Below, piece by piece: positions 1 to 64,000 of a DNA stretch of 64,000 bases (the first letter of the stretch is position 1; every line of letters begins with the position of its first letter). The stretch spans positions 62,001-126,000 of the forward strand of contig CANQMR010000002.1 in assembly GCA_947625015.1 (NCBI GenBank), read 5' to 3'. The position numbers were made by a program, and so were the translations under genes. Under the pieces are notes generated by a model that was given only the letters and a program-made list of their open reading frames with translations, ran no database searches and was not told where the DNA came from. The stretch is from an uncultured Lachnospiraceae bacterium (GTDB lineage: Bacteria; Bacillota; Clostridia; Lachnospirales; Lachnospiraceae).

Positions 1-2
1 AA

Positions 3-851
3 TGGATCCTGCGGTCGGTTACATTACATGAAGATAGGCTTTATCTCTCATATGGTGCATTTATTCTGATTACTATTGGTCTGGTATGCATTATCTATCC
101 TCTGGTTATGGATAGAACGGAGTTTACTCATTATAAGCGTTTAATGTATATTTATATTGCTGGATTTGCCGGGTATTTTCTGATAATGTTATTTGCATAT
201 ATGACTGTTTTCGGATATGAAGACAGCATTCGTGCCATGTCGCTGAACCGATATTATTCAGATTATATGATGTTGGGAAGCGTGCCGCTTACCGTTCCGC
301 TGTTTTGTCATTCGGATATGGATATAAAACCATATGTAAATATCTTAAAGAAAGGATTTGTTCTTGTTTCATTGCTCTGTATTTTGTATTCCAGCAGTGA
401 TTATCTTCTGGAAAATCTTATCCATGCATATGCCATGGATACATCGGTTTACTCAAAAAGAGAAAAATTGATTGGTTATACAGATAAAATAAAGGATATT
501 ACTGGTGAAAAGGGTAAGATATATTTCGTTGACCAGAAACATACGGGAATATATACACTGGTTGCGGATTATGAGATGGGGGATCAGCTTTCCCGGACAG
601 GAATGTGTTTTCACTTTAGAAAAGATGCAAAAGAGGCAATATTGGGAATGACTGATTATCCCATAGACAATCTGCCGGCGGTGTTGGCAACGCAGGGATA
701 CGAATATCTGTGGGTTTATAACACTGATGATTATTTTAATGATAGCATGGAAGTATTGTTTGGATTGGAAGAGATTAAGGCTGGCAATTTCTATAAAGTA
801 GTGACTGCGGATAATAGTGTGAAACTGGAATTTATGGAGAGAATAAAATAA
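3..851 (+). CDS. Multi-pass membrane protein, 3' part only
   Basis: The frame is open from the first bases of the window and has no stop before 851, so this is the C-terminal part of a longer protein. An ATG at 108 lies inside the frame but follows a hydrophobic stretch in the same frame (about 60-107), so it is probably not the start. At least three hydrophobic segments are visible in the first half, followed by a soluble tail of about 130 residues with many aromatic residues. The arrangement resembles the last helices and extracytoplasmic tail of large membrane proteins found in wall-polysaccharide loci, such as GT-C-type glycosyltransferases. That is inference from context; no family motif remains. 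The next gene starts 3 bp after the stop, so it belongs to the same operon. Confidence 0.6.
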   Translation, partial: WILRSVTLHEDRLYLSYGAFILITIGLVCIIYPLVMDRTEFTHYKRLMYIYIAGFAGYFLIMLFAYMTVFGYEDSIRAMSLNRYYSDYMMLGSVPLTVPLFCHSDMDIKPYVNILKKGFVLVSLLCILYSSSDYLLENLIHAYAMDTSVYSKREKLIGYTDKIKDITGEKGKIYFVDQKHTGIYTLVADYEMGDQLSRTGMCFHFRKDAKEAILGMTDYPIDNLPAVLATQGYEYLWVYNTDDYFNDSMEVLFGLEEIKAGNFYKVVTADNSVKLEFMERIK

Positions 852-854
852 AAC

Positions 855-1745
855 ATGGAATTGGTTAACGTTTTGGTGTCCACCTATAATGGAGAGAAAT
901 ATATAAGGGAACAATTAGACAGTATACTGGGGCAGACTTATGGAAATATAGCGGTTTATGTCAGAGATGACGGCTCGAGCGATGGGACTGTGGCAATTCT
1001 TAAAGAATATGAGAAAAAAGAGGGAATACACCTGGTTGTCGGTTCCAATGCCGGTTTTGGCAGCAGCTTTATGCAGTTGTTACAACTTGCTGAAGTGGGA
1101 GATTATTGGGCCTTTTGCGATCAGGATGATATTTGGGATAATCATAAGCTGGAAAAGGCGGTTGCTGCGTTGAGAACCCTGCCGGAAAAAGAGCCTAATA
1201 TGTATTTCCATAATTTTTCCCTGGCGGATGAACATATGGAGATTACAGGAACTTATCGAAACCGGATTTCTCAGTATTCTTTCCAGATGGCGATAACGGA
1301 GTGCTTGCATATGGGGTTTGCTACGGTTGTCAATAGAAATCTGCGGGAAATGATGTTAAAGGGAGATGTAATGACACTGCCTTCCCATGACTGGTGGGCA
1401 GAACTGATTGTCATGGAGTTTGGCCACGTATATACGGACGATTATATCGGCGCTGCGCACAGGAGACTGGATACCAGCTTATCTAATAACGGTCTAGGAA
1501 GCAGAATAAAATGGTTCTTTGGAGCCTTAAAGGGAAAATCTGAGATAGATGAACTTTCCAGACAGTTCCTTCAGGCGTTTGGAGAGGAAATGAAACCGGC
1601 AGACAGGAAAATTCTTGAATGGTTTGTGACAAAGCATTACAATCCCGTAAAAGCGTTAAAAAAGGCATTTTATATCAGGAGATGGAGAACCAGCATGGCT
1701 TCTGAACTCGTGGTGCGGTGCTTGATGCTGGCGGGAAAGATATAG
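855..1745 (+). CDS. Family 2 glycosyltransferase (rhamnosyltransferase-like)
   Basis: A 296-residue cytoplasmic GT-A fold enzyme that should move a sugar from a nucleotide sugar to a growing polysaccharide repeat. The N-terminus has the GT2 opening (VNVLVSTYNGEKYIREQLDS), then the nucleotide-binding DDGSSDG at about 38-44 and the metal-binding DQDD at 89-92. A later HDWW motif is typical of rhamnosyltransferase-like GT2 enzymes. It is 3 bp downstream of the membrane protein and appears translationally coupled, since no good Shine-Dalgarno sequence sits just before the ATG. The following gene is a same-length paralog, so the pair probably arose by tandem duplication and adds adjacent residues. 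Donor and acceptor cannot be read from the sequence. Confidence 0.9.
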   Translation: MELVNVLVSTYNGEKYIREQLDSILGQTYGNIAVYVRDDGSSDGTVAILKEYEKKEGIHLVVGSNAGFGSSFMQLLQLAEVGDYWAFCDQDDIWDNHKLEKAVAALRTLPEKEPNMYFHNFSLADEHMEITGTYRNRISQYSFQMAITECLHMGFATVVNRNLREMMLKGDVMTLPSHDWWAELIVMEFGHVYTDDYIGAAHRRLDTSLSNNGLGSRIKWFFGALKGKSEIDELSRQFLQAFGEEMKPADRKILEWFVTKHYNPVKALKKAFYIRRWRTSMASELVVRCLMLAGKI

Positions 1746-1754
1746 GAGAATACA

Positions 1755-2645
1755 ATGGTTCAGGTGCTCATATCCACTTATAATGGTGAAAAATATCTTA
1801 GAGAACAGATAGATTCCATATTGGGACAGACCTATCAGGATATCCGTATATTAATCAGGGATGACGGCTCCCAGGATGGGACTTTACTTATATTGGAGGA
1901 ATATAAGAGGAGATATGCGAACATAGATTATTATGCAGGAGAAAATCTTGGCGTTCAGAAAAGCTTTTATGATTTATTCTCTCATGTGGCAGAGAATGTT
2001 CAATACATTGCCACGTGTGATCAGGATGACGTCTGGTATCCGGACAAGATTGAAACAGCAGTAAATCGGTTGAAAGATATAGCAGAACCGGCTTTATATT
2101 GTTGCCGGACACAATTAACTGATACAAATTTAGTTCCGTTAGAAGATACAATCAGAAATTATTTTCCCAGACTTTCTTTTGGCAATGCGCTGATTGAAAA
2201 TGTCTGTACCGGCTGTACTATGGTAATAAACAGGGCGCTTTATCAAAAGGTGAGGGGGAAATGGCCTCAAAAAAGCCTGATTCATGACTGGTGGTTTTAT
2301 CAGATTGCCATGTGCTTTGGACAGGTAGTTTATGATGACGTTCCGCATGTGTTTTACCGCCAGCATGGGGATAATGCGATTGGTCTTGACCATAACAGGC
2401 TGGCATTAATGAAAAGGCAGGTGCAATCCCTTAAACGATTTCGCGGAACATATACCGCCCAGGTACAGGAAATTCTTCAAAACTTTTCCTTAACGGGAGA
2501 AAAACGGTATCTGGCAGAGTTGATGGCAGGAACAAGGGATTCATGGAGATGCAGATGGAAAGTCCTGTTTGAAAAAAGAATATACCGGCAGGGACGGTTT
2601 GACACACTTTTATTTAAAGGAATGTTGTTTTTGGGAATGCTTTGA
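1755..2645 (+). CDS. Family 2 glycosyltransferase, paralog of the preceding gene
   Basis: A 296-residue GT2 enzyme with the same layout as its upstream neighbour: an STYNGEKYLREQIDSILGQT opening, the nucleotide-binding DDGSQDG at 36-42, the metal-binding DQDD at 89-92 and a HDWWF motif in the acceptor half. A GGAG six bases before the ATG supports the start, nine bases after the previous stop. Equal length and identical motif positions make tandem duplication followed by divergence the simplest explanation. It is expected to act at the inner face of the membrane on a lipid-linked glycan; the sugar is unknown. Confidence 0.9.
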   Translation: MVQVLISTYNGEKYLREQIDSILGQTYQDIRILIRDDGSQDGTLLILEEYKRRYANIDYYAGENLGVQKSFYDLFSHVAENVQYIATCDQDDVWYPDKIETAVNRLKDIAEPALYCCRTQLTDTNLVPLEDTIRNYFPRLSFGNALIENVCTGCTMVINRALYQKVRGKWPQKSLIHDWWFYQIAMCFGQVVYDDVPHVFYRQHGDNAIGLDHNRLALMKRQVQSLKRFRGTYTAQVQEILQNFSLTGEKRYLAELMAGTRDSWRCRWKVLFEKRIYRQGRFDTLLFKGMLFLGML

Positions 2646-2717
2646 TATCATGCAATGGTTGTGCTGAAAAAACAAATGTGGTAAAATATGTTAGATAAAA
2701 ATACTGGAGTTAAGGAC

Positions 2718-3503
2718 ATGGAGCATACCTTTGTAATATGTGCCTATAGGGAAAGTCCCTATCTGGAAAACTGTATAGAATCCCTGAAGGCACAGTCAGT
2801 TGTCTCTGATATGATAATGACAACATCAACACCGAATAGTTATATTGAAACCATGGCAGAGAAGTATCAGATTCCCCTGTATGTACGAAAAGGAGAGCCG
2901 GATATTGCCACAGACTGGAATTTTGGATATTCAAAGGTAACGACTCCCTACCTGACTATTGCACATCAGGATGACGTATATCTGCCGGAATATACAGAGA
3001 ATGTGTTAAAGGAGTTTCACCGTTCTAAAAGGCCGTTAATCTTTTTCAGTGATTATGGAGAGATTCGGGGAGAACGGATTGTGACGGCCAATCGTTTATT
3101 AAGGGTGAAAAGGCTTATGCTGCTGCCTTTGCGGTGCAGGATGTTATATTCCAGTATATTTGTCAGAAGGAGAATTTTGTCCTTTGGGTCGCCCATTTGC
3201 TGTCCCTCTGTGGCTTATGTCAGGGAGAATCTGCCGGAGCAGATATTTAACAGCGGGTTTCGAAGCAACGAGGACTGGGAAGCATGGGAGAAGTTGTCCA
3301 GGCTTAAGGGGGACTTTATTTTTGATAAGAAAATACTAATGTGGCATAGGATTCATGAGGATTCTGAAACTTCTGCAATTATTCAGGAAAATAAGCGTTC
3401 TGATGAAGATATGCAGATTTATTGTAAATTCTGGCCGAAGACGATTGCCAGACTTTTGGTAAAGCTATATGCAAGCGGGCAGAAATCAAATGAATTAGAG
3501 TAA
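2718..3503 (+). CDS. Family 2-like glycosyltransferase
   Basis: A GT-A-type protein of 261 residues with an N-terminal nucleotide-binding half and HQDD at about 83-86 in place of the usual DxD. I place the start at 2718, which has GGAG eight bases upstream; the frame also has an ATG at 2688 without a clear ribosome-binding site. The DDG loop is degenerate (TTSTPNSY), so this is a divergent member whose donor is unknown. It lies inside the glycosyltransferase run and probably contributes one linkage to the same polysaccharide. Confidence 0.78.
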   Translation: MEHTFVICAYRESPYLENCIESLKAQSVVSDMIMTTSTPNSYIETMAEKYQIPLYVRKGEPDIATDWNFGYSKVTTPYLTIAHQDDVYLPEYTENVLKEFHRSKRPLIFFSDYGEIRGERIVTANRLLRVKRLMLLPLRCRMLYSSIFVRRRILSFGSPICCPSVAYVRENLPEQIFNSGFRSNEDWEAWEKLSRLKGDFIFDKKILMWHRIHEDSETSAIIQENKRSDEDMQIYCKFWPKTIARLLVKLYASGQKSNELE

Positions 3504-3516
3504 TGGAGACAGGCGT

Positions 3517-4203
3517 ATGAAGAAACTGGTAATCATACCGGCATATAATGAAAAGCAAAGCATTATATTTACGGTGGAAGATATTAAGAAAAATGCTCCG
3601 GATTTTGATTATGTCATTGTGAACGACTGTTCTACGGATAATACCATGGACATTTGCAGATATAACGGTTATAATGTATTGAATCTGCCAATCAATCTGG
3701 GAATCGGCGGCGCAGTACAGACAGGATATCTGTATGCCTATAATCATGGCTATGATATTGCGGTACAGTTTGATGGGGACGGTCAGCATAAGGCGGAATA
3801 TTTGGAAACTATGGCGGAATGTCTGGTAGGAAAACAACTGGATATGGTAATCGGTTCCAGATTCATTGCGAATAAGGGATTTCAGTCTACATGGCTTCGG
3901 CGTATTGGGATCCGTTATTTTACCCTGTTAATTAAGCTGCTGAGCGGTAAAACCATTACGGACCCAACCTCCGGCATGCGTATGTGCAACCGAAAGACCA
4001 TTGAGATGTTTGCCAATGAATATCCCAGAGATTATCCGGAACCGGAAAGCACTATGCGGCTCATTCGCCATAAGCGAAAGATTGAGGAGGTGCCGGTGGA
4101 GATGCGGGAACGTCAGGGTGGAGTTTCCGTTATGTCCCCCTTGCGTTCAATTTATTATATGGTTAAGGTCACGCTTGCTATTATTATTGAAAGGGTGCGG
4201 TAG
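3517..4203 (+). CDS. Polyprenyl-phosphate glycosyltransferase (DPM1-like GT2)
   Basis: A 228-residue soluble GT2 protein of the dolichyl-phosphate mannose synthase type, which transfers a sugar from a nucleotide donor to polyprenyl phosphate on the cytoplasmic face. It shows IIPAYNE at the N-terminus, the VNDCSTDNT loop at 35-43, and the family signature FDGDGQH at about 85-91. There is no C-terminal transmembrane pair, unlike GtrB-type relatives. GGAG lies eight bases before the ATG. It is followed 3 bp later by a DUF2304 membrane protein, a frequent neighbour of such enzymes that may anchor it. The lipid-linked sugar would feed a GT-C enzyme such as the one at 10806. Confidence 0.88.
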   Translation: MKKLVIIPAYNEKQSIIFTVEDIKKNAPDFDYVIVNDCSTDNTMDICRYNGYNVLNLPINLGIGGAVQTGYLYAYNHGYDIAVQFDGDGQHKAEYLETMAECLVGKQLDMVIGSRFIANKGFQSTWLRRIGIRYFTLLIKLLSGKTITDPTSGMRMCNRKTIEMFANEYPRDYPEPESTMRLIRHKRKIEEVPVEMRERQGGVSVMSPLRSIYYMVKVTLAIIIERVR

Positions 4204-4206
4204 AAT

Positions 4207-4611
4207 ATGCTGACGACAAAGTTTCAAATCATTTTGATTGTGGGAATTATCTTGCTGTTGCTGTTTATTTTGAATATGATCCGTAAGCGTAAGTTAGAGC
4301 TTAAGTATTCTCTGGTATGGTTGATTGTGCTGGTATTCCTTCTGGTTATTGCCTGTATGCCGGAGAAATTACAGGAGATAGCCACTGCACTGGGCATCTA
4401 TTCTCCTGTAAATATGATTTTCTTCCTGGGGTTTGTGTTCTCACTGGTCATTATCTTCGTGCTTACAGTAACTGTCTCCAGATTGTCCGCCAGAATCAGG
4501 CGGCTGGCGCAGATTGTGGCTATGATGAACCGGTATATGGGGGAAGAAGAATCGGATGGGGAAAGCGAGCCTGTAAAGGCAGACGATAGATATAATATAG
4601 AGGCGGATTAG
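4207..4611 (+). CDS. DUF2304-type small membrane protein
   Basis: A 134-residue protein with three hydrophobic segments (about 6-24, 36-52 and 66-92) and a charged C-terminal tail containing a basic amphipathic stretch (SRLSARIRRLAQ) and an acidic end. Length and layout match DUF2304 proteins, which commonly sit directly after DPM1-like glycosyltransferases, as here with a 3-bp gap. A role as membrane partner of the preceding enzyme is inferred from that association and not shown by any catalytic motif. Confidence 0.8.
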   Translation: MLTTKFQIILIVGIILLLLFILNMIRKRKLELKYSLVWLIVLVFLLVIACMPEKLQEIATALGIYSPVNMIFFLGFVFSLVIIFVLTVTVSRLSARIRRLAQIVAMMNRYMGEEESDGESEPVKADDRYNIEAD

Positions 4612-4619
4612 GAGGCATA

Positions 4620-5594
4620 ATGAAAAGGAAGTATGTTTATATTATAATGTTTGCCGTTGCTGTGAATATTATAATTATGTTAATGGATGTTTCGGCAGTG
4701 AATGTGTTGGAAAACAAAGAATTTACAGAATGGGCAGGGAAGGCAATCTGGTGCGTTCTTTTTGATATATTGTTTTTTTTCTTTGCGCTTAAAGTAGAAC
4801 TTATCTTTGATATGCCCTATGAGATTTTACAGAACCGTAATCTGGTATGGAATCTTGCCAAAAATGATTTTAAGGTAAGGTATGTGGGTTCGTATCTGGG
4901 TATATTCTGGGCTTTTATCAATCCATTGGTTACAATAATGTTATATTGGTTGGTGTTTCAGTTTGCGTTTCAAAGCGGTGACGTGGACGGTCATCCCTTT
5001 GTATTATGGCTGATATCCGGACTTGTACCATGGTTTTTGATTCAAGATGTGATTATGAATGGAATGAACGCCTTGTTAGAGTATTCCTATCTGGTTAAGA
5101 AGGTTATGTTCAAGGTAAGCATATTGCCTGCGATTAAGATACTATCTGCTTGTTTTGTACATGCGGTATTTATGCTTGTGGTAATTGGTATTTTCCTGTG
5201 CATGGGATATTTCCCTACGGTTTATATGATTCAGCTTTTGTATTATTTTTTATGTGCGGTAGCGTTTACTTTAGCGCTTACGTATATGACAAGCTCTGTG
5301 ATTTTATTTGTGCGTGACTTAGGGCAGTTTGTTTCCGTATTTATGCAGGTATTTATGTGGTCAACTCCGATTTTATGGAATATACAGATTGTGCCGGAGA
5401 GTTTTCGCTGGATATTTCAACTGAACCCGGCTTACTATATTATCATGGGTTATAGAGACTCATTGCTTCAGCATGTCAGTATTTTTGAACATATGGGAAA
5501 TACGTTGTATTTCTGGTGGATTGTTGTTATACTGCTTATTATTGGTTCTACAATATTTAGAAAATTGCGGCCGCATTTTGCGGATGTACTATAG
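4620..5594 (+). CDS. ABC-2 type polysaccharide export permease (Wzm/TagG-like)
   Basis: Membrane subunit of an ABC exporter that moves a finished lipid-linked polysaccharide or teichoic-acid-like chain across the membrane. It has 324 residues. Two extra N-terminal hydrophobic segments (about 5-23 and 43-62) precede the conserved core, which begins near NLVWNLAKNDFKVRYVGSYLG and is characteristic of the TagG/Wzm/RfbA family. Six further hydrophobic segments follow and the protein ends with RKLRPHFADVL, typical of the family. AGGAGG lies four bases before the ATG. The ATPase gene follows 11 bp later. The N-terminal extension is longer than usual for Wzm. Confidence 0.92.
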   Translation: MKRKYVYIIMFAVAVNIIIMLMDVSAVNVLENKEFTEWAGKAIWCVLFDILFFFFALKVELIFDMPYEILQNRNLVWNLAKNDFKVRYVGSYLGIFWAFINPLVTIMLYWLVFQFAFQSGDVDGHPFVLWLISGLVPWFLIQDVIMNGMNALLEYSYLVKKVMFKVSILPAIKILSACFVHAVFMLVVIGIFLCMGYFPTVYMIQLLYYFLCAVAFTLALTYMTSSVILFVRDLGQFVSVFMQVFMWSTPILWNIQIVPESFRWIFQLNPAYYIIMGYRDSLLQHVSIFEHMGNTLYFWWIVVILLIIGSTIFRKLRPHFADVL

Positions 5595-5605
5595 AGGGGG
5601 CTGTT

Positions 5606-6952
5606 ATGGGTGAAAATGCAGTTGAAATTCAAAATGTAAGCAAAGTATATAAGATTTACAATAATCCGATAGAGCGGTTAAAGGATGCGCTAAACCTGAC
5701 GAAAAAACAATGTTATCAAGAGTATCATGCATTGGATAATGTGTCCATTCAGGTGGAAAAGGGGCAGACTGTCGGACTGATTGGCACGAACGGCGCAGGT
5801 AAATCCACGCTTTTGAAGATTATAACCGGCGTACTGACACCCACTGCCGGACAGGTTCTGGTAGATGGAAAAATCGCTGCCCTTTTGGAGCTTGGCGCCG
5901 GATTTAATATGGAATACACCGGAATGGAGAATATTTATCTGAACGGCTCTATGATGGGGTATACCAAGGAGGAGATGGAAAAGAGGGTACCGGCAATTAC
6001 AGAATTTGCAGGCATTGGTGATTTTATTAACCAGCCGGTAAAGACGTATTCCAGCGGTATGTTTGCAAGGCTGGCTTTTTCTGTGGCAATCAATGTGGAT
6101 CCGGATATTTTGATAGTGGATGAGGCGTTGTCTGTAGGAGATATCTATTTTCAGGCTAAATGCTTTCATAAGATGGATGAGATTAAGAAAAATGGAACGA
6201 CGGTACTGCTTGTCACTCACGATATGAGCAGTGTAATTAAATATTGTGATAAGGTAGTTGTTCTGCATCATGGTAAATTCCTAAAAGAGGGAAATGCAAA
6301 AGAAATGGTGGATATTTACAAAAAATTGCTGGTGGACCAGTATGTGGATGAGGATGATCTGCAGGAGGATGAGGGGATAGATAACGTCAATGTTGATGTG
6401 AGGGAAACACTGGATGAAACACTGAATGTAGAAGATGATACGGAAATATTGCCGGGCGTTCTATGGAAAAGTAAGCTGAAAATTAATGAAGAACAGTTGA
6501 ATTACGGAAATGGGAAAGCAGAAATTATTGACTTTGGAATATTTGATAAGCATGGAAAAATCAATAACCTAATTAATAAAGGTGATGAGTTTACAGTGAA
6601 AATGAGAGTACATTTTTACGAAAATGTAGAGGAACCTATATTTGCTTTAACCTTTAAGGATGCTCATGGGACAGAGATTACCGGAACAAATACTATGTAT
6701 GAAAAAAAAGATATCGATTTAGCAGCAGCGGAACAGGAATATGTTATAACCTATACACAAAAGATGCAATTGCAGGGCGGAGAATATTTATTATCTTTTG
6801 GATGTACAGGATTTGATAACGGTAATTTTACGGTTCATCATCGTTTATATGATATTACAAATGTATCTGTAGTATCAGAACAGGATACTGTGGGCTATTA
6901 TGATATGAATTCAAAGGTAACTGTGGAGTTAGTTCAAAAGGAGAAGATATGA
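5606..6952 (+). CDS. ABC polysaccharide exporter ATPase with glycan-binding domain (Wzt/TagH-like)
   Basis: A 448-residue ATPase that energises the preceding permease. Walker A (GTNGAGKST) is at about 60-68, the signature TYSSGM at 147-152, Walker B (ILIVDEA) at about 168-174 and the switch His in LVTHD. After an acidic linker (about 240-280) comes a beta-rich domain of about 160 residues matching the Wzt C-terminal carbohydrate-binding module. In O-antigen systems such modules recognise the modified non-reducing end of the glycan and link chain termination to export. Its stop overlaps the start of a methyltransferase gene by 4 bp (ATGA), so that enzyme is a good candidate for making the terminal mark. 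That link is inference. Confidence 0.93.
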   Translation: MGENAVEIQNVSKVYKIYNNPIERLKDALNLTKKQCYQEYHALDNVSIQVEKGQTVGLIGTNGAGKSTLLKIITGVLTPTAGQVLVDGKIAALLELGAGFNMEYTGMENIYLNGSMMGYTKEEMEKRVPAITEFAGIGDFINQPVKTYSSGMFARLAFSVAINVDPDILIVDEALSVGDIYFQAKCFHKMDEIKKNGTTVLLVTHDMSSVIKYCDKVVVLHHGKFLKEGNAKEMVDIYKKLLVDQYVDEDDLQEDEGIDNVNVDVRETLDETLNVEDDTEILPGVLWKSKLKINEEQLNYGNGKAEIIDFGIFDKHGKINNLINKGDEFTVKMRVHFYENVEEPIFALTFKDAHGTEITGTNTMYEKKDIDLAAAEQEYVITYTQKMQLQGGEYLLSFGCTGFDNGNFTVHHRLYDITNVSVVSEQDTVGYYDMNSKVTVELVQKEKI

Positions 6953-7854
6953 TAGAAGACAAATTGAATCTGAAATTTTATAAGGGTGAGGACATATATA
7001 GTGATGGGGAAATAGAAAATGACCTGTTAGAGGCTGTACAGAATCCGGATGACATTTCCGAAATTCTTATGAAACACAATGAATGGCCTTTTTTATATCA
7101 TTTATCTCCAATAAGGGAAAATATATTGGAATGGTATGATTTCGACCCGGAGGGATCTGTGCTGGAAATTGGTTCCGGTTGTGGAGCGGTAACAGGATTG
7201 CTATGCCGCAAGGCAAAAAGGGTTGTGGGAATAGAACTGTCTAAAAAACGTTCCATGATCAATGCTACCAGAAATCAAAGATATAATAATCTGGAAATTA
7301 TGGTAGGTAATTTTGAAGATATTAAGTTGGACGAAAAGTTTGATTATGTTACTTTAATAGGTGTATTGGAGTATGCCATTTATTATATCAACGATGAACA
7401 TCCTTTTTCTGCCATGCTAAAACGGATTCAATCTCTCCTGAAACCCGGAGGAAAGTTGTTTATAGCAATTGAAAATAAATATGGGTTGAAATATTGGGCA
7501 GGAGCCGCAGAAGATCATACCGGAGGCTATTTTGATGGTATCGAAAATTATAGCAATGTCGATAAAGTACGGACATTTTCACGTAAGGGGATAGAGAAAT
7601 TGTTGGTATCATCAGGATTTACACATAATGAATTCTTTTATCCAACGCCCGACTATAAGCTTCCGACAGAGATATATTCTGACAATTATCTGCCGGAACC
7701 GGGAACCCTTAGAAATATGATGGTAAATATGACAGTAAATTATGATAGAGAACGATATCGGTTTTTTGATGAAGAAAAGGCAATGGATGCGTTATGCGAG
7801 GATGAGATGTTTGCGGAATTTGCCAATTCCTTTTTGATTGTAAGCAGTATGTAG
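6949..7854 (+). CDS. SAM-dependent methyltransferase
   Basis: A 301-residue class I methyltransferase with motif I VLEIGSGCGAVTG at about residues 67-79, an acidic residue after the second strand (VVGIELS) and an LLKPGGKLFIAIENK post-motif. It overlaps the ATPase by 4 bp and is therefore probably translationally coupled. By analogy with WbdD-type systems it could methylate a sugar on the exported polysaccharide, perhaps the chain end read by the Wzt-like domain. The methyl acceptor cannot be determined from the sequence. Confidence 0.85.
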   Translation: MIEDKLNLKFYKGEDIYSDGEIENDLLEAVQNPDDISEILMKHNEWPFLYHLSPIRENILEWYDFDPEGSVLEIGSGCGAVTGLLCRKAKRVVGIELSKKRSMINATRNQRYNNLEIMVGNFEDIKLDEKFDYVTLIGVLEYAIYYINDEHPFSAMLKRIQSLLKPGGKLFIAIENKYGLKYWAGAAEDHTGGYFDGIENYSNVDKVRTFSRKGIEKLLVSSGFTHNEFFYPTPDYKLPTEIYSDNYLPEPGTLRNMMVNMTVNYDRERYRFFDEEKAMDALCEDEMFAEFANSFLIVSSM

Positions 7855-7870
7855 AAAGTTGGTTGTAGAT

Positions 7871-10750
7871 ATGAAAAAAATATTATATGCAAAATTTAAT
7901 AAAACAAGAAGTCCTAAATTTCAGATTAGTACAGAAATTGTTATGATTGACGGAAAAAAATATGTTGAAAAAAGTGCATTGACAGATGAAGCTGAATCTC
8001 ATATAGCAGAAAATCAGCATCGATATGAATTAAATAAAAAATTATATAATAATATTGTTCCTTTAGAGGGGATTTATGACAATGGAATAATCAGGTTTCC
8101 TTTTATTACAGGGGAAAGCATGACGAAATTACTGGACATAGGTAAGGATAGCGTGGAAAAGCTCTGTAAAATGGTATCTCGGTATTTGAATGAAGTTTTG
8201 TCTTATAGGGACGAAGTGTTATGTGAATTTGTGTGTACAGAAGATTTCAAAAAGATATTTGGAGAGCCGGAAGATTTTTCCGGAAAAGCCGTAAGGGGAG
8301 CGGATATAGATGTAATTTTTGATAATTTGATTAATAGGGAAGGACAATGGTATTCAATTGATTATGAGTGGACTTTTGATTTTCCCGTTCCCATAGATTT
8401 TATCAAGTACCGTATTTTATCTTGGTATTATCATAGAGAAGAAGGATTCTTCAGTGGAAAAATGACAGAAGAAGAGTTTTTTCAATATTTTAATATCAAT
8501 GATAATCAAAGAAACTTATTTGGTAGATGGGAACAGTCTTTTCAGTATTATGTGTTCGGAATAGATTATCAATATGTTTATCCTGCAAAATACACGAAAC
8601 AGATTATTGATTTTAAAAAATTGGATAAACAATATGGAAATTTAGAAAAAGCATTGAAAGATAGAGAAATAGATTTATTGACTAAGCAACATGAATTAAA
8701 TTTGAAAGAGAATGAATTGCAGGAAACCCGCAGTACATTAGGTAGTGCATTACAGCAAACCCGCAGTACATTAGGTAGTGCATTACAGCAAACCCAAATG
8801 GAAGTACAGTCTCTTACGGAACAACGCAATAACTATGCAGAAGCATACAATCAGACGATTCAGTCTATCAGTTGGAAATTAACAAAATCGGTACGATACA
8901 TTGGCGGTGGTGTGATTAATGTTTTGAGAAAAAGCAGAACAGGAATTCTTATCTACGATGGACTTCGGTATTTTGGAAATAATGGTATTCGTTCTACCAT
9001 TAGAAGGATTAAGGAGTTGTATGGAAGAAAAACCGTTACAATGACACAGCAGGATTTTGAATTGAGCGATGAAGAAATTGCTTATGAACGCAGTGTGAAG
9101 TTTGAATATGCACCTGTAATCAGTATTTTAGTTCCGCTGTACAATACGCCGGAGAAGTTCCTTCGGGAGATGATAGAATCTGTTTTGAATCAGACTTATG
9201 GAAACTGGCAATTATGTTTGGCAGACGGAAGTGATGAGAAACATATAAAAGTGCAGAAAATATGCAAAGAATATCTGTCCAAAGATGATAGGATATTATA
9301 TAAAAAACTGGAAGAAAACAAGGGGATTTCAGACAATACCAATGCTTGTATTGAAATTGCAACAGGGGATTTTATTGCTCTGTTTGACCATGATGATTTA
9401 CTGACTCAAAATGCATTATATGAAGTGGTTAAATGCCTGAATGAAAAAGAAAATGTAGATGCTGTCTACACAGATGAGGACAAGCTATTATATAACGCTA
9501 AGGATGAATCCTGCCAATATGTAGAACAACATTGCAAATCAGATTTTAATTTAGATTTATTAAGAACCAATAATTATATTTGCCATTTCTTCGTAGTAAG
9601 GAAGAAAATTGTTGATAAAATCGGTGGCTTTCGAAGAGATTATGACGGTTCGCAGGATTACGACTTTATTTTTCGCTGCGTAGAACAGGCAAGACGGGTT
9701 GAACATATTGCTAAAATATTATATCATTGGCGAATTCACGCAAACTCTACTGCTGCGGATCCGCATAGTAAAATGTATTGTTACGAAGCCGGGAAACATG
9801 CAATCGAATCTCATTTGAACAGAATGGAAATCAAAGCTTCGGTAGAAATGACAGAGCATCTGGGATTTTATCGTGTAAAGTATCCGGTGCTGCGTGAAAC
9901 ATTGATATCCATTATTATTCCTAATAAAGATGAAAAAGACACACTTGAAAAATGCATTCAATCAATTATGAAAAAAACAACATATTCCAATTATGAAATT
10001 ATAATAGTGGAAAATAATAGCAGGACTAAAGAGATTTTTGAGTATTACGATACATTATCTCAATATGATAAAATTAAAGTAATTCAATATGAAGATGAAT
10101 TTAATTATTCAAAAATAAATAATTTTGCAGTGAAACAAGCAAAAGGAGAATATGTTGTACTTCTGAATAATGATGTGGAAATTATTACGGATAATTGGCT
10201 GGAGGAAATGTTATCTAATTGCCAACGCCCGGAGGTGGGAATTACCGGGGTTAAATTGCTTTATCCGGACAATACAGTTCAGCATGCGGGTGTGATTATT
10301 GGCTTGGGAGGAATTGCAGGACATGCTTTCGTGGGACTTGACGGCAACCATCCGGGATATTTTGGGCGAGCATTTGTGCAACAGAATTTAAGCGCTGTTA
10401 CGGCAGCTTGTTTTATGGTATCAAAAGAAATATATAATGAGGTGGGAGGCTTGGAAGAAACGCTAAAAGTAGCGTTTAATGATGTGGATTTTTGCCTTAA
10501 AGTAAGAAAAGCAGGCTATCTGGTAGTTATGAATCCCAATGTGCGTTTGTATCATTATGAATCCAAGTCGAGAGGTACAGAGGATACACCGGAAAAACAG
10601 GAGCGGTTTAATTCGGAGATACAATATATGTCGAAAAAATGGAAAGATATATTGGAGCGGGGAGATCCCTATTACAATCGGAATTTGACATTGGTTAGAG
10701 GGGATTTTTCTTTGAAGGGTAAGGATGAAGAAGTGTTTAGGTATTTTTAA
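7871..10750 (+). CDS. Kinase-like / coiled-coil / double GT2 glycosyltransferase fusion
   Basis: A protein of about 959 residues from the ATG at 7871; an in-frame TTG at 7859 is the alternative start. Three parts are visible. Residues 1 to about 240 resemble a degenerate small-molecule kinase fold, with YSIDYEWTFDFP where the catalytic loop would lie. Residues of about 255-330 are a Gln/Glu-rich coiled coil containing a tandem repeat. Two GT-A domains follow, starting near 415 (ISILVPLYNTPEKF) and 678 (ISIIIPNKDEKD), with DHDD and NNDVE metal motifs. Double GT2 proteins of this kind build repeating disaccharides or long linear chains. The methyltransferase directly upstream and the kinase-like head recall chain-length or termination modules, but that is inference. 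Confidence 0.82.
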   Translation: MKKILYAKFNKTRSPKFQISTEIVMIDGKKYVEKSALTDEAESHIAENQHRYELNKKLYNNIVPLEGIYDNGIIRFPFITGESMTKLLDIGKDSVEKLCKMVSRYLNEVLSYRDEVLCEFVCTEDFKKIFGEPEDFSGKAVRGADIDVIFDNLINREGQWYSIDYEWTFDFPVPIDFIKYRILSWYYHREEGFFSGKMTEEEFFQYFNINDNQRNLFGRWEQSFQYYVFGIDYQYVYPAKYTKQIIDFKKLDKQYGNLEKALKDREIDLLTKQHELNLKENELQETRSTLGSALQQTRSTLGSALQQTQMEVQSLTEQRNNYAEAYNQTIQSISWKLTKSVRYIGGGVINVLRKSRTGILIYDGLRYFGNNGIRSTIRRIKELYGRKTVTMTQQDFELSDEEIAYERSVKFEYAPVISILVPLYNTPEKFLREMIESVLNQTYGNWQLCLADGSDEKHIKVQKICKEYLSKDDRILYKKLEENKGISDNTNACIEIATGDFIALFDHDDLLTQNALYEVVKCLNEKENVDAVYTDEDKLLYNAKDESCQYVEQHCKSDFNLDLLRTNNYICHFFVVRKKIVDKIGGFRRDYDGSQDYDFIFRCVEQARRVEHIAKILYHWRIHANSTAADPHSKMYCYEAGKHAIESHLNRMEIKASVEMTEHLGFYRVKYPVLRETLISIIIPNKDEKDTLEKCIQSIMKKTTYSNYEIIIVENNSRTKEIFEYYDTLSQYDKIKVIQYEDEFNYSKINNFAVKQAKGEYVVLLNNDVEIITDNWLEEMLSNCQRPEVGITGVKLLYPDNTVQHAGVIIGLGGIAGHAFVGLDGNHPGYFGRAFVQQNLSAVTAACFMVSKEIYNEVGGLEETLKVAFNDVDFCLKVRKAGYLVVMNPNVRLYHYESKSRGTEDTPEKQERFNSEIQYMSKKWKDILERGDPYYNRNLTLVRGDFSLKGKDEEVFRYF
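8724..8795 (+). repeat. 33-bp in-frame tandem repeat, two copies plus a 6-base start of a third
   Basis: Two identical 33-base units (8724-8756 and 8757-8789) are followed by six matching bases. Each unit encodes an 11-residue segment (approximately TRSTLGSALQQ) inside the coiled coil of the glycosyltransferase fusion. Identity at the nucleotide level points to a recent duplication. Copy number could vary and change coiled-coil length without breaking the frame. Confidence 0.95.
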
Positions 10751-10805
10751 TAATATTATTTAGGAAAATTTATTTTGAATTAACCTAAGAGGAGGGAATA
10801 TTTTA

Positions 10806-12383
10806 ATGAAGGCAAATAGACTTAATATATCTAAATTGGTTTATATTTTAAGTTTAGTGGTTGGTTATTTTTTGTTACAAATTAAATTTACGAATGATGC
10901 GTGGTTTGGGACAGATGAGTTAGATATTATGATGGTTGGTAAAGGTATTGCTCGTGGTCAGCGATTGTATATTGATGCAATAAGCCAGCATATGCCACTT
11001 TCATATTTTATAAGTGCATTGTTTTATAAATTAGGTGCAGTGTCGGTGACAGAACAAAGATTGGCGTTTTATCTTTTTTTTTCCTTGCTATGGACTTTTG
11101 TGGTTATAGAGTATTCTAATATAATAGATAAACGGGTATTGATTTTATACCCAATTATCTATTGTTCTGTTATTCAAAATTATGATATGGGGACTGCAAT
11201 TTTATCAGAACATATAGCTGGTTGCGGGGCAATTATATTATTTTTAGAATTTTTGAAATATGTAAGGTGTAGACGACTAGAAACACGAAGTTGCGTTTTT
11301 ATATCAATAGCAATATTCTTGATGTTCGGGACAATTTTCGTTGCAATTTATCCTATTTTTTTCATTGCTGTGGGAGTACTGCTTCTTGAAATAAAATGGG
11401 AAAAAGAAAAGGCAATTTCTATAAGAGATTGGATTAATTGTATTTTTAAAAAATATGTAAAGCTAGTATTAATTGTTATGATTCCCTGGATAGTGTTAAT
11501 TGGATATTTTATAATAACACATTCGTTTTCTGAGTTTATTTTCGGAGCTTATACTTTAAATAGAGAAATATATCCTAAATATAATGGCGGTTTGGGGAAT
11601 AATATATTTTCTGTGTTTTTGACACCAATTGATATGATATGTTCATTTGTAACCAACGGATTTAATTTGAATGAATGGAATTATGTTGTTGTGTTGCAGT
11701 GGATAATTATTTTATGTTGTATTTTTTATTTTTATAAACTTATGATTTCTGAGGGAAAGTTAGTTGCCAGCACAGCTGTATTCTTTACTTTTGCATTAGG
11801 AATAAGAGGAATATTTAACTTTCATGGAACAGCATGTGTAAAAATATTGACATTTATGACAGCATATGTATTAATAGTATATGGATTTCAATCTTTTAAG
11901 AGATTTCAAAAAAAATCAGTGGAAAGACAAATGTTATTTGTTTTTATGATAGTTATTATGCTTAGCGGTTATTTGAAGGATATATCGGAGATAATGACTA
12001 TTAAGTTTGAAGAAACAGGAACAGTACAAAGCCACATTTTGGAAACTATTACAGAAAAAGACGAAAGTGTATGGCTGGTTGTATTTGATAATTCGGATAC
12101 AATGTTATCTGATCGGATTGCAGTAGGAACAGCGACCAACACACCTTGGACCTGGGAGGGTTTCGGGAAAAAGACGTTTAAAGCATTAAAAAAGAATACA
12201 CCAAGAGTGGCAGTATTTAGTGAGGAATTTGAGGTATGGGGACATAAACAATCAGTTTATGCACCAGAAGTAATACAATTTATAAAAGAAAATTATACTT
12301 TACTCCCGGATACGGGATATATATACGTTTTGAACGACTACTATGAAGAGGCAGTAAAAAAGATAGAGAATTCAAATCACTAA
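10806..12383 (+). CDS. Multi-pass GT-C-like glycosyltransferase
   Basis: A 525-residue membrane protein with about ten hydrophobic segments and a soluble C-terminal part of about 120 residues. Near the N-terminus the first extracytoplasmic loop has WFGTDELDIM and then RGQRLYIDAISQHMPLSYF. This acidic-pair-then-HxP pattern is typical of GT39/ArnT-like GT-C enzymes that use polyprenyl-phosphate sugars outside the membrane. GGAGGG lies nine bases before the ATG. It could use the lipid-linked sugar made by the DPM1-like enzyme at 3517 or the one at 17619. The gene is more AT-rich than the rfb genes after it. Confidence 0.75.
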   Translation: MKANRLNISKLVYILSLVVGYFLLQIKFTNDAWFGTDELDIMMVGKGIARGQRLYIDAISQHMPLSYFISALFYKLGAVSVTEQRLAFYLFFSLLWTFVVIEYSNIIDKRVLILYPIIYCSVIQNYDMGTAILSEHIAGCGAIILFLEFLKYVRCRRLETRSCVFISIAIFLMFGTIFVAIYPIFFIAVGVLLLEIKWEKEKAISIRDWINCIFKKYVKLVLIVMIPWIVLIGYFIITHSFSEFIFGAYTLNREIYPKYNGGLGNNIFSVFLTPIDMICSFVTNGFNLNEWNYVVVLQWIIILCCIFYFYKLMISEGKLVASTAVFFTFALGIRGIFNFHGTACVKILTFMTAYVLIVYGFQSFKRFQKKSVERQMLFVFMIVIMLSGYLKDISEIMTIKFEETGTVQSHILETITEKDESVWLVVFDNSDTMLSDRIAVGTATNTPWTWEGFGKKTFKALKKNTPRVAVFSEEFEVWGHKQSVYAPEVIQFIKENYTLLPDTGYIYVLNDYYEEAVKKIENSNH

Positions 12384-12471
12384 ATTTTGTAATTTCATTA
12401 ATGAAGATAATATGCTGTGTTCAAATTTGAGAGATAGAAATTAAAAAGGATAAAAGAAAGGAGTCAGCTTT

Positions 12472-13257
12472 ATGAAGGTTGTATTATTAGCAGGCGGTTT
12501 TGGGACAAGAATCAGTGAAGAAAGCCACTTAAAACCCAAGCCCATGGTCGAAATAGGGGGGAAGCCCATACTATGGCATATTATGAAAGAATATTCCTAT
12601 TATGGGTATAATGAATTTGTGGTATGCTGTGGTTATAAGCAGCAGGTAATAAAAGAATGGTTTGCCAATTATTATTTGCATAACAGCGACATTACATTTG
12701 ATTTTACTAAAGAAAACAAGATGGAAGTACATTCCAATGTGGCAGAACCATGGAAAGTCACGCTGGTGGATACCGGATTGAATACGATGACAGGTGGAAG
12801 AATCAAGCGAATACAGCCCTATATAGGAGACGAACCCTTTATGCTGACTTACGGTGACGGTGTGTCGGATATAGATATTAGCGCGCTGGTAGAGTTTCAC
12901 AAAAGTCATGGAAAGATAGCAACCATGACGGCGGTTAATGTGGGACAGCAGTTCGGTATTCTGGACATTGAAAAAGATGGAACTATCAGTAAATTCCGGG
13001 AAAAAAGCAATCTGGATGGCGGCGTGATTAATGGTGGCTATATGGTTTTGAATCCGGAAGTGTTTAATTATATAGAAGGAGATACCACTGTTTTTGAAAA
13101 GAAACCATTGGAGAGTCTGGCAAAGGAAAACCAACTGATGGCATATACGCATAATGGTTTTTGGAAGTGCATGGATACCCAGAGGGATAAACAGCAGTTG
13201 GAGGATATGATTGTGGCGGGGAATGCGCCTTGGATGCGTTGGGAAAATAAGGATTGA
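12472..13257 (+). CDS. rfbF: Glucose-1-phosphate cytidylyltransferase
   Basis: Makes CDP-glucose from CTP and glucose 1-phosphate, the first step to CDP-3,6-dideoxyhexoses. The 261 residues match the family length. The nucleotidyltransferase signature LAGGFGTR is at 5-12, followed by KPKPMVEIGGKP, and the metal site LTYGDGVSD is near 124-132. The ending (WKCMDTQRDKQQLEDM) is characteristic of RfbF/DdhA. A GAAAGGAG sequence precedes the ATG. rfbH follows 15 bp later and rfbG lies at 18572, so the three-enzyme cassette is complete but split. Confidence 0.95.
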   Translation: MKVVLLAGGFGTRISEESHLKPKPMVEIGGKPILWHIMKEYSYYGYNEFVVCCGYKQQVIKEWFANYYLHNSDITFDFTKENKMEVHSNVAEPWKVTLVDTGLNTMTGGRIKRIQPYIGDEPFMLTYGDGVSDIDISALVEFHKSHGKIATMTAVNVGQQFGILDIEKDGTISKFREKSNLDGGVINGGYMVLNPEVFNYIEGDTTVFEKKPLESLAKENQLMAYTHNGFWKCMDTQRDKQQLEDMIVAGNAPWMRWENKD

Positions 13258-13272
13258 TAAAGGAGAAAAGGG

Positions 13273-14613
13273 ATGTTTGAAAATAAAACGGAAGAGCAGG
13301 CAAAAAAGGAAATTTTAAACATGGTTGCAGAATATTGCGACACATATCATAATCAAAAGAAAGAATTTAAGCCGGGAGACAGGATTACTTATGCATCTCG
13401 TGTATACGACAGGGAGGAAATGTGCAATCTGGTAGATTCTGCGCTGGAATTTTGGCTGACTGCCGGAAGATATACGGCGCAGTTTGAAAAGGCTTTTGCA
13501 GAATATCTGGGAGTAAAGTATTGTTCTTTGGTTAACTCCGGTTCATCTGCAAACCTTAATGCGTTCATGGCATTGACCTCTTCCTTGTTGGGGGACAGGC
13601 AGGTAAAGCCGGGAGATGAGATGATTACGGTTGCCGCCGGATTCCCGACAACCGTTACCCCTGCTATCCAGTATGGCGTGGTTCCGGTTTTTATTGATGT
13701 GACAATTCCGCAGTATAATCTGGATGTGTCCCAGTTAGAGGAGGCGCTTTCGCCAAAGACAAAAGTGGTTATGGCAGCGCATACTCTCGGAAATCCTTTT
13801 GACCTGAAAGCGGTAAAGGAATTTTGTGACAGACATAATTTGTGGCTGATCGAGGATAACTGTGACGCTCTGGGAACGAAATATACAATAGACGGAGAGG
13901 AAAAGTTTTCCGGTACAATCGGTGATATCGGGACATCTTCTTTCTATCCGCCGCATCATATGACCATGGGTGAGGGCGGCGCCGTATACACGAATAATCC
14001 CTTACTGAATAAGTGCATCCGCTCTTTCCGGGATTGGGGACGCGACTGTATCTGCGCATCCGGACAGGATAATCTGTGCGGCCATCGTTTTGATAAACAG
14101 TATGGCGAATTGCCTTTGGGATATGACCATAAATATGTGTACTCTCATTTTGGGTATAACCTGAAAGCCACAGATATGCAGGCTGCTGTGGGCTGCGCCC
14201 AGATTGTCAAGTTCCCTGGATTTGTGGAGAAGCGGAGACATAATTTTGACCGGCTGAAAGAAAATTTGTCAGATTGCCAGGACAAGCTGATTCTGCCGGA
14301 GCCTTGTGAAAATTCGCGGCCAAGCTGGTTTGGCTTTTTGATAACCTGTAAGGAAGGGGTAGACCGGAACAAGGTTGTGCCTTACATTGAAAGTCATGGC
14401 GTACAGACCAGAATGTTGTTTGCCGGTAATCTGACCAAGCATCCCTGCTTTGACCAGATGCGGGCCTCCGGGGAAGGATACCGCATTATAGGCGATTTGC
14501 ATAATACGGATCGGATTATGCGGGATACTTTCTGGGTTGGCGTATATCCGGGAATGACAGATGAGATGATCGATTATATGGCGCAGGTGATCAAGGAGGC
14601 GCTGAATCAGTAG
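13273..14613 (+). CDS. rfbH: CDP-4-keto-6-deoxyglucose 3-dehydrase (RfbH/E1-like)
   Basis: PMP-dependent enzyme that removes the C3 hydroxyl of CDP-4-keto-6-deoxy-D-glucose. The 446-residue sequence has the DegT/DnrJ aminotransferase fold but carries PPHHMTMGEGG (His pair at about 228-229) where aminotransferases have the PLP-binding lysine, the hallmark of E1/RfbH. Several cysteines in the DWGRDCICASGQDNLCGH region fit the iron-sulfur cluster of this family. GC is clearly higher than in the neighbouring genes. The flavin/iron-sulfur reductase E3 (DdhD) that usually reduces E1 is not in this window and would have to come from elsewhere. Confidence 0.95.
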   Translation: MFENKTEEQAKKEILNMVAEYCDTYHNQKKEFKPGDRITYASRVYDREEMCNLVDSALEFWLTAGRYTAQFEKAFAEYLGVKYCSLVNSGSSANLNAFMALTSSLLGDRQVKPGDEMITVAAGFPTTVTPAIQYGVVPVFIDVTIPQYNLDVSQLEEALSPKTKVVMAAHTLGNPFDLKAVKEFCDRHNLWLIEDNCDALGTKYTIDGEEKFSGTIGDIGTSSFYPPHHMTMGEGGAVYTNNPLLNKCIRSFRDWGRDCICASGQDNLCGHRFDKQYGELPLGYDHKYVYSHFGYNLKATDMQAAVGCAQIVKFPGFVEKRRHNFDRLKENLSDCQDKLILPEPCENSRPSWFGFLITCKEGVDRNKVVPYIESHGVQTRMLFAGNLTKHPCFDQMRASGEGYRIIGDLHNTDRIMRDTFWVGVYPGMTDEMIDYMAQVIKEALNQ

Positions 14614-14628
14614 CTTTAAGGAGAGAAA

Positions 14629-16329
14629 ATGAAAGTATCAGACTATATTGTAGAGTTCTTTATAAAAAAGGGAATTACTGATGTATTTGGATATCCGGGG
14701 GGAATGGTTACCCATCTTATGGATTCTTTTTCAAGGCATGAGTCAGAGATTCGTGCGCATGTGTGTTACCATGAGCAGGCGGCAGCCTTTGAGGCATGTG
14801 CTTATGCGCAGGTGTCTAACAAGGTTGGAATGGCTTATGCGACCAGTGGACCGGGGGCAACCAATATGATTACCGGAATATGTAATGCGTACTTTGATTC
14901 TGTACCGGTAATATTTATTACAGGACAAGTGAATACTTTTGAATCTAAAGCGGATTATGGTGTAAGGCAGCGGGGATTTCAGGAAACCAATATAGTGGAT
15001 ATGGTAAAAGAGGTAACTAAATATGCAGTATATGTGGAAACTCCGGAAAAGATAGGGTATTATTTAGAAAAAGCGTATCATATTGCATTGGAGGGAAGGA
15101 AAGGCCCCGTTTTACTTGATATCCCCATGAATATTCAACGCGCGGATATTAATCCCGCAGATATGAAGCAGTATGAAGCAGGGACTCTGGATGATTATGA
15201 TACAGATTTTTCAATTATTACTGAATCTCTGGCAAAGGCAAAACGTCCTTGTATAGTTCTGGGTGCTGCATTAAAGACAATGCCCAATGAAAATTTAGTT
15301 GATTTTGTTAACACTATGGGGATTCCCACCGTTACCAGTATGATTGCCATGGATTTGCTGCCCTATAATCATAGATTAAATTATGGTTACATTGGCGCAT
15401 ATGGTTCAAGAGTGGCTAATTTTATTGTAGCTAAAAGTGATTTTGTACTGGTACTTGGAAGCAGGATGGATGTTAGACAGGTTGGCGGGAAACGAGTCCA
15501 GTTTGCACCGAATGCTACAATCGTAAGAATTGATATTGATAAGGAAGAATTGGCCTACCAGATACGGCCGGATGAAATTGATATTCAGGCTGATGTTCAT
15601 GAGGTTTTGGCATATTTGCAGCAAGAGTATAAAACGATGGAGAATGAATATCAGGAATGGTATCAGGTGTGCAACCAGATTAGCGAAAAATTATCTGGAA
15701 TAGATGATAAAAAGTATAATCGTTACGTTGAAATGATTAGCCAATATGTTCCGGAAGGAACGGTAATAACGACGGATGTTGGACAAAATCAGGTATGGGT
15801 AGCGCAGTCTTATAAAACAAAAAAGGGACAGAGAATATTGTATTCCGGAGGCCATGGGGCGATGGGATATTCTCTTCCTGCGGCAATCGGGGCATATTAT
15901 GCTTCAGGAAAGCCGGTCATTTCTTTTAATGGAGACGGTGGAATTCAGATGAATATTCAGGAACTGGAATTTATCAAAAGGGAAACCCTTCCCATAAAGA
16001 TATTTGTATTTAATAACTATGCTCTGGGTATGATTCGGCATTTTCAGGAAATGTATTTTGATAAAAATTATATTCAGACTACACGAGGACAAGGATATGA
16101 TGTACCTGATTTTCAGGGGATTGCAAAAGCCTATCATATGGAATATTTAAGTTATGAAACACCGGATGCTGTATCTGATTCCTTTATGGAAACACAAGGA
16201 CCTGTTTTGGTTGAAATTAAGTTACCGGAAGATACCTATGTATTTCCTAAACTGGAATTTGGAAAACCGAATCAGGATCAGGAACCTTTAATTGACCGCA
16301 CATTGTTTAATGAATTAATGGAGTTGTAA
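14629..16329 (+). CDS. Thiamine-diphosphate enzyme, acetolactate-synthase-like (candidate YerE-type)
   Basis: A 566-residue enzyme with the acetohydroxyacid-synthase layout. The FGYPGG loop is at 20-25, the cofactor-activating Glu at 49 (YHEQAAAFEA), SGPGATN in the N-terminal domain, and the ThDP motif GDG at 435-437 ends with NN at 462-463. Placed between rfbH and rfbG, it is a poor fit for housekeeping branched-chain amino acid synthesis. In Yersinia, the homologous YerE uses pyruvate to attach a two-carbon unit to C4 of a CDP-3,6-dideoxy-4-keto sugar, giving a branched sugar. I infer the same type of reaction here from the neighbours; a plain catabolic acetolactate synthase is the alternative. 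Confidence 0.82.
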   Translation: MKVSDYIVEFFIKKGITDVFGYPGGMVTHLMDSFSRHESEIRAHVCYHEQAAAFEACAYAQVSNKVGMAYATSGPGATNMITGICNAYFDSVPVIFITGQVNTFESKADYGVRQRGFQETNIVDMVKEVTKYAVYVETPEKIGYYLEKAYHIALEGRKGPVLLDIPMNIQRADINPADMKQYEAGTLDDYDTDFSIITESLAKAKRPCIVLGAALKTMPNENLVDFVNTMGIPTVTSMIAMDLLPYNHRLNYGYIGAYGSRVANFIVAKSDFVLVLGSRMDVRQVGGKRVQFAPNATIVRIDIDKEELAYQIRPDEIDIQADVHEVLAYLQQEYKTMENEYQEWYQVCNQISEKLSGIDDKKYNRYVEMISQYVPEGTVITTDVGQNQVWVAQSYKTKKGQRILYSGGHGAMGYSLPAAIGAYYASGKPVISFNGDGGIQMNIQELEFIKRETLPIKIFVFNNYALGMIRHFQEMYFDKNYIQTTRGQGYDVPDFQGIAKAYHMEYLSYETPDAVSDSFMETQGPVLVEIKLPEDTYVFPKLEFGKPNQDQEPLIDRTLFNELMEL

Positions 16330-16434
16330 ATGAATATTGCAGTAATAGGTGATACAAGTTTTATTGCTCATTATAAATTAGTTGCCATGAGAAGAACATA
16401 CTATATAAAAAGGGAGTACAAAGATGAAATATAA
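16330..16434 (+). other. Short open frame, possible gene-start remnant
   Basis: Directly after the stop of the ThDP gene an ATG opens a 34-residue frame beginning MNIAVIGDTSFIAHY, which resembles the first strand of a Rossmann nucleotide-binding fold, and then loses that character. It ends inside the first codons of the SDR gene. It may be the 5' stub of a gene that once followed the ThDP gene and was replaced at this junction. It might also be a chance frame; there is no independent support for expression. Confidence 0.3.
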
Positions 16435-17491
16435 TAAGATATTGTGGGAAGATATGGAAAATATATATGAACGCGGGTATGATTGGGCAACTTTAGATGG
16501 AAAAACAATATTGATAACAGGTGCATATGGTATGCTTGCTACGTATATTACCTACTTTTTGATGTTTCTAAATTTAGAAAAAGCAATTGCAGTGAAAGTA
16601 ATTTGCCAGGGAAGAAACATTGATAAGGCTAAAAAAAAGTTTCGAGATAGAGTTTCGGGAATATGGGAGCATCCTAATTTTTGTTTTATGGATTTTGATA
16701 TTAGAATGAAAATTAATAACTTGCCACATATAGATTATATTATACATGCCGCTAGTTTAGCAAGCCCTCAGTATTATACGAAGCAACCAGTGGAAGTAAT
16801 TGAACCAAATGTTTTAGGAAGTTATCAGTTGCTTTCACTAGCAAAGGAACATAGATGTGATGGATTTCTTTTTTTTAGTACTAGTGATATTTATGGAAAA
16901 GTGGAAAGTACCGGAGGATTTACAGAGAGTATGATGGGGTGTATGGATCCTCTGGATGCTCATAGTTGTTATGGTGAGAGTAAAAGACTTGGTGAAACAT
17001 TATGTGCCGCATTTTATCGAGAATATGGTATTAGAACAGTTATAGCGCGGATTGGACATACTTATGGACCAACAATGGACATAGAAAACGATCCAAGAAG
17101 CTTTGCAAGTTTGATGAAATGTGCTTTAGAGGGAAATGATATTATATTGTACAGTGACGGAATGGCAAAACGCCCATTTTGTTATATTGCGGATGCTGTT
17201 GCAGCATATATGCTCTTATTGATCAAAGGTCGTGGTGGAGAGGCTTACAATGTGACAAATACGGAGCAATTTTTGTCAATAAGGGAATTGGCAGATATCA
17301 TTGCGGCGATTCCGAATAAAAAATTGTCCGTTAAATTTATGAAGAGAAATGTTTCCGATGCATATCTGAACAATGAATTGAATCAAGAAAATCGACCAGT
17401 AGAAGAAAAACTAAGGGCGTTGGGGTGGGATACGCAGTACAATGCAAAAGAAGGCTTTCGACGAACTTATGAGTATTTGGTAAATAGATGA
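16424..17491 (+). CDS. Extended SDR: NAD(P)-dependent sugar epimerase/dehydratase/reductase
   Basis: A 355-residue extended short-chain dehydrogenase acting on a nucleotide sugar. The cofactor motif TGAYGML is at about 32-38, HAASLAS near 108-114, the catalytic Ser in FFSTSDIYG near 152, and YGESK at 183-187 supplies Tyr and Lys. GGGAG seven bases upstream supports the start. In the yersiniose pathway YerF, also an SDR, reduces the acetyl branch added by YerE, so this gene is the natural candidate for that step. General epimerase or decarboxylase roles are alternatives. The gene and the next one are markedly AT-rich compared with rfbH and rfbG, suggesting separate acquisition. Confidence 0.85.
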   Translation: MKYNKILWEDMENIYERGYDWATLDGKTILITGAYGMLATYITYFLMFLNLEKAIAVKVICQGRNIDKAKKKFRDRVSGIWEHPNFCFMDFDIRMKINNLPHIDYIIHAASLASPQYYTKQPVEVIEPNVLGSYQLLSLAKEHRCDGFLFFSTSDIYGKVESTGGFTESMMGCMDPLDAHSCYGESKRLGETLCAAFYREYGIRTVIARIGHTYGPTMDIENDPRSFASLMKCALEGNDIILYSDGMAKRPFCYIADAVAAYMLLLIKGRGGEAYNVTNTEQFLSIRELADIIAAIPNKKLSVKFMKRNVSDAYLNNELNQENRPVEEKLRALGWDTQYNAKEGFRRTYEYLVNR

Positions 17492-17618
17492 AAAGGCGGG
17501 ATAGGTAACATAAATTTAAAGACAGTTTTATGCAGGATTTTATAAAAAAAGCGTAAATTGTATTGAGAATTAGTGATTTTTGTAGAAAGGGTAAATTATA
17601 TTGTACAAGGGTGGAAAG

Positions 17619-18566
17619 ATGAAAAAGATAAGTATTGTAGTACCAACATATAATGAAGAAGAAAATGTAGTGCCCCTTAGTAAGGCATTGGTTGCGGAGT
17701 TAGAGAATAGTTTGCCAAATTATGATTATGAGATTCTTTTTATTGATAATTGTTCAACAGACAATACACAAAACTTACTAAGACAGTTATGCAGTGAAAG
17801 TAAAAAAATAAAAGCGATTTTTAATGCTAAAAATTTTGGACAGTTTAATTCTCCTTATTATGGTTTGATTCAATCAAGCGGGGACTGCGCCATCTTAGTA
17901 TGTGCAGATTTTCAAGATCCTATTGATATGATACCGAGATTTGTAGAGGAGTGGGAAAAGGGATATAAAATCGTAAGTGCGATTAAAACTACAAGTAAAG
18001 AAAATAAAATTATGCGTGCTTTGCGAACCTGTTATTATAAAATAATCAAGAAAATGTCTGACGTAGAACAGATTGAACATTTTACAGGTTTTGGCCTGTA
18101 CGATAAAAGCTTTATTGAGGTGCTAAAAAATCTTAATGACCCAATTCCATTTTTAAGAGGAATTGTGGCAGAACTTGGCTATAAGCGGAAAGAAATTCCT
18201 TATGAACAACAAAAGAGACGTGCAGGGAAAACGCATAATAACTGGTACACCCTTTATGATGCTGCTATGCTGAGCTTCACGTCTTATACTAAGGTTGGTT
18301 TACGAATTGCTACAATTTTTGGATTTATTATGTCAGCAATTAGTTTATTAATTGCGTTGGTTTATCTTGTGATGAAACTGATGTTTTGGGATCGGTTCTT
18401 GGCAGGAACGGCTCCTATTTTGTTAGTGGTATGTGTCTTGGGATCGATACAGTTATTTTTTATTGGTTTTTTAGGAGAATATGTACTAAGCATGAATAAG
18501 CGTTTGATGAAACGTCCGCTGGTAATAGAGGAGGAGCGGATTAATTTTGAAGAGGAACAGGAGTGA
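17619..18566 (+). CDS. Polyprenyl-phosphate glycosyltransferase with C-terminal membrane pair (GtrB-like)
   Basis: A GT2 protein of about 315 residues from the ATG at 17619, which has an AGGGTGG just upstream; the frame also extends to a TTG at 17601. Motifs are VVPTYNEEENV near 7-17, FIDNCSTDNT at 41-50 and ADFQDP at 96-101. Two hydrophobic segments at the C-terminus (about 225-260 and 262-290) are typical of bactoprenol glucosyltransferases such as GtrB. It should load a sugar on undecaprenyl phosphate for transfer outside the cell. A GtrA-family flippase candidate lies at 23373. It overlaps or abuts rfbG. Confidence 0.88.
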   Translation: MKKISIVVPTYNEEENVVPLSKALVAELENSLPNYDYEILFIDNCSTDNTQNLLRQLCSESKKIKAIFNAKNFGQFNSPYYGLIQSSGDCAILVCADFQDPIDMIPRFVEEWEKGYKIVSAIKTTSKENKIMRALRTCYYKIIKKMSDVEQIEHFTGFGLYDKSFIEVLKNLNDPIPFLRGIVAELGYKRKEIPYEQQKRRAGKTHNNWYTLYDAAMLSFTSYTKVGLRIATIFGFIMSAISLLIALVYLVMKLMFWDRFLAGTAPILLVVCVLGSIQLFFIGFLGEYVLSMNKRLMKRPLVIEEERINFEEEQE

Positions 18567-18571
18567 ATAAC

Positions 18572-19633
18572 ATGGTAGATATGGAATTTTATAAAAATAA
18601 GAAAGTATTAATTACCGGACACACAGGCTTTAAAGGTTCCTGGATGTGCCAGTTATTGATTATGGCAGGCGCACAGGTAACAGGCTATGCCTTAAAGGCG
18701 CCGACCGATCCGGGTCTGTTCGATATGTGCCATATTGGCGAGCAGATGAATTCTATTATTGGTGATGTGCGGGATTTAGAGCATATGAAGAAGGTATTTT
18801 CAGAGTTTCAGCCGGAAATTGTAATCCATATGGCGGCGCAGCCCCTGGTGCGGGAATCCTACAAGAATCCGGTCTATACATATGAGACCAATGTAATGGG
18901 AACGGTTCATGTGTTAGAGTGTGTGCGGACAACGGACTCTGTAAAATCCTTTGTCAATGTTACAACAGATAAAGTATACCTGAATAAGGAATGGGAGTGG
19001 GGATACAGGGAAAATGAGGAATTGAATGGATATGATCCGTACTCTAATTCAAAGTCCTGCTCGGAACTGGTAACCAGTAGTTACCTGAAATCATTTTTTC
19101 AGGACGGGGATGTAGCAATCTCCACAGCAAGGGCTGGTAATGTGATTGGCGGCGGAGATTTTGCCGCTGACCGGATTATTCCGGATTGTATCCGCGCAGC
19201 AGAGAAACAGCAGGATATTATTGTCAGAAATCCTTTTTCCACAAGACCGTATGAGCATGTATTAGAACCTGTTGTGGCATATCTGATGATTGCGAAGGCC
19301 CAGTATGAAGATAAAAAATATGCCGGGAATTATAATGTGGGACCGGATGAGACGGATTGCTGGACTACCGGCGATTTGGTGACGTTATTCTGCGACAAGT
19401 GGAATGCCCATACCGGCGCCTCAATGAAGTGGATTAACCAATATGACGGCGGTCCTCATGAAGCCAATTTCCTAAAGCTGGATTGTTCTAAGATAAAGAA
19501 AACCTTTGGCTGGCAGCCGAGATGGAATGTGGAGACAACTATGGAGAAGATTGTAGAGTGGTCATATGCGTATCTTAAGGGCGAGGATGTGACTGCCTGC
19601 ATGCAGCAACAGATTAAAGAATTTATAGGATAA
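18572..19633 (+). CDS. rfbG: CDP-glucose 4,6-dehydratase
   Basis: Converts CDP-glucose to CDP-4-keto-6-deoxyglucose, the substrate of RfbH. It is an extended SDR of about 353 residues with the NAD motif GHTGFKG at 16-22, HMAAQPLVRESY typical of RfbG/DdhB, TTDKVY near 130-135 and catalytic YSNSK at 157-161. The ATG at 18572 has GGAG eight bases upstream; an overlapping GTG at 18563 (GTGA with the upstream stop) is also possible. Its GC matches rfbH and not the two AT-rich genes in between, which suggests those genes were inserted into an older rfbF-rfbH-rfbG block. Confidence 0.95.
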   Translation: MVDMEFYKNKKVLITGHTGFKGSWMCQLLIMAGAQVTGYALKAPTDPGLFDMCHIGEQMNSIIGDVRDLEHMKKVFSEFQPEIVIHMAAQPLVRESYKNPVYTYETNVMGTVHVLECVRTTDSVKSFVNVTTDKVYLNKEWEWGYRENEELNGYDPYSNSKSCSELVTSSYLKSFFQDGDVAISTARAGNVIGGGDFAADRIIPDCIRAAEKQQDIIVRNPFSTRPYEHVLEPVVAYLMIAKAQYEDKKYAGNYNVGPDETDCWTTGDLVTLFCDKWNAHTGASMKWINQYDGGPHEANFLKLDCSKIKKTFGWQPRWNVETTMEKIVEWSYAYLKGEDVTACMQQQIKEFIG

Positions 19634-19671
19634 TGGGCAGATTGATATATGTTAGTATTCTGTGTCAATAT

Positions 19672-19691
19672 AATGCTTGTGAACTGATATG
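19672..19691 (+). repeat. Left copy of a 20-bp perfect direct repeat
   Basis: The 20 bases at 19672-19691 (core GCTTGTGAACTGATATG) recur unchanged at 22790-22809, 3118 bp away. The bases outside both copies differ. The pair brackets one complete AT-rich gene and nothing else, as expected for the boundary of an inserted or excisable cassette. Confidence 0.9.
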
Positions 19692-19894
19692 TGACCCGAC
19701 TTTGGGAGTTGAATTATAAAATATAGTGCTAAATCCTAAAAATTGGGATGAAAAATAAATTTAACCAGTGTTAAGTAAAATTTAAAAAATACAAATTTAT
19801 TTTAAGCATTATAACCTTTTTTTTATTGATAAATCCTCATAATTAATATATAATTAGCCTTATTAAATTTCTACATTGAAAGGGCATATTAATT
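19692..19894. other. AT-rich intergenic region before the acyltransferase fusion gene
   Basis: About 200 bases without an open frame. Several A/T runs occur, including a T8 run near 19818-19825. I see no convincing terminator hairpin after rfbG. GAAAGGG about ten bases before the ATG at 19895 serves as ribosome-binding site. A promoter is likely here but the base composition makes any -10 call unreliable. Confidence 0.5.
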
Positions 19895-22705
19895 ATGAAC
19901 GCAAGGATAAAGTGGTTGGATTCTATAAGGGGGATTGCCTGCATAATAGTTTTAATTGCACACATCGTTTCTGTAAATCCAACAATAGGTATATATGCTT
20001 CAGGTTGTGGAAAAATTGGTGTTTGGTTTTTTATGCTTTTATCGGGTATGTTGACATTAATGCCTTATTTAGAGAGTAATAGATCTTTCAAGTTTAAAGA
20101 TATCCCTTCCTACTATAAAAAACGCTTTATTAGAATATATCCTCATTATCTAATATGTATTTGTATTGCATGTTGCCTTGGATTTTTTTCTTTTCGCAGC
20201 CTATTAAATCAGATTATTTTTATATCTCCCTGGGGACATTTTTGGTATATTCCTGTTATCGTACAGTTTTATTTGATTGTGCCTGTATTTTTGCTGTTTT
20301 ATTCCTTTTTAAAAAATAAATTACCTAAATATGCCCAATTAATCTTTGTCACAGGCATCTTTATTGTTGCGTTGCTGTTCTGTCTGCTTTTTCCTTATAC
20401 AGATTATGTTGAAAACTCACCTGGGTTATATTGGTATTTGCCTGTCTTTCTGTTAGGAATGTTATTAGCAATATTTGTTTCCAATATAAATACAATTCAT
20501 TTTTTAATGGATTTATTATGTTTGATTGCAGTTTTATTTATTGTAATTGCAACGCCGCTCTTCCGCCAGATATTTTTTAATATTCCGCCCACAGGTTATT
20601 TGCAAAATAAATATTTATATATAGGATTTTGCGAATTTATTATTATTCTAAGCATATCGCAAAGCAAATATTTAAAGAGTTTTCTGGAAAATTCTGTTTT
20701 ATTACAAAAAACAAGTTCCGTAAGCTATGAAATATATCTAATTCATTACCTGCTTTTGCAATGTCTTTTGCAAATGCAATTTTCTGCCATTCCTGCTGGT
20801 ATAATTACTTTTTTATTATGCTTAAGCATGATATTTTCCGCCCAAAAACTCAGCGCACATTACAACAGGACTATTTGTCTGCTGGCAATAGGTGCTCTGC
20901 TAATCTTCAGCAATAAATGTTCTGTTTTTATTAAAGACATGGTTGTACCCCCCCCGACTGATGAAAAAGAGTCTGTTACAACAAAAAATTCTTCATATGA
21001 TGAATTATATGTTCCAACAATGATTAATAAAATTGATGATACGTATTTTATAATGGATTGTTGGAATGACAGAGTAATATATTCTGATGAAATTAATGCA
21101 GACATAAACCAATGGAATACGCTTACTGATGATAATTATATTGGCGGTCACACCATATGTTCGGATGGAGAATTAATTGTGCTCGATAATACTGACAACA
21201 ATTCTGTTTTGGTATATAAAAAAACAGCCGTACACAAAAGCAGCGATAATCAATATAACTTAACGCAAACTATCAGTAACATTACCGGTCGGCCTCATTT
21301 TGTGATATATGATTCTGTAAATAAATATTTTTACGTTATCGCTTCTGTGGAGGGAACAATTCATGTGTTTAAAAACAACAATGGTTATCTCCAATTGGTG
21401 CGTTCGGATTTTTTTGAAGAACTTTCCGATACTTATGTAAAAAGTATTACGATAATTGATAATTATCTATACACTGCATCGGGTTCGGGTTTTATCTACA
21501 AATACGCTATAAATGCAGACTATTTTGATTTGAAGGAATCATATGCCGTTCCGCCGGAATTATCCGGATTGAATCAAATATTCAAAATTGACGATTATTT
21601 CTATTTGACCGTTAATACTGGGGCTACGGGTTCTGTATCTGAAACCACTATTGTACGTACAAAAAGTTTGGAATCATTAACTATACCGGAGAAAGTAGAA
21701 AATTTATATGATACATTTTCTTTTGTGGGACAACCATATTATATCACTCATTTTGATGATGCCTACTATATTACTGAAATCAGTGCTGATTGCGGAAATG
21801 GAATCAAGAGATTCAAAGTAAATTCTAATCAAATTACGGATATCTCTACTTTGTTTCACTGGGACACCGCTTCTGATAAAGTAAAAACCGACCATGAATA
21901 TAGAGAATCTTTTGCAACAATAAATAATGAGAAAGAATTTGTGGATTTATTTCTGTTTGCAGGACAGTCTAATATGTCTGGTAAAGGCACAGCTTCGGAA
22001 GCGCCTACAGTAAAAAAGGGTTATGAATTTCGCTCCATATCAGATCCTTCTCAATTATATCCTATATCAGAACCTTTTGGACTTATGGAGAATAAATTAA
22101 ATGGAATTAATGATACATGGGAGAATATGACCGTATTAAGAAAGTCAGGAAGTCTTGTTTCTTCCTTTGCAAACAGTTATTACTCGTACACAGGTATTCC
22201 CATTGTTGGGGTGAGCTGTTCTGAGGGGGCAACAACTATTGCGCAATGGTGTTCAGGTTCCCAAAGGTATAAGGATCTTATAGAACGGGCCAATAATGCA
22301 GCAACTTTTTTGGAAAAATCTTCCCAATATCAGCTAAGACATAAATATTTGGTATGGTGTCAGGGAGAAAGTGACGGTGATGCAGGAACCACTGCCAAAG
22401 ACTATTATCAACAGCTTAAAAATATAACCGACAGTTTGATTGAACAAAAGATTGTAGATTATTGTTTTATTATTGCTATTGGTGAAAATGCAAATCATCC
22501 CGGACTATATTCGGCAATCCATGATGCACAATTAAAATTGTGTGATGACAGTGAAAATTGTATTTTGGTTTCAGATAGCTTTTTGGGCATGAAGAATAAA
22601 AACCTGATGATTGATGAATATCACTATTCTCAAACAGGATACAATATAGTGGGAACTGAAGCTGGAGAAAATGCTGCAAAATTTTCTATTGCGAATTATA
22701 AATAA
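19895..22705 (+). CDS. Acyltransferase-3 / beta-propeller-like / SASA esterase fusion
   Basis: A 936-residue protein in three parts. Residues 1 to about 345 form an OafA-type acyltransferase-3 domain with about ten membrane segments; DSIRG near 9-13 and the following His at 23 are the expected active-site region. Residues of about 370-670 are extracytoplasmic and beta-rich with recurring YxY/IDNYLYT-type strands, suggesting a propeller. Residues of about 683-936 form an SGNH-fold carbohydrate esterase of the SASA type: GQSNMSG at 690-696 (Ser692), WCQGESDG at 821-828, and D907/H910 near the end. It could add and remove or relocate acetyl groups on a surface glycan. AT-rich composition and flanking direct repeats suggest acquisition. 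Domain limits are by eye. Confidence 0.82.
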   Translation: MNARIKWLDSIRGIACIIVLIAHIVSVNPTIGIYASGCGKIGVWFFMLLSGMLTLMPYLESNRSFKFKDIPSYYKKRFIRIYPHYLICICIACCLGFFSFRSLLNQIIFISPWGHFWYIPVIVQFYLIVPVFLLFYSFLKNKLPKYAQLIFVTGIFIVALLFCLLFPYTDYVENSPGLYWYLPVFLLGMLLAIFVSNINTIHFLMDLLCLIAVLFIVIATPLFRQIFFNIPPTGYLQNKYLYIGFCEFIIILSISQSKYLKSFLENSVLLQKTSSVSYEIYLIHYLLLQCLLQMQFSAIPAGIITFLLCLSMIFSAQKLSAHYNRTICLLAIGALLIFSNKCSVFIKDMVVPPPTDEKESVTTKNSSYDELYVPTMINKIDDTYFIMDCWNDRVIYSDEINADINQWNTLTDDNYIGGHTICSDGELIVLDNTDNNSVLVYKKTAVHKSSDNQYNLTQTISNITGRPHFVIYDSVNKYFYVIASVEGTIHVFKNNNGYLQLVRSDFFEELSDTYVKSITIIDNYLYTASGSGFIYKYAINADYFDLKESYAVPPELSGLNQIFKIDDYFYLTVNTGATGSVSETTIVRTKSLESLTIPEKVENLYDTFSFVGQPYYITHFDDAYYITEISADCGNGIKRFKVNSNQITDISTLFHWDTASDKVKTDHEYRESFATINNEKEFVDLFLFAGQSNMSGKGTASEAPTVKKGYEFRSISDPSQLYPISEPFGLMENKLNGINDTWENMTVLRKSGSLVSSFANSYYSYTGIPIVGVSCSEGATTIAQWCSGSQRYKDLIERANNAATFLEKSSQYQLRHKYLVWCQGESDGDAGTTAKDYYQQLKNITDSLIEQKIVDYCFIIAIGENANHPGLYSAIHDAQLKLCDDSENCILVSDSFLGMKNKNLMIDEYHYSQTGYNIVGTEAGENAAKFSIANYK

Positions 22706-22956
22706 TTGTTATTTTATAAATTTTTATCTGTTGTTTTTTTGTACGATGAATGCCAATTTAAATAATTTTAAATTAAACAATCAAGAAAAAATGCTTGTGA
22801 ACTGATATGAAAAGTGTTAGAATGACTATGGTTTATACAGAAGATGGGTTTACCCAGAACATAAGTGCAGATGGGCTATGTTACATTTTATTGCATATAT
22901 TAGATAGGGAAAGGAAATACTAGAATGCAACATAGAGATTAAGTGGAGATGAATTT
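22706..22956. other. AT-rich intergenic region containing the right direct repeat
   Basis: No convincing gene. After the stop there are T runs but no GC-rich hairpin. The right copy of the 20-bp direct repeat lies at 22790-22809. A GTGGAG before 22957 could serve as ribosome-binding site for the small frame that follows. Confidence 0.5.
22790..22809 (+). repeat. Right copy of the 20-bp perfect direct repeat
   Basis: Identical to 19672-19691. Downstream sequence differs between the copies (TGACCC after the left one, AAAAGT after the right one), so the identity is limited to the 20 bases. Confidence 0.9.
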
Positions 22957-23196
22957 ATGAATAGAGCGATGGAAGAGATGATTTCAAGAGATTTAGGGAT
23001 TGAAATCAAAAAAATCAGAACTTCATCCTGGGATGACTTGAGGAAAATTCCTAGAAAAAGAGAAAAGGCTTTTCGTCCTAAAGATATGTTTCTTGTTGGA
23101 GGCAATATAAATCTTGCTGAAAATAGAGAAATGGGTACGACTGTACTAGGATTAAGAAATCTTTACAGAAAGGTAATATATACTATGAAACTGTGA
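22957..23196 (+). CDS. Small hypothetical protein, possibly 5' part of a frameshifted gene
   Basis: A 79-residue basic frame with GGAG at suitable distance from its ATG. It contains EIKKIRTSSWDDLRKIPRKR and FLVGGNINLAENREMG, which look like real protein but match no family I know. The coding feel continues past its stop in the next frame: a -1 shift near 23170-23190 would run on through IYYETVKTF and SLLVVDCHNSPFEE up to about 23372. The two pieces may therefore be one broken gene of about 140 codons. It could also be a genuine short gene overlapping the next by GTGA. Confidence 0.4.
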   Translation: MNRAMEEMISRDLGIEIKKIRTSSWDDLRKIPRKREKAFRPKDMFLVGGNINLAENREMGTTVLGLRNLYRKVIYTMKL

Positions 23197-23372
23197 AAAC
23201 ATTTTCTGTAAAAAGGTCTGAGGTCTTCTATGATAATATGAGTATCATAGAAGGCTTTATTGTTGCGATAAAAGAAAAATGTATACGAGATAGAGATAAA
23301 AGAAAGTATACAACAAAGTCTCTGTTGGTTGTTGACTGCCATAACAGCCCTTTTGAAGAAAGGTACGATTTT

Positions 23373-23903
23373 ATGAAAAATATAGGAAAACAACTTTGGA
23401 AGATCATAGAAACAATTGCACATGCGGTTTTGGCGTTTTGCTTTCGGCTTGTTCATAAAGAACTGACGGATGAGGCATTTGCAGCTTTTATGCAGTTTGT
23501 TAAATTTGGATTGGTGGGCGTCAGCAATACGGTTATCTGCTATGCGATTTATGCCGCCAGTTTAATCATATTTAAAAAAATGGAAATTTTACCCAGAACG
23601 GATTATCTTGCAGCACAGGTGATTTCCTTTGTTCTGAGCGTAGCCTGGTCCTTTTACTGGAATAATAAGCTGGTCTTTGTGGTGGAAGAGGGAAAAGAAC
23701 GATCAGTGTGGAAAACACTGTTAAAGACGTATGTATCGTATTCTTTTACCGGTCTGTTCTTAAACACAATTTTATTGGTAGTGTGGGTGGATTATCTGCA
23801 TTTTTCTGAGTTTTTAGCGCCGATTATTAATCTGTTAGTGAATGTACCGATTAATTTTTTGATTAATAAGTTTTGGGCGTTTAGAGTGAAGGATGAGCGT
23901 TAG
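23373..23903 (+). CDS. GtrA-family membrane protein
   Basis: A 176-residue protein with four hydrophobic segments and the GtrA opening FMQFVKFGLVGVSNTVICYA, a central VAWSFYWNNKLVF and a closing NFLINKFWAFR. GtrA proteins are thought to flip or help flip polyprenyl-phosphate sugars, working with GtrB-type enzymes such as the one at 17619. The frame is open back to a GTG at 23193, but the extra 60 residues are not GtrA-like; the ATG at 23373 with AAAGG nine bases upstream gives the usual family length. Confidence 0.88.
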   Translation: MKNIGKQLWKIIETIAHAVLAFCFRLVHKELTDEAFAAFMQFVKFGLVGVSNTVICYAIYAASLIIFKKMEILPRTDYLAAQVISFVLSVAWSFYWNNKLVFVVEEGKERSVWKTLLKTYVSYSFTGLFLNTILLVVWVDYLHFSEFLAPIINLLVNVPINFLINKFWAFRVKDER

Positions 23904-23932
23904 TTAAAGACAAACAAAAGGGAGAAAACACG

Positions 23933-24304
23933 TTGAAAAAGAGGAAAATTGTCTTATTTTTATTCCTGAATCTGGTTATCTTGACAGCTTTTGCAGCTGC
24001 CTTAATTTACTTTACCAGATTGCAGGATAATATGACGTTTACTGTACGTTTTGGCGAAAGTCATGCCGGTAACAGAAATATTGGACAACTGTTTTATGCG
24101 AAAGACACGAAAAGTTTTTCAGGCAACAGTGTGTTGACGGAGGTTTTTGAGCAGGATGAACTCTCCTTTAACATAGGGACAATTGATTTGAAAAATAATC
24201 TTCTCCGGCTGGATCCTTTTAATGTATCTACAGATTTTTCCATAATAGAAGTAGAAATTAATTATGGAAATTTTCAGGTTTGGAATTTGCAGGAAAAAAA
24301 TTAG
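23933..24304 (+). CDS. LtaS-like phosphoglycerol transferase, N-terminal piece
   Basis: A 123-residue frame starting with TTG at 23933 (GGGAG eight bases upstream). It has one membrane segment at about 9-28 and then a beta-rich extracytoplasmic stretch. It ends at a TAG directly after an A7 run (24294-24300). The downstream frame starts only with a TTG inside this gene and has no ribosome-binding site. With one more A the two join as one protein of about 694 residues. I regard this as the first part of a single gene. Confidence 0.7.
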   Translation: MKKRKIVLFLFLNLVILTAFAAALIYFTRLQDNMTFTVRFGESHAGNRNIGQLFYAKDTKSFSGNSVLTEVFEQDELSFNIGTIDLKNNLLRLDPFNVSTDFSIIEVEINYGNFQVWNLQEKN

Positions 24305-26016
24305 CAGAATATTTTAAAAAAGTTAAACAGGTGAGCTATCAGGTGCAGCAGAATATAATTACTTTTCAGGGCACAGGTAAGGATCCAAGAATTATTATGA
24401 GCCGTAAATTTTCTCAAAAGCTGTACCAATTTTATTTTCTGTTTAACCGGGTTCCTTATATTGTACTGGGATTACTGTTTATTCTGCTGGGATTTGTGCA
24501 GGTAAAAGTATTTTCACGAACACAGGAAGAGGAAGTGGGCGGATATTTTATCTGGATGCTGATTGCAGATGTGTTAATTGCGGTAGGCGTTGTTTTTAAC
24601 TATGCCCTGGTTTATTTTGAAAGTCATTTTGGACAGGTGCCTTTTGGACAATTGGTGTATCATCTTCATACTCCCCTTGACGGAACGGATATTTCTTCCT
24701 ACTATGGGGTAATTGGGAAGGGCGTTCTGTTGACCATCGGAGTATGTGTTGCGGCCTTTGGAATCTATGAACTGCTGAAAAGGAAAAAGACTCATGCCGG
24801 ATATGTGGGATGGTGTACAACCTTAGGTCTGCTCTTAATTCTGTATGCCGGAGTTCAGGCCTGTATTCATTTTGATCTGGTAGAATATTATCAATATACT
24901 CATTCCCGTACAAGGCTTTATGAAGAGCACTATGTGGACGGAAAAACAGCCTCCATAACTTTTCCTGAGAAAAAAAGAAACTTAATATATATTTTTTTGG
25001 AGTCAATGGAGACGACATATGCCGATCGGGAGTCCGGCGGGGCAATGCAGGAAAATTATATTCCCGAGCTGACGGAGTTGGCGATGCGGAATGAAACTTT
25101 TTCCAGTGGGGAACTGTTAAATGGCGCATACCATGTATCAGGCGCAACCTATACCATGGGCGCTTTGGCGGCTCAGACAGCAGGAGTGCCGATTAATGAG
25201 AATCAGGTTAGTAACGAGACCTTAAATGGTACTTGGGAGTCGGAAAACAATTATCTTCCCGGAGTGTGGTCCATTGGGGATGTGCTGGCACAGGAAGGAT
25301 ATAATCAGGAATTTCTCATCGGCTCTAACGGAGCTTTTGCGGGAAGATCCTCTTACTTTAAAGGGCATGGAAACTATGCGGTGGAGGATTATCCTGCCGC
25401 AAAACAGCAGGGCCGTATCCCGGAGGATTATAAGGTCTGGTGGGGATATGAAGATGAGAAACTTTTTGAATTTGCAAAGGAGGACATTGCCACACTGGCG
25501 AAAAGCGGAGAACCTTTTAATTTTACTATGTTGACGGTAGATACCCATGCTACCGGCGGTTACGTCTGCGACTTGTGCAAGGATCAATATGAAGAGCAGT
25601 TCAGTAATGTGTTGGCCTGCTCCAGCCGGCAGGCGGCAGATTTTATTCACTGGATACAACAGCAGGATTTTTATGAGAATACCACGATTGTGATGGCGGG
25701 GGATCATCTGACTATGGATTCATACTATATTGCCGGTCAGGGGGCAGAAGGCTTTGACCGGAAGGTATATTTTACCGTAATCAATCCGGCAGGGGGAAAG
25801 CGTGCAAATGGACAGCAGCGGGTATATACAACATTGGATATCTATCCCACGACATTGTCGGCGCTTGGCGTTTCTATAGAAGGCAGCCGGCTGGGACTGG
25901 GAGTCGACCTGTATTCCGGAGTCCCTACTTTGGCGGAAGAGTATGGGATGGAATATCTCAACACAGAGTTGATGAAAAATTCAGATTACTATACAAAAAA
26001 GCTGCTGTATAAATGA
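24280..26016 (+). CDS. LtaS-like sulfatase-fold phosphoglycerol transferase, main part
   Basis: Contains about four membrane segments and then a large extracytoplasmic sulfatase-fold domain as in LtaS/MdoB enzymes, which transfer glycerol phosphate from phosphatidylglycerol to glycans or lipids. Visible active-site elements are YIFLESMET (metal-binding Glu), HVSGATYTMGAL (Thr nucleophile region), VDTHATGG (His) and MAGDHL (Asp-His). The upstream frame runs into this one at the A7 run, and the only initiation codon here is an unsupported TTG at 24280, so translation probably depends on the frame being restored. At the end of the polysaccharide locus it may decorate that polymer with glycerol phosphate. 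Confidence 0.82.
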   Translation: MEFAGKKLAEYFKKVKQVSYQVQQNIITFQGTGKDPRIIMSRKFSQKLYQFYFLFNRVPYIVLGLLFILLGFVQVKVFSRTQEEEVGGYFIWMLIADVLIAVGVVFNYALVYFESHFGQVPFGQLVYHLHTPLDGTDISSYYGVIGKGVLLTIGVCVAAFGIYELLKRKKTHAGYVGWCTTLGLLLILYAGVQACIHFDLVEYYQYTHSRTRLYEEHYVDGKTASITFPEKKRNLIYIFLESMETTYADRESGGAMQENYIPELTELAMRNETFSSGELLNGAYHVSGATYTMGALAAQTAGVPINENQVSNETLNGTWESENNYLPGVWSIGDVLAQEGYNQEFLIGSNGAFAGRSSYFKGHGNYAVEDYPAAKQQGRIPEDYKVWWGYEDEKLFEFAKEDIATLAKSGEPFNFTMLTVDTHATGGYVCDLCKDQYEEQFSNVLACSSRQAADFIHWIQQQDFYENTTIVMAGDHLTMDSYYIAGQGAEGFDRKVYFTVINPAGGKRANGQQRVYTTLDIYPTTLSALGVSIEGSRLGLGVDLYSGVPTLAEEYGMEYLNTELMKNSDYYTKKLLYK

Positions 26017-26172
26017 AAATCTACCGGGAAATGGCGGTTGGAAGGCAGGGCGCAATGAAACTGTGCGCAGATAGGATAATTTTGTTGAAAATACCCAATA
26101 AAACGTGTATAATGCATTTGTATGCTTTTTGGCATATTGTGGGAGAATATAATATCAAAGGATGATTGGAAT

Positions 26173-27111
26173 ATGGCGAAATACATTGTATTGGTTTTAT
26201 TGGCCCTTTTCTTAATTTACCTGATAATCTGGTCTGTGCAGCTGCATCTTCACACAAAGCGTCAGAAGAAGGTAAAGCGGGTGCAGGAGCTGCGGGCCAA
26301 GGGGAACGAGATTAAGAAAAGGACGATTGACTGTACCAAGGATTACTGGTATAACCTCCGGGAGGTGGAAGACCGTAAGGAGGGGGAAGACTTTGAAAAA
26401 TATTATCATTATTTTATCGGCGTGGATCAGGGAGTTCATGAACTGTTGTTAGAGATGTATGACTGCGGCATTGTCCGGACGGATGAATTAGAGGAGATTG
26501 CATATGGCAAGAATCATCTTCACAATGTGGATCTTTCTTTTTTAGAGGAATTAGAGCGGGAGATGGCGGAAGAAGAGGAAGATGATGAAGTTTCTGAACA
26601 GGCGGACGAGACGGAGACAGGCCGTTCAGATGAGCGGGATTCCGGGTCAGGAGAGACGGACTTAAGAGACTCTGCCTTATCTTTGGACGACGGCATTATA
26701 CAGATTGACGGGGTGATGAGCGATTTCTTCGGGCAGAAGAAGGATGTAGTCTCAGCCGCTAAGAATCTGAAGAAGGACGATCCGGGAATTACAGATATCC
26801 ATGGCACCCTGTCGGATGGCGTGATTAATGTGCTTGAGGCTGTGGAAGCAGAGAAAGAGGCGGAAGAAAAGAAATTTGAGCCGATTGTTCCGAAGAAGGA
26901 GAAATCTGTAGAGGAAGCCCGGAAGGCCAGGGAAATGACCGGAAATGCGGAGATTCGCAATAAGATTTATGAGCGATGGGTCGGCTATGTATTTGAGCTT
27001 TATGAGTTGGTCAGCATCAATGCCAACGAGGATACCAAGCATAAGATTCGAAAGGCCTTGATGGATTACGGATACAATGATGTGGATGTGTTATTAGAGA
27101 GTCCGGAATAA
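26173..27111 (+). CDS. Membrane-anchored acidic protein of unknown function
   Basis: About 312 residues from the ATG at 26173. A single hydrophobic segment at residues 4-21 is followed by a basic stretch (HTKRQKKVKRVQELR). Then comes a mostly helical, charged cytoplasmic or linker region with an acidic low-complexity part near 130-175, and a conserved-looking C-terminal helical module (IYERWVGYVFELYELVS). No family recognised. GC rises here compared with the polysaccharide locus, and a terminator follows directly, so it looks like a single-gene unit marking the start of core genome. Confidence 0.7.
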   Translation: MAKYIVLVLLALFLIYLIIWSVQLHLHTKRQKKVKRVQELRAKGNEIKKRTIDCTKDYWYNLREVEDRKEGEDFEKYYHYFIGVDQGVHELLLEMYDCGIVRTDELEEIAYGKNHLHNVDLSFLEELEREMAEEEEDDEVSEQADETETGRSDERDSGSGETDLRDSALSLDDGIIQIDGVMSDFFGQKKDVVSAAKNLKKDDPGITDIHGTLSDGVINVLEAVEAEKEAEEKKFEPIVPKKEKSVEEARKAREMTGNAEIRNKIYERWVGYVFELYELVSINANEDTKHKIRKALMDYGYNDVDVLLESPE

Positions 27112-27118
27112 GATATGA

Positions 27119-27146
27119 GAAAGGGTGTTTAGGCGCCCTTTTTCTT
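27119..27146 (+). terminator. Intrinsic terminator
   Basis: A seven-pair stem AAGGGTG/CGCCCTT (one G-T pair) with a six-base loop is followed by TTTCTT. It lies 9 bases after the stop of the gene ending at 27111. Confidence 0.8.
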
Positions 27147-27193
27147 ATGGAATTTTGGGATATCCTGCTAAAAAGTCTGGTACAATGGAAAGT

Positions 27194-27222
27194 CCCCGCC
27201 AGTTAGTGTGGCGGGGATTTTT
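27194..27222 (+). terminator. Second intrinsic terminator between convergent genes
   Basis: An eight-pair perfect stem CCCCGCCA/TGGCGGGG with a seven-base loop is followed by ATTTTT on the + strand. It separates the + strand gene from the converging ABC permease gene; the - strand side lacks a T run, so it acts mainly for + strand transcription. Confidence 0.85.
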
Positions 27223-27235
27223 GCAGCAGGTTAAG

Positions 27236-28903
27236 TCAGGTTTCTTCCTGCTCCTCAATGTTGCGGATTCCGGAACGCTTTGTCAGATAAAGCACAAGCA
27301 GGTTAGCCGCCGCAAGAAGGAAGATGAGGAGAAGCTCCATGAGGAAAATGGAGATTTTGGTATTGCTGAACAGGAAAAATCCGCCGACGCACACCACCAG
27401 GGTAAATCCAATGGCAATGGCCATGGCGAAAAAGGTATTGTAATTTTCCCTAAGGGAACTCATTTCGTCATCCCAAATCAGCTTCGGCTGAATCGAATCA
27501 ATATAGATTCCCATATAGGATATAAAGGTAATGGCCATCAGGCTGATCAGGGTAAAGATGAGAATCTGTACCAGCGGAACCTTTACCAGAATACATGCCG
27601 GAATCACATAGATTAACACGCTCGCTGCCGGAAAGATAATTCCCACAAAAGCCTTTGCGTGCCACTGGGTAAAATAGGGTACCGGTATGTATTTCATAAA
27701 AGAAAAATGCTTTCCCTCCCTGGATATGGCATTGGAGCTTAGGCTGTTAATGGCAGCCACAATCACAGAAATTCCCACAATGCCCAGCAGAAAGAATAAC
27801 TGTATCCGTAAATCCCTGTGGGCGTAATAGTGCCTAAGCTCTGCTAAAGTAAGTCGTCTGCTCTGAATCTTGTACATGGCGTACACGAATATGGGCCAGA
27901 GAAAATTCATGGCGATGCAGTTGGTAAAGTACACCGGCGTTCTCACTAAGATTCTTACATCCTTCATAAAATAGGACCAGAAAGCACTGCGCTGTCTGAC
28001 TCCGGCCAACAGCCTGTCAATGCTCTTTGCCCGTCTGCCGTTGTCAGAGGAGGTAAGTCCGATGACGCCCCGGAAATACAAAAGCTCGGATAAAAGAAGC
28101 ATGACTGCGATGACCAACGCATTTACTCCGATATAAGCAAGCAGGGATAAAAGGCTTCGGTCATAGAAAGTCTTGATAAACAGCGGTACATTGGGGAAAA
28201 TGATATTCATGACCCGTAAAAACGTCTGGTCTCCGGAGGCTAAAGTCTCCACATAACTGTCAATGTCCATGTTCTGCAAAAAGCCGATGGAGCCTACCAG
28301 GAGAAGAACCAGGGCAAACATCAGGGCAACGGATATTTTCTGAATCATATCTTTGCTGCGGATAAATTTTGTAAAGCCCATAATCAGGATACTTACGATT
28401 CCGCAGTAGGCCAGGGGAATGACAGGCAGGGTGATGATGCCGATTACGGAAAGCAGCCAGCTTAAGATTCCCATCTTAGCGCCGATGCCAAAACCGATAG
28501 TACAGGCCAGCACCAGAACAAACTGCATCATATTTTCATTGTAAAAAGCCGCTGTGAATTTGGATGCGATAATCTGATAAGCCCGAAGCGGCCATGGCAG
28601 AAGATATTCAATGTCGTTGGAAAAATAAAATTCATTAAAGATTACATTGATGCCGAAAATAACCGTAAACAGGCAGATAACATGGAACATCAGCTGAAGT
28701 CCTAAAGGTTCAACGCCAAGCGGCAGCAACGTCTCTGTCATCAGCTTAACTAAAACGCCGACGGCAATGCATACCGGCAGCAGCACGCCAAAGACGCCAA
28801 ACAGGGATAAAATAATAATCATGATCTTTCGCCGCTTATCCGGCGCCTCGCTCATGCCGATGGCGGCGATAAAGGTTTTGGTTAAAGTTCTATAACTATT
28901 CAT
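27236..28903 (-). CDS. ABC exporter permease, large ABC-2 type
   Basis: A 555-residue membrane protein with about 12 hydrophobic segments in two blocks and a middle soluble stretch. It shows no classical motif beyond the ABC-2 exporter look (YFSNDIEYLLPWPLRAYQIIASKF after the first helices, which resembles the coupling region). It overlaps the ATPase gene by 8 bp and is its membrane partner. Substrate unknown; such pairs in Lachnospiraceae are often annotated as putative ABC exporters. Confidence 0.82.
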   Translation of the reverse strand: MNSYRTLTKTFIAAIGMSEAPDKRRKIMIIILSLFGVFGVLLPVCIAVGVLVKLMTETLLPLGVEPLGLQLMFHVICLFTVIFGINVIFNEFYFSNDIEYLLPWPLRAYQIIASKFTAAFYNENMMQFVLVLACTIGFGIGAKMGILSWLLSVIGIITLPVIPLAYCGIVSILIMGFTKFIRSKDMIQKISVALMFALVLLLVGSIGFLQNMDIDSYVETLASGDQTFLRVMNIIFPNVPLFIKTFYDRSLLSLLAYIGVNALVIAVMLLLSELLYFRGVIGLTSSDNGRRAKSIDRLLAGVRQRSAFWSYFMKDVRILVRTPVYFTNCIAMNFLWPIFVYAMYKIQSRRLTLAELRHYYAHRDLRIQLFFLLGIVGISVIVAAINSLSSNAISREGKHFSFMKYIPVPYFTQWHAKAFVGIIFPAASVLIYVIPACILVKVPLVQILIFTLISLMAITFISYMGIYIDSIQPKLIWDDEMSSLRENYNTFFAMAIAIGFTLVVCVGGFFLFSNTKISIFLMELLLIFLLAAANLLVLYLTKRSGIRNIEEQEET

Positions 28904-29618
28904 GGGCAGTCATCTCCAAAAAGATTTTTTCCAGGTCCATATCCGGATATTGGCTGGTCAATTCATCTAAGGTTCCATAGAACAGCGAGTGGCCATGGTT
29001 GATAATAATGACCTTGTCGCAGAGCTTTTCTGCCACCTCCAATACATGGGTGGAAAAAAGAACGGAATTTCCTGCGTCTGCGTGCTCCCGCATCATGTTT
29101 TTCAGATTGTAGGCGGATTTGGGGTCAAGGCCGGTTAAAGGCTCGTCTAAAATCCAGACTGCCGGGTCGTGGACAAGGGCGGCGGCGACCATAATCTTTT
29201 GCCGCATGCCATGGGAATAGCTCTGCATGGGGCGGTCTAACACCTCTGCTAAATCAAAGCGGGTGGCAAAGGTCTTGATCCGTTCCTTGCGGAGCGCGGC
29301 CGGAACCTTATAAATATCAGAAATCAGGTTCATAAATTCAATTCCCTTAAGCCGGAGAAACATATCCGGGCTGTCTGCAATATAGCCGATTACCTGTTTT
29401 GCCTTTAAAGGTTCTTTCTGCATATCAAATTCGTTGATGAGTACGGTTCCGCTGTCCGGCTTCAGGATGCCGGTCATCATTTTGAGGGTGGTCGTCTTTC
29501 CTGCTCCGTTGGGGCCGATAAAGCCTACGATTTCCCCGTCGTTGACCGTAAGGCTCAAATTGTCAACGGCCCGGACGGTACCGTTATAGGTTTTGGTGAT
29601 TTGTTCAATCTTAATCAT
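28896..29618 (-). CDS. ABC transporter ATP-binding protein
   Basis: A 240-residue ATPase with Walker A GPNGAGKTT at about 35-43, signature YSHGMRQK, Walker B VWILDEPLTGLD and the switch His in LFSTHVLE. The DrrA/CcmA-like pattern fits an exporter. The start has AAAGGGG six bases upstream. It is co-transcribed with the permease gene, which starts inside its 3' end. Confidence 0.92.
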   Translation of the reverse strand: MIKIEQITKTYNGTVRAVDNLSLTVNDGEIVGFIGPNGAGKTTTLKMMTGILKPDSGTVLINEFDMQKEPLKAKQVIGYIADSPDMFLRLKGIEFMNLISDIYKVPAALRKERIKTFATRFDLAEVLDRPMQSYSHGMRQKIMVAAALVHDPAVWILDEPLTGLDPKSAYNLKNMMREHADAGNSVLFSTHVLEVAEKLCDKVIIINHGHSLFYGTLDELTSQYPDMDLEKIFLEMTAHE

Positions 29619-29690
29619 GGTAATCCCCTTTCACAGATAAGTTGTGTGAGAGCTTAAGCTCCCTTCCCCTCATAAATTTTGAAATGTCTG

Positions 29691-30443
29691 TCAGACTTTA
29701 GCTGCCGGTGTGGCGTCTATGGTATAGATTCGGGCCGGAGCGGATGCGTCCTTTGCGGCGACAGCATAGATTGTGACTGCGTCCTCTTCGGCGCTTTGGG
29801 CGGAAGAGGCGGGAGTGTTCCCGACTGCACTGCCGTTTGGAACATGGCTATAGCCGGTGTTACTGTTACGGATATTGCCGGTGTCCACATTGCCGATATT
29901 GGCCAGAACCTTTTGTACATAGTTTCTGGTCTCTGAAAATGGCGGAATGCCGTTATATTTGTCTACATTTCCTGCCCCTGCATTGTAAGCCGCCAGTGCC
30001 AGCGCCAGATTGCCGTTATATTTCTTAAGCATCTGGGACAGATATTTTGCGCCCCCCATAATATTTTCCCTGGCGTTATAGGGGTCCGATACGCCCAGAG
30101 AGGCGGCGGTTCCCGGCATAAGCTGCATGACGCCGATAGCCCCGGCGGACGATACGGCGCGGGGATTAAAACCGGATTCCTGTTTGGCAACGGCGATCAG
30201 CAGATTCACATCTACGCCGTATGTATTGGCTGCTTCCTGAAAATGTGAAAGCAGGCTGCCCTGACCGCCGTTCCCTGACGGTTCCGGCTGTGAAACGCCG
30301 CTGGTATCAGATTCCGGCTGCGCATAGATAACAGTCTCCTGTTCCAAAATCTTATCAAAATCGGTATGGGCGGACGAGCCGGTCTTTGTTTTGCTGCGGC
30401 TGGTCTTATCCTCGATATAACCCAGTCCTTCAATGTAAATCAT
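29691..30443 (-). CDS. Lytic transglycosylase, SLT domain
   Basis: About 250 residues from the ATG at 30443, which has AGGAGG eleven bases upstream; in-frame ATGs at 30464 and 30476 are less well supported. A disordered, Ser/Gly-rich N-terminal third is followed by an SLT domain at about 75-185. The domain contains the catalytic Glu in [25 protein letters not shown] and the AYNAGAGNV motif. It cleaves peptidoglycan with 1,6-anhydro product formation. No signal peptide is visible, so export may be unconventional or the N-terminus may be longer than I can see. The tail is Ala/Ser-rich. Confidence 0.88.
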
Positions 30444-30537
30444 CAGTCGATTATCCTCCTGCATAAATGAAATCAAAACATATATACATACATTGTACTA
30501 TAAATCACCAAAAAAGGAAATGAAAATTTACTTGTTC

Positions 30538-30566
30538 TTGTACCTTATGCTGACTTCCGTTATAAT
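30538..30566 (+). promoter_or_regulatory. Sigma-A-type promoter for the carboxyltransferase gene
   Basis: TTGTAC (30538-30543), a 17-base spacer and TATAAT (30561-30566) lie about 100 bases before the ATG at 30669, in the divergent region shared with the lytic transglycosylase gene. Confidence 0.7.
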
Positions 30567-30668
30567 CGATATATAGATAGATGCCGGAACGGCGGATATC
30601 CGGCTATTTGGAATGGCAGATATCCGTTTTTCCCTAAAGGAATATTGCAGATGAAAAGGAGTAATGAT

Positions 30669-32144
30669 ATGTATTTAAGTCAGGTAAATCCATACAGTAT
30701 TGCAAAGCAGCACAACCGGGACAAGCTTCATCTTATAGAGCGGATCCGATTGCTGTTTGACCGGGACAGCTTCGTGGAGGACTATCCGGAGGAGGACGCC
30801 GGATATGACGGCGTGATTACCGGTTATGGCTGCATCTGCGGCCAGCGGGTCTACTTTTATGGGCAGGATTTTACCTGCATGGGCGGTACCTTTGGTTATC
30901 ATCACTGCCAGCAGATCATTGCCATTATCCAAAAGGCGATAGAGAACAGAAGACCGGTAATCGGCCTCTACGACGGGGGAGGAGCCAGAATCCAGGAGGG
31001 CGCCGCTTCAGTGGCGGGCTGCGGAGAATTATTCCGTATGAACACGAAAGCGTCCGGTTACATTCCCCAGATTGCCATTATTGCGGGAACCTGCGCGGGA
31101 GGCGCAGTCTATTCTCCGGGGCTGATGGATTTCATTTTTACCATTGATAAGATCAGCAACCTGTTTGTCACCGGTGCGAAAGTGATTAACGAGGTGCAGG
31201 GAACGGATTACCTGATTGAAGAATTAGGCGGGGCGGAGATTCATTCTTCCTTAAGTGGCGTGGCCCATTTCCGCATGGAGGACGAGAGAAGCTGCTATGA
31301 ACAGGTGCGGCGGCTGGTGGATATGCTGCCGCCCTGTTATATGGAGGAGCGGATTTTCCGGACGGCGGCGTATCGCGAAAAAGATTTGTCCGATATCCGG
31401 GCTTTTCTGCCGGTGGACCAGCAGGAGCCTTATGATGTGCTGCCTGTGATTGAGGAGATTTTGGATGACGACAGCTTTTTGGAGGTTCACAGGGAGTTTG
31501 CCGCCAACATCGTTACCGGGTTAGGGCGTTTAGGCGGGATTACCGTCGGGGTGGTGGCCAGCCAGACGCTTTGTAAAAATGGCTCCATAGACTGTGATGC
31601 GGCGGATAAGGCTGCGCATTTTGTCCAGTATTGCGACTGCTACAATATTCCTATTATTACCCTGACGGATTCCACCGGATTTGTCATGGAGGCGGAGCAG
31701 GAGCATAAGGGCTTAATCCGCCATGGGGCAAAGATGATTCAGGCCTATGCCAACGCCACGACCATCCGGCTGGCTGTAGTGCTGCGGAAGGCATACGGCG
31801 GCCCTTACATTTTAATGGGCTGCAAGCAGCTGGGGGCGGACCGGCATTACGTATGGCCGCGGGCAGAGGTGGCTGTGATGAAGGCGGAGGGCGCTGTAGC
31901 GGTAATCAGCCATGGGCAGATGGCTAAGTTAGAAGGCGTGGAAAGGGAAGCCTTTTTGCAGGATCAGCTTACCCAATATCAGAAGCTTTACATGAACAGC
32001 AATATGGTGTTAAAAAGGCATTTTGTCGACGAGGAGATCCGGCCGGAAAAGACCAGGGAGGTACTCTATCAGGATTTGCTCCGCCTGTCCGAAAAACCGG
32101 CTGAGAAGAATATTTCAAAGAAACATACTGTAATGCCGGTGTAG
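30669..32144 (+). CDS. Biotin-dependent acyl-CoA carboxyltransferase subunit
   Basis: A protein of about 491 residues with the two crotonase-like halves of the 12S/PCC-beta family, which move a carboxyl group between biotin and an acyl-CoA or keto acid. The N-terminal half has GGGARIQEG and GTCAGGAVYSPG, which form an oxyanion hole. The C-terminal half has TDSTGF, GGPYILMGC and RAEVAVM. The ATG at 30669 is preferred because AAGGAG lies seven bases upstream. No biotin carboxylase, biotin carrier or decarboxylase membrane subunit is next to it, so its partners must be elsewhere. The exact substrate (propionyl-, methylmalonyl- or acetyl-CoA) cannot be read. Confidence 0.88.
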   Translation: MYLSQVNPYSIAKQHNRDKLHLIERIRLLFDRDSFVEDYPEEDAGYDGVITGYGCICGQRVYFYGQDFTCMGGTFGYHHCQQIIAIIQKAIENRRPVIGLYDGGGARIQEGAASVAGCGELFRMNTKASGYIPQIAIIAGTCAGGAVYSPGLMDFIFTIDKISNLFVTGAKVINEVQGTDYLIEELGGAEIHSSLSGVAHFRMEDERSCYEQVRRLVDMLPPCYMEERIFRTAAYREKDLSDIRAFLPVDQQEPYDVLPVIEEILDDDSFLEVHREFAANIVTGLGRLGGITVGVVASQTLCKNGSIDCDAADKAAHFVQYCDCYNIPIITLTDSTGFVMEAEQEHKGLIRHGAKMIQAYANATTIRLAVVLRKAYGGPYILMGCKQLGADRHYVWPRAEVAVMKAEGAVAVISHGQMAKLEGVEREAFLQDQLTQYQKLYMNSNMVLKRHFVDEEIRPEKTREVLYQDLLRLSEKPAEKNISKKHTVMPV

Positions 32145-32160
32145 ACGGAGGCATAAAGAA

Positions 32161-32197
32161 AAACAGGGAGGCTGCGTGAAGACAGACCTCCCTGTTT
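32161..32197 (-). terminator. Intrinsic terminator between convergent genes
   Basis: An eleven-pair perfect stem AAACAGGGAGG/CCTCCCTGTTT encloses a 15-base loop. On the - strand it is followed by TTCTTTATG, so it mainly ends transcription of the small cysteine-rich gene. It could also act weakly for the carboxyltransferase gene. Confidence 0.85.
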
Positions 32198-32211
32198 GCA
32201 GAAAATTAGAA

Positions 32212-32466
32212 TTAGCAGCCGCAGCCACATCCTGAAGCGTTGTTTGTGCCATTGCCACAGCAGCTAAAGAGAAGGATCAGGATGATGATCCATGTGCAGC
32301 AGCTGTTTCCGCCGAAACCGTCATTTCCGTTGAAAAATCCGCTTCCGTTTCCACAGCCGTTGTCATTACCGCCACAGCAGGTGAAGAGAAGGATCAGAAT
32401 GATAATCCATGTGCAGCAGCTATTGCCGCCGAAGCCGCAGCTGTTTGTTGCTGATAAGTCGCCCAT
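32212..32466 (-). CDS. Small Gly/Cys-rich protein with duplicated hydrophobic unit
   Basis: About 84 residues from the ATG at 32466 (GGAGG eight bases upstream). The sequence is built from two nearly identical units, each FGGNSCCTWIIILILLF followed by T/S-CCG, separated by a Gly/Asn linker, and ends GCGCGC. Such miniproteins are widespread in Lachnospiraceae and are annotated under names like high-cysteine or YjcZ-like sporulation proteins. Two membrane-spanning or coat-embedded hydrophobic segments with paired cysteines suggest a cross-linked spore-envelope component. The sigma-K-like promoter upstream agrees with this. Function is inferred. Confidence 0.75.
   Translation of the reverse strand: MGDLSATNSCGFGGNSCCTWIIILILLFTCCGGNDNGCGNGSGFFNGNDGFGGNSCCTWIIILILLFSCCGNGTNNASGCGCGC
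32255..32433 (-). repeat. Imperfect tandem duplication, 117-bp period
   Basis: Segments 32255-32316 and 32372-32433 match closely at a spacing of 117 bases (39 codons). They encode the two hydrophobic cysteine units of the small protein, so the gene grew by internal duplication. Confidence 0.9.
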
Positions 32467-32496
32467 AAGGAATTCCTCCAATTATCTTTACACTTT

Positions 32497-32523
32497 TATA
32501 CTATGCACAAGAAAAAAGGGTGT
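32497..32523 (-). promoter_or_regulatory. Sigma-K-like promoter for the cysteine-rich gene
   Basis: On the - strand AC, a 16-base spacer and CATAGTATA match the sporulation sigma-K pattern (AC-N16-CATANNNTA) and lie about 30 bases before the ATG at 32466. The consensus is short, so this is suggestive only. No sigma-A -35 box is placed correctly for the overlapping TATAAA. Confidence 0.5.
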
Positions 32524-32543
32524 GACAAAATAAGGAAAAAATA

Positions 32544-32572
32544 TTGAATATAAGTGGAATTTACTATATTAT
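32544..32572 (+). promoter_or_regulatory. Sigma-A-type promoter for the CAP-domain gene
   Basis: TTGAAT (32544-32549), a 17-base spacer and TATTAT (32567-32572) lie 54 bases before the ATG at 32627, with GGGAGG serving as ribosome-binding site. Confidence 0.6.
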
Positions 32573-32626
32573 AAATACAGGAATTTATGATTTTACAAAA
32601 AGCAGAGGGTTTAGGGAGGTTAGTTT

Positions 32627-34201
32627 ATGCGAAAAGGATTTAAAATCACAACAAAATATATTATGGGCGTGATGTTGTTTTTTATCATGGTATTGTCCGG
32701 CTCTGTAACCGGACGCGCCTACAGTACTGCAACACAGATTTTACCGGCAACGCCGGAACAGCCGTCGGCGGGTTGTATGCTGGTTGGCGTAAGGGGAGAG
32801 TACATAGGGGGAACCGAAGAAGCCCTTGCCCGGATTAATGCAATCCGCAAAGAAGCATGTGAAGAGGGCGTCCCCAATCCTCAAAATCCTTCTGTGCCGC
32901 TGACTCCGGCAGATTATAAGCCGATACAATGGTCCGCTGAACTGGAAGAGGTTGCCAGAATCCGGGCGGCGGAGGCAAGTCTTCTTATCGGGCATAATCG
33001 TCCTAACGGACAAGACTGTTTTAGCTTGAGGCCTTTGGGGTATAATATGGTTGCTGAGAGTTTGGCATGGAATGGGACTTCCTCCATGCTTCCGGGAATT
33101 GAACAGTGGTACGAGGAAAAGGAACTCTGGAATGTAGAAAAAGATCGCAGTGGAGCGGGACATTATGTTTCAATGATTAATCCGGATTATACTTACGTGG
33201 GACTGGGCTGCATGGTATCTGAGTACGGAGTCTATAAAAATACGCTTTGCGGAAGATTTGGCTCCACAAAGAATACGGTAGATGGAACAATGGCGGCGCC
33301 CGTCAAGGATTGTATCAGGGTAATTGAAATTAAAAAATCTTCAGTTGAAAATGCAACTCTTAAAAAGATTTCCGGCGCTGAAGAACAATTGAAAGCAGGA
33401 GATACCCTGTCTTATGAATTTGTTGCGGATACGAATATCAATGTGCATAAAGCAAAAGTACTGATTATGGATAGCGTGGTCTGGACTTCTTCTGATGAAA
33501 ACGTTGCAACTGTGGATAACTATGGCAATGTGACCGGAACAGGTGGAGGAACGGCGACTATAACAGCAACTTCTGCCAGCGGTCTTTCCGCATCGGTTTC
33601 TCTTACCTTTACAGGCGATATAGTAGAACCGGGAGATAATCAAGAATCTGGAGACAACGACCCGGGTTCGGGAAACGAACAGGGAGATAGTACAGAAACA
33701 GAAGGAGAAGAAGTAGGCTCAGGAAGCGAAACAGGCTCAGGAGGTGAACCGGGAGATAATCAAGAACCGGGAGATAAGCCAGAATCGGAGGATAAAACAA
33801 AACCGGAACAAGAAGTAGAGACGGGTGATAACACAAAACCAGATAATAAAGTAGAAACAGGAAATGAATCGGATAATAAAGTAGAACCGGAAAGTAAAAC
33901 AAGTAATAAAGTGGCAAAGGTCTCCTCCTTAAAAGTGAAGGCGGGCAGAAAAAAGCTGACCATAACGTGGAAAAAGATGGCAGGCGCTACAGGTTATGAA
34001 CTGCAAATCAGCACGAAAAAGAACTTTAAGGGCGCAAAGACCATTAAACTTGGGAAAAATAAGGCTAAATATATGGCAAAGAAGTTAAAGGCCAAAAAGA
34101 AATATTATGTGCGCATACGGGCTTATAAGACGATTAAAAATAAAGGGAAAAGCGGAAAAGCATACGGTACCTGGGTCAAGACAAATAAAAAGACCAAATA
34201 A
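32627..34201 (+). CDS. Secreted CAP-domain protein with Big2 and Fn3-like domains
   Basis: A 524-residue secreted protein. A signal peptide (about 1-32, ending near GRAYS) is followed by a CAP/SCP domain (about 60-215) with the HNRPNGQDCF and GHYVSMINPDYTYVGLGC motifs that carry the conserved His residues. A Big2-type Ig-like domain follows at about 285-330 (WTSSDENVATVDNYGNVTG). A long acidic linker rich in PGDN/PE/ES repeats comes next, and then a basic Fn3-like domain at about 430-520. There is no LPXTG motif; the very basic C-terminus may bind anionic wall polymers. CAP proteins in Firmicutes are extracellular and mostly of unknown activity. Confidence 0.88.
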   Translation: MRKGFKITTKYIMGVMLFFIMVLSGSVTGRAYSTATQILPATPEQPSAGCMLVGVRGEYIGGTEEALARINAIRKEACEEGVPNPQNPSVPLTPADYKPIQWSAELEEVARIRAAEASLLIGHNRPNGQDCFSLRPLGYNMVAESLAWNGTSSMLPGIEQWYEEKELWNVEKDRSGAGHYVSMINPDYTYVGLGCMVSEYGVYKNTLCGRFGSTKNTVDGTMAAPVKDCIRVIEIKKSSVENATLKKISGAEEQLKAGDTLSYEFVADTNINVHKAKVLIMDSVVWTSSDENVATVDNYGNVTGTGGGTATITATSASGLSASVSLTFTGDIVEPGDNQESGDNDPGSGNEQGDSTETEGEEVGSGSETGSGGEPGDNQEPGDKPESEDKTKPEQEVETGDNTKPDNKVETGNESDNKVEPESKTSNKVAKVSSLKVKAGRKKLTITWKKMAGATGYELQISTKKNFKGAKTIKLGKNKAKYMAKKLKAKKKYYVRIRAYKTIKNKGKSGKAYGTWVKTNKKTK

Positions 34202-34305
34202 GATGGAACCTGACAGACAGGAGACGGACCGCATAAAAACGGTTTAAAAAAGATACAATCAGAAGAATATAAATTACAAAAAGAATCAGGCGGAGGTTTG
34301 ACGGT

Positions 34306-35217
34306 ATGGAAAAAGAGACAATGGCAGATTATGAGGAGGAACTGACAAAGTCCTTCAGGGTAATCCGGCAGGGAGACCTGGTAACCGGAATGATTGTGGA
34401 TATCAATGATGAGGCGGTAACGCTGGATTTGGGGTATTATGCCCCCGGCGTGATTCCCCTTTCCGAGCTTTCCGACGACCCGGATTTTTCAGCTATGCGG
34501 GACTTAAAGATTGGAGAGAAACTACAGGCAGTAGTGCTTGAGAGTGATGACGGAAAAGGAAATGTGTCGCTTTCCCTAAAGGAAGCGAATGAAGCGTCTG
34601 CCTGGGATCATTTTAGAAATCTCTTGCAGGAGGAAACGGTGGTTACGGTTAAGGTTAAGGAGAGCGTCAATAGCGGCGTTACTGCTTATCTTGAGGGAAT
34701 CCGGGCATTTATCCCCGCCTCTCAGCTTTCCTTGTCCTATGTGGAGGATACGGCGGAATATATTGGAAAGCAATTAGAGGTCAAGGTCATTACAGTGGAG
34801 GAGGCCCGTAGAAAGCTGGTGCTTTCGGCAAAGGCAGTTTTAAAGGAAAGAGAGGCGGAAAATGAGCGGGCAAAGATGGCGAGGCTTGTTCCCGGCTCCA
34901 TATTTGAGGGCAGGGTGGAATCCCTGATGCCTTACGGCGCATTTGTGCAGATGAATAACGGACTGACCGGACTGGTACATATTTCTAAAATCAGTATGAA
35001 GCGGATTAAGAAGCCGTCCGAGGTATTGTCGGTAGGGCAGCAGGTAAAAGTGAAGGTTTTAGCGGTCAAAGACGGAAAAATCAGCTTGAGCATCAAGGAT
35101 GTGGAGATGAATACATCTGAACTTGTGACGGATGTGGAGGAGAGTTTTGATTATGCATGTGAGGAGATTCCAAATAATCCCTTTGGTGCGTTGCTGGCTG
35201 ATGTAAAACTGGATTGA
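34306..35217 (+). CDS. S1-domain RNA-binding protein (ribosomal protein S1-like)
   Basis: A 303-residue cytoplasmic protein with three S1 OB-fold domains, at about 16-88 (GDLVTGMIVDINDEAVTLDLG), 105-172 and 195-268 (GSIFEGRVESLMPYGAFVQM). The third is the most canonical. The middle one is degenerate. Short S1-like proteins with 3-4 domains replace the six-domain S1 in many Firmicutes and probably act in translation or RNA turnover. It ends with an acidic tail. It is monocistronic in appearance. Confidence 0.88.
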   Translation: MEKETMADYEEELTKSFRVIRQGDLVTGMIVDINDEAVTLDLGYYAPGVIPLSELSDDPDFSAMRDLKIGEKLQAVVLESDDGKGNVSLSLKEANEASAWDHFRNLLQEETVVTVKVKESVNSGVTAYLEGIRAFIPASQLSLSYVEDTAEYIGKQLEVKVITVEEARRKLVLSAKAVLKEREAENERAKMARLVPGSIFEGRVESLMPYGAFVQMNNGLTGLVHISKISMKRIKKPSEVLSVGQQVKVKVLAVKDGKISLSIKDVEMNTSELVTDVEESFDYACEEIPNNPFGALLADVKLD

Positions 35218-35221
35218 CGCA

Positions 35222-35404
35222 TTATGTAGAGCATATTATGTATACATATTATGTTAATGGGTTATGTAAATGGATTATGTAAATATATTATGTGAATGTG
35301 TTATGTAAATTAATAAGCAAATATAAGTTGAAATATGCGATACAAAATTGCAAATATAATTATGTAAACTTGTTATGTGAAATGATTATGTAGATTTATT
35401 ATGT
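35222..35404 (+). repeat. Degenerate tandem array with 13-bp period
   Basis: TTATGT occurs eleven times. Starts are at 35222, 35236, 35249, 35262, 35275, 35288 and 35301, then 35360, 35373, 35386 and 35399. All but two intervals are exactly 13 bases (one is 14, and 59 separates the two blocks). The consensus unit is about TTATGTAAATNNA. The array fills the otherwise empty 274 bases between the S1 protein gene and the C40 peptidase gene; no reading frame or hairpin is evident. Confidence 0.9.
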
Positions 35405-35491
35405 AAATATATAATGAAAAATATATAATGAAAAATGATTAAAACAACAAATATATGGTAAATAGTAAAAGTTGTTAAGGAAAGTGATATT

Positions 35492-36616
35492 ATGTCAACT
35501 TATTTGAAAAGCAAGCGGCGAATATGGCATATAGCGTGCGCTTTTGGAATACTATGGATTATGATGAGTTTATGTTTTATTTCCGCTTCTGCCAAAACTT
35601 CATTTTCCAAAGAAAAGCCTGCTGGTATTATGTCAACCGCTGTGGGCACAGACGTTGCGGTATCCTGGGAACCGGTAAAGGGCGCTTCTGGTTACCGGGT
35701 ATATGAGTCCGGCGGGAAGGAATTTTCCCTGGTGAGGCAGACAAGCGGCCATAGCTGCGTCCTTTCCGGCAGGGAGCCGGGAAGAACGTACCAGTATTAT
35801 GTCCGCGCCTACAGCAAGAACAGCAGGGGAAAGCGGGTATATGGCAGGACGAGTAAACGAGTGTCCACTACGGTTGCCAAAGAGGGAATTTCCACACTGG
35901 GGAATTTTTTAAGGACGGCGATTGCCCCGGTCGGCTCCACCATGTATGTGTGGGGAGGCGGCTGGAATAAGGCGGATACAGCCGCAGGCAAGGAGGCAAG
36001 GCAGGTTGGGTTAAGTCCCCGGTGGAGGCAGTTTGCCGCTAACAAGAAAGCCTCGTATAACTATAACAACTACCGGTATCAGATCCATGACGGGCTGGAC
36101 TGCTCCGGCTATGTGGGCTGGTGCATTTACAATGTAATGAATACGAAGAACGGCCGGAAGGGCTATGTATACAGCGCCTCTAAGCAGGCAAAGAAATTTT
36201 CGGAGATGGGTTTTGGCAGCTATCAGCCGGCAAAGGATATAAAGGATTATCAGCCCGGAGATATTATGAGTTCCACCTGTAAATGCTGCGGCCATGTGTG
36301 GATTGTGATTGGACAGTGCAAGGATAAGAGCGTGGTTTTGGTTCATTCTTCCCCGGCAGGGGTGCAGCTTTGCGGTACGGTTACGCCTTCCGGAAAGACC
36401 AACAGCCAGGCTTATAAGCTGGCAAAGAAATACATGAAAAAGTATTACGCCTCCTGGTATAACAGATATCCCAAGGTCAGCAGAAATGCAAGCTATCTTT
36501 CCCATTACGGGCAGATGAGGTGGAAGACGACAGGGGAGAATATCATTTTATCCGACCCGGACGGATACCGGGAGATGAGCGCTGCGGAGGTGCTAAAAGA
36601 TTTGTTTGGCGAGTGA
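35492..36616 (+). CDS. Secreted Fn3 / NlpC-P60-type (C40) peptidase
   Basis: A 374-residue exported wall hydrolase. A signal peptide (about 1-34, ending SASA) is followed by an Fn3-like domain (about 45-125) and a papain-like NlpC/P60 domain with catalytic Cys at 204 (GLDCSGY) and His at 268 (CGHVWIV). Enzymes of this class cut peptide bonds in peptidoglycan stems. Extra cysteines near the active-site His (STCKCCGH) are unusual and might bind metal or form disulfides. It is preceded by the 13-bp repeat array and followed by a hairpin that overlaps the next gene's start. Confidence 0.88.
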   Translation: MSTYLKSKRRIWHIACAFGILWIMMSLCFISASAKTSFSKEKPAGIMSTAVGTDVAVSWEPVKGASGYRVYESGGKEFSLVRQTSGHSCVLSGREPGRTYQYYVRAYSKNSRGKRVYGRTSKRVSTTVAKEGISTLGNFLRTAIAPVGSTMYVWGGGWNKADTAAGKEARQVGLSPRWRQFAANKKASYNYNNYRYQIHDGLDCSGYVGWCIYNVMNTKNGRKGYVYSASKQAKKFSEMGFGSYQPAKDIKDYQPGDIMSSTCKCCGHVWIVIGQCKDKSVVLVHSSPAGVQLCGTVTPSGKTNSQAYKLAKKYMKKYYASWYNRYPKVSRNASYLSHYGQMRWKTTGENIILSDPDGYREMSAAEVLKDLFGE

Positions 36617-36640
36617 TATTGTCATAGTTAATAGGGAAAT

Positions 36641-36681
36641 CCCATACTTTATTTATAAGGTAAAGTATGGGGTTTTATTTT
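36641..36681 (+). terminator. Terminator-like hairpin abutting the next start codon
   Basis: An eleven-pair perfect stem CCCATACTTTA/TAAAGTATGGG with a nine-base loop is followed by G and TTTTATTTT, ending one base before the ATG at 36682. It would end transcription from the C40 peptidase gene. The right arm also contains the only G-rich ribosome-binding candidate of the protease gene, so the hairpin would hide it in read-through transcripts. Confidence 0.8.
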
Positions 36682-38433
36682 ATGACGGAGAGCAAACTCA
36701 GCCCGGAATTAAATATGGCGTTGGGCATATCGGAGGAGGAACGGGAAAAAAGCCTGAATTTAAATGTGGGATACAGCGGGGAATATGACGAGTGGGAGCT
36801 GATTATCCGCTATACCGGAAGCCTTTCACAGATTATAGAGGAGCTGGAAATTTCTGTGGAGGAGTTGATGGGAGGCTATGGGATTGTCCGGATTCCCCAG
36901 TATTTAATCGGCCGGCTTTCCGATTATCCGCAGATAGACTATATCGAAAAGCCGAAATCCCTGATTTTGGAGCAGATGGAAGGGATTGGCGCTTCCTGCG
37001 TGAACCGGGTAAGACTGCCGGATTATGACCTGACGGGACGGGGAACCCTTGTGGCATGCTTAGATTCCGGCGTGGATTTTTACCACAGGGATTTCCGCAA
37101 CGCAGACGGAACCACCCGCATTGTGGCAATGTGGGACCAGACGGTACCGGGCAATCCGCCGGAGGGATTTTCTACGGGCAGCGAGTACGGCAGGGCGCAG
37201 ATTAATGAAGCTTTAGCGGCTGAAGGGGACGTAAACCGGCGGCGGGAGCTTGTGCCGGAGTTTGACGGAACCGGACATGGCACAGCTGTATTAGGGATTA
37301 TGGCGGGAAACGGCCTGTCTTCCCCGGAACGGATTGTGGGAGTGGCGCCGGAGGCGGAAATTATCGTGGTAAAACTGGGAAATCCGGATAACCGAGGGTT
37401 TCCCCGTACAACCCAGCTTATGCGGGCGCTGGACTATGCCCTCCGGGTGGCAGAGCGAGAAGGGAAGCCGCTGGCGGTAAATATCAGCTATGGCAACAAT
37501 TACGGCGGGCATAACGGGGATTCGATATTGGAGCGTTATATCGACACCATTGCCGGACTTTACCGCCTGTCCATTGTAACGGGGACCGGCAATGACGGAA
37601 CCACATCAAGGCACACCGCCGGGCAGCTTATGATGGGAAGCCGGGAGATGGTGGAAATCTATGTGGCGGATTATATGCAGTCCTTTAATCTCCAAATCTG
37701 GAAACATTATTTAGATGAGTTTGATGTGTATATCGAATCACCGGCCAGGCGAAAGATAGGGCCGGTAACGCCCTATGCAAGGGTGCAGAACTATGTACTG
37801 CCTGACGACGTGGTTGCGGTGTATTACAGCGAGCCCACTCCCTACAACCCGGAGCAGGAGATCTACATTTCATGGATTGGAAGGGAAAATTATGTTACGC
37901 CGGGAATCTGGCGCATCTACTTAGAGCCTAAGCAGATTGTGGCGGGGAGTTACAATATGTGGCTGCCTGTGGCAGGCAGCACCTCGTCCGAAGTCTCCTT
38001 TGTCCGTCCTGTGATTTTCAATACGCTGGTGGTGCCTTCCACAGCCCGGTATGTGTTGTCGGTAGCCGCCTATAATTCAGCAAATGATACCTTTGCCTCT
38101 TTTTCCGGCAGGGGACCGGAACGGGAAGCAGGGCTTCCCCGGACGGCGGCAAAACCGGACCTGGCTGCGCCGGGAGTGGATATTAACACATGTAAGGCGG
38201 GAGGGGGATATACGGAGGTGTCCGGGACTTCCTTTGCCGCCCCCTTTGTGACCGGCGCGGCCGCCCTTTTGATGCAGTATGGGATTGTGGACGGTAAAGA
38301 CCCGTATCTCTATGGGGAAAAAATCCGCGCCAGCCTGATTCGGGGGGCGAGGAGGCTTCCGTTTCAGGCATCCCAGCCATGCCCGCTGGTGGGGTGGGGC
38401 GCACTTTGTGTCAGCGCAAGTATTCCGGAGTGA
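36682..38433 (+). CDS. Csp-like subtilisin-family serine protease
   Basis: A 583-residue S8 protease without signal peptide. The catalytic triad is intact: Asp128 (CLDSGVDF), His199 (DGTGHGTAV) and Ser517 (SGTSFAAP). A region of about 150 residues between Asn (GTGNDGT) and Ser is beta-rich and matches the jelly-roll insert that defines the Csp germination proteases. The N-terminal 90 residues look like a prodomain. Csp proteases process the spore-cortex hydrolase SleC in clostridia; related S8 proteins in Lachnospiraceae occur outside that context, and no sleC is seen here. The ATG at 36667 lies inside the hairpin, so 36682 is preferred. Confidence 0.88.
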   Translation: MTESKLSPELNMALGISEEEREKSLNLNVGYSGEYDEWELIIRYTGSLSQIIEELEISVEELMGGYGIVRIPQYLIGRLSDYPQIDYIEKPKSLILEQMEGIGASCVNRVRLPDYDLTGRGTLVACLDSGVDFYHRDFRNADGTTRIVAMWDQTVPGNPPEGFSTGSEYGRAQINEALAAEGDVNRRRELVPEFDGTGHGTAVLGIMAGNGLSSPERIVGVAPEAEIIVVKLGNPDNRGFPRTTQLMRALDYALRVAEREGKPLAVNISYGNNYGGHNGDSILERYIDTIAGLYRLSIVTGTGNDGTTSRHTAGQLMMGSREMVEIYVADYMQSFNLQIWKHYLDEFDVYIESPARRKIGPVTPYARVQNYVLPDDVVAVYYSEPTPYNPEQEIYISWIGRENYVTPGIWRIYLEPKQIVAGSYNMWLPVAGSTSSEVSFVRPVIFNTLVVPSTARYVLSVAAYNSANDTFASFSGRGPEREAGLPRTAAKPDLAAPGVDINTCKAGGGYTEVSGTSFAAPFVTGAAALLMQYGIVDGKDPYLYGEKIRASLIRGARRLPFQASQPCPLVGWGALCVSASIPE

Positions 38434-38486
38434 GGGGATATTGCGGCTGTTAGCACATCATTTATTGCACATTTTGAAAAGACATG

Positions 38487-38542
38487 ATAACGGGACTTTT
38501 TGCGCGCATGTGATTTGGATGCAAAAAGTCCTGTTATTTTTG
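38487..38542 (+). terminator. Strong intrinsic terminator
   Basis: A 17-pair stem (one G-T pair) from ATAACGGGACTTTTTGC to GCAAAAAGTCCTGTTAT with a 17-base loop is followed by TTTTTGTT. It lies 53 bases after the protease stop. Confidence 0.9.
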
Positions 38543-38571
38543 TTGACAGATGGAAATAATTGAGATACATT
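38543..38571 (+). promoter_or_regulatory. Sigma-A-type promoter for the antiporter gene
   Basis: A perfect TTGACA (38543-38548), a 17-base spacer and TACATT (38566-38571) start directly at the end of the preceding terminator's T run, 43 bases before the ATG at 38614. Confidence 0.75.
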
Positions 38572-38613
38572 TTAAACAATATGTATGTGAACGGGAAAAA
38601 GGAGGAAGGCGTT

Positions 38614-39540
38614 ATGTTCATTCAGTTTTTACTTTTGATCCTGGGCTTTGTCATGCTGGTCAAGGGAGCCGACTGGTTCGTGGAAGGGGCGGCCGGAATT
38701 GCCGATAAATTCGGGATTCCCCAGCTTGTCATCGGCCTTACCATTGTGGCTATGGGTACCAGCGCGCCGGAGGCGGCGGTCAGCATTACGGCGGCGTTGA
38801 AGGGCAATGCGGCCATCACGATAGGAAATGTGGTGGGAAGTAATATTATGAATATTTTGGTAATTTTGGGCGTCACATCAGTGATTACGGCAGTTGCAGT
38901 GGCGCAGTCCACAGTGCGTTATGAAATTCCCTATATGCTGTTTATCACAGCGCTGCTTATGGTTTTCGGATATACCGGCGGGCACATAACCTTTTGGGAA
39001 GGGGCGTTGCTCTGGGTGGCATTTATCGTGTATCTGACTTATCTCTTTATCATGGCGAAGAATAACAAGCAGAAGACCGAGGAGGAAGGCAAGAAAAAAC
39101 CGGTCTGGCTTTTGCTGATTCTTGTTGCGGTGGGGCTTGTCCTGGTGGTGAAAGGCAGTGATGTCTCCGTAGACGCGGCGACGGCGATTGCGAAGGCGGC
39201 GGGCCTAAGCGAGCGTTTTATCGGCCTTACCATTGTGGCGTTCGGCACCTCCCTGCCGGAGTTATTTACCTCCGCCTCTGCGGCAATCAAGGGGAAGGCG
39301 GATATTGCCATTGGCAATATTGTGGGTAGCAATGTGTTCAATATCTTATTTGTAACCGGAACGACGGCGCTTATTACGCCGGTCATCTTTGAGAAAAACT
39401 TTTTGATTGATTCCGCCATTGCGCTGGCAGCAGGAATCCTGCTCTGGATCTGCGTATTTAAGAACCATAAGCTAAAGAGAAGCGGCGGAGTGGTAATGCT
39501 GTTAGGATATGCGGCTTACTTTATCTACCTGATTGCATAA
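38614..39540 (+). CDS. Calcium/sodium antiporter, CaCA family (YrbG-like)
   Basis: A 308-residue membrane protein with ten hydrophobic segments in two homologous halves. Each half carries an alpha-repeat motif: GTSAPEAAVS with GNVVGSNIMN in the first, and GTSLPELFTS with GNIVGSNVFN in the second. The acidic residues bind the cation in this family. GGAGG nine bases upstream supports the ATG at 38614. It exchanges Ca2+ (or K+) for Na+ across the cell membrane. It has its own promoter and looks monocistronic. Confidence 0.93.
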   Translation: MFIQFLLLILGFVMLVKGADWFVEGAAGIADKFGIPQLVIGLTIVAMGTSAPEAAVSITAALKGNAAITIGNVVGSNIMNILVILGVTSVITAVAVAQSTVRYEIPYMLFITALLMVFGYTGGHITFWEGALLWVAFIVYLTYLFIMAKNNKQKTEEEGKKKPVWLLLILVAVGLVLVVKGSDVSVDAATAIAKAAGLSERFIGLTIVAFGTSLPELFTSASAAIKGKADIAIGNIVGSNVFNILFVTGTTALITPVIFEKNFLIDSAIALAAGILLWICVFKNHKLKRSGGVVMLLGYAAYFIYLIA

Positions 39541-39626
39541 AGGAAAAAAATATTGTACAATGAACACAGTTTTTCGGGAGTTTCTCAAGACGCCTGATAT
39601 TTATAATGAGAAAGGAAACAAAATTT

Positions 39627-40997
39627 ATGAGCAAAGATAACATTCCCTACAAAATTTATTTAGAAGAAAAGGAGATGCCCACGCAATGGTATAATGTGCG
39701 GGCAGATATGAAGAAGAAACCGGCGCCGATATTAAATCCGGGAACCCTGCAACCGGTTACGGAGGATGAGCTTTCCGGCATTTTTTGCAGGGAGCTTGCC
39801 AAGCAGGAGTTAGACGATACCACGCCGTATTTTGACATACCGGAGGAAATCCGCAATTTTTACAGAATGTACCGCCCTTCGCCGCTGGTACGGGCTTACT
39901 GCTTAGAGGAGAAGTTAGGTACGCCGGCCCATATCTATTATAAGTTTGAGGGAAATAATACTTCCGGCAGCCATAAGTTAAATTCTGCCATTGCCCAGGC
40001 TTACTATGCGAAGAAGCAGGGATTAAAAGGCGTGACTACGGAGACCGGGGCCGGTCAGTGGGGAACCGCCCTTTCGATGGCCTGTTCGTATTTTGATTTG
40101 GACTGTCAGGTATATATGGTGAAATGTTCTTATGAACAGAAACCGTTCCGGCGGGAGGTAATGCGTACCTACGGGGCTACAGTGACGCCTTCCCCTTCCA
40201 TGAATACCAATGTGGGGAGGAAGATTAACGAGGAATTTCCGGGAACGACAGGAAGTCTTGGCTGCGCCATTTCAGAGGCCGTTGAGGCGGCCACCAGCCA
40301 GGAGGGATACCGCTATGTATTGGGCTCCGTATTGTCCCAGGTGCTTTTGCATCAGTCCATTATCGGTTTGGAGACGAAGACGGCGCTCGATAAATACGGC
40401 GTGAAGGCGGATATGATTATCGGCTGCGCCGGAGGCGGTTCGAACTTAGGCGGCCTGATTTCCCCGTTTGCCGGGGAGATGTTAAGGGGCGAGGCAAAGT
40501 ATGACATAATCGCTGTGGAGCCTGCGTCCTGTCCGAGTATGACAAGAGGAAAATATGCCTATGATTTCTGCGATACCGGTAAGGTCTGTCCGTTAGCGAA
40601 GATGTATACCCTTGGAAGCGGCTTTATTCCTTCGGCAAACCATGCAGGCGGGCTGCGCTACCATGGCATGAGTTCTGTGGTATCTGAGCTTTATGATCAG
40701 GGCATTTTAACTGCGAGAAGCGTCGAACAGACGGAGGTCTTTAAGGCGGCCCAGACGTTTGCAAGGGTAGAGGGCATTCTTCCGGCGCCGGAGAGCAGCC
40801 ATGCCATTAAGGTTGCTATTGATGAGGCGGTCAAGTGCAAGGAGACCGGAGAGGAGAAGAATATTGTATTCGGACTTACGGGAACCGGATATTTTGATAT
40901 GGTGGCTTACCAGAAATTCAACGACGGGGAGATGAATGATTACATTCCTACAGACGAGGATTTGCAGGCGTCCTTAAGCCAGCTTCCTACCGTATAA
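39627..40997 (+). CDS. TrpB2-type tryptophan synthase beta-like PLP enzyme
   Basis: A protein of about 456 residues, longer than TrpB1 and typical of TrpB2. The PLP lysine lies in NTSGSHKLNSAIA, and the phosphate-binding loop is GCAGGGSNLGG. N-terminal residues up to about 90 (PTQWYNVRADM, RPSPLVRA) are the TrpB2 extension. TrpB2 enzymes condense indole and serine without needing TrpA. No other trp gene is nearby, which fits indole salvage or a different beta-replacement role. The ATG at 39627 is preferred over 39606 because the AGAAAGGA lies before it. Confidence 0.92.
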   Translation: MSKDNIPYKIYLEEKEMPTQWYNVRADMKKKPAPILNPGTLQPVTEDELSGIFCRELAKQELDDTTPYFDIPEEIRNFYRMYRPSPLVRAYCLEEKLGTPAHIYYKFEGNNTSGSHKLNSAIAQAYYAKKQGLKGVTTETGAGQWGTALSMACSYFDLDCQVYMVKCSYEQKPFRREVMRTYGATVTPSPSMNTNVGRKINEEFPGTTGSLGCAISEAVEAATSQEGYRYVLGSVLSQVLLHQSIIGLETKTALDKYGVKADMIIGCAGGGSNLGGLISPFAGEMLRGEAKYDIIAVEPASCPSMTRGKYAYDFCDTGKVCPLAKMYTLGSGFIPSANHAGGLRYHGMSSVVSELYDQGILTARSVEQTEVFKAAQTFARVEGILPAPESSHAIKVAIDEAVKCKETGEEKNIVFGLTGTGYFDMVAYQKFNDGEMNDYIPTDEDLQASLSQLPTV

Positions 40998-41014
40998 AAT
41001 ACCCAAAATAAAAT

Positions 41015-41048
41015 AAGAAGGCCTGGCGTGTGCCAGACCTTCTTTTAA
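41015..41048 (+). terminator. Intrinsic terminator
   Basis: A 13-position stem AAGAAGGCCTGGC/GCCAGACCTTCTT with one mismatch and a GTGT loop is followed by TTAAT, just after the TrpB2 gene. Confidence 0.85.
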
Positions 41049-41141
41049 TGAGGGGGGGAGAGGATTTCAGTATAGCAAAAAGCCATACTATATGAAAAGC
41101 TCTTACAAATTTGTAGTATAAAATTGGAATGTGAAAAATAT

Positions 41142-42749
41142 ATGTATAGAATGTATTCATTTTGTGAACAGAATATATGCGTAGGGCTGTTGGCCCATGT
41201 AGATGCAGGAAAGACCACGCTTTCGGAGGCCCTGCTTTATGAAAGCGGCATGTTAAAAAAGCCGGGCAGGGTGGATAAGGGAGACGCTTTTTTGGATACG
41301 GACGCCTTGGAAAAGGCCAGAGGAATCACCATATTTTCCAAACAGGCGGTAATCCGGGACGGGGATCGGGCGCTTACCCTGTTAGATACGCCGGGCCATG
41401 TGGATTTCTCTGCGGAAATGGAGCGGGCGTTGTGGGTTATGGACTATGGGATTTTGGTGGTCAGCGGATCGGATGGCGTGCAGGGGCATACCCTGACGCT
41501 GTGGCGGCTGTTAGAGCGGTACCGGATTCCTGTGTTTTTGTTTATCAACAAAATGGACCAGCCGGGAACCAGTCAGGAAGCCCTGATGGCTGAACTTCAG
41601 AAAAATTTTGGTGAGGGCTGCGTGGATTTCACCATAAAAGATAAGACTGCATTTATGGAGCAGGTTGCCATGTGTGATGAGGCCGTTTTAGAGGATTATG
41701 TATCCGGCAGGGAAATCTGTTGTGAAGATATCTGCGGGCTCATACGGGACAGAAAGCTCTTTCCCTGTTATTTCGGCTCTGCCCTGCGTCTTGACGGGGT
41801 AAGGGAATTTTATCAGGGTATGCTGGCTTATATGAAGGGAGAAGACGGGGAGACGGATTTTGGCGCTAAGATTTTTAAAATTGCCAGGGACGCCCAGGGA
41901 AACCGCCTTACCTACATGAAGATAACCGGCGGCGTACTCCGGGTAAAAGATATGTTAGAGGGAGTCAGCAGCCGGTCAGGCGGCGAGAACCAGCAGTGGT
42001 CGGAAAAGGTCAACCAGATACGAATCTATTCCGGCGAAAAATATGAGGCGGTGCCGGAGGCGGGCAGGGGAACAGTCTGCGCCGTTACCGGACTGACGAA
42101 GACCTATGCGGGACAGGGAATCGGCATGGAAAATGGCTGCGACGCGCCTGTGTTAGAGCCGGTGATGACTTACTGCGTTGAACTGCCGCAAGGGGCGGAC
42201 GCAGCAGTGACGCTGCAAAAGCTCCGCCAGTTAGAAGAGGAAGAACCGGAACTTCATGTGGTATGGCAGGAGGAAACCCAGTCCATACAGGTTATGCTGA
42301 TGGGGGAAATCCAGACGGAGATATTAAAAAAGCAGATATTGGACCGGTTCGGTATCGGTGTGGGCTTTGGACCGGGAAATATCGTGTATAAGGAAACCAT
42401 AGCGAGTACCGCAGAGGGCGTCGGTCATTTTGAGCCGCTGCGCCACTATGCGGAGGTGCATCTTTTGCTAGAACCGGGGGAGCCGGGAAGCGGTATGCAG
42501 TATATGGCGGATTGCAGTGAGGATGTGCTGGACAGGAACTGGCAGCGGTTGATTCTCACCCATTTAGAGGAGCGGGAGCATGTGGGGGGTGCTGACCGGT
42601 TCTCCGCTTACGGATGTGCGGATTACGGTGGCGGCGGGAAAGGCCCATGCGAAGCATACGGAGGGCGGCGATTTCCGGCAGGCCACTTACCGGGCGGTAC
42701 GGCAGGGCTTGATGAAGGCGGAGTCCGTTCTGTTAGAGCCTTACTATGA
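41142..42749 (+). CDS. Translation GTPase of the Tet(M)/EF-G type, N-terminal part, frame-disrupted
   Basis: The ribosome-associated GTPase portion. G1 AHVDAGKTT is at 18-26, the G2 region RGITIFS, G3 DTPGH at 82-86 and G4 NKMD at 136-139. Domains II and III follow, then domain IV begins (THLEEREH). At 42584-42589 a G6 run carries one base too many: after it the frame turns to GGADRFSAYG and stops at 42749, while the neighbouring frame continues VLTGSPLTDVRITV as expected for the family. The last about 54 residues are therefore spurious. It lacks the YSPVST loop of true Tet(M), so drug resistance should not be assumed. I start at 41142; a TTG at 41124 and an ATG at 41151 are possible. Confidence 0.85.
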   Translation: MYRMYSFCEQNICVGLLAHVDAGKTTLSEALLYESGMLKKPGRVDKGDAFLDTDALEKARGITIFSKQAVIRDGDRALTLLDTPGHVDFSAEMERALWVMDYGILVVSGSDGVQGHTLTLWRLLERYRIPVFLFINKMDQPGTSQEALMAELQKNFGEGCVDFTIKDKTAFMEQVAMCDEAVLEDYVSGREICCEDICGLIRDRKLFPCYFGSALRLDGVREFYQGMLAYMKGEDGETDFGAKIFKIARDAQGNRLTYMKITGGVLRVKDMLEGVSSRSGGENQQWSEKVNQIRIYSGEKYEAVPEAGRGTVCAVTGLTKTYAGQGIGMENGCDAPVLEPVMTYCVELPQGADAAVTLQKLRQLEEEEPELHVVWQEETQSIQVMLMGEIQTEILKKQILDRFGIGVGFGPGNIVYKETIASTAEGVGHFEPLRHYAEVHLLLEPGEPGSGMQYMADCSEDVLDRNWQRLILTHLEEREHVGGADRFSAYGCADYGGGGKGPCEAYGGRRFPAGHLPGGTAGLDEGGVRSVRALL

Positions 42750-43749
42750 ATTTCGGTTAGAGATACCGGCGGATTGTGTGGGAAGGGCCATGACGGATGT
42801 GGAAGGCATGCATGGCTTCATCAAGCCGCCCGTTATCGAAGGGGAACAGGCGGTTCTGACGGGAACGGCTCCGGTTGCCGCTATGCAGGACTACCGGAGG
42901 GAGGTCAGCGCCTATACCAGGGGGCGGGGAAATCTGTTTTGCAGCCTTATGGGTTACGCCCCCTGCCATAATGCGAAAGAGGTTATAGAGCGGCTTCATT
43001 ACCAGCCGGAGGAGGACTTGGAAAACCCCGCGTCTTCCGTATTTTGCAGCCATGGGGCAGGATTTATTGTTCCCTGGAACCAGGTGGAAGAATACATGCA
43101 TGTGGAGAGCATATTAGAAGGCTGCGCCCGGTCCGGAACGGATATGCAGGATGGAGCGTTATCAGAAAAAAGGGAGTTTGACTATTCCATTGACGAGGAA
43201 CAGATTGCGGAAATCTTAAAGCGCACCTACCACGCCAATGAAAAGGCGTCCAAGCATTACCGGAAACCGGCTGCGCCCGCTTCGCCGGTCTCCTATAAGC
43301 GTAAGGCAAAGCCGAAGCCCCGGCAAAAGTATCTGATTGTGGACGGGTATAACATTGTCCATGCCTGGGATGAATTAAGCGTCCTGCTTGAAGATAACAT
43401 AGACGGCGCCAGAATGAAGCTGATGGACATTCTCTGCAATTATCAGGCCTTTGTAAAATGTGAACTGATTGTGGTGTTTGACGCCTATAAGGTAAAGGGA
43501 AATTTGGGGGAAATGTTTGACTACCACAATATCCATGTGGTCTACACAAAGGAAGCGGAGACGGCGGATTCTTATATTGAAAAGCTGACGCATCAGATTG
43601 CCAAAGATTATCAGGTGACGGTAGCCACCTCCGACGGGTTAATCCAGCTAATCACCCGGGGACAGAACTGCGCCGTCCTGTCTGCCCGGGAATTAAAGGA
43701 AGAGGTTAACCGGGTGGAGGAGGCCATCCGGGAATATCTGCGGCAGTAG
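42580..43749 (+). CDS. Translation GTPase C-terminal part fused to Rae1/YacP-type NYN RNase
   Basis: This frame (389 residues) opens at an ATG just before the G6 run and continues the GTPase: domain IV (GSPLTDVRITV, HTEGGDFRQATYRAVRQGL) and domain V (to about 165). After a basic Pro/Lys linker (about 215-247) comes a complete NYN nuclease domain from about 250 to the end: IVDGYNIVHAW with Asp255, VVFDAYKVKG, KEAETADSYIE and VATSDG. The acidic residues are those of YacP/Rae1, an endonuclease that cuts mRNA in the ribosomal A site in Bacillus. A corrected single protein would have about 868 residues. The fusion would bring the nuclease to the same ribosomal site that the GTPase occupies. The gene converges on maf with 2 bp between stops. 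Confidence 0.88.
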   Translation: MWGVLTGSPLTDVRITVAAGKAHAKHTEGGDFRQATYRAVRQGLMKAESVLLEPYYEFRLEIPADCVGRAMTDVEGMHGFIKPPVIEGEQAVLTGTAPVAAMQDYRREVSAYTRGRGNLFCSLMGYAPCHNAKEVIERLHYQPEEDLENPASSVFCSHGAGFIVPWNQVEEYMHVESILEGCARSGTDMQDGALSEKREFDYSIDEEQIAEILKRTYHANEKASKHYRKPAAPASPVSYKRKAKPKPRQKYLIVDGYNIVHAWDELSVLLEDNIDGARMKLMDILCNYQAFVKCELIVVFDAYKVKGNLGEMFDYHNIHVVYTKEAETADSYIEKLTHQIAKDYQVTVATSDGLIQLITRGQNCAVLSARELKEEVNRVEEAIREYLRQ

Positions 43750-43751
43750 GG

Positions 43752-44342
43752 CTACGCCTTTAACGCTTGATACAGTTTTGCAATGGGAAGGCCAACCACA
43801 TTGTTGTAGTCTCCATGGATTTCCTTTATGTGTACGGCGAAGGGACCCTGAATGCCATAGGCTCCGGCCTTGTCGAGGCAGTCGCCTATGGCAATGTAGC
43901 GTTTTAACTCGTCATCCTCAATGGGATAAAAGGTTACATCGGTTTTTTCATGGAACAGGAGAGTGCGTTTTTCCCCGTCCTGCCGCAGCATGACGGCAAT
44001 GCCGGTATACACCTGATGTGTCCGGTCAGAAAGCATTTTCAACATGTCGAAGGCTTCGTGTTCATCCTCCGGTTTGCCAAGGATTTCCCCGTCGTAATAG
44101 ACAATGGTGTCGGCGCCGATCACGCAGAAATTCTTCCCGGCATAGTCCGCCCGAATCTGCCGATACACATCATTTGCCTTTTGAAAGGCGAGATTTTCTG
44201 CAATTTCTCCGGGCGTGTCTCCGTTTATCGTCTCTTCCACCCCGGAAGGCTTTACGGTAAAGGAAAAGCCTGCCTGTGTTAAAAGCTGCTTCCGTCTTGG
44301 CGAGGCGGAAGCTAAAATAATAGGAATCTTTGTATCGATCAT
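43752..44342 (-). CDS. maf: Maf-type nucleotide pyrophosphatase
   Basis: A 196-residue enzyme with the Maf signature ASASPRRKQLL at 11-21 and GADTIV near 75-80, which cleaves non-canonical or modified nucleoside triphosphates and is linked to septum control. KPEDEHEAFDML and the closing GDYNNVVGLP are also conserved. Its start overlaps the stop of the upstream membrane-protein gene by 4 bp, and it converges on the GTPase-nuclease gene. Confidence 0.93.
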   Translation of the reverse strand: MIDTKIPIILASASPRRKQLLTQAGFSFTVKPSGVEETINGDTPGEIAENLAFQKANDVYRQIRADYAGKNFCVIGADTIVYYDGEILGKPEDEHEAFDMLKMLSDRTHQVYTGIAVMLRQDGEKRTLLFHEKTDVTFYPIEDDELKRYIAIGDCLDKAGAYGIQGPFAVHIKEIHGDYNNVVGLPIAKLYQALKA

Positions 44343-45577
44343 AGTACACCTCCCTGTTTTACTTCTTCTATGGTGATTTCTTCCCTGCTGTAGCGGGCCT
44401 TTTCATACAGCGCGGTAAGTTCGCTGATATCTTCCTCGCAGGCCCGTTTCACATTGTCGGCTGTCTCTGCCGGGGTATTGCTCTTGGGGTAAAGCTCCTT
44501 TGGATAAGTCTTTATTTTCAGCCGGTAGGCGTGCCGTATCTTCATGGCGTTGTCCGCGCCGAAAATGGCCTTGAGCCGGTCTAAGGCGGAGGGTTTCTTA
44601 AGCGTTGTCTTCGTTCCCCGGACATTTTGTTTTAAAGTGACAATCTGGTCCGTATCCTTCGCATGGCGGCTTAAGAAATAGCGGATGAACCGGAAAATGA
44701 TTTTATACAGGATAAAAATTACCAACAGCAAAAACAGCACAATGCAGATGGTCTGCAAAATGATGGCCTGTAATGTGGGGTCTTTCATTTCCTGCAAATC
44801 CTCCAGCAATTCCTGGTCTATGGGCCGGGGTTCTTCCACCTGCCTTTCCGAGGAGAACAGCAGACGGATAAAGGCAATGATATACAGTAGGAAATGAATC
44901 AGTATTTTTACAAGCTTTAACAAAAGGTCCCCTACGGCATATACGGACTGTTCCAGATGAAATGCCCGGACAAAGAGGGCAGTCACGAAAAAGGCTAAGG
45001 AGATAAACACAATCATGGAAAAGCTGGTGATGACGATCTTATTGACAGGGACGGAAGTGGCGTCTCTTGTCTTGCCCAAGGTAGCGCTTAATCCCTCTAC
45101 GGACAGCCGGAAAAAATGAATCAGGATCAGGCCGATATTGAGGCAGTAAATGATCCAGGACAGGTTTTCCATATGGTAGGCTGTGACAATGATATAAATG
45201 GTGCCCACAATGATGAACAAAGGCCAGGGGGCTTCGTCATAGCGCTTTTCCTCCACCTGTTTCCAGATGCGTATTCCATGGACATTTTCGGCCACAAAAA
45301 CGGCGATATACAGATACCGGTAAGTGGAAACCGGAAAAGGAATCAGAAGGATAGGCGCTAAAAACAGGGCGTGGAGCAGCAGATAGAGAAAGGGCTGGTA
45401 GCAGTACCGCTCAATCAGCAGATAACCGATTAAGATTAGGGGAATACCGATAAGGTATAGCGGCGCAACAATGCCGTTATTGTATATCGTTAAGAATACG
45501 CAGAACAAAATCAGGTACACGCATGCCGTATTTAACAGCCGTCCTATGCTTTTTAACAGAGTGAGATTATATTTCAT
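44339..45577 (-). CDS. Membrane protein of the MoxR-DUF58 operon
   Basis: About 412 residues from the ATG at 45577, with GGAGG nine bases upstream. The N-terminal half carries about seven hydrophobic segments; another follows near residue 285. A basic cytoplasmic C-terminal region contains RHAYRLKIKTYPKELYPKSNTPAET, resembling the tail of DUF4129/transglutaminase-operon proteins. With MoxR and DUF58 genes upstream this is the usual membrane component of that three-gene set. The molecular role is not established. Confidence 0.7.
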   Translation of the reverse strand: MKYNLTLLKSIGRLLNTACVYLILFCVFLTIYNNGIVAPLYLIGIPLILIGYLLIERYCYQPFLYLLLHALFLAPILLIPFPVSTYRYLYIAVFVAENVHGIRIWKQVEEKRYDEAPWPLFIIVGTIYIIVTAYHMENLSWIIYCLNIGLILIHFFRLSVEGLSATLGKTRDATSVPVNKIVITSFSMIVFISLAFFVTALFVRAFHLEQSVYAVGDLLLKLVKILIHFLLYIIAFIRLLFSSERQVEEPRPIDQELLEDLQEMKDPTLQAIILQTICIVLFLLLVIFILYKIIFRFIRYFLSRHAKDTDQIVTLKQNVRGTKTTLKKPSALDRLKAIFGADNAMKIRHAYRLKIKTYPKELYPKSNTPAETADNVKRACEEDISELTALYEKARYSREEITIEEVKQGGVL

Positions 45578-46688
45578 CAGAGCGCACCTCCCAAAGCTGT
45601 ACATCCGGTACAGGAATATATTTATCTAAAGATTCCGGGCAGACAAAGAGTAGATGGTGTCTCGCTTCCCGCTTTTCGCGGCAGGCCGAAAGCAGGCTTT
45701 CCTTCCGGTAATTGGAAATGATAACATAGGTGGTGTTGCGGGTATGGCTGGAAAATACGGAGTCCGCTCCGGAAAAGAAGGCTAAAAAGTCTGTCATCTC
45801 ATGGGACAGATCAAGCGCTGCCAAAGTGCGGAGAAGATGATGGAAATGTTCTTCCCCGGAACCGCAGGCTGTGACAACCGGCCTTTCCGTATGGGGATCA
45901 GTCAGGTTGACCGCCAGCCGTACCGCAAGCCCGCGTTTTTGGATGTGGTAAAGCAGGGTGGCGGCTACCCGGATTAAGTATTCTCTGAGGTCGTCGGAAC
46001 GCTGTATGGTGTTCGCGTCTAAATTGAGCAGCAGCACAATTTCACTGCTCTGCACAGCAAAATAAGTGTTTACCATAAGCTGCTGATTCTTAGCAGAAGC
46101 CTTCCAGTTGATATAGCGCATGCCGTCCCGGCTGGTATATTCCCGTATGCCCCGGAAGGAAAGCGGATCTTCAAACAAAGTCTTTCTGGTAAGCTCCCCC
46201 ATAATGGAGCTTACTAAGGTCAGGGAAAGCCGGTCCGTAAGGGGAGCAGGATACACATAAAGTCCGGCCTGATTTTTTAAAATGGAGGCATAGGTTCTGC
46301 GCATAAATAAGTCGTGGGCAACCAGATTGACCGAATCAATCGGGTAGTATCCCCGTTTGGTCGCCCGGAAGGTCTGTTTCCGGGTAATGCGCTGGCGGCC
46401 CAAAATAGAAAAAATGTCATTCCGGTAATAGTAGTCGGACAGGGAAGAATTATCTTCGGACTGGTACAAAAAAGTCCGGGAGGAATGGAATTTTACATAC
46501 AGCACAGGCAGCGGTAAAATCTTCCGGTTCTCAATCTCCTCGGTAAGCTCGATTACCTCGCCAATGTGGGCGTGGTTCCGGCTGTAGCTTACGGTAACCT
46601 GTAAATTCCTGTCCCAATATTTCCGGTAGAGAAAGGATTGCACAAAATATATAATTAGCGCAGTCATTACGGTAAGGATGTATTGCAT
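45567..46688 (-). CDS. DUF58 domain protein
   Basis: A 373-residue protein with one or two N-terminal hydrophobic segments. It contains the DUF58 signature DPLSFRGIREYTSRDGMRYINWKASAK, a module related to von Willebrand factor A domains that partners MoxR ATPases. The gene ends 11 bp inside the next gene and starts 11 bp after the MoxR gene, so all three are one operon. Confidence 0.88.
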   Translation of the reverse strand: MQYILTVMTALIIYFVQSFLYRKYWDRNLQVTVSYSRNHAHIGEVIELTEEIENRKILPLPVLYVKFHSSRTFLYQSEDNSSLSDYYYRNDIFSILGRQRITRKQTFRATKRGYYPIDSVNLVAHDLFMRRTYASILKNQAGLYVYPAPLTDRLSLTLVSSIMGELTRKTLFEDPLSFRGIREYTSRDGMRYINWKASAKNQQLMVNTYFAVQSSEIVLLLNLDANTIQRSDDLREYLIRVAATLLYHIQKRGLAVRLAVNLTDPHTERPVVTACGSGEEHFHHLLRTLAALDLSHEMTDFLAFFSGADSVFSSHTRNTTYVIISNYRKESLLSACREKREARHHLLFVCPESLDKYIPVPDVQLWEVRSDEI

Positions 46689-46699
46689 AAAGGACTCCT

Positions 46700-47653
46700 T
46701 TATCGGTCAAAGTCTTCAGTGGGTACCGGTATGGTTGACATAATATCATCTAAAATGGAATGGGCAAGGGCCTGTCCTCCGGCGCCGTTCAACGTGAGAA
46801 GACGGTGTCCAAGGCATGGCTTTACCAGATATTTCACATCTTCCGGGGTTACATAGGAGCGGCCGTTAATCAGGGCGAGGCTCTGGGAAAGGCGCACTAA
46901 GCTTAACATGCCTCTGGGACTGATGCCCAAAGTAACCTGTCCGTTATGTCGGGTGGCCTCGACAAGATCTAAAATATATTTCCGGATATCCTTATGCAGA
47001 TCCACTGCCAAGACAGCCTCCTGCAATCCGCTGATCTCCTCTAAGGTACAGACCGCCGTCAGCTCCTTGGCCATCTGTCCTTCAATAAAACGGTCTAACA
47101 GCGTTTCCTCGTCCGCCCGTTCCGGGAATCCCATGGAAATTTTTAAGTCAAAACGGTCTAACTGGGCCTCCGGTAAAGGGAAGGTTCCCGTTGTCTCAAT
47201 GGGATTCTCCGTCGCTATCATAAAAAAGGGTTCCATAAGTCTTCGGGTTACTCCGTCGGTAGTCACCTGCCGTTCCGCCATGGCCTCTAACAGGCAGGAC
47301 TGGGTTCTGGGCGTGGCCCGGTTAATCTCGTCGGCCAATAAAATATTGGTAAAGACAGGGCCCGCAATAAATTCAAACTCCTGTTTCTTTTGATTGTACA
47401 CATTGATTCCGGTCACATCAGTGGGGAGCAGGTCCGGGGTAAACTGCACCCGTTTAAAACTCCCTGCGATGGAGGCGGCCAAGGACCTGGCTAACATGGT
47501 CTTGCCGGTACCGGGCGTGTCTTCCAATAAAATGTGTCCCTTTGCGAAAAGCGCGGTGAGCGCTAACTTAATCTGCTCATCCTTTCCCACGATTATTTTC
47601 TGAATATTTGCCATAAGGCGGCTGGCGGCCGCATTTGCTGTGCTTACATCCAT
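46700..47653 (-). CDS. MoxR-family AAA+ ATPase
   Basis: About 317 residues from the ATG at 47653, which has AGGAG eight bases upstream; the frame runs further back to 47725 without support. Walker A is LEDTPGTGKTM, Walker B LLADEINRATP, and the sensor region TENPIETTGTFPLPEAQLDRF is diagnostic for MoxR. It probably acts as a chaperone-like partner of the DUF58 protein in envelope or stress functions. Confidence 0.92.
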   Translation of the reverse strand: MDVSTANAAASRLMANIQKIIVGKDEQIKLALTALFAKGHILLEDTPGTGKTMLARSLAASIAGSFKRVQFTPDLLPTDVTGINVYNQKKQEFEFIAGPVFTNILLADEINRATPRTQSCLLEAMAERQVTTDGVTRRLMEPFFMIATENPIETTGTFPLPEAQLDRFDLKISMGFPERADEETLLDRFIEGQMAKELTAVCTLEEISGLQEAVLAVDLHKDIRKYILDLVEATRHNGQVTLGISPRGMLSLVRLSQSLALINGRSYVTPEDVKYLVKPCLGHRLLTLNGAGGQALAHSILDDIMSTIPVPTEDFDR

Positions 47654-47740
47654 ATCATTTACTCCTGTCAGATTGTTGTCAATAAGTTCTTTCATTATTT
47701 TAATACATTTAAAAAAAATACTCAACTAATAACATTTAAA

Positions 47741-47769
47741 TTGCAAGATGAGCATAACAATGGTACAAT
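47741..47769 (+). promoter_or_regulatory. Sigma-A-type promoter for the transglutaminase-fold gene
   Basis: TTGCAA (47741-47746), a 17-base spacer and TACAAT (47764-47769) lie 44 bases before the ATG at 47814, in the divergent region shared with the MoxR gene. Confidence 0.65.
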
Positions 47770-47813
47770 CAAAAATATCCTAATTTGGAAAATGATTGCA
47801 GCAGGGAGATATT

Positions 47814-48923
47814 ATGAATCGCAGTATTGTGTTTTTTTTCATCCTGATCGTGCTGGCCCTTGCGGCTGCCGGTCTGTATATGAATGTTCCGGAAGTGCAG
47901 ACGGCAGTGGCAAAGTATACGGAAGAAGACTTTAAGGAAGAAAATATATATTCGGATATGGAAAGCCTTTCCAAACGGTTAGACAGGGAAATCCTAGACG
48001 GTTCCGACTCCTTTACGGTGTATTTGAAGGATATGGACGTGGAGGCCATTAACCAGATCAATGAATCTTTAGACGGAATCTTTGGCAGCGGGGAAAGCTA
48101 TTCGGTATCCGGAAATATCGGGAAGACATATGAAAAGGTGACGATTACCATCAAGCATTCGGATAATTATTATGCCTTGCAGGCATATCTCAATGATACG
48201 CCGGTGCCGGCTGCTAACCCCAAAGCGCAGCAGCTGTATGAAACAGTGCGCTATATTCTGGATACCCGGATTACAAAAGAGATGACGGATTATGAAAAGG
48301 AGCTGGCCCTGCATGATTATCTGATTACCCATTGTGTCTACAGCGAGGATACAACGCAGCCGCCGGAAAGTGATATCTACCGGGCCTATGGAGCTTTAGT
48401 AAACCAGGACGCAGTGTGCAACGGATACGCGGAAGCGCTTCAGCTGTTGTTTGCCTGCGTTGGGATAGAGTCTGAATTTGTGGTGGGAACGGCCGACGGT
48501 GTGGACCATGCGTGGAATCTGGTGCAGATTGACGGGAAATGGTATCATTTAGACGCCACATGGGATGACCCGCTGCCGGACCAGGGGGCGAAGGTGCTGC
48601 ATGCCTATTTCAATGTGACGGATGAAATTATGGAGGAAAGCCATACGTGGAACAAGGAAGATTATCCGCCTGCGTCCAGCATGGAGGCTAATTTTTATAA
48701 GGTGCAGGGGTCCTACTATGATAGCTTTGAAACATACAGCAAGGCAATCTATGACGCCATGGTGAATAAGGGAAGCTCCCGATGTGAGGCAGTGGTGGAA
48801 GGATATACCGGCAACAGGGAGGATATGCAGTTTTTATTTGATGGAAATTACCGTTATAATAGCGTTAACTGGCAGACTTTCCAGGCTGGCAGTTATTGTG
48901 TACTGGTACTGGAAGCACAGTGA
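47814..48923 (+). CDS. Membrane-anchored transglutaminase-like protein
   Basis: A protein of about 369 residues with an uncleaved or signal-anchor segment at 4-22 and an extracytoplasmic transglutaminase-like domain at about 130-260. The triad is Cys202 (DAVCNGYAEA), His232 (GVDHAWNLV) and Asp247 (YHLDATWDD). GGGAG five bases upstream supports the start. Enzymes of this group may cross-link or cleave proteins at the surface; the substrate is unknown. It lies divergent to the MoxR operon, which often includes a transglutaminase gene, so they may be functionally linked. Confidence 0.85.
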   Translation: MNRSIVFFFILIVLALAAAGLYMNVPEVQTAVAKYTEEDFKEENIYSDMESLSKRLDREILDGSDSFTVYLKDMDVEAINQINESLDGIFGSGESYSVSGNIGKTYEKVTITIKHSDNYYALQAYLNDTPVPAANPKAQQLYETVRYILDTRITKEMTDYEKELALHDYLITHCVYSEDTTQPPESDIYRAYGALVNQDAVCNGYAEALQLLFACVGIESEFVVGTADGVDHAWNLVQIDGKWYHLDATWDDPLPDQGAKVLHAYFNVTDEIMEESHTWNKEDYPPASSMEANFYKVQGSYYDSFETYSKAIYDAMVNKGSSRCEAVVEGYTGNREDMQFLFDGNYRYNSVNWQTFQAGSYCVLVLEAQ

Positions 48924-48934
48924 AGGAGGACAGA

Positions 48935-49417
48935 ATGACAAGACAGGAATTTTTAGAGGAACTGAAAAATGCATTGAACGGAGAGGTATCTCCGGAAGTG
49001 CTGATGGATACTTACCGGTATTATTCTACATATATTGACGAGGAAATCCGGAAGGGCAAGAGCGAGGAGGAGGTTTTAGAGGAACTTGGCATGCCGGGAC
49101 TGATTGCCCGCTCCATTATTGCCGCCCAGTCCGGGGAGAGAACGGCGGATGTGGAATACACAGAGGACGGCAGAACCAAAAAGGTCTGGCGTAAACCGTC
49201 TTCCCAAAAGAAGGAATCGAAAAATACCACCTATCGGGAGTTTGTATTTGATTTCAACGCATGGTATGCAAAGGTTCTGTTCGTGGCCTTTCTGATTATC
49301 CTGATTTTTATCGTGTACTTTGTGCTGAAATTGGGCTTTTGGTTCCTAATTACCTTTGGCATCCCCATTTTACTGGTCCTCGGCATCATTTACCTGATTA
49401 TCTACCTGATGCAGTAG
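48935..49417 (+). CDS. DUF1700/HAAS-type small membrane protein
   Basis: About 160 residues from the ATG at 48935 with AAGGAGG just upstream. The N-terminal 60 residues (RQEFLEELKNAL, TYRYYSTYIDEEIRKGKSEEEVLEELG, PGLIARSII) match the helical DUF1700/HAAS module, followed by a charged linker and two C-terminal membrane segments. Such proteins often accompany PadR-type regulators; none is seen here. It follows the transglutaminase gene by 11 bp. Confidence 0.78.
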   Translation: MTRQEFLEELKNALNGEVSPEVLMDTYRYYSTYIDEEIRKGKSEEEVLEELGMPGLIARSIIAAQSGERTADVEYTEDGRTKKVWRKPSSQKKESKNTTYREFVFDFNAWYAKVLFVAFLIILIFIVYFVLKLGFWFLITFGIPILLVLGIIYLIIYLMQ

Positions 49418-49460
49418 ATTCCGGCTGGTAAAAAAAGGTAGAAAAAATTGAGAAAATTGC

Positions 49461-49489
49461 TTGACAAGAAGCAGGCTTTTTTATATACT
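49461..49489 (+). promoter_or_regulatory. Strong sigma-A promoter for the tRNA pair
   Basis: TTGACA (49461-49466), a 17-base spacer and TATACT (49484-49489) lie 23 bases before the first tRNA base. Confidence 0.88.
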
Positions 49490-49512
49490 ATAGCTTGTGT
49501 CAAACGCACAAT

Positions 49513-49585
49513 GGAATCTTAGCTCAGCTGGGAGAGCATCTGCCTTACAAGCAGAGGGTCACAGGTTCGAGCCCTGTAGGTTCCA
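49513..49585 (+). tRNA. tRNA-Val (anticodon TAC)
   Basis: A 73-base cloverleaf. Acceptor GGAATCT pairs with AGGTTCC, the anticodon stem is TCTGC/GCAGA with loop CTTACAA (anticodon 49546-49548), and the T arm contains GGTTCGAGCC. The 3' CCA is not encoded. It is followed five bases later by tRNA-Met. Confidence 0.95.
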
Positions 49586-49590
49586 TTTAT

Positions 49591-49664
49591 GGCGGGGTAG
49601 CTCAGTTGGCTAGAGCATGCGGTTCATACCCGCAGTGTCGGGAGTTCAAATCTCTTCTCCGCTA
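49591..49664 (+). tRNA. tRNA-Met (anticodon CAT)
   Basis: A 74-base cloverleaf. The acceptor GGCGGGG pairs with CTCCGCT allowing two G-T pairs, and the anticodon stem TGCGG/CCGCA holds loop TTCATAC (anticodon 49625-49627). The first acceptor pair is G-T and not the unpaired C-A of initiators, so this is elongator Met (or Ile with modified C34). The CCA is not encoded. Confidence 0.92.
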
Positions 49665-49670
49665 TTAACT

Positions 49671-49720
49671 AAAGTCCTGTAAGCCTTGATTTTACTGGGT
49701 TTGCGGGACTTTAATTTTTT
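49671..49720 (+). terminator. Intrinsic terminator after the tRNA pair
   Basis: A long imperfect stem from AAAGTCCTGTAAGCC to GGGTTTGCGGGACTTT around an 11-base loop is followed by AATTTTTT. It lies 6 bases after tRNA-Met. Confidence 0.85.
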
Positions 49721-49724
49721 GGTC

Positions 49725-49753
49725 TGATACCAAAGGTATCAATTAGGGTATCA
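49725..49753. repeat. Inverted repeat with an additional half-site
   Basis: TGATACC-AAA-GGTATCA (49725-49741) is a perfect seven-base inverted repeat, and GGTATCA recurs at 49747-49753, 12 bases after the previous half-site. It lies between the tRNA terminator and the recombinase gene. It may be a protein-binding site or an old attachment site; no function is evident from the bases alone. Confidence 0.6.
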
Positions 49754-49802
49754 AACATATGTTCGATAATTAAAGAAAGGGAATTGACGTTATGTAAGAA
49801 TT

Positions 49803-49832
49803 AGAGTTGTACATAAGTGCAGCTCTTTTTTT
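49803..49832 (+). terminator. Intrinsic terminator upstream of the recombinase gene
   Basis: A ten-pair stem AGAGTTGTAC/GTGCAGCTCT (with G-T pairs) and an ATAA loop are followed by seven Ts. It insulates the recombinase gene from the tRNA transcript or could be part of a leader. Confidence 0.8.
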
Positions 49833-49906
49833 GTGCTTCATAAGTTAACAAAAATCTGCGACAATGTAGAAAAACAAATGAAATACAATGTAGATGGGAG
49901 AAAACT

Positions 49907-50761
49907 ATGGAGCGAAAAATTACAAAAGAGATGTTAAAGCAGTATGAAATCTATCTGCGGGAGGACGAAAAAAGCAGGGCAACCATCCAAAAATATCTGT
50001 GCGACCTGGAAAAACTGATTTGCTTTGCGGCCGGAAAGCCTTTAACAAAAAGCCTGATGCTTGATTACAAGGAAACGCTGTATGAAAAAGAAAAATATAA
50101 AATTAGCAGCATCAATTCTTTTCTGGTGGCGGCAAACCGTTTTTTTGAATATATGCAATGGTATGAGCTTAAGGTGAAGACCTACCGGGTGCAGAAGGAA
50201 ACCTTCTGTCCGGAAAATAAATATCTGAGTAAAGCGGAATATAAAAAGCTGTTGCATGAGGCGAAAGAAGAAAAGAAACTGCGGCTTTTTATGATTTTGG
50301 AAACCCTTGCCTCAACCGGCATGCGGGTGTCGGAACTTCAATTTTTATCTGTGGAAGCGGTAAGGCTTGGACGGGTGGAGATTCATAATAAAGGAAAGGT
50401 CCGGACAGTCCTGCTTACTGAAAAGCTGCGAAAACAACTTATGCTATATGCTGCCAAAAGGCAGATTATCGGCGGCGCAATCTTTTGTACCAAAACCGGC
50501 GAACCTGTAAACCGAAGTAATATCTGGCGGGAAATGAAAAAACTATGCAAAAACGCAGGTGTAGAGCCGACAAAGGTATTTCCTCATAATCTGCGGCATC
50601 TGTTTGCCCAGTGTTTTTATCATCTGAAAAAAGATATTGCAAAACTTGCCGATGTACTTGGACACAGCAGCATCGAGACGACAAGAATCTATATTCGCAC
50701 AACTTCAAGGGAACATCTAAAACAGCTGGAAATGCTGAATCTGGTGGAAATGTGGTGTTAG
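49907..50761 (+). CDS. Tyrosine recombinase (XerC/XerD-like)
   Basis: A 284-residue site-specific recombinase. The N-terminal 100 residues form the SAM-like core-binding domain (SRATIQKYLCDLEKL). The catalytic domain has Arg140 (TGMRVSEL), a Lys near 164, His227 and Arg230 (PHNLRHLF), His253 (LGHSS) and the nucleophile Tyr262 (TRIYIRT), so the active site is complete. GGGAG precedes the ATG. Its stop is four bases before a candidate recombination site (50766-50788), with a second such site in the opposite orientation at 50968-50990, directly before loaP. This placement suggests a local DNA invertase. An integrase of a former island beside the tRNA genes is the alternative, but no other mobility genes are seen. 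Confidence 0.9.
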   Translation: MERKITKEMLKQYEIYLREDEKSRATIQKYLCDLEKLICFAAGKPLTKSLMLDYKETLYEKEKYKISSINSFLVAANRFFEYMQWYELKVKTYRVQKETFCPENKYLSKAEYKKLLHEAKEEKKLRLFMILETLASTGMRVSELQFLSVEAVRLGRVEIHNKGKVRTVLLTEKLRKQLMLYAAKRQIIGGAIFCTKTGEPVNRSNIWREMKKLCKNAGVEPTKVFPHNLRHLFAQCFYHLKKDIAKLADVLGHSSIETTRIYIRTTSREHLKQLEMLNLVEMWC

Positions 50762-50765
50762 TACT

Positions 50766-50788
50766 ACATAATAAAAATTATATTGTAA
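50766..50788 (+). repeat. Left candidate recombination site
   Basis: ACATAAT-AAAA-ATTATATTGTAA: two AT-rich arms in dyad symmetry around a four-base spacer. The 16 bases 50766-50781 are the exact reverse complement of 50970-50985. The outer arm is ATTATGTAGTAC on the other strand, similar to the arm of the right site. Located 4 bases after the recombinase stop codon. Confidence 0.75.
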
Positions 50789-50969
50789 CCACGTCTAACA
50801 ATATATCATAATCTCTACATAGTTTCAACGTTTTTTTTACAATTACAAATTTTGTTAAATGTATTTATCTGTTTTCCAAAAAGTCAATGATAGAAATACT
50901 GCTTTTCTGTTTTGTGTTCCATGAAGTAAGAGGATTTATTGTGTAAGTATATGTATAGCTTGCAAATAC
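50782..50969. promoter_or_regulatory. Candidate invertible segment before loaP
   Basis: 188 bases between the 16-bp inverted repeats, without an open frame and AT-rich. A promoter-like pair on the - strand (TTGACT at 50887-50882, 18-base spacer, TACATT at 50863-50858) points away from loaP in the orientation given. Weaker + strand candidates also exist (TTGTAA at 50783 with CATAAT at 50807), as does one outside the segment (TTGTAA at 50985 with TATAAA at 51007), so the promoter assignment is uncertain. Inversion would turn the - strand promoter toward loaP. Confidence 0.55.
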
Positions 50970-50990
50970 ATAATTTTTATTATGTTGTAA
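50968..50990 (-). repeat. Right candidate recombination site, inverted relative to the left one
   Basis: ACATAAT-TTTT-ATTATGTTGTAA: same arms as the left site but with the spacer complemented, so the two sites are in inverted orientation when the asymmetric spacer is used to define direction. It lies 50 bases before the loaP start codon. Confidence 0.75.
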
Positions 50991-51040
50991 AAATTAACCT
51001 TCAATATATAAATGGGAAATTTATTCCCGGAGGTTTTGGT

Positions 51041-51553
51041 ATGTGGTATGTGATTCAGTCGCTAAATGGAGATGAGATGAATGTCTGTGAAAAATGTAGA
51101 CAGGCGGTACCCAAAGATGCGTACCGGGATTTTTTTGTGCCCATGTATGTCTGTATGCGGCGGTATCAGGGAGTGTGGAGCAAGGAACAAAAGGTTCTCT
51201 TTCCCGGTTATTTCTTTATTGATACAGAGCAGCCGGAGGTTGTAGAAAAAGCCCTGTCTGTTGTCGCCAGAATTGCAAAGCCGGTCTGTGTAGGGAAACA
51301 ATTTGTTCCTATCTTAGAAGAGGAACAGGATTTTTTAGAGGATATGATGGACGCCAGCCATATTATCCAGATGTCCACAGGCAACATTATTAATGGCGAG
51401 TTTGACATATACGAAGGCCCGCTTCAGGAAAAGGCAGCTTATTTAAAGAGGATTGACCGCCATAAACGGATTGCGGAGATGGAGGTCAGGCTGTTGGGAA
51501 AGCCGAGGCGAGTAAGGGTTGGATTGGAAATAGTGAAAAAGATTGCGGTGTAA
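51041..51553 (+). CDS. loaP: LoaP-type transcription antiterminator (NusG paralog)
   Basis: A 170-residue NusG-family protein. The N-terminal NGN domain (MWYVIQSLNGDE, then FVPMYVCMRR and LFPGYFFIDTE) is followed by a KOW-type end (PLQEKAAYLKRIDRHKRIAEMEVRLLG). GGAGG seven bases upstream fixes the start at 51041; the frame is open further upstream without support. LoaP proteins act on long polysaccharide or polyketide operons of Firmicutes, keeping RNA polymerase going past terminators after binding a leader RNA hairpin. Being first gene of the operon after the candidate invertible segment, it would pass any promoter switch on to all genes downstream. Confidence 0.9.
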   Translation: MWYVIQSLNGDEMNVCEKCRQAVPKDAYRDFFVPMYVCMRRYQGVWSKEQKVLFPGYFFIDTEQPEVVEKALSVVARIAKPVCVGKQFVPILEEEQDFLEDMMDASHIIQMSTGNIINGEFDIYEGPLQEKAAYLKRIDRHKRIAEMEVRLLGKPRRVRVGLEIVKKIAV

Positions 51554-51592
51554 AAGATTGATGGCAGTTGCAAAGATGGAGTGAAGTTAGAC

Positions 51593-52042
51593 ATGAAAGT
51601 TTGTCTGGTAGGTTCCAGTGGAGGACATTTAACACATTTATATATGCTAAAACCGTTCTGGCAGGATAAGGAGCGGTTCTGGGTAACTTTTGATAAAGCG
51701 GATGCAAGAAGTCTTTTAAAAGGAGAAAAAATGTATCCCTGTTATTACCCTACTAACCGGAATCTCTGGAATCTGATTCGCAATACCTTTGTAGCAATTA
51801 AGGTATTGTGGAAAGAAAAACCGGATTTGTTGATATCTTCCGGCGCAGCAGTGGCAGTTCCTTTCTTTTATCTGGCAAAGCTGATGGGAAAGAAGCTGGT
51901 ATATATTGAGGTTTTTGACCGGATTGATAAGCCGACTCTGACCGGAAAGCTGGTGTATCCGATTGTGGATCGGTTCATTGTGCAGTGGGAGGAAATGAAG
52001 CAGGTGTATCCTAAGGCTGTGAATCTGGGGAGTATTTTCTAA
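51593..52042 (+). CDS. Alg14-like glycosyltransferase subunit (PssD/CpsF type)
   Basis: About 149 residues from the ATG at 51593. The N-terminal VCLVGSSGGHLTHLYML is the Alg14/PssD signature, a hydrophobic stretch near 85-100 anchors it, and VYIEVFDRIDKPTLTGKLVYPI matches the family. Alg14-like proteins recruit the Alg13-like catalytic partner to the membrane. The partner gene follows directly. Together they add the second sugar to a lipid-linked primer, often galactose or N-acetylglucosamine. Confidence 0.9.
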   Translation: MKVCLVGSSGGHLTHLYMLKPFWQDKERFWVTFDKADARSLLKGEKMYPCYYPTNRNLWNLIRNTFVAIKVLWKEKPDLLISSGAAVAVPFFYLAKLMGKKLVYIEVFDRIDKPTLTGKLVYPIVDRFIVQWEEMKQVYPKAVNLGSIF

Positions 52043-52067
52043 AAGTTGCAGTGAAAGGATACATACA

Positions 52068-52565
52068 ATGATATTTGTGACAGTGGGAACTCATGAACAG
52101 CCCTTTGATCGTCTGATCAAAGAAATGGACAGGCTGAAGGGGAAGGGTGCAATAGAAGACGAAGTAATTATGCAGACTGGGTATAGCGCTTATGAAGCTA
52201 AGTATTGTAAATGGAGTAAATTAATTCCCTATGAAGAAATGGAGAGAAATATTGCAAATGCGGACATTGTAATCACGCATGGCGGACCAGCGAGTTTTAT
52301 TACACCGTTACAAATGGGGAAGATTCCTATTGTAGTACCAAGACAGAAGCAATTTGGGGAGCATGTCAACGACCATCAGTTGGAGTTTTGCCGACAGGTG
52401 GAGAGAAGGCTTGGAAATATTATCTTGGTGGAAGATGTTAGTAAGATAAATGAATACATAGAGCATTATAGTGAACATTGTAAAACACTACATTTGGATA
52501 TGAGTAATCATAATGGAACATTCAATGAGCAGTTAGAAATGATTGTTCGGGAGTTGGGAGTGTAA
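52068..52565 (+). CDS. Alg13-like glycosyltransferase catalytic subunit (PssE/CpsG type)
   Basis: A 165-residue GT28 C-terminal-like enzyme: IFVTVGTHEQPFDRLIKEMD at the start and the donor-binding loop ITHGGPASFITPLQMGKIPIVVPR near 74-98 are diagnostic. It acts with the preceding Alg14-like protein at the cytoplasmic membrane face. AAAGGA lies about ten bases before the ATG. Confidence 0.92.
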   Translation: MIFVTVGTHEQPFDRLIKEMDRLKGKGAIEDEVIMQTGYSAYEAKYCKWSKLIPYEEMERNIANADIVITHGGPASFITPLQMGKIPIVVPRQKQFGEHVNDHQLEFCRQVERRLGNIILVEDVSKINEYIEHYSEHCKTLHLDMSNHNGTFNEQLEMIVRELGV

Positions 52566-52567
52566 GG

Positions 52568-53674
52568 ATGCCGAGGGTTGGAATATTGTCTATGCAGAGG
52601 ATATTGAATTATGGTTCCTTCTTGCAGGCATATGGATTGAAAAGCATATTGGAGGAACTGGGCTGTGATGTGGAATTTGTGGATTATCACCCGGGAAAAT
52701 GTCTGCTTCCTGTAGAAAACGAAAGTGGAATTTCGCGAAAGCTTGCAAAAGGTATAGAGGTGTTAAAACAAAAAGCACCGATTACAGAAAAGATTCGCTT
52801 TATTCAATATAAAAGACAATACGCGGCAAAATATTACCCTTATCTTGGAATTGATGACAAGATGAACTATGTACCGGAACTTGATGTTTTGGTAATTGGT
52901 AGTGATGAGGTCTTTAACTGTGTACAGTCCAATACTAATGTAGGGTTTTCTCCTGAGTTGTTTGGTGATGGACATCATGCAAAGAAGCTGATAAGTTATG
53001 CAGCTTCTTTTGGAAATACAACCATAGAAAAGTTGGAAAAATATGGTGTGAGAGAAACGATTTCTAATTTGCTTGAAGGTTTTGATTCACTGTCAGTAAG
53101 AGATAGTAATAGTGGAAGCATTGTTGAAGAACTGACGGGCAAACAACCAGAATATCATTTTGATCCGGTTCTGGTGTATGGCTTTATCGGTAGGTGTAAA
53201 GAAATACCGCAAAGTGTAGGATATTCCAGTTACATGATTGTATATGGTTATTCCGGCAGATTCAGTAAGGAAGAGTGTAGAACAATCCGGGCATATGCAA
53301 CCCAAAAGGGGTTGAAGATACTATGCATTGGTGGCGTGCAGAGGTGCTGTGACAGATTTATTGACTGTTCACCTTTTGAAGTGATCGCTTATTTTCAACA
53401 TGCGGATTGTGTTGTGACGGACACATTTCATGGAACAATTTTGTCTGTGATAACAAAAAGGCGGTTTGGGGTTTTTGTAAGAAGACAAGGATATGGAAAT
53501 GGCGAGAAGTTAGAGGATCTTCTTGCAAGATTGAAATTAGGCGAAAGAGAGATATCAAATATAGAAATGTTGAATAATGTTTTAGCCTCTTCAGTGAATT
53601 ATAAGGAAACAGAATTAATTATAGAGACGGCTAGAAAAAATGCTTATGCGTACTTAAATGGAATGTTGGTGTAA
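52568..53674 (+). CDS. Polysaccharide pyruvyl transferase family protein
   Basis: A 368-residue GT-B-like enzyme that would add a pyruvate ketal, or a related modification, to a sugar. It shows the family start VGILSMQRILNYGSFLQAYGLKSIL, VIGSDEVFNC near 113-122, and CVVTDTFHGTILSVI near 282-296. It begins 2 bp after the Alg13-like gene and is followed 2 bp later by an FrhB-like protein. This pairing is common in Firmicutes and Bacteroides polysaccharide loci and its chemistry is not settled. Confidence 0.88.
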   Translation: MPRVGILSMQRILNYGSFLQAYGLKSILEELGCDVEFVDYHPGKCLLPVENESGISRKLAKGIEVLKQKAPITEKIRFIQYKRQYAAKYYPYLGIDDKMNYVPELDVLVIGSDEVFNCVQSNTNVGFSPELFGDGHHAKKLISYAASFGNTTIEKLEKYGVRETISNLLEGFDSLSVRDSNSGSIVEELTGKQPEYHFDPVLVYGFIGRCKEIPQSVGYSSYMIVYGYSGRFSKEECRTIRAYATQKGLKILCIGGVQRCCDRFIDCSPFEVIAYFQHADCVVTDTFHGTILSVITKRRFGVFVRRQGYGNGEKLEDLLARLKLGEREISNIEMLNNVLASSVNYKETELIIETARKNAYAYLNGMLV

Positions 53675-53676
53675 AA

Positions 53677-54855
53677 ATGCAGAATGTATCAGAAATAAAA
53701 CATGAAAAATGCTATGGCTGCGGTGCTTGTGAAGGGTGTCCTATGGAGGCTGTAAAGTTAAAGGAAGATAAATTTGGGTTTCGTTATCCGCATGTTGACA
53801 AAGAAAAATGTACTGCTTGCGGAGCCTGTTTAAGAGGATGTCCGGTGTTATATAAAGGGAACAATCAGCAGGGCCAGACAGCATATGCAGCCAGGAGCCG
53901 TAATCAGAAGGTGCTTAGTATGTCCTCTTCTGGCGGATTAGGATATGAAATTGGGCGTTGGATGATAAAAAAAGGCGGTATGGTGTGCGGTGCGGCATGG
54001 GATAAGGATTTGTTGGTTAAACATGTTGTTATAAATGATGAGAGAGAGCTGGATAAGATTCAGGGTTCTAAATATGTGCAGAGCAAATGTGACGGTGTTT
54101 ATACTGAGATTGTGAATTTATTAAAGAGCGGATATCCGGTATTGTTTGTTGGAACCCCTTGTCAGGTGGCGGCAGTAAAGATGGCAGCAGATGGATATGA
54201 GGATTATTTATACACGATGGATATTATTTGTCATGGAGTGCCTAACCAGAAAATGTTTAAAGAATATTTGGAGATGTTAGGAAAAAAATATTCCGGAAAA
54301 GTAATAGAATTTTCTTTTCGAGACAAACAAAGAGGATGGGGAACAGTAGGAAAAGCAAAGATAAAAACAGACAAAAAAATGTTTTCCTTACCAATCTATA
54401 AAACAGAGCAATCCTATTATTATTATTATTTACGGGGTTTTTTGTCCAGACAGAGTTGTTATGCCTGTCCATTTGCGAGCAGAGAACGGGTAGGAGACAT
54501 TACCATTGGCGATTACTGGGGAATAGAAAGTGTTCATCCGGAAATCAAAGATATAGAAAAAGGAATTTCTCTAATGATATGTAATACTGAAAAGGGGAAG
54601 AAAATTATTCAGGAATTGTCTGGAATTGAAATGGTAAAGACAGATTTGGATAAAGCATGTAGGTATAACGGGCAATTAGTAAAGCCTCAGGGATATGATG
54701 AAAAGAGGGAAGAACTGATGCAGTTATATATTGACGGTGGCTGGAAAAGCATAGAGGAAAGATTTGATAAAAATATTGGTGTGAGGCGATATGCGGACAG
54801 GGTAAAGGCAATGGTTCCGAGGTGGGTTGTAAGAAAAATAAAGCAGAATAGATAA
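53677..54855 (+). CDS. Ferredoxin / FrhB-FdhB C-terminal domain protein
   Basis: A 392-residue protein with two 4Fe-4S ferredoxin motifs in the first 60 residues (CYGCGACEGCP and CTACGACLRGCP) and a Coenzyme F420 hydrogenase/dehydrogenase beta-type domain (FVGTPCQVAAV, DIICHGVPNQKMF, CYACPFASRERVGDITIGDYWG). Since methanogen cofactors are not expected here, it probably reduces some other substrate in polysaccharide modification. The tight coupling to the pyruvyl transferase suggests a joint reaction; what it is cannot be read. Confidence 0.88.
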   Translation: MQNVSEIKHEKCYGCGACEGCPMEAVKLKEDKFGFRYPHVDKEKCTACGACLRGCPVLYKGNNQQGQTAYAARSRNQKVLSMSSSGGLGYEIGRWMIKKGGMVCGAAWDKDLLVKHVVINDERELDKIQGSKYVQSKCDGVYTEIVNLLKSGYPVLFVGTPCQVAAVKMAADGYEDYLYTMDIICHGVPNQKMFKEYLEMLGKKYSGKVIEFSFRDKQRGWGTVGKAKIKTDKKMFSLPIYKTEQSYYYYYLRGFLSRQSCYACPFASRERVGDITIGDYWGIESVHPEIKDIEKGISLMICNTEKGKKIIQELSGIEMVKTDLDKACRYNGQLVKPQGYDEKREELMQLYIDGGWKSIEERFDKNIGVRRYADRVKAMVPRWVVRKIKQNR

Positions 54856-54907
54856 TTGATAAAAAAGAAATTTTTAGACTAGAAATAGACTGTGTCGAGG
54901 TTCATCA

Positions 54908-56929
54908 ATGAATAATAAAATAAAACGTTATTATAGATTAAAGAAAAATACAAAAAATGACGAGACAGGATTGAAGTTGTGTCAGTTGAAAAATATATTG
55001 GCTTCATATAGATATGTCTCTTTTGATATATTTGATACATTGTTGAAAAGAGATGTACAATTTCCAACAGATGTATTTGATATAGTTGAGCGGGATTATA
55101 ATTGTTTGCATGAATATAAAAATATACAGGGCTTTAAAGAAGAAAGGATAGTTGCAGAGAAAAATGCAAGAAAGAATAGTCATTCGGAGGAAGTAAATTT
55201 AAATACTATTTATCAGAATATATTGTCATATTCCAAAAGTGAAAAAGAAGAATTAAGGGCATTAGAGAAAAAAATAGAATATGAAATTTGCACGCCGCAT
55301 TTGCCAATGGTGGAGATGTATAAATATTGCATCGAGCAGGGAAAAAAGGTTTATTTGACTTCAGATATGTATTTGGATGAAACGCTTATTCAAAATATGC
55401 TTATTAAGTGCGGAATATATGAATATAACACATTATACTTGTCCAGCACCTATGGAAAGACAAAAAAAACAGGAAATCTATTTGAGTGTTTGTTGGAACA
55501 AGAAGCAATTAAGGCAGAAGATTTAATTCATATTGGTGATTCTATATATTCGGATATGAAAGTTCCTGGCGAAAAGGGAATAAAAACATTTTTAATCCCG
55601 AGAAATATTGTTTATGACACACGATGTATGCCAAAATGGAACAACACATTAAATAATAATATTTTATTGTCATTTATAAATAACCGGATTAATTATAATG
55701 AAGACAATTTTTATAAATTTGGGTATGATTCATTCGGGGTATTATTGTGGGGGTTTTCAAAATGGCTTTTAAAAGAAATGCAAGCGAAACATATATCGAA
55801 AGTGTATTTTTTTTCCAGAGACGGATGGATTATGAAAAAAGCATTTGATCTTGTAAATAGTTCAAACAGTAATATTTCATCTTATTACTTAGAAGTCTCC
55901 AGACGAAGTCTGAAAGTGCCTCTTCTTTGGAAACAGTGTACCTTAAATAATGTGGTGCAGAATTTATCTGCGATTTCGATTATAAAGATAACTAGTTTGT
56001 TTGCAGGGATGGGATTAGATATTCGGAAATACGATAAGCTAATAAAAAAATTTGGCTTTGATAATAACACATATTTTGAACGGAGTGATATTTTAGAGAA
56101 TAAAGAAGTTAACCAATTATTTGAAATGGTTAAAGAAGATGTATATATAAATTCCAAATTGGAATATGAAAGTATTAGTAAATATTTGTACCAACAAAAA
56201 GTTTTTGGAAATATTGCAGTGGTTGATATTGGATGGAGTGGAGGGATGCAAAGAAATCTGATTGAAATACTTCGAAATATGGACGCAAAGGCAGAAGTAA
56301 CGGGATATTATATGGGAATTACAAGGCATTACAAACGCCAAATGCAAAAAAATAAAATGAATATGAAAGGATACATATTCGATTATGCACATGATGCTGT
56401 TCCCGTTGAGAAACATCGTGGATTTGTCGGTCTCTTTGAAACATTTTTTTTAGAGCAAAAGGGATCGGTTATGAAATATGAATATAACATGGAAACAAAT
56501 AATGTAAAAGTTATTAGATATCCTTATGAGTATATAGTCAATAATGAACCTAATTCCGAAATCAAAAAAATAGAAAAATTGCAAGAGGGAGCGCTTGATT
56601 TTATTAAGTGTGTTGAAAAATCAGATTATTTGAAAAATATGAGAATATCATCAAGTGATTCTTTTGAGAATATAATGCGTTATTGCGGACAACCCACATC
56701 TGTGGAATTGGAAATGTTTGCAAATTTTCATTTTTATGATGAAGATAATGTTTCATATCTTGCAAAACCGAAGATGTCATTGATAAGATATTTTTTTCAT
56801 ATTAGACAATTAAGAACAGATTTATATTTTAGTGGATGGAAAATCGGATTTTTAAGGAAATTATTTAAATTTAATTTTCCATTTTATCAAATGAAACAGA
56901 TAAAAGATATGAGGTTGAATAAAAGGTGA
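54908..56929 (+). CDS. HAD-hydrolase domain fused to a large uncharacterised region
   Basis: A 673-residue protein. Residues of about 30-245 are a HAD-type phosphatase domain with SFDIFDTLLKR (nucleophile Asp), YLTSDMYLDE, and HIGDSIYSDMKVPGEKGI (motif IV acids), matching the COG5610-type hydrolases of polysaccharide loci. The remaining about 420 residues include FGVLLWGFSKWLLKEMQ, a VYFFSRDGWIMKKAF stretch that again resembles a phosphatase or transferase core, and VVDIGWSGGMQRNLIEIL. I do not recognise this second part; it may be a transferase acting with the phosphatase. The gene is strongly AT-rich. Confidence 0.75.
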   Translation: MNNKIKRYYRLKKNTKNDETGLKLCQLKNILASYRYVSFDIFDTLLKRDVQFPTDVFDIVERDYNCLHEYKNIQGFKEERIVAEKNARKNSHSEEVNLNTIYQNILSYSKSEKEELRALEKKIEYEICTPHLPMVEMYKYCIEQGKKVYLTSDMYLDETLIQNMLIKCGIYEYNTLYLSSTYGKTKKTGNLFECLLEQEAIKAEDLIHIGDSIYSDMKVPGEKGIKTFLIPRNIVYDTRCMPKWNNTLNNNILLSFINNRINYNEDNFYKFGYDSFGVLLWGFSKWLLKEMQAKHISKVYFFSRDGWIMKKAFDLVNSSNSNISSYYLEVSRRSLKVPLLWKQCTLNNVVQNLSAISIIKITSLFAGMGLDIRKYDKLIKKFGFDNNTYFERSDILENKEVNQLFEMVKEDVYINSKLEYESISKYLYQQKVFGNIAVVDIGWSGGMQRNLIEILRNMDAKAEVTGYYMGITRHYKRQMQKNKMNMKGYIFDYAHDAVPVEKHRGFVGLFETFFLEQKGSVMKYEYNMETNNVKVIRYPYEYIVNNEPNSEIKKIEKLQEGALDFIKCVEKSDYLKNMRISSSDSFENIMRYCGQPTSVELEMFANFHFYDEDNVSYLAKPKMSLIRYFFHIRQLRTDLYFSGWKIGFLRKLFKFNFPFYQMKQIKDMRLNKR

Positions 56930-56935
56930 AGTGGC

Positions 56936-58018
56936 ATGAAGGTTTTAGTCATTAATACATGTGGCATCGCAGTTGGTGGTATTACAACAAATATGTTGGA
57001 GTATATCAACGCATTGTCAGATAGTAATATATTGTTTGATGTGTTGGTTACAGTCTATTATGAGGAAGATGTGATATTAAAATTTAAAGAATTGGGTTGC
57101 GGAATTGTTAGTATGCCAAATCGGAAAAAAAATCCGTTGGGTTATGCGGCGAAGCTGAATAAATTTATTAAAGAAACCAGGTATGATGTTATACACGTTC
57201 ATGGAAATTCTGCAACTATGGCACTTGAGTTATTGATTGCTAAAAGAAATGGGATTCCTACAAGAATTGCACATTGTCATAATAATGTTTGTGGACATCC
57301 ATTTCTACATAAAATATTGAATCCGGTTTTCAAATCATCATATACAATAGCATTGGCTTGTTCTAAAAAAGCGGGAGAATGGATTTTTGGAAAAGAAAAT
57401 TTTCAGGTGTTGCATAATGCAATAAATATTAAGAAATACAATTTTAGTGAATCTGTTCGAACTGAATATAGAAAAAAATTAGGAATAAAAGATGAATTAG
57501 TTATTGGGCATGTTGGCTCATTTAATAAACAGAAAAATCATGAGGTAGTTATTAATGTTTTTGCAGAAGTTGAAAAAGTGGAAAATGCAAAACTGCTTCT
57601 TATAGGCGAGGGAGAATTAAGAAAAGAATGTATAAAAAAAGTACATGAACTTGGATTAAAAGAAAAAGTTTTATTTTTAGGTATAAGAAATGATGTAGAA
57701 AAGATTATGCAGGCTATGGATGTTTTTTTGTTTCCTTCGCGTTGGGAAGGTCTGGGTATTGTATTAGTTGAGGCACAGGCGGTTGGATTGCCTTGTATAG
57801 TATCTAATGTGGTGCCTAAAGAGGTGAAATGCACAGAAAATATTGAATATGTAAACTTGAACGAAGGTGTAAGCGTGTGGGCGAATAGAGTGTTGAATGC
57901 TTTTTGTGGTAACAGAACAGAAACATCAAAAGTAGCTTGTGAAAGCCTAAAAAAACGTGGGTATTGTATTGATAAGGAAGCATGGAAATTAGAAAAAATA
58001 TATAGAGGAATACTTTGA
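56936..58018 (+). CDS. Family 4 (GT-B) glycosyltransferase
   Basis: A 360-residue retaining-type GT4 enzyme. The N-terminal glycine-rich loop GIAVGGITTNMLEYINAL binds the acceptor side, VIHVHGNSA follows, and the donor site has VIGHVGSFNKQKNHEV and FPSRWEGLGIVLVEAQAVGLPCI with the EX7E-type acidic pair. It transfers a hexose or similar sugar to the lipid-linked repeat unit. The start is 6 bp after the previous stop. Confidence 0.92.
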   Translation: MKVLVINTCGIAVGGITTNMLEYINALSDSNILFDVLVTVYYEEDVILKFKELGCGIVSMPNRKKNPLGYAAKLNKFIKETRYDVIHVHGNSATMALELLIAKRNGIPTRIAHCHNNVCGHPFLHKILNPVFKSSYTIALACSKKAGEWIFGKENFQVLHNAINIKKYNFSESVRTEYRKKLGIKDELVIGHVGSFNKQKNHEVVINVFAEVEKVENAKLLLIGEGELRKECIKKVHELGLKEKVLFLGIRNDVEKIMQAMDVFLFPSRWEGLGIVLVEAQAVGLPCIVSNVVPKEVKCTENIEYVNLNEGVSVWANRVLNAFCGNRTETSKVACESLKKRGYCIDKEAWKLEKIYRGIL

Positions 58019-58054
58019 TTTTTAATAAAAGGGTTGAATTGAGAGGATAAAATA

Positions 58055-59332
58055 ATGAGCATTACTATATATGGATTAGTATGTTTAACATTAGTGGCAA
58101 TAGCATTATATAAAAATAATGCCAATATGATGTTGGCGCTTTTAATATTAGGAATGAATTTTCAATCAGCATCTGTTTTTGTACTAAATGGACAAGGAGT
58201 AGGATTTCAATTAGTAATATCCACAATATTTATGCTATGGATATTTTTTTATTCTAATATATTTCAAAAAGGGAAATTGATAATTGTAAGAAGTTACGAA
58301 AAACAGAAGTTTTCAATAGTAGCAGCTCTTTTTTTGGGTATTTACTGTGTTATAGTGACAAAGAAGATGAGTATTAATTATGAAAATAGTTTTATTATAT
58401 TGTATCTTTTACAGTTTTTAATTTATATTTCCTGTTATGTAAGTATGTGGTTTGTACATAAAAGATATAGCTATATGGATATAGACAAAATTATGACTAT
58501 GGTAATTACAGTTATATGTGTAATAGGGATAATTCAATTAGTAACTACAGTAAATATATTTCCCAAAAATGTTATTTTAGAAACATTTATATATACAAAA
58601 GACACCCGGTCCGCATATTATACTACAAATTATTATCCGAGATTGTTTTCAGTGTTTATGGAGCCAAGTTACTGTGCGGCTTTTTTGGTAGGATCGTTTT
58701 ATTATATTATATCAAAGGAAAAATTAGATAAATATTGTGTACGATTGGCAATTGTCTTACTAGTGGAAATTCTTCTTACATTTTCGTCTACAGCATACGG
58801 AGCTTTTTTTGTTACGGGGCTTATATATTTAGCGTTGTGTAAAAACAAAAAAGCGTTAAAATGGTTGATCCCATTGGCAATTGTAATGGGAATGTTGTTG
58901 TTAGCCACAGGCGTATTGCAGCAGATGCTAAATGATGTGATTTTCAGCAAGGGAACAAGCGGTTCGGGTGTTACTCGTGCAGGATGGGACAGACATGCAA
59001 TGACTGTCTTTCAGGAGAATCCTTGGTTTGGCGTGGGTTATAAGGGAGTCAGAGGCTCTCATTTGTATACATCAATTTTAGGACAGCTTGGGATTGTAGG
59101 AACGACATTATATGTTCTTATGATTTTGCCTTTAATAATCGCTGGCTTGAAAAGCAAACGGACTACTTCGGCTGCATTATTTTTGATAGGTTCTATTATA
59201 TCGCAGTTAATTGCACTTCCAGATTTGGATTTTTGTGTGTTTTGGGAGGGGATGTATATTATGGCTTTGATGCTGGGAATGGCGAAAGGAGAATCAGGAT
59301 ATGAATCTGTCAATAATAATTCCGGTATATAA
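58055..59332 (+). CDS. O-antigen polymerase-like protein (Wzy type)
   Basis: A 425-residue membrane protein with about eleven hydrophobic segments and a Wzy/O-antigen ligase region. Signature pieces are FSVFMEPSYCAAFLVGSFYY (a proline/serine motif common in Wzy), a long extracytoplasmic loop, and GWDRHAMTVFQENPWFGVGYKGVRGSHLYTS, typical of the Wzy_C/ligase family. It would polymerise repeat units on the outer face after flipping by the protein at 61268. The start of the next gene lies 32 bp inside its 3' end. Confidence 0.82.
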   Translation: MSITIYGLVCLTLVAIALYKNNANMMLALLILGMNFQSASVFVLNGQGVGFQLVISTIFMLWIFFYSNIFQKGKLIIVRSYEKQKFSIVAALFLGIYCVIVTKKMSINYENSFIILYLLQFLIYISCYVSMWFVHKRYSYMDIDKIMTMVITVICVIGIIQLVTTVNIFPKNVILETFIYTKDTRSAYYTTNYYPRLFSVFMEPSYCAAFLVGSFYYIISKEKLDKYCVRLAIVLLVEILLTFSSTAYGAFFVTGLIYLALCKNKKALKWLIPLAIVMGMLLLATGVLQQMLNDVIFSKGTSGSGVTRAGWDRHAMTVFQENPWFGVGYKGVRGSHLYTSILGQLGIVGTTLYVLMILPLIIAGLKSKRTTSAALFLIGSIISQLIALPDLDFCVFWEGMYIMALMLGMAKGESGYESVNNNSGI

Positions 59333-60338
59333 CGCAGAGAAATACCTTAAGCGCTGTTTGAACAGTATAGTAGAGCAACTAAAGGATGGTACGGAACTGA
59401 TTTTAATTGATGATGGCTCTTCAGATACCAGTTCCCGGATTTGTGACCATTATGCAGACAGATATGCCGGAATTAAGGTAGAACATCAGGAAAATGCCGG
59501 CGAAGGGGCAGCCCGAAACAGAGGAATGGAACTGGCAGAAGGTGACTGGATTACCTTTATAGATGCAGATGATTATGTGTCCGATTGTTTTGTGGATACA
59601 TTACAAAAATACATATCACAGGATTTGGATCTGATTCTGTTTGAATATGTGGAGGCAGATGGAACAGAAAGTATAAGACATAGTCGAAGCATAGAGGAAA
59701 AAGCCAACTATTATGATGAAAGTGACAGAGAGGCATTTATATGTGCGAATTTTATGGCAAGGGATATTGTAGAGACCTGCAATTTTAATATGCGTTCGGT
59801 TTGGGCAAAGGCATACCGGCGAAAACAATTATTAGAAAATCAGATTTGCTTTGTACCTGAAGTTAAAGTTGGAGAAGATATGCTTTTTACTTTAATGGTT
59901 TACAACAATTTTAATCGTGCAGCATGTGTATCAGTTCCAGTCTATAATTATTTTTTTAGAAACGAAGACTCTGTGACCAATCAGTATAAACCGGATTTTG
60001 AGAATATTGTGCAATCCTATGTCGGCGCAATTGTGCCTTGGTTAGAGCAATATCCGCAGTATGAAGCTTACCATGCGGCGTACCGCATGAATGATATTAT
60101 TTTATATATAAAATATGATTTTTTTCATAATAAAAATACGGAAGATAAAAAAAATCTCCATAAACGAATGAAAAGAATATTAGTGAATGGTGATTATAAG
60201 ACATATTACCAGCTTGCAAAGGAGAGACGGCTTTTGGCTGAATTTTATGGTTTAAGTAAGAGAATCGTATTCTGGCTTGCCCTGCATGGTTATTTTAGCT
60301 TATTAAGGACAATCGCATACATAAAATACGGAGCATAG
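59301..60338 (+). CDS. Family 2 glycosyltransferase
   Basis: A 345-residue GT2 enzyme with IIIPVYNAEKYLKRCLNS at the start, IDDGSSD at about 37-43, ENAGEGAARNRGM and the metal-binding FIDADDYV near 90-97. AAAGGAG nine bases before the ATG supports the start, which overlaps the polymerase gene by 32 bp. The C-terminal 110 residues are helical and basic. It adds one sugar of the repeat unit. Confidence 0.92.
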   Translation: MNLSIIIPVYNAEKYLKRCLNSIVEQLKDGTELILIDDGSSDTSSRICDHYADRYAGIKVEHQENAGEGAARNRGMELAEGDWITFIDADDYVSDCFVDTLQKYISQDLDLILFEYVEADGTESIRHSRSIEEKANYYDESDREAFICANFMARDIVETCNFNMRSVWAKAYRRKQLLENQICFVPEVKVGEDMLFTLMVYNNFNRAACVSVPVYNYFFRNEDSVTNQYKPDFENIVQSYVGAIVPWLEQYPQYEAYHAAYRMNDIILYIKYDFFHNKNTEDKKNLHKRMKRILVNGDYKTYYQLAKERRLLAEFYGLSKRIVFWLALHGYFSLLRTIAYIKYGA

Positions 60339-60355
60339 TTAGGAGGATAAGGAAG

Positions 60356-61237
60356 ATGTCGAAGATAATCTGGACTTTGTGGTGGCAGGGGGAAGAAAAC
60401 GCTCCGGAGTTGGTAAAAAAGTGCATAGAGAGTATGAAGATTCATGCCAACGGGGCGGAAGTGATCGTCTTGGACGAATCTAGCGTAGGTAACTATATTC
60501 AGTTGCCAGACAGGGTGAAATCTCTGTTTGAGAAAGGGAATATTTCTATAACCCATTTATCCGATTTAATTCGTTTCCGGCTGCTTTACCAATATGGGGG
60601 CTTATGGCTGGACAGTACGATTTATGTGGCGCAGGATATACCGGCGGATTTGTTTGAACAAGAGTTTTATACTATTAAAAATGGGACTGGCTTTGATAAA
60701 ACCATAGCAAAAGGCCGATGGACAGCCTTTTTGGTAGGTGGGCGGAAAGAAAATCCTGTTTTTGAAAATATGAATAGGTTTTTTGATAGATACTGGGAAT
60801 TAAACGATGAATTGGTATGCTATCTTTTGATTGATTTCTGTATGAATGAGGTATACGAGTCAATAGCAGATTGCAGGAGAATTATAGATGCTGTACCGTC
60901 ATATTCTGGAAATGTATTTACATTGGCAGACCGATTAAGTGCAGTAGAGGATATTGGGAAAGTGCCTGCTGAGGGGATGTTTCATAAATTGAGTTATAAG
61001 GACATTCCTCATAGAAGGGGAAAATTGCGTAAGCTGAAATCGTTATGTCGCCATATACGGGAACTGTTCAACATACACAAATGGAAAAAATGGGGATTTA
61101 GGATTGCCTGGGCAACATTTGTTGGAAATTGTGCAAGGTCACTACCTGAACCTTTGGGGAGCAAGGCAGCGGCATATTATAACAGCGTCGTGGGGGGGTA
61201 TTGGAAAACTATTGGGGAAAGTTTCCGTATTAGATAG
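60356..61237 (+). CDS. Capsular polysaccharide synthesis glycosyltransferase (GT32-like)
   Basis: A 293-residue protein with IIWTLWWQGEENAPELVKKCIES at the start and LSDLIRFRLLYQYGGLWLDSTIYV near 74-98, the DXD-containing motif (LDST) of the Caps_synth/Gly_transf_sug family. It begins 17 bp after the previous gene with AGGAGG as ribosome-binding site. Confidence 0.88.
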   Translation: MSKIIWTLWWQGEENAPELVKKCIESMKIHANGAEVIVLDESSVGNYIQLPDRVKSLFEKGNISITHLSDLIRFRLLYQYGGLWLDSTIYVAQDIPADLFEQEFYTIKNGTGFDKTIAKGRWTAFLVGGRKENPVFENMNRFFDRYWELNDELVCYLLIDFCMNEVYESIADCRRIIDAVPSYSGNVFTLADRLSAVEDIGKVPAEGMFHKLSYKDIPHRRGKLRKLKSLCRHIRELFNIHKWKKWGFRIAWATFVGNCARSLPEPLGSKAAAYYNSVVGGYWKTIGESFRIR

Positions 61238-61267
61238 TGATTGAGCATTAGAGAGGAATTTACAGGC

Positions 61268-62800
61268 ATGAGTGAAAACCGCATAAAACGCGCATCGAGT
61301 AATATTATATGGTCCGGAATGCAGAGATTATCATCTATGCTGATTAGTTTTGTATCAAGAACCTGCCTGATTTATGTATTAGGAGTTCAGTATGTAGGGC
61401 TGGATGGATTATTTACTGCTATTCTATCTGTATTAAACCTGACCGAGCTGGGAATAGGCGCAGCCATGGTTTTTAGCATGTATAAGCCCATAGCGGAGGG
61501 AGATGATGATAGGGTATGTGCTCTGCTTGGTTTATATCGAAAGTGTTATCGTGTGATTGGACTGATTATATTGGCAGGTGGACTTTGCGTCATGCCTTTT
61601 ATTCGAAACCTAATCTCCGGTGATGTTCCCGAAGGATTAAATATTTATGTTCTTTTTGCTGCATATTTGGCAAACACAGTATTAAGTTATTTTTTGTTTG
61701 CCTATAAATCCTCGTTATTAAATGCCTGCCAACGGATAGATATTATCAACATTATTAATATGCTAGTAACTGTATTGAAAACGATAATACAGTGTGCAGC
61801 ACTGCTGTTAACTAAAGACTATTACTATTATGTATGGATTATTCCCATAGCTACCATTGTCCAGAATCTATTTACCAGTGTACTGGTATCCCGAAAATAT
61901 CCACAGTACATATGCAAGGGGAAAGTGGGAAAGGATGAAATTGCTAATATTCGAAAAAGGGTATATGGATTGGTATGTCAAAAAATAGGGGATGTGGTGT
62001 TGAATGCGGTAGACAATATAGTTATTTCTGTATTTCAAGGCCTTACAGTGCTTGGTGTATATACGAATTATATGTTTATTAATAATGGGTTGACCAGAAT
62101 TTTGTTTGTATTTCGAAGCGCTATTACCCCTGTGATAGGTAATTCCGTTGCTGTGGAAAGCAAAGAAAAAAATTATAAAGATTTTAATCACTTGCAATTA
62201 CTGTATTTTTGGATTAGTTCTTGGGCGGCAATTTGCCAGCTATGTTTGATGCAACCATTTATCGGATTGTGGGTCGGAGAAAAATGGTTGGTAGATATGG
62301 TGACGGCTATATTTTTTGTATTATATTTTTACTTGGATTCTGGGAGATATATGGTGATGATGTATAATACGGCAGCAGGAATTTGGTGGGAGGGCAGGTA
62401 TGTGCCGCTTGCGGCATCTATAGTGAATCTGGCAATCAACTTAGTTTTGGTGCATTTTATAGGATTAAAGGGAATCCTGTTATCTACGGTTATTGCATTA
62501 ATTTGTATTGATATTCCGTTTCAGTGTTATGTTCTATTTAAATATTATTTTAATTTTCCTAATGCATGGCGGATTTATTTGGAAAAACAGGTTGTTAATT
62601 TTGTTTTGATGGCGGTTATTGGCGCGATTACATATAAAGTATGTATGATATTTTCAGGTTATACAATTTCTACTTTAATAGGTCGTGGATGTATTTGTAT
62701 AGTTCTCCCTAATATACTGCTATTTTTAGGTTATAGAAAAAGCAGAGATTTTGATGGGGCGATGCTTATGCTGAAAAGGGTGCTAAGTCGGGGAAAGTGA
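61268..62800 (+). CDS. Polysaccharide flippase (Wzx-type, MOP superfamily)
   Basis: A protein of about 510 residues from the ATG at 61268 (a TTG at 61241 is the alternative). The start RIKRASSNIIWSGMQRLSSMLISFVSRTCLI is typical of Gram-positive Wzx/RfbX transporters, and about 14 hydrophobic segments follow. It moves the completed lipid-linked repeat unit to the outer face for polymerisation by the Wzy-like protein. Confidence 0.9.
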   Translation: MSENRIKRASSNIIWSGMQRLSSMLISFVSRTCLIYVLGVQYVGLDGLFTAILSVLNLTELGIGAAMVFSMYKPIAEGDDDRVCALLGLYRKCYRVIGLIILAGGLCVMPFIRNLISGDVPEGLNIYVLFAAYLANTVLSYFLFAYKSSLLNACQRIDIINIINMLVTVLKTIIQCAALLLTKDYYYYVWIIPIATIVQNLFTSVLVSRKYPQYICKGKVGKDEIANIRKRVYGLVCQKIGDVVLNAVDNIVISVFQGLTVLGVYTNYMFINNGLTRILFVFRSAITPVIGNSVAVESKEKNYKDFNHLQLLYFWISSWAAICQLCLMQPFIGLWVGEKWLVDMVTAIFFVLYFYLDSGRYMVMMYNTAAGIWWEGRYVPLAASIVNLAINLVLVHFIGLKGILLSTVIALICIDIPFQCYVLFKYYFNFPNAWRIYLEKQVVNFVLMAVIGAITYKVCMIFSGYTISTLIGRGCICIVLPNILLFLGYRKSRDFDGAMLMLKRVLSRGK

Positions 62801-62807
62801 GGTTTTA

Positions 62808-63464
62808 ATGAGAAATTTATATAATACATTGATAAAATGGTCAAAGATAAGTCTGACAAAATTTATTTATTATAACTTTTTTTGTAAGAAAATACATAGG
62901 GAAAAACATGCTTTTTTGGTTCCTTATCGTGGAAGTGTGATACGGTTACGAAAAGGGGCTGCAATATATATGAAAGGTAACATATTGTTGAATACGGGAA
63001 GAATGTGGAATGTTAGAGAAAATTGTTATTTGCTCTTAGATCGAGAAGCAAAACTACAAGTTGAGGAACAGATGTTTATGGCTTATGGTAGTAGAATGGA
63101 AATAGGAGATGGTGCCCAGGTAAAAATCGGTTCTATGGGTTGTAATATGTGGTGTACGCTGATATGTTTAGAATCTATTACCATGGGGAAAGAAGTTATG
63201 CTAGGGTGGAATGTGACTGTTATGGACGGAAACGGGCATCCAGTAGGGTACGAAGGACAGCAAACACGAAAAAATACAAAGCCGGTAATTATTGGCAATC
63301 ATGTATGGTTGTGTAACGGATGTCATGTTATGAAAGGAAGTAAGATAGGAGATGGCGCCATTATCGGAGCGAGATCATTTATCAGCGGACGAGTGAAAGC
63401 CGGTGCCATGACATCGCCGATGCCAACTAAGGTTATTATGGAAGATGTCGGCTGGAACGGATAA
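62808..63464 (+). CDS. Hexapeptide-repeat acyltransferase
   Basis: A 218-residue left-handed beta-helix acyltransferase. The C-terminal part shows the hexapeptide periodicity and the catalytic-His region WNVTVMDGNGHPVG, then GNHVWLCNGCHVMKGSKIGDGAIIGA. It would transfer an acetyl or similar group to the repeat unit. The gene is followed directly by a paralog. Confidence 0.9.
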   Translation: MRNLYNTLIKWSKISLTKFIYYNFFCKKIHREKHAFLVPYRGSVIRLRKGAAIYMKGNILLNTGRMWNVRENCYLLLDREAKLQVEEQMFMAYGSRMEIGDGAQVKIGSMGCNMWCTLICLESITMGKEVMLGWNVTVMDGNGHPVGYEGQQTRKNTKPVIIGNHVWLCNGCHVMKGSKIGDGAIIGARSFISGRVKAGAMTSPMPTKVIMEDVGWNG

Positions 63465-63486
63465 TAGCAGAAAGGATAAAAAAGAA

Positions 63487-64000
63487 ATGGGAAAATTTTG
63501 GAATTTAGTGAGAAAGGTAACACAAGTAAGTATATCACAATTTGTATACTATAATTTTTTATGCCGTAAAGTACATAGGAAAAAGCAGGCATTGTTGATT
63601 CCTTACAGGGGAAGCGCTATCAGGATAGAAAAAGGCGCGGTTTTGATTTTAGAGGGAAGGCTGATTTTAAATGCCGGGTTAAATGGCAAACATATGCGGG
63701 CAAAGGAGACCTGCTATCTTTTGATTGAGGAAAATGGAATCCTTCATATAAAAGAGCGTGCATGCATTGGATATTCTAGTAGATTAATTGTGGGTAAAAA
63801 TGGGCATATGGAGATTGGCTCGATGGGATGTAACGAAGGTTGCGTCTTTGTTTGCTTAAATTCAATTACTCTGGGAAATGATGTAATGATGGGATGGAAT
63901 GTGACAATTATGGATGGTGATGGGCATCCGGTAGGATACGGTGAAATGGAAAAAAGAGAAGGTACAAAACCAGTTGTAGTAGGAAACCATGTGTGGCTAT
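63487..64000 (+). CDS. Hexapeptide-repeat acyltransferase, cut by the window end
   Basis: An open frame from the ATG at 63487 to the last base, about 171 residues visible. It is a paralog of the preceding gene along its whole visible length: FVYYNFLCRKVHRKKQALLIPYRG here against FIYYNFFCKKIHREKHAFLVPYRG there, and both share IGSMGCN, GWNVT-MDG-GHPVG and GNHVWL. It begins 22 bp after the previous stop. The catalytic end lies outside the window. Tandem duplicates like this often acylate different positions of the same repeat unit. Confidence 0.88.
   Translation, partial: MGKFWNLVRKVTQVSISQFVYYNFLCRKVHRKKQALLIPYRGSAIRIEKGAVLILEGRLILNAGLNGKHMRAKETCYLLIEENGILHIKERACIGYSSRLIVGKNGHMEIGSMGCNEGCVFVCLNSITLGNDVMMGWNVTIMDGDGHPVGYGEMEKREGTKPVVVGNHVWL

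Follow-up and report, generated by a model that had tools for sequence, protein, structure and literature searches.

A candidate invertible promoter with dif-like sites between an Xer-like recombinase gene and loaP in a Lachnospiraceae bacterium

The window, which is the whole stretch of 64,000 nucleotides that was analysed, contains a tyrosine recombinase gene that is followed by a short intergenic region, by loaP and by a series of co-oriented polysaccharide genes. The intergenic region between the recombinase gene and loaP consists of 279 bases with 25% G+C and holds two 23-base blocks. No gene was found between the two blocks in the sequence or in the list of open reading frames. Only two tRNAs reached Rfam gathering scores in 49400-52600. 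The features of the locus are as follows.

49803-49826, + strand: hairpin resembling an intrinsic terminator, between the tRNA genes and the recombinase gene
49907-50761, + strand: tyrosine recombinase of 284 aa, XerA/XerD-like, the presumed invertase
50766-50788, + strand: putative left recombination site, ACATAAT-AAAA-ATTAT-A-TTGTAA, with its 18-base core at 50766-50783 and its central six bases, TAAAAA, at 50772-50777
50784-50967, no strand assigned: candidate invertible segment between the cores, 184 bp
50828-50800, - strand: predicted promoter TTGAAA-N17-TATATT, 10/12, with TG before the -10
50887-50858, - strand: weaker promoter-like pair TTGACT-N18-TACATT, 9/12
50968-50990, - strand: putative right recombination site, inverted relative to the left one, ACATAAT-TTTT-ATTAT-G-TTGTAA as read, with its 18-base core at 50968-50985 and its central six bases, TTTTTA, at 50974-50979
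51041-51553, + strand: loaP, a NusG-family antiterminator gene (Pfam NusG) and the first gene past the segment
51593-63464, + strand: co-oriented polysaccharide genes

The window recombinase matches Phage_integrase in Pfam (97.6 bits) and XerA_Arch in NCBIfam (145 bits, under the equivalog cut-off). It does not have the status of a XerC or XerD equivalog, as its scores for XerD (120.5 bits, cut-off 329.6) and XerC (107.5 bits, cut-off 335) are below both NCBIfam cut-offs. The solved chains that match it best are those of XerA (5hxy and 4a8e) and XerD (1a0p). An intact active site had been claimed for this enzyme, and R140, K164, H227, R230, H253 and Y262, which we take to be the catalytic residues, are all present.

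Relatives of the recombinase were collected by a profile scan of one genome per species, with a query built by aligning the window recombinase with its two paralogues. The scan identified 286 relatives and the best 80 of the 286 were kept as loci, many of them from metagenome-assembled genomes with Lachnospiraceae, Ruminococcaceae, Oscillospiraceae or Clostridia as their titles. In a sample of 397 genomes of the window's family, 76 encode a relative at E <= 1e-55, the source genome being one of them. The residues R, K, H, R, H and Y are identical across 80 aligned recombinases (the window and 79 of the 80 loci, with L063 left out for its in-frame stop), except that Y is missing in L029, where the reading frame reaches the contig end. 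The source genome has two more recombinases of this family and both are cut by contig ends. By eye, the stretch ttaacaaaaatctgcgacaat is conserved upstream of all three recombinase genes of the family in the source genome (49840-49870 in the window, about 1433-1455 in L002, and about 783-760 on the - strand in L003), and it is perhaps part of their promoters.

The initial annotation had described the 16 bases at 50766-50781 as the exact reverse complement of 50970-50985. It had placed them in two 23-base blocks of one form in inverted orientation, bracketing a non-coding segment with the tyrosine recombinase gene on one side and loaP on the other, and all of this is read directly in the sequence. 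The extended arms, 50762-50781 and 50970-50989, are 20 nt long and complementary at 19/20 positions. When 50762-51040 was shuffled 5,000 times with dinucleotides preserved, one shuffle reached the observed inverted-repeat score, so the window repeat by itself is unlikely, yet possible, by chance. The blocks had been described as dyads with an asymmetric four-base spacer; they are better put as dif-like sites that consist of two arms and a six-base centre. The central six bases of the window pair agree exactly in the inverted sense.

The same design is exhibited by most of the relatives. The site ACATAA-N6-TTATGT lies behind most of the related recombinases, usually in two copies. An unbiased count of the centres took the 64 loci (the window and 63 of the 80) in which 470 bp or more follow the recombinase, and sites were picked by their arms alone (at least 10/12) with N6 ignored, the first and the last site being taken. 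Two or more sites are present in 61/64 loci; no site occurs in L028 or L052, and a single one in L101. The N6 of the two sites agrees in the inverted sense in 58/61 loci, a count that includes the identical loci L091 and L092, and in the direct sense in 0/61. The counted loci have 42 distinct central six-mers, and 10,000 permutations with random pairing of left and right sites gave a mean of 2.0 agreements and a maximum of 9. Among the three misses, L043 and L048 do carry a matching site that was skipped by the first-and-last rule, and L046 has two sites whose centres truly disagree. Strand exchange by tyrosine recombinases demands agreeing centres in the two sites. As the centres agree in the inverted sense, inversion is the predicted outcome.

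Other arms with a similar layout were also identified, namely ACATTC-N6-GAATGT in genome G078 and further variants in more relatives. Four loci (L064, L069, L146 and L236) have a third site besides the inverted pair, so that deletions or other inversions could be possible there. The site pair was found on named replicons in three of the five records examined, which are a plasmid of Monoglobus pectinilyticus and two replicons of one Subdoligranulum variabile strain.

Several modules are present in some genomes. A survey of such modules obtained a pair in 26/40 regions, the rest being mostly contig ends or regions with other arms. Differing centres were identified among the paired modules of one genome in G095 (5/5), G409 (5/5), G271 (4/4) and G301 (5/6), where G095 and G409 belong to one genus and have centres in common (modules from L163-L199). 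The Subdoligranulum strain has different centres in 2/2 modules. In D16-51 and CANSYK the same centres are reused among the modules, so the six-base centre as a strict within-genome barcode is not universal. The within-genome pairs, like the 81 segments of the promoter survey below, were selected by agreeing centres and are thus no evidence for the agreement itself.

Both orientations were sought among related segments, as had been suggested earlier, and they were found among similar segments of different loci and not within one species. Comparison of the unique segments with one another gave 2,926 pairs, of which 193 reach a similarity score of at least 45, with 142 in the same sense and 51 in the opposite sense; these pairs share members and hence are not independent. 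The segments of L033 and L038, from two genomes, are inverted relative to each other (score 58.0), and so are those of L034 and L035, two modules of one genome (score 43.5). The window segment scores 40.0 against that of L023 in the inverted sense and 13.0 in the same sense. A score of 40.0 was reached by none of 1,000 shuffles, for which the maximum was 32.0. L023 is a related module at another locus, in genome G023 of the same genus as the window; its recombinase is 76% identical to the window recombinase and the gene downstream of its segment is not loaP. The similarity of the window segment to those of L024, L025, L034, L035 and L036 is no better than chance. Within one species, no flip was found among four pairs of identical segments; each pair has one orientation throughout, and its two members may stem from a single genome present in two collections.

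Thirty contigs end at most 450 bp after the recombinase. The site is reached in 19 of them and 8/19 end 0-10 bp past it, a count that comes without a null and whose 19 include the near-duplicate pairs L053/L125 and L067/L126, apparently the same genomes. This set also includes 11 loci added by hand, some of them because they lie at contig ends, and two contigs of the source genome. Contig breaks at the sites could reflect a mixture of orientations, and repeats among paralogous modules would equally produce them. By eye, contig C14 of the source genome ends inside such a site, 85 bp before the loaP of that contig.

The reading that best survives beside a working switch is that of a locked or decayed one, which was once invertible until an arm drifted, so that the segment is now fixed and loaP is off or read from elsewhere. 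The right arm of the left window site is indeed imperfect (TTATAT vs TTATGT, 11/12), and decayed LoaP modules exist. Among the 17 loaP loci examined, several of which have short upstream sequence, only L108 (genome G016) has a site pair; it exhibits the order recombinase, site pair, loaP in decayed form, with a recombinase remnant and a shortened loaP. In genome G320 (L150/L124), a recombinase with a C-terminal extension (by eye) is followed by a single site and loaP, which is possibly the switch minus its segment. In the window, however, the recombinase reading frame is intact, with every active-site residue in place, and the pair has exactly agreeing six-base centres. We consider a locked switch improbable.

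The pair TTGACT-N18-TACATT that had been pointed out before does exist, and the likely promoter is instead the one at 50828-50800, which has the higher match and lies nearer the left site. As assembled, this predicted promoter faces the recombinase gene and not loaP, which makes OFF the predicted state of the assembly; the earlier suggestion of a possible off state fits this direction. In the computed inverted form, the -35 lies at 50923-50928 and the -10 at 50946-50951, both directed at loaP, and the -10 ends 90 bases before the loaP start.

Promoters were also predicted with a sigma-A-type model in 81 segments that had been chosen by matched centres (77 unique). In 67/77 segments, the top-scoring prediction is directed at one of the two sites and is separated by 28-72 nt from the outer end of that site; even placement would put 19% in this zone. 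Of these 67, 64 have the 17-nt spacing. The mean best score is 10.8 vs 7.7 in shuffles, but in only 32/77 segments is the real score at least as high as that of each of the 20 shuffled copies. The predicted direction is clear in 51 segments, with 12 ON (to the downstream gene) and 39 OFF (to the recombinase).

The segment may also be thought to flip while holding an orientation-dependent terminator or attenuator, with the operon promoter elsewhere. Read-through control is conceivable as the recombinase gene is directed at the segment. Against this, a scan of the window segment for terminator-like sequences between the two sites gave none, and in 67 of the 77 segments the predicted promoter is close to one end; this reading is rated as quite improbable, below that of the locked switch.

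Still less credit is given to the inverted repeats as RNA or protein-binding elements, such as a leader hairpin or an operator, instead of recombination sites. The right site of the inverted form would indeed fold as a 12-bp hairpin in the 90-nt loaP leader (-20.6 kcal/mol, z -2.27). Neither a hairpin nor an operator, however, calls for inverted agreement between the two centres of a locus combined with variation from locus to locus, and we regard this explanation as very unlikely.

The least credible explanation, now dropped, is that the recombinase is a mobile-element integrase and the repeats are attachment sites or element ends near the tRNA-Val and tRNA-Met genes: the recombinase gene does start about 240 bp past two tRNA genes, and five plasmid records and two phage-labelled ones carry relatives at E <= 1e-30, but no relative was confirmed in viral_contigs, and the window sites lie behind the recombinase, are inverted rather than direct and enclose no gene.

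It is highly probable, judging from the sequence, that the window segment is an invertible promoter flipped by the neighbouring Xer-like recombinase and controlling loaP and the co-oriented genes. The recombinase-controlled promoter inversion first proposed for this locus gains support from the paired sites, the agreeing centres, the outward predicted promoters and both segment orientations. What the sequence itself provides is the sites, the agreement of their centres, the position of the predicted promoter, and the occurrence of similar segments in either orientation at different loci. We infer that the recombinase would act on both sites, that flipping would happen reversibly in the source strain, and that LoaP would act on the operon.

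The product of loaP scores 138 bits against the LoaP model of NCBIfam, NF033641, and passes the cut-off of 125. The domains in 51593-63464 are Alg14-like, glycosyltransferase 28 C-terminal, pyruvyl transferase, FrhB/FdhB-like, glycosyltransferases, Wzy_C, Caps_synth and hexapeptide transferase, and two proteins have no Pfam match above the cut-off. The label of a Wzx/Wzy operon holds for Wzy_C, Caps_synth, pyruvyl transferase and the glycosyltransferases and lacks a flippase match, as the presumed flippase (61241-62797) has no match in Pfam, NCBIfam or PDB. The co-oriented ORFs run about 10 kb beyond the window, to about 22.9 kb from loaP, with gaps of at most about 335 bp that leave space for internal promoters. 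The genes of 51593-63464 are presumably transcribed as one operon.

The source genome has three more loaP genes. LoaP relatives are present at E <= 1e-38 in 4 of the 397 sampled genomes of the family and at E <= 1e-20 in 14/26 genomes of the genus, the source genome included in both. No UNCG hairpin (a stem of at least five pairs, at least two of them G-C, on a UNCG loop) was found within -900 to +1100 of loaP in the available sequence of seven loaP loci, with the window taken in both orientations.

LoaP is one of several targets of these switches. No LoaP match was found in the available sequence of the best 80 of the 286 recombinase loci, where at least 3,000 bp follow the recombinase in 55/80 and less than 470 bp in 17/80, and the idea of LoaP as the family-wide target was dropped. 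The first downstream proteins (54, one per locus, picked mechanically) match SPFH/Band 7 models in 9/54 loci, zinc-ribbon models in six, collagen in three, and leucine-rich-repeat, cohesin and dockerin models in two each. The varied downstream proteins and the lack of a LoaP match in the available sequence of these 80 loci point to a general switch.

At the cut-offs used, two genomes, G023 and G078, were observed to encode sisters of the recombinase that are catalytically dead and about 245-250 aa in length. Five that were compared are 41-53% identical (two of them 98%), and K, the second R, the H of the third box and Y are lost in 5/5. A dead sister gene lies after the putative invertible segment in L218 (G078:C24), L219 (G078:C16), L221 (G078:C139) and L023 (from 6448), and adjoins loaP in L107 (701-1474, - strand) and L153 (623-1444). 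L220 (G078:C72) is also among the dead-sister loci. An apparent shortened remnant of a dead recombinase gene (by eye) lies at 2010-2100 of L019, behind the loaP of contig C8 of the source genome. The dead sisters are possible site-binding regulators.

Many known invertons have no neighbouring recombinase, so such a gene is no requirement for an inverton. In Bacteroides fragilis, a single master serine recombinase, Mpi, flips most of the capsule promoters from a distance. The Bacteroides capsule loci are similar to the window in having an invertible promoter, a NusG-family antiterminator gene and a capsule operon. They differ in that the window has an adjoining tyrosine recombinase gene, dif-like sites and LoaP.

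UpxY genes have been reported as enriched among the regulatable genes beside invertons of Bacteroidota-dominated groups (PMC11892184). Inverton group 139 in the same work consists of 33 invertons, 32 of them from the class Clostridia, and nearly all lie near tyrosine-type invertase group 35, with reads showing orientation changes in two named members (PMC11892184). The coordinates in the names of these two members give repeats of 26 and 14 bp that are 205 and 227 bp apart. The switch family of the window is probably the same as inverton group 139. LoaP has zero occurrences in the main text of that paper (PMC11892184). In Clostridioides difficile, RecV is described as a master recombinase for some of seven inversion sites, the repeats of which are unrelated except for Cdi2 and Cdi5 (PMC5903667). 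These switches are also of Clostridia and also have short segments bound by inverted repeats, two of which were shown to control adjacent genes (PMC5903667), whereas the sites of the window family are of one design and lie behind their own recombinase gene.

The core of the E. coli dif site has been reported as CATAAT-GTAT-ATTATGTT (PMC3025954). It fits the switch consensus CATAAT-N4-ATTATGTT, and the window recombinase is nearest to XerA/XerD. Apart from its central four bases, the reported E. coli dif is a match to the switch core, so the switch sites are dif-like and would have two XerD-like arms; we infer that one single recombinase serves both arms. The switch differs from XerCD/dif in having two inverted sites about 200 bp apart with both arms XerD-like, several modules in some genomes, and a recombinase below the XerC and XerD cut-offs.

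Eggerthella lenta belongs to a different phylum from the window host. Megabase-scale inversions have been reported to shift its capsule genes relative to loaP, and the authors of that preprint detected no recombinase gene near the breakpoints (PMC13174815). The 16-bp inversion repeat, GATAAGCGCGGTTATG, has the ATAA-N6-TTAT shape of the switch sites (PMC13174815). In contrast to these megabase inversions, the window has a candidate segment of 184 bp. In Bacillus velezensis, LoaP is described as a NusG paralogue that gives read-through in long operons and works on antibiotic clusters by way of a UNCG leader hairpin (PMC12691694). The window loaP belongs to the same NCBIfam family and differs from that description in that the hairpin was not found at the loaP genes tested.

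The following mechanism is proposed. The Xer-like recombinase would bind the two inverted dif-like sites, the arms of which are near TACAACATAA and TTATGTTGTA, and strand exchange would take place in the six-base centre. Inversion would be the outcome, since the inverted sense is the only one in which the two centres agree. In the assembled form, the promoter would be directed at the recombinase with loaP OFF, and it would yield antisense RNA into the recombinase gene. In the flipped form, the promoter would transcribe loaP and about 23 kb of co-oriented genes, and LoaP would then aid RNA polymerase through the long operon.

The Bacteroides UpxY capsule promoters and probably group 139 are already known, and LoaP with its own adjoining recombinase looks new. 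Neither LoaP behind a dedicated local switch nor the dif-like site rule with matched centres was found described among the matches listed in the literature searched, which held few subscription journals. A wider reading is offered tentatively and with some doubt, where a domesticated Xer/dif system may form a portable switch cassette across Clostridia (one recombinase, two dif-like sites and one promoter, before surface and other operons). The centre might then be a barcode in some genomes, the LoaP version might commit the cell to a processive capsule transcript, and in two relatives the dead sister might bind the sites and brake or lock the switch.

If the window segment is indeed such a promoter switch, the Bacteroides capsule design of a flippable promoter, an antiterminator and a long operon would also be present in Clostridia, with a dedicated Xer-like recombinase and LoaP. 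The switch would also offer a testable reason why some assemblies are broken here, and a starting point for understanding the dif-shaped repeat that accompanies the capsule inversions of Eggerthella. The site rule ACATAA-N6-TTATGT, with N6 matched in the inverted sense, could locate such switches and predict their state from genome sequence.
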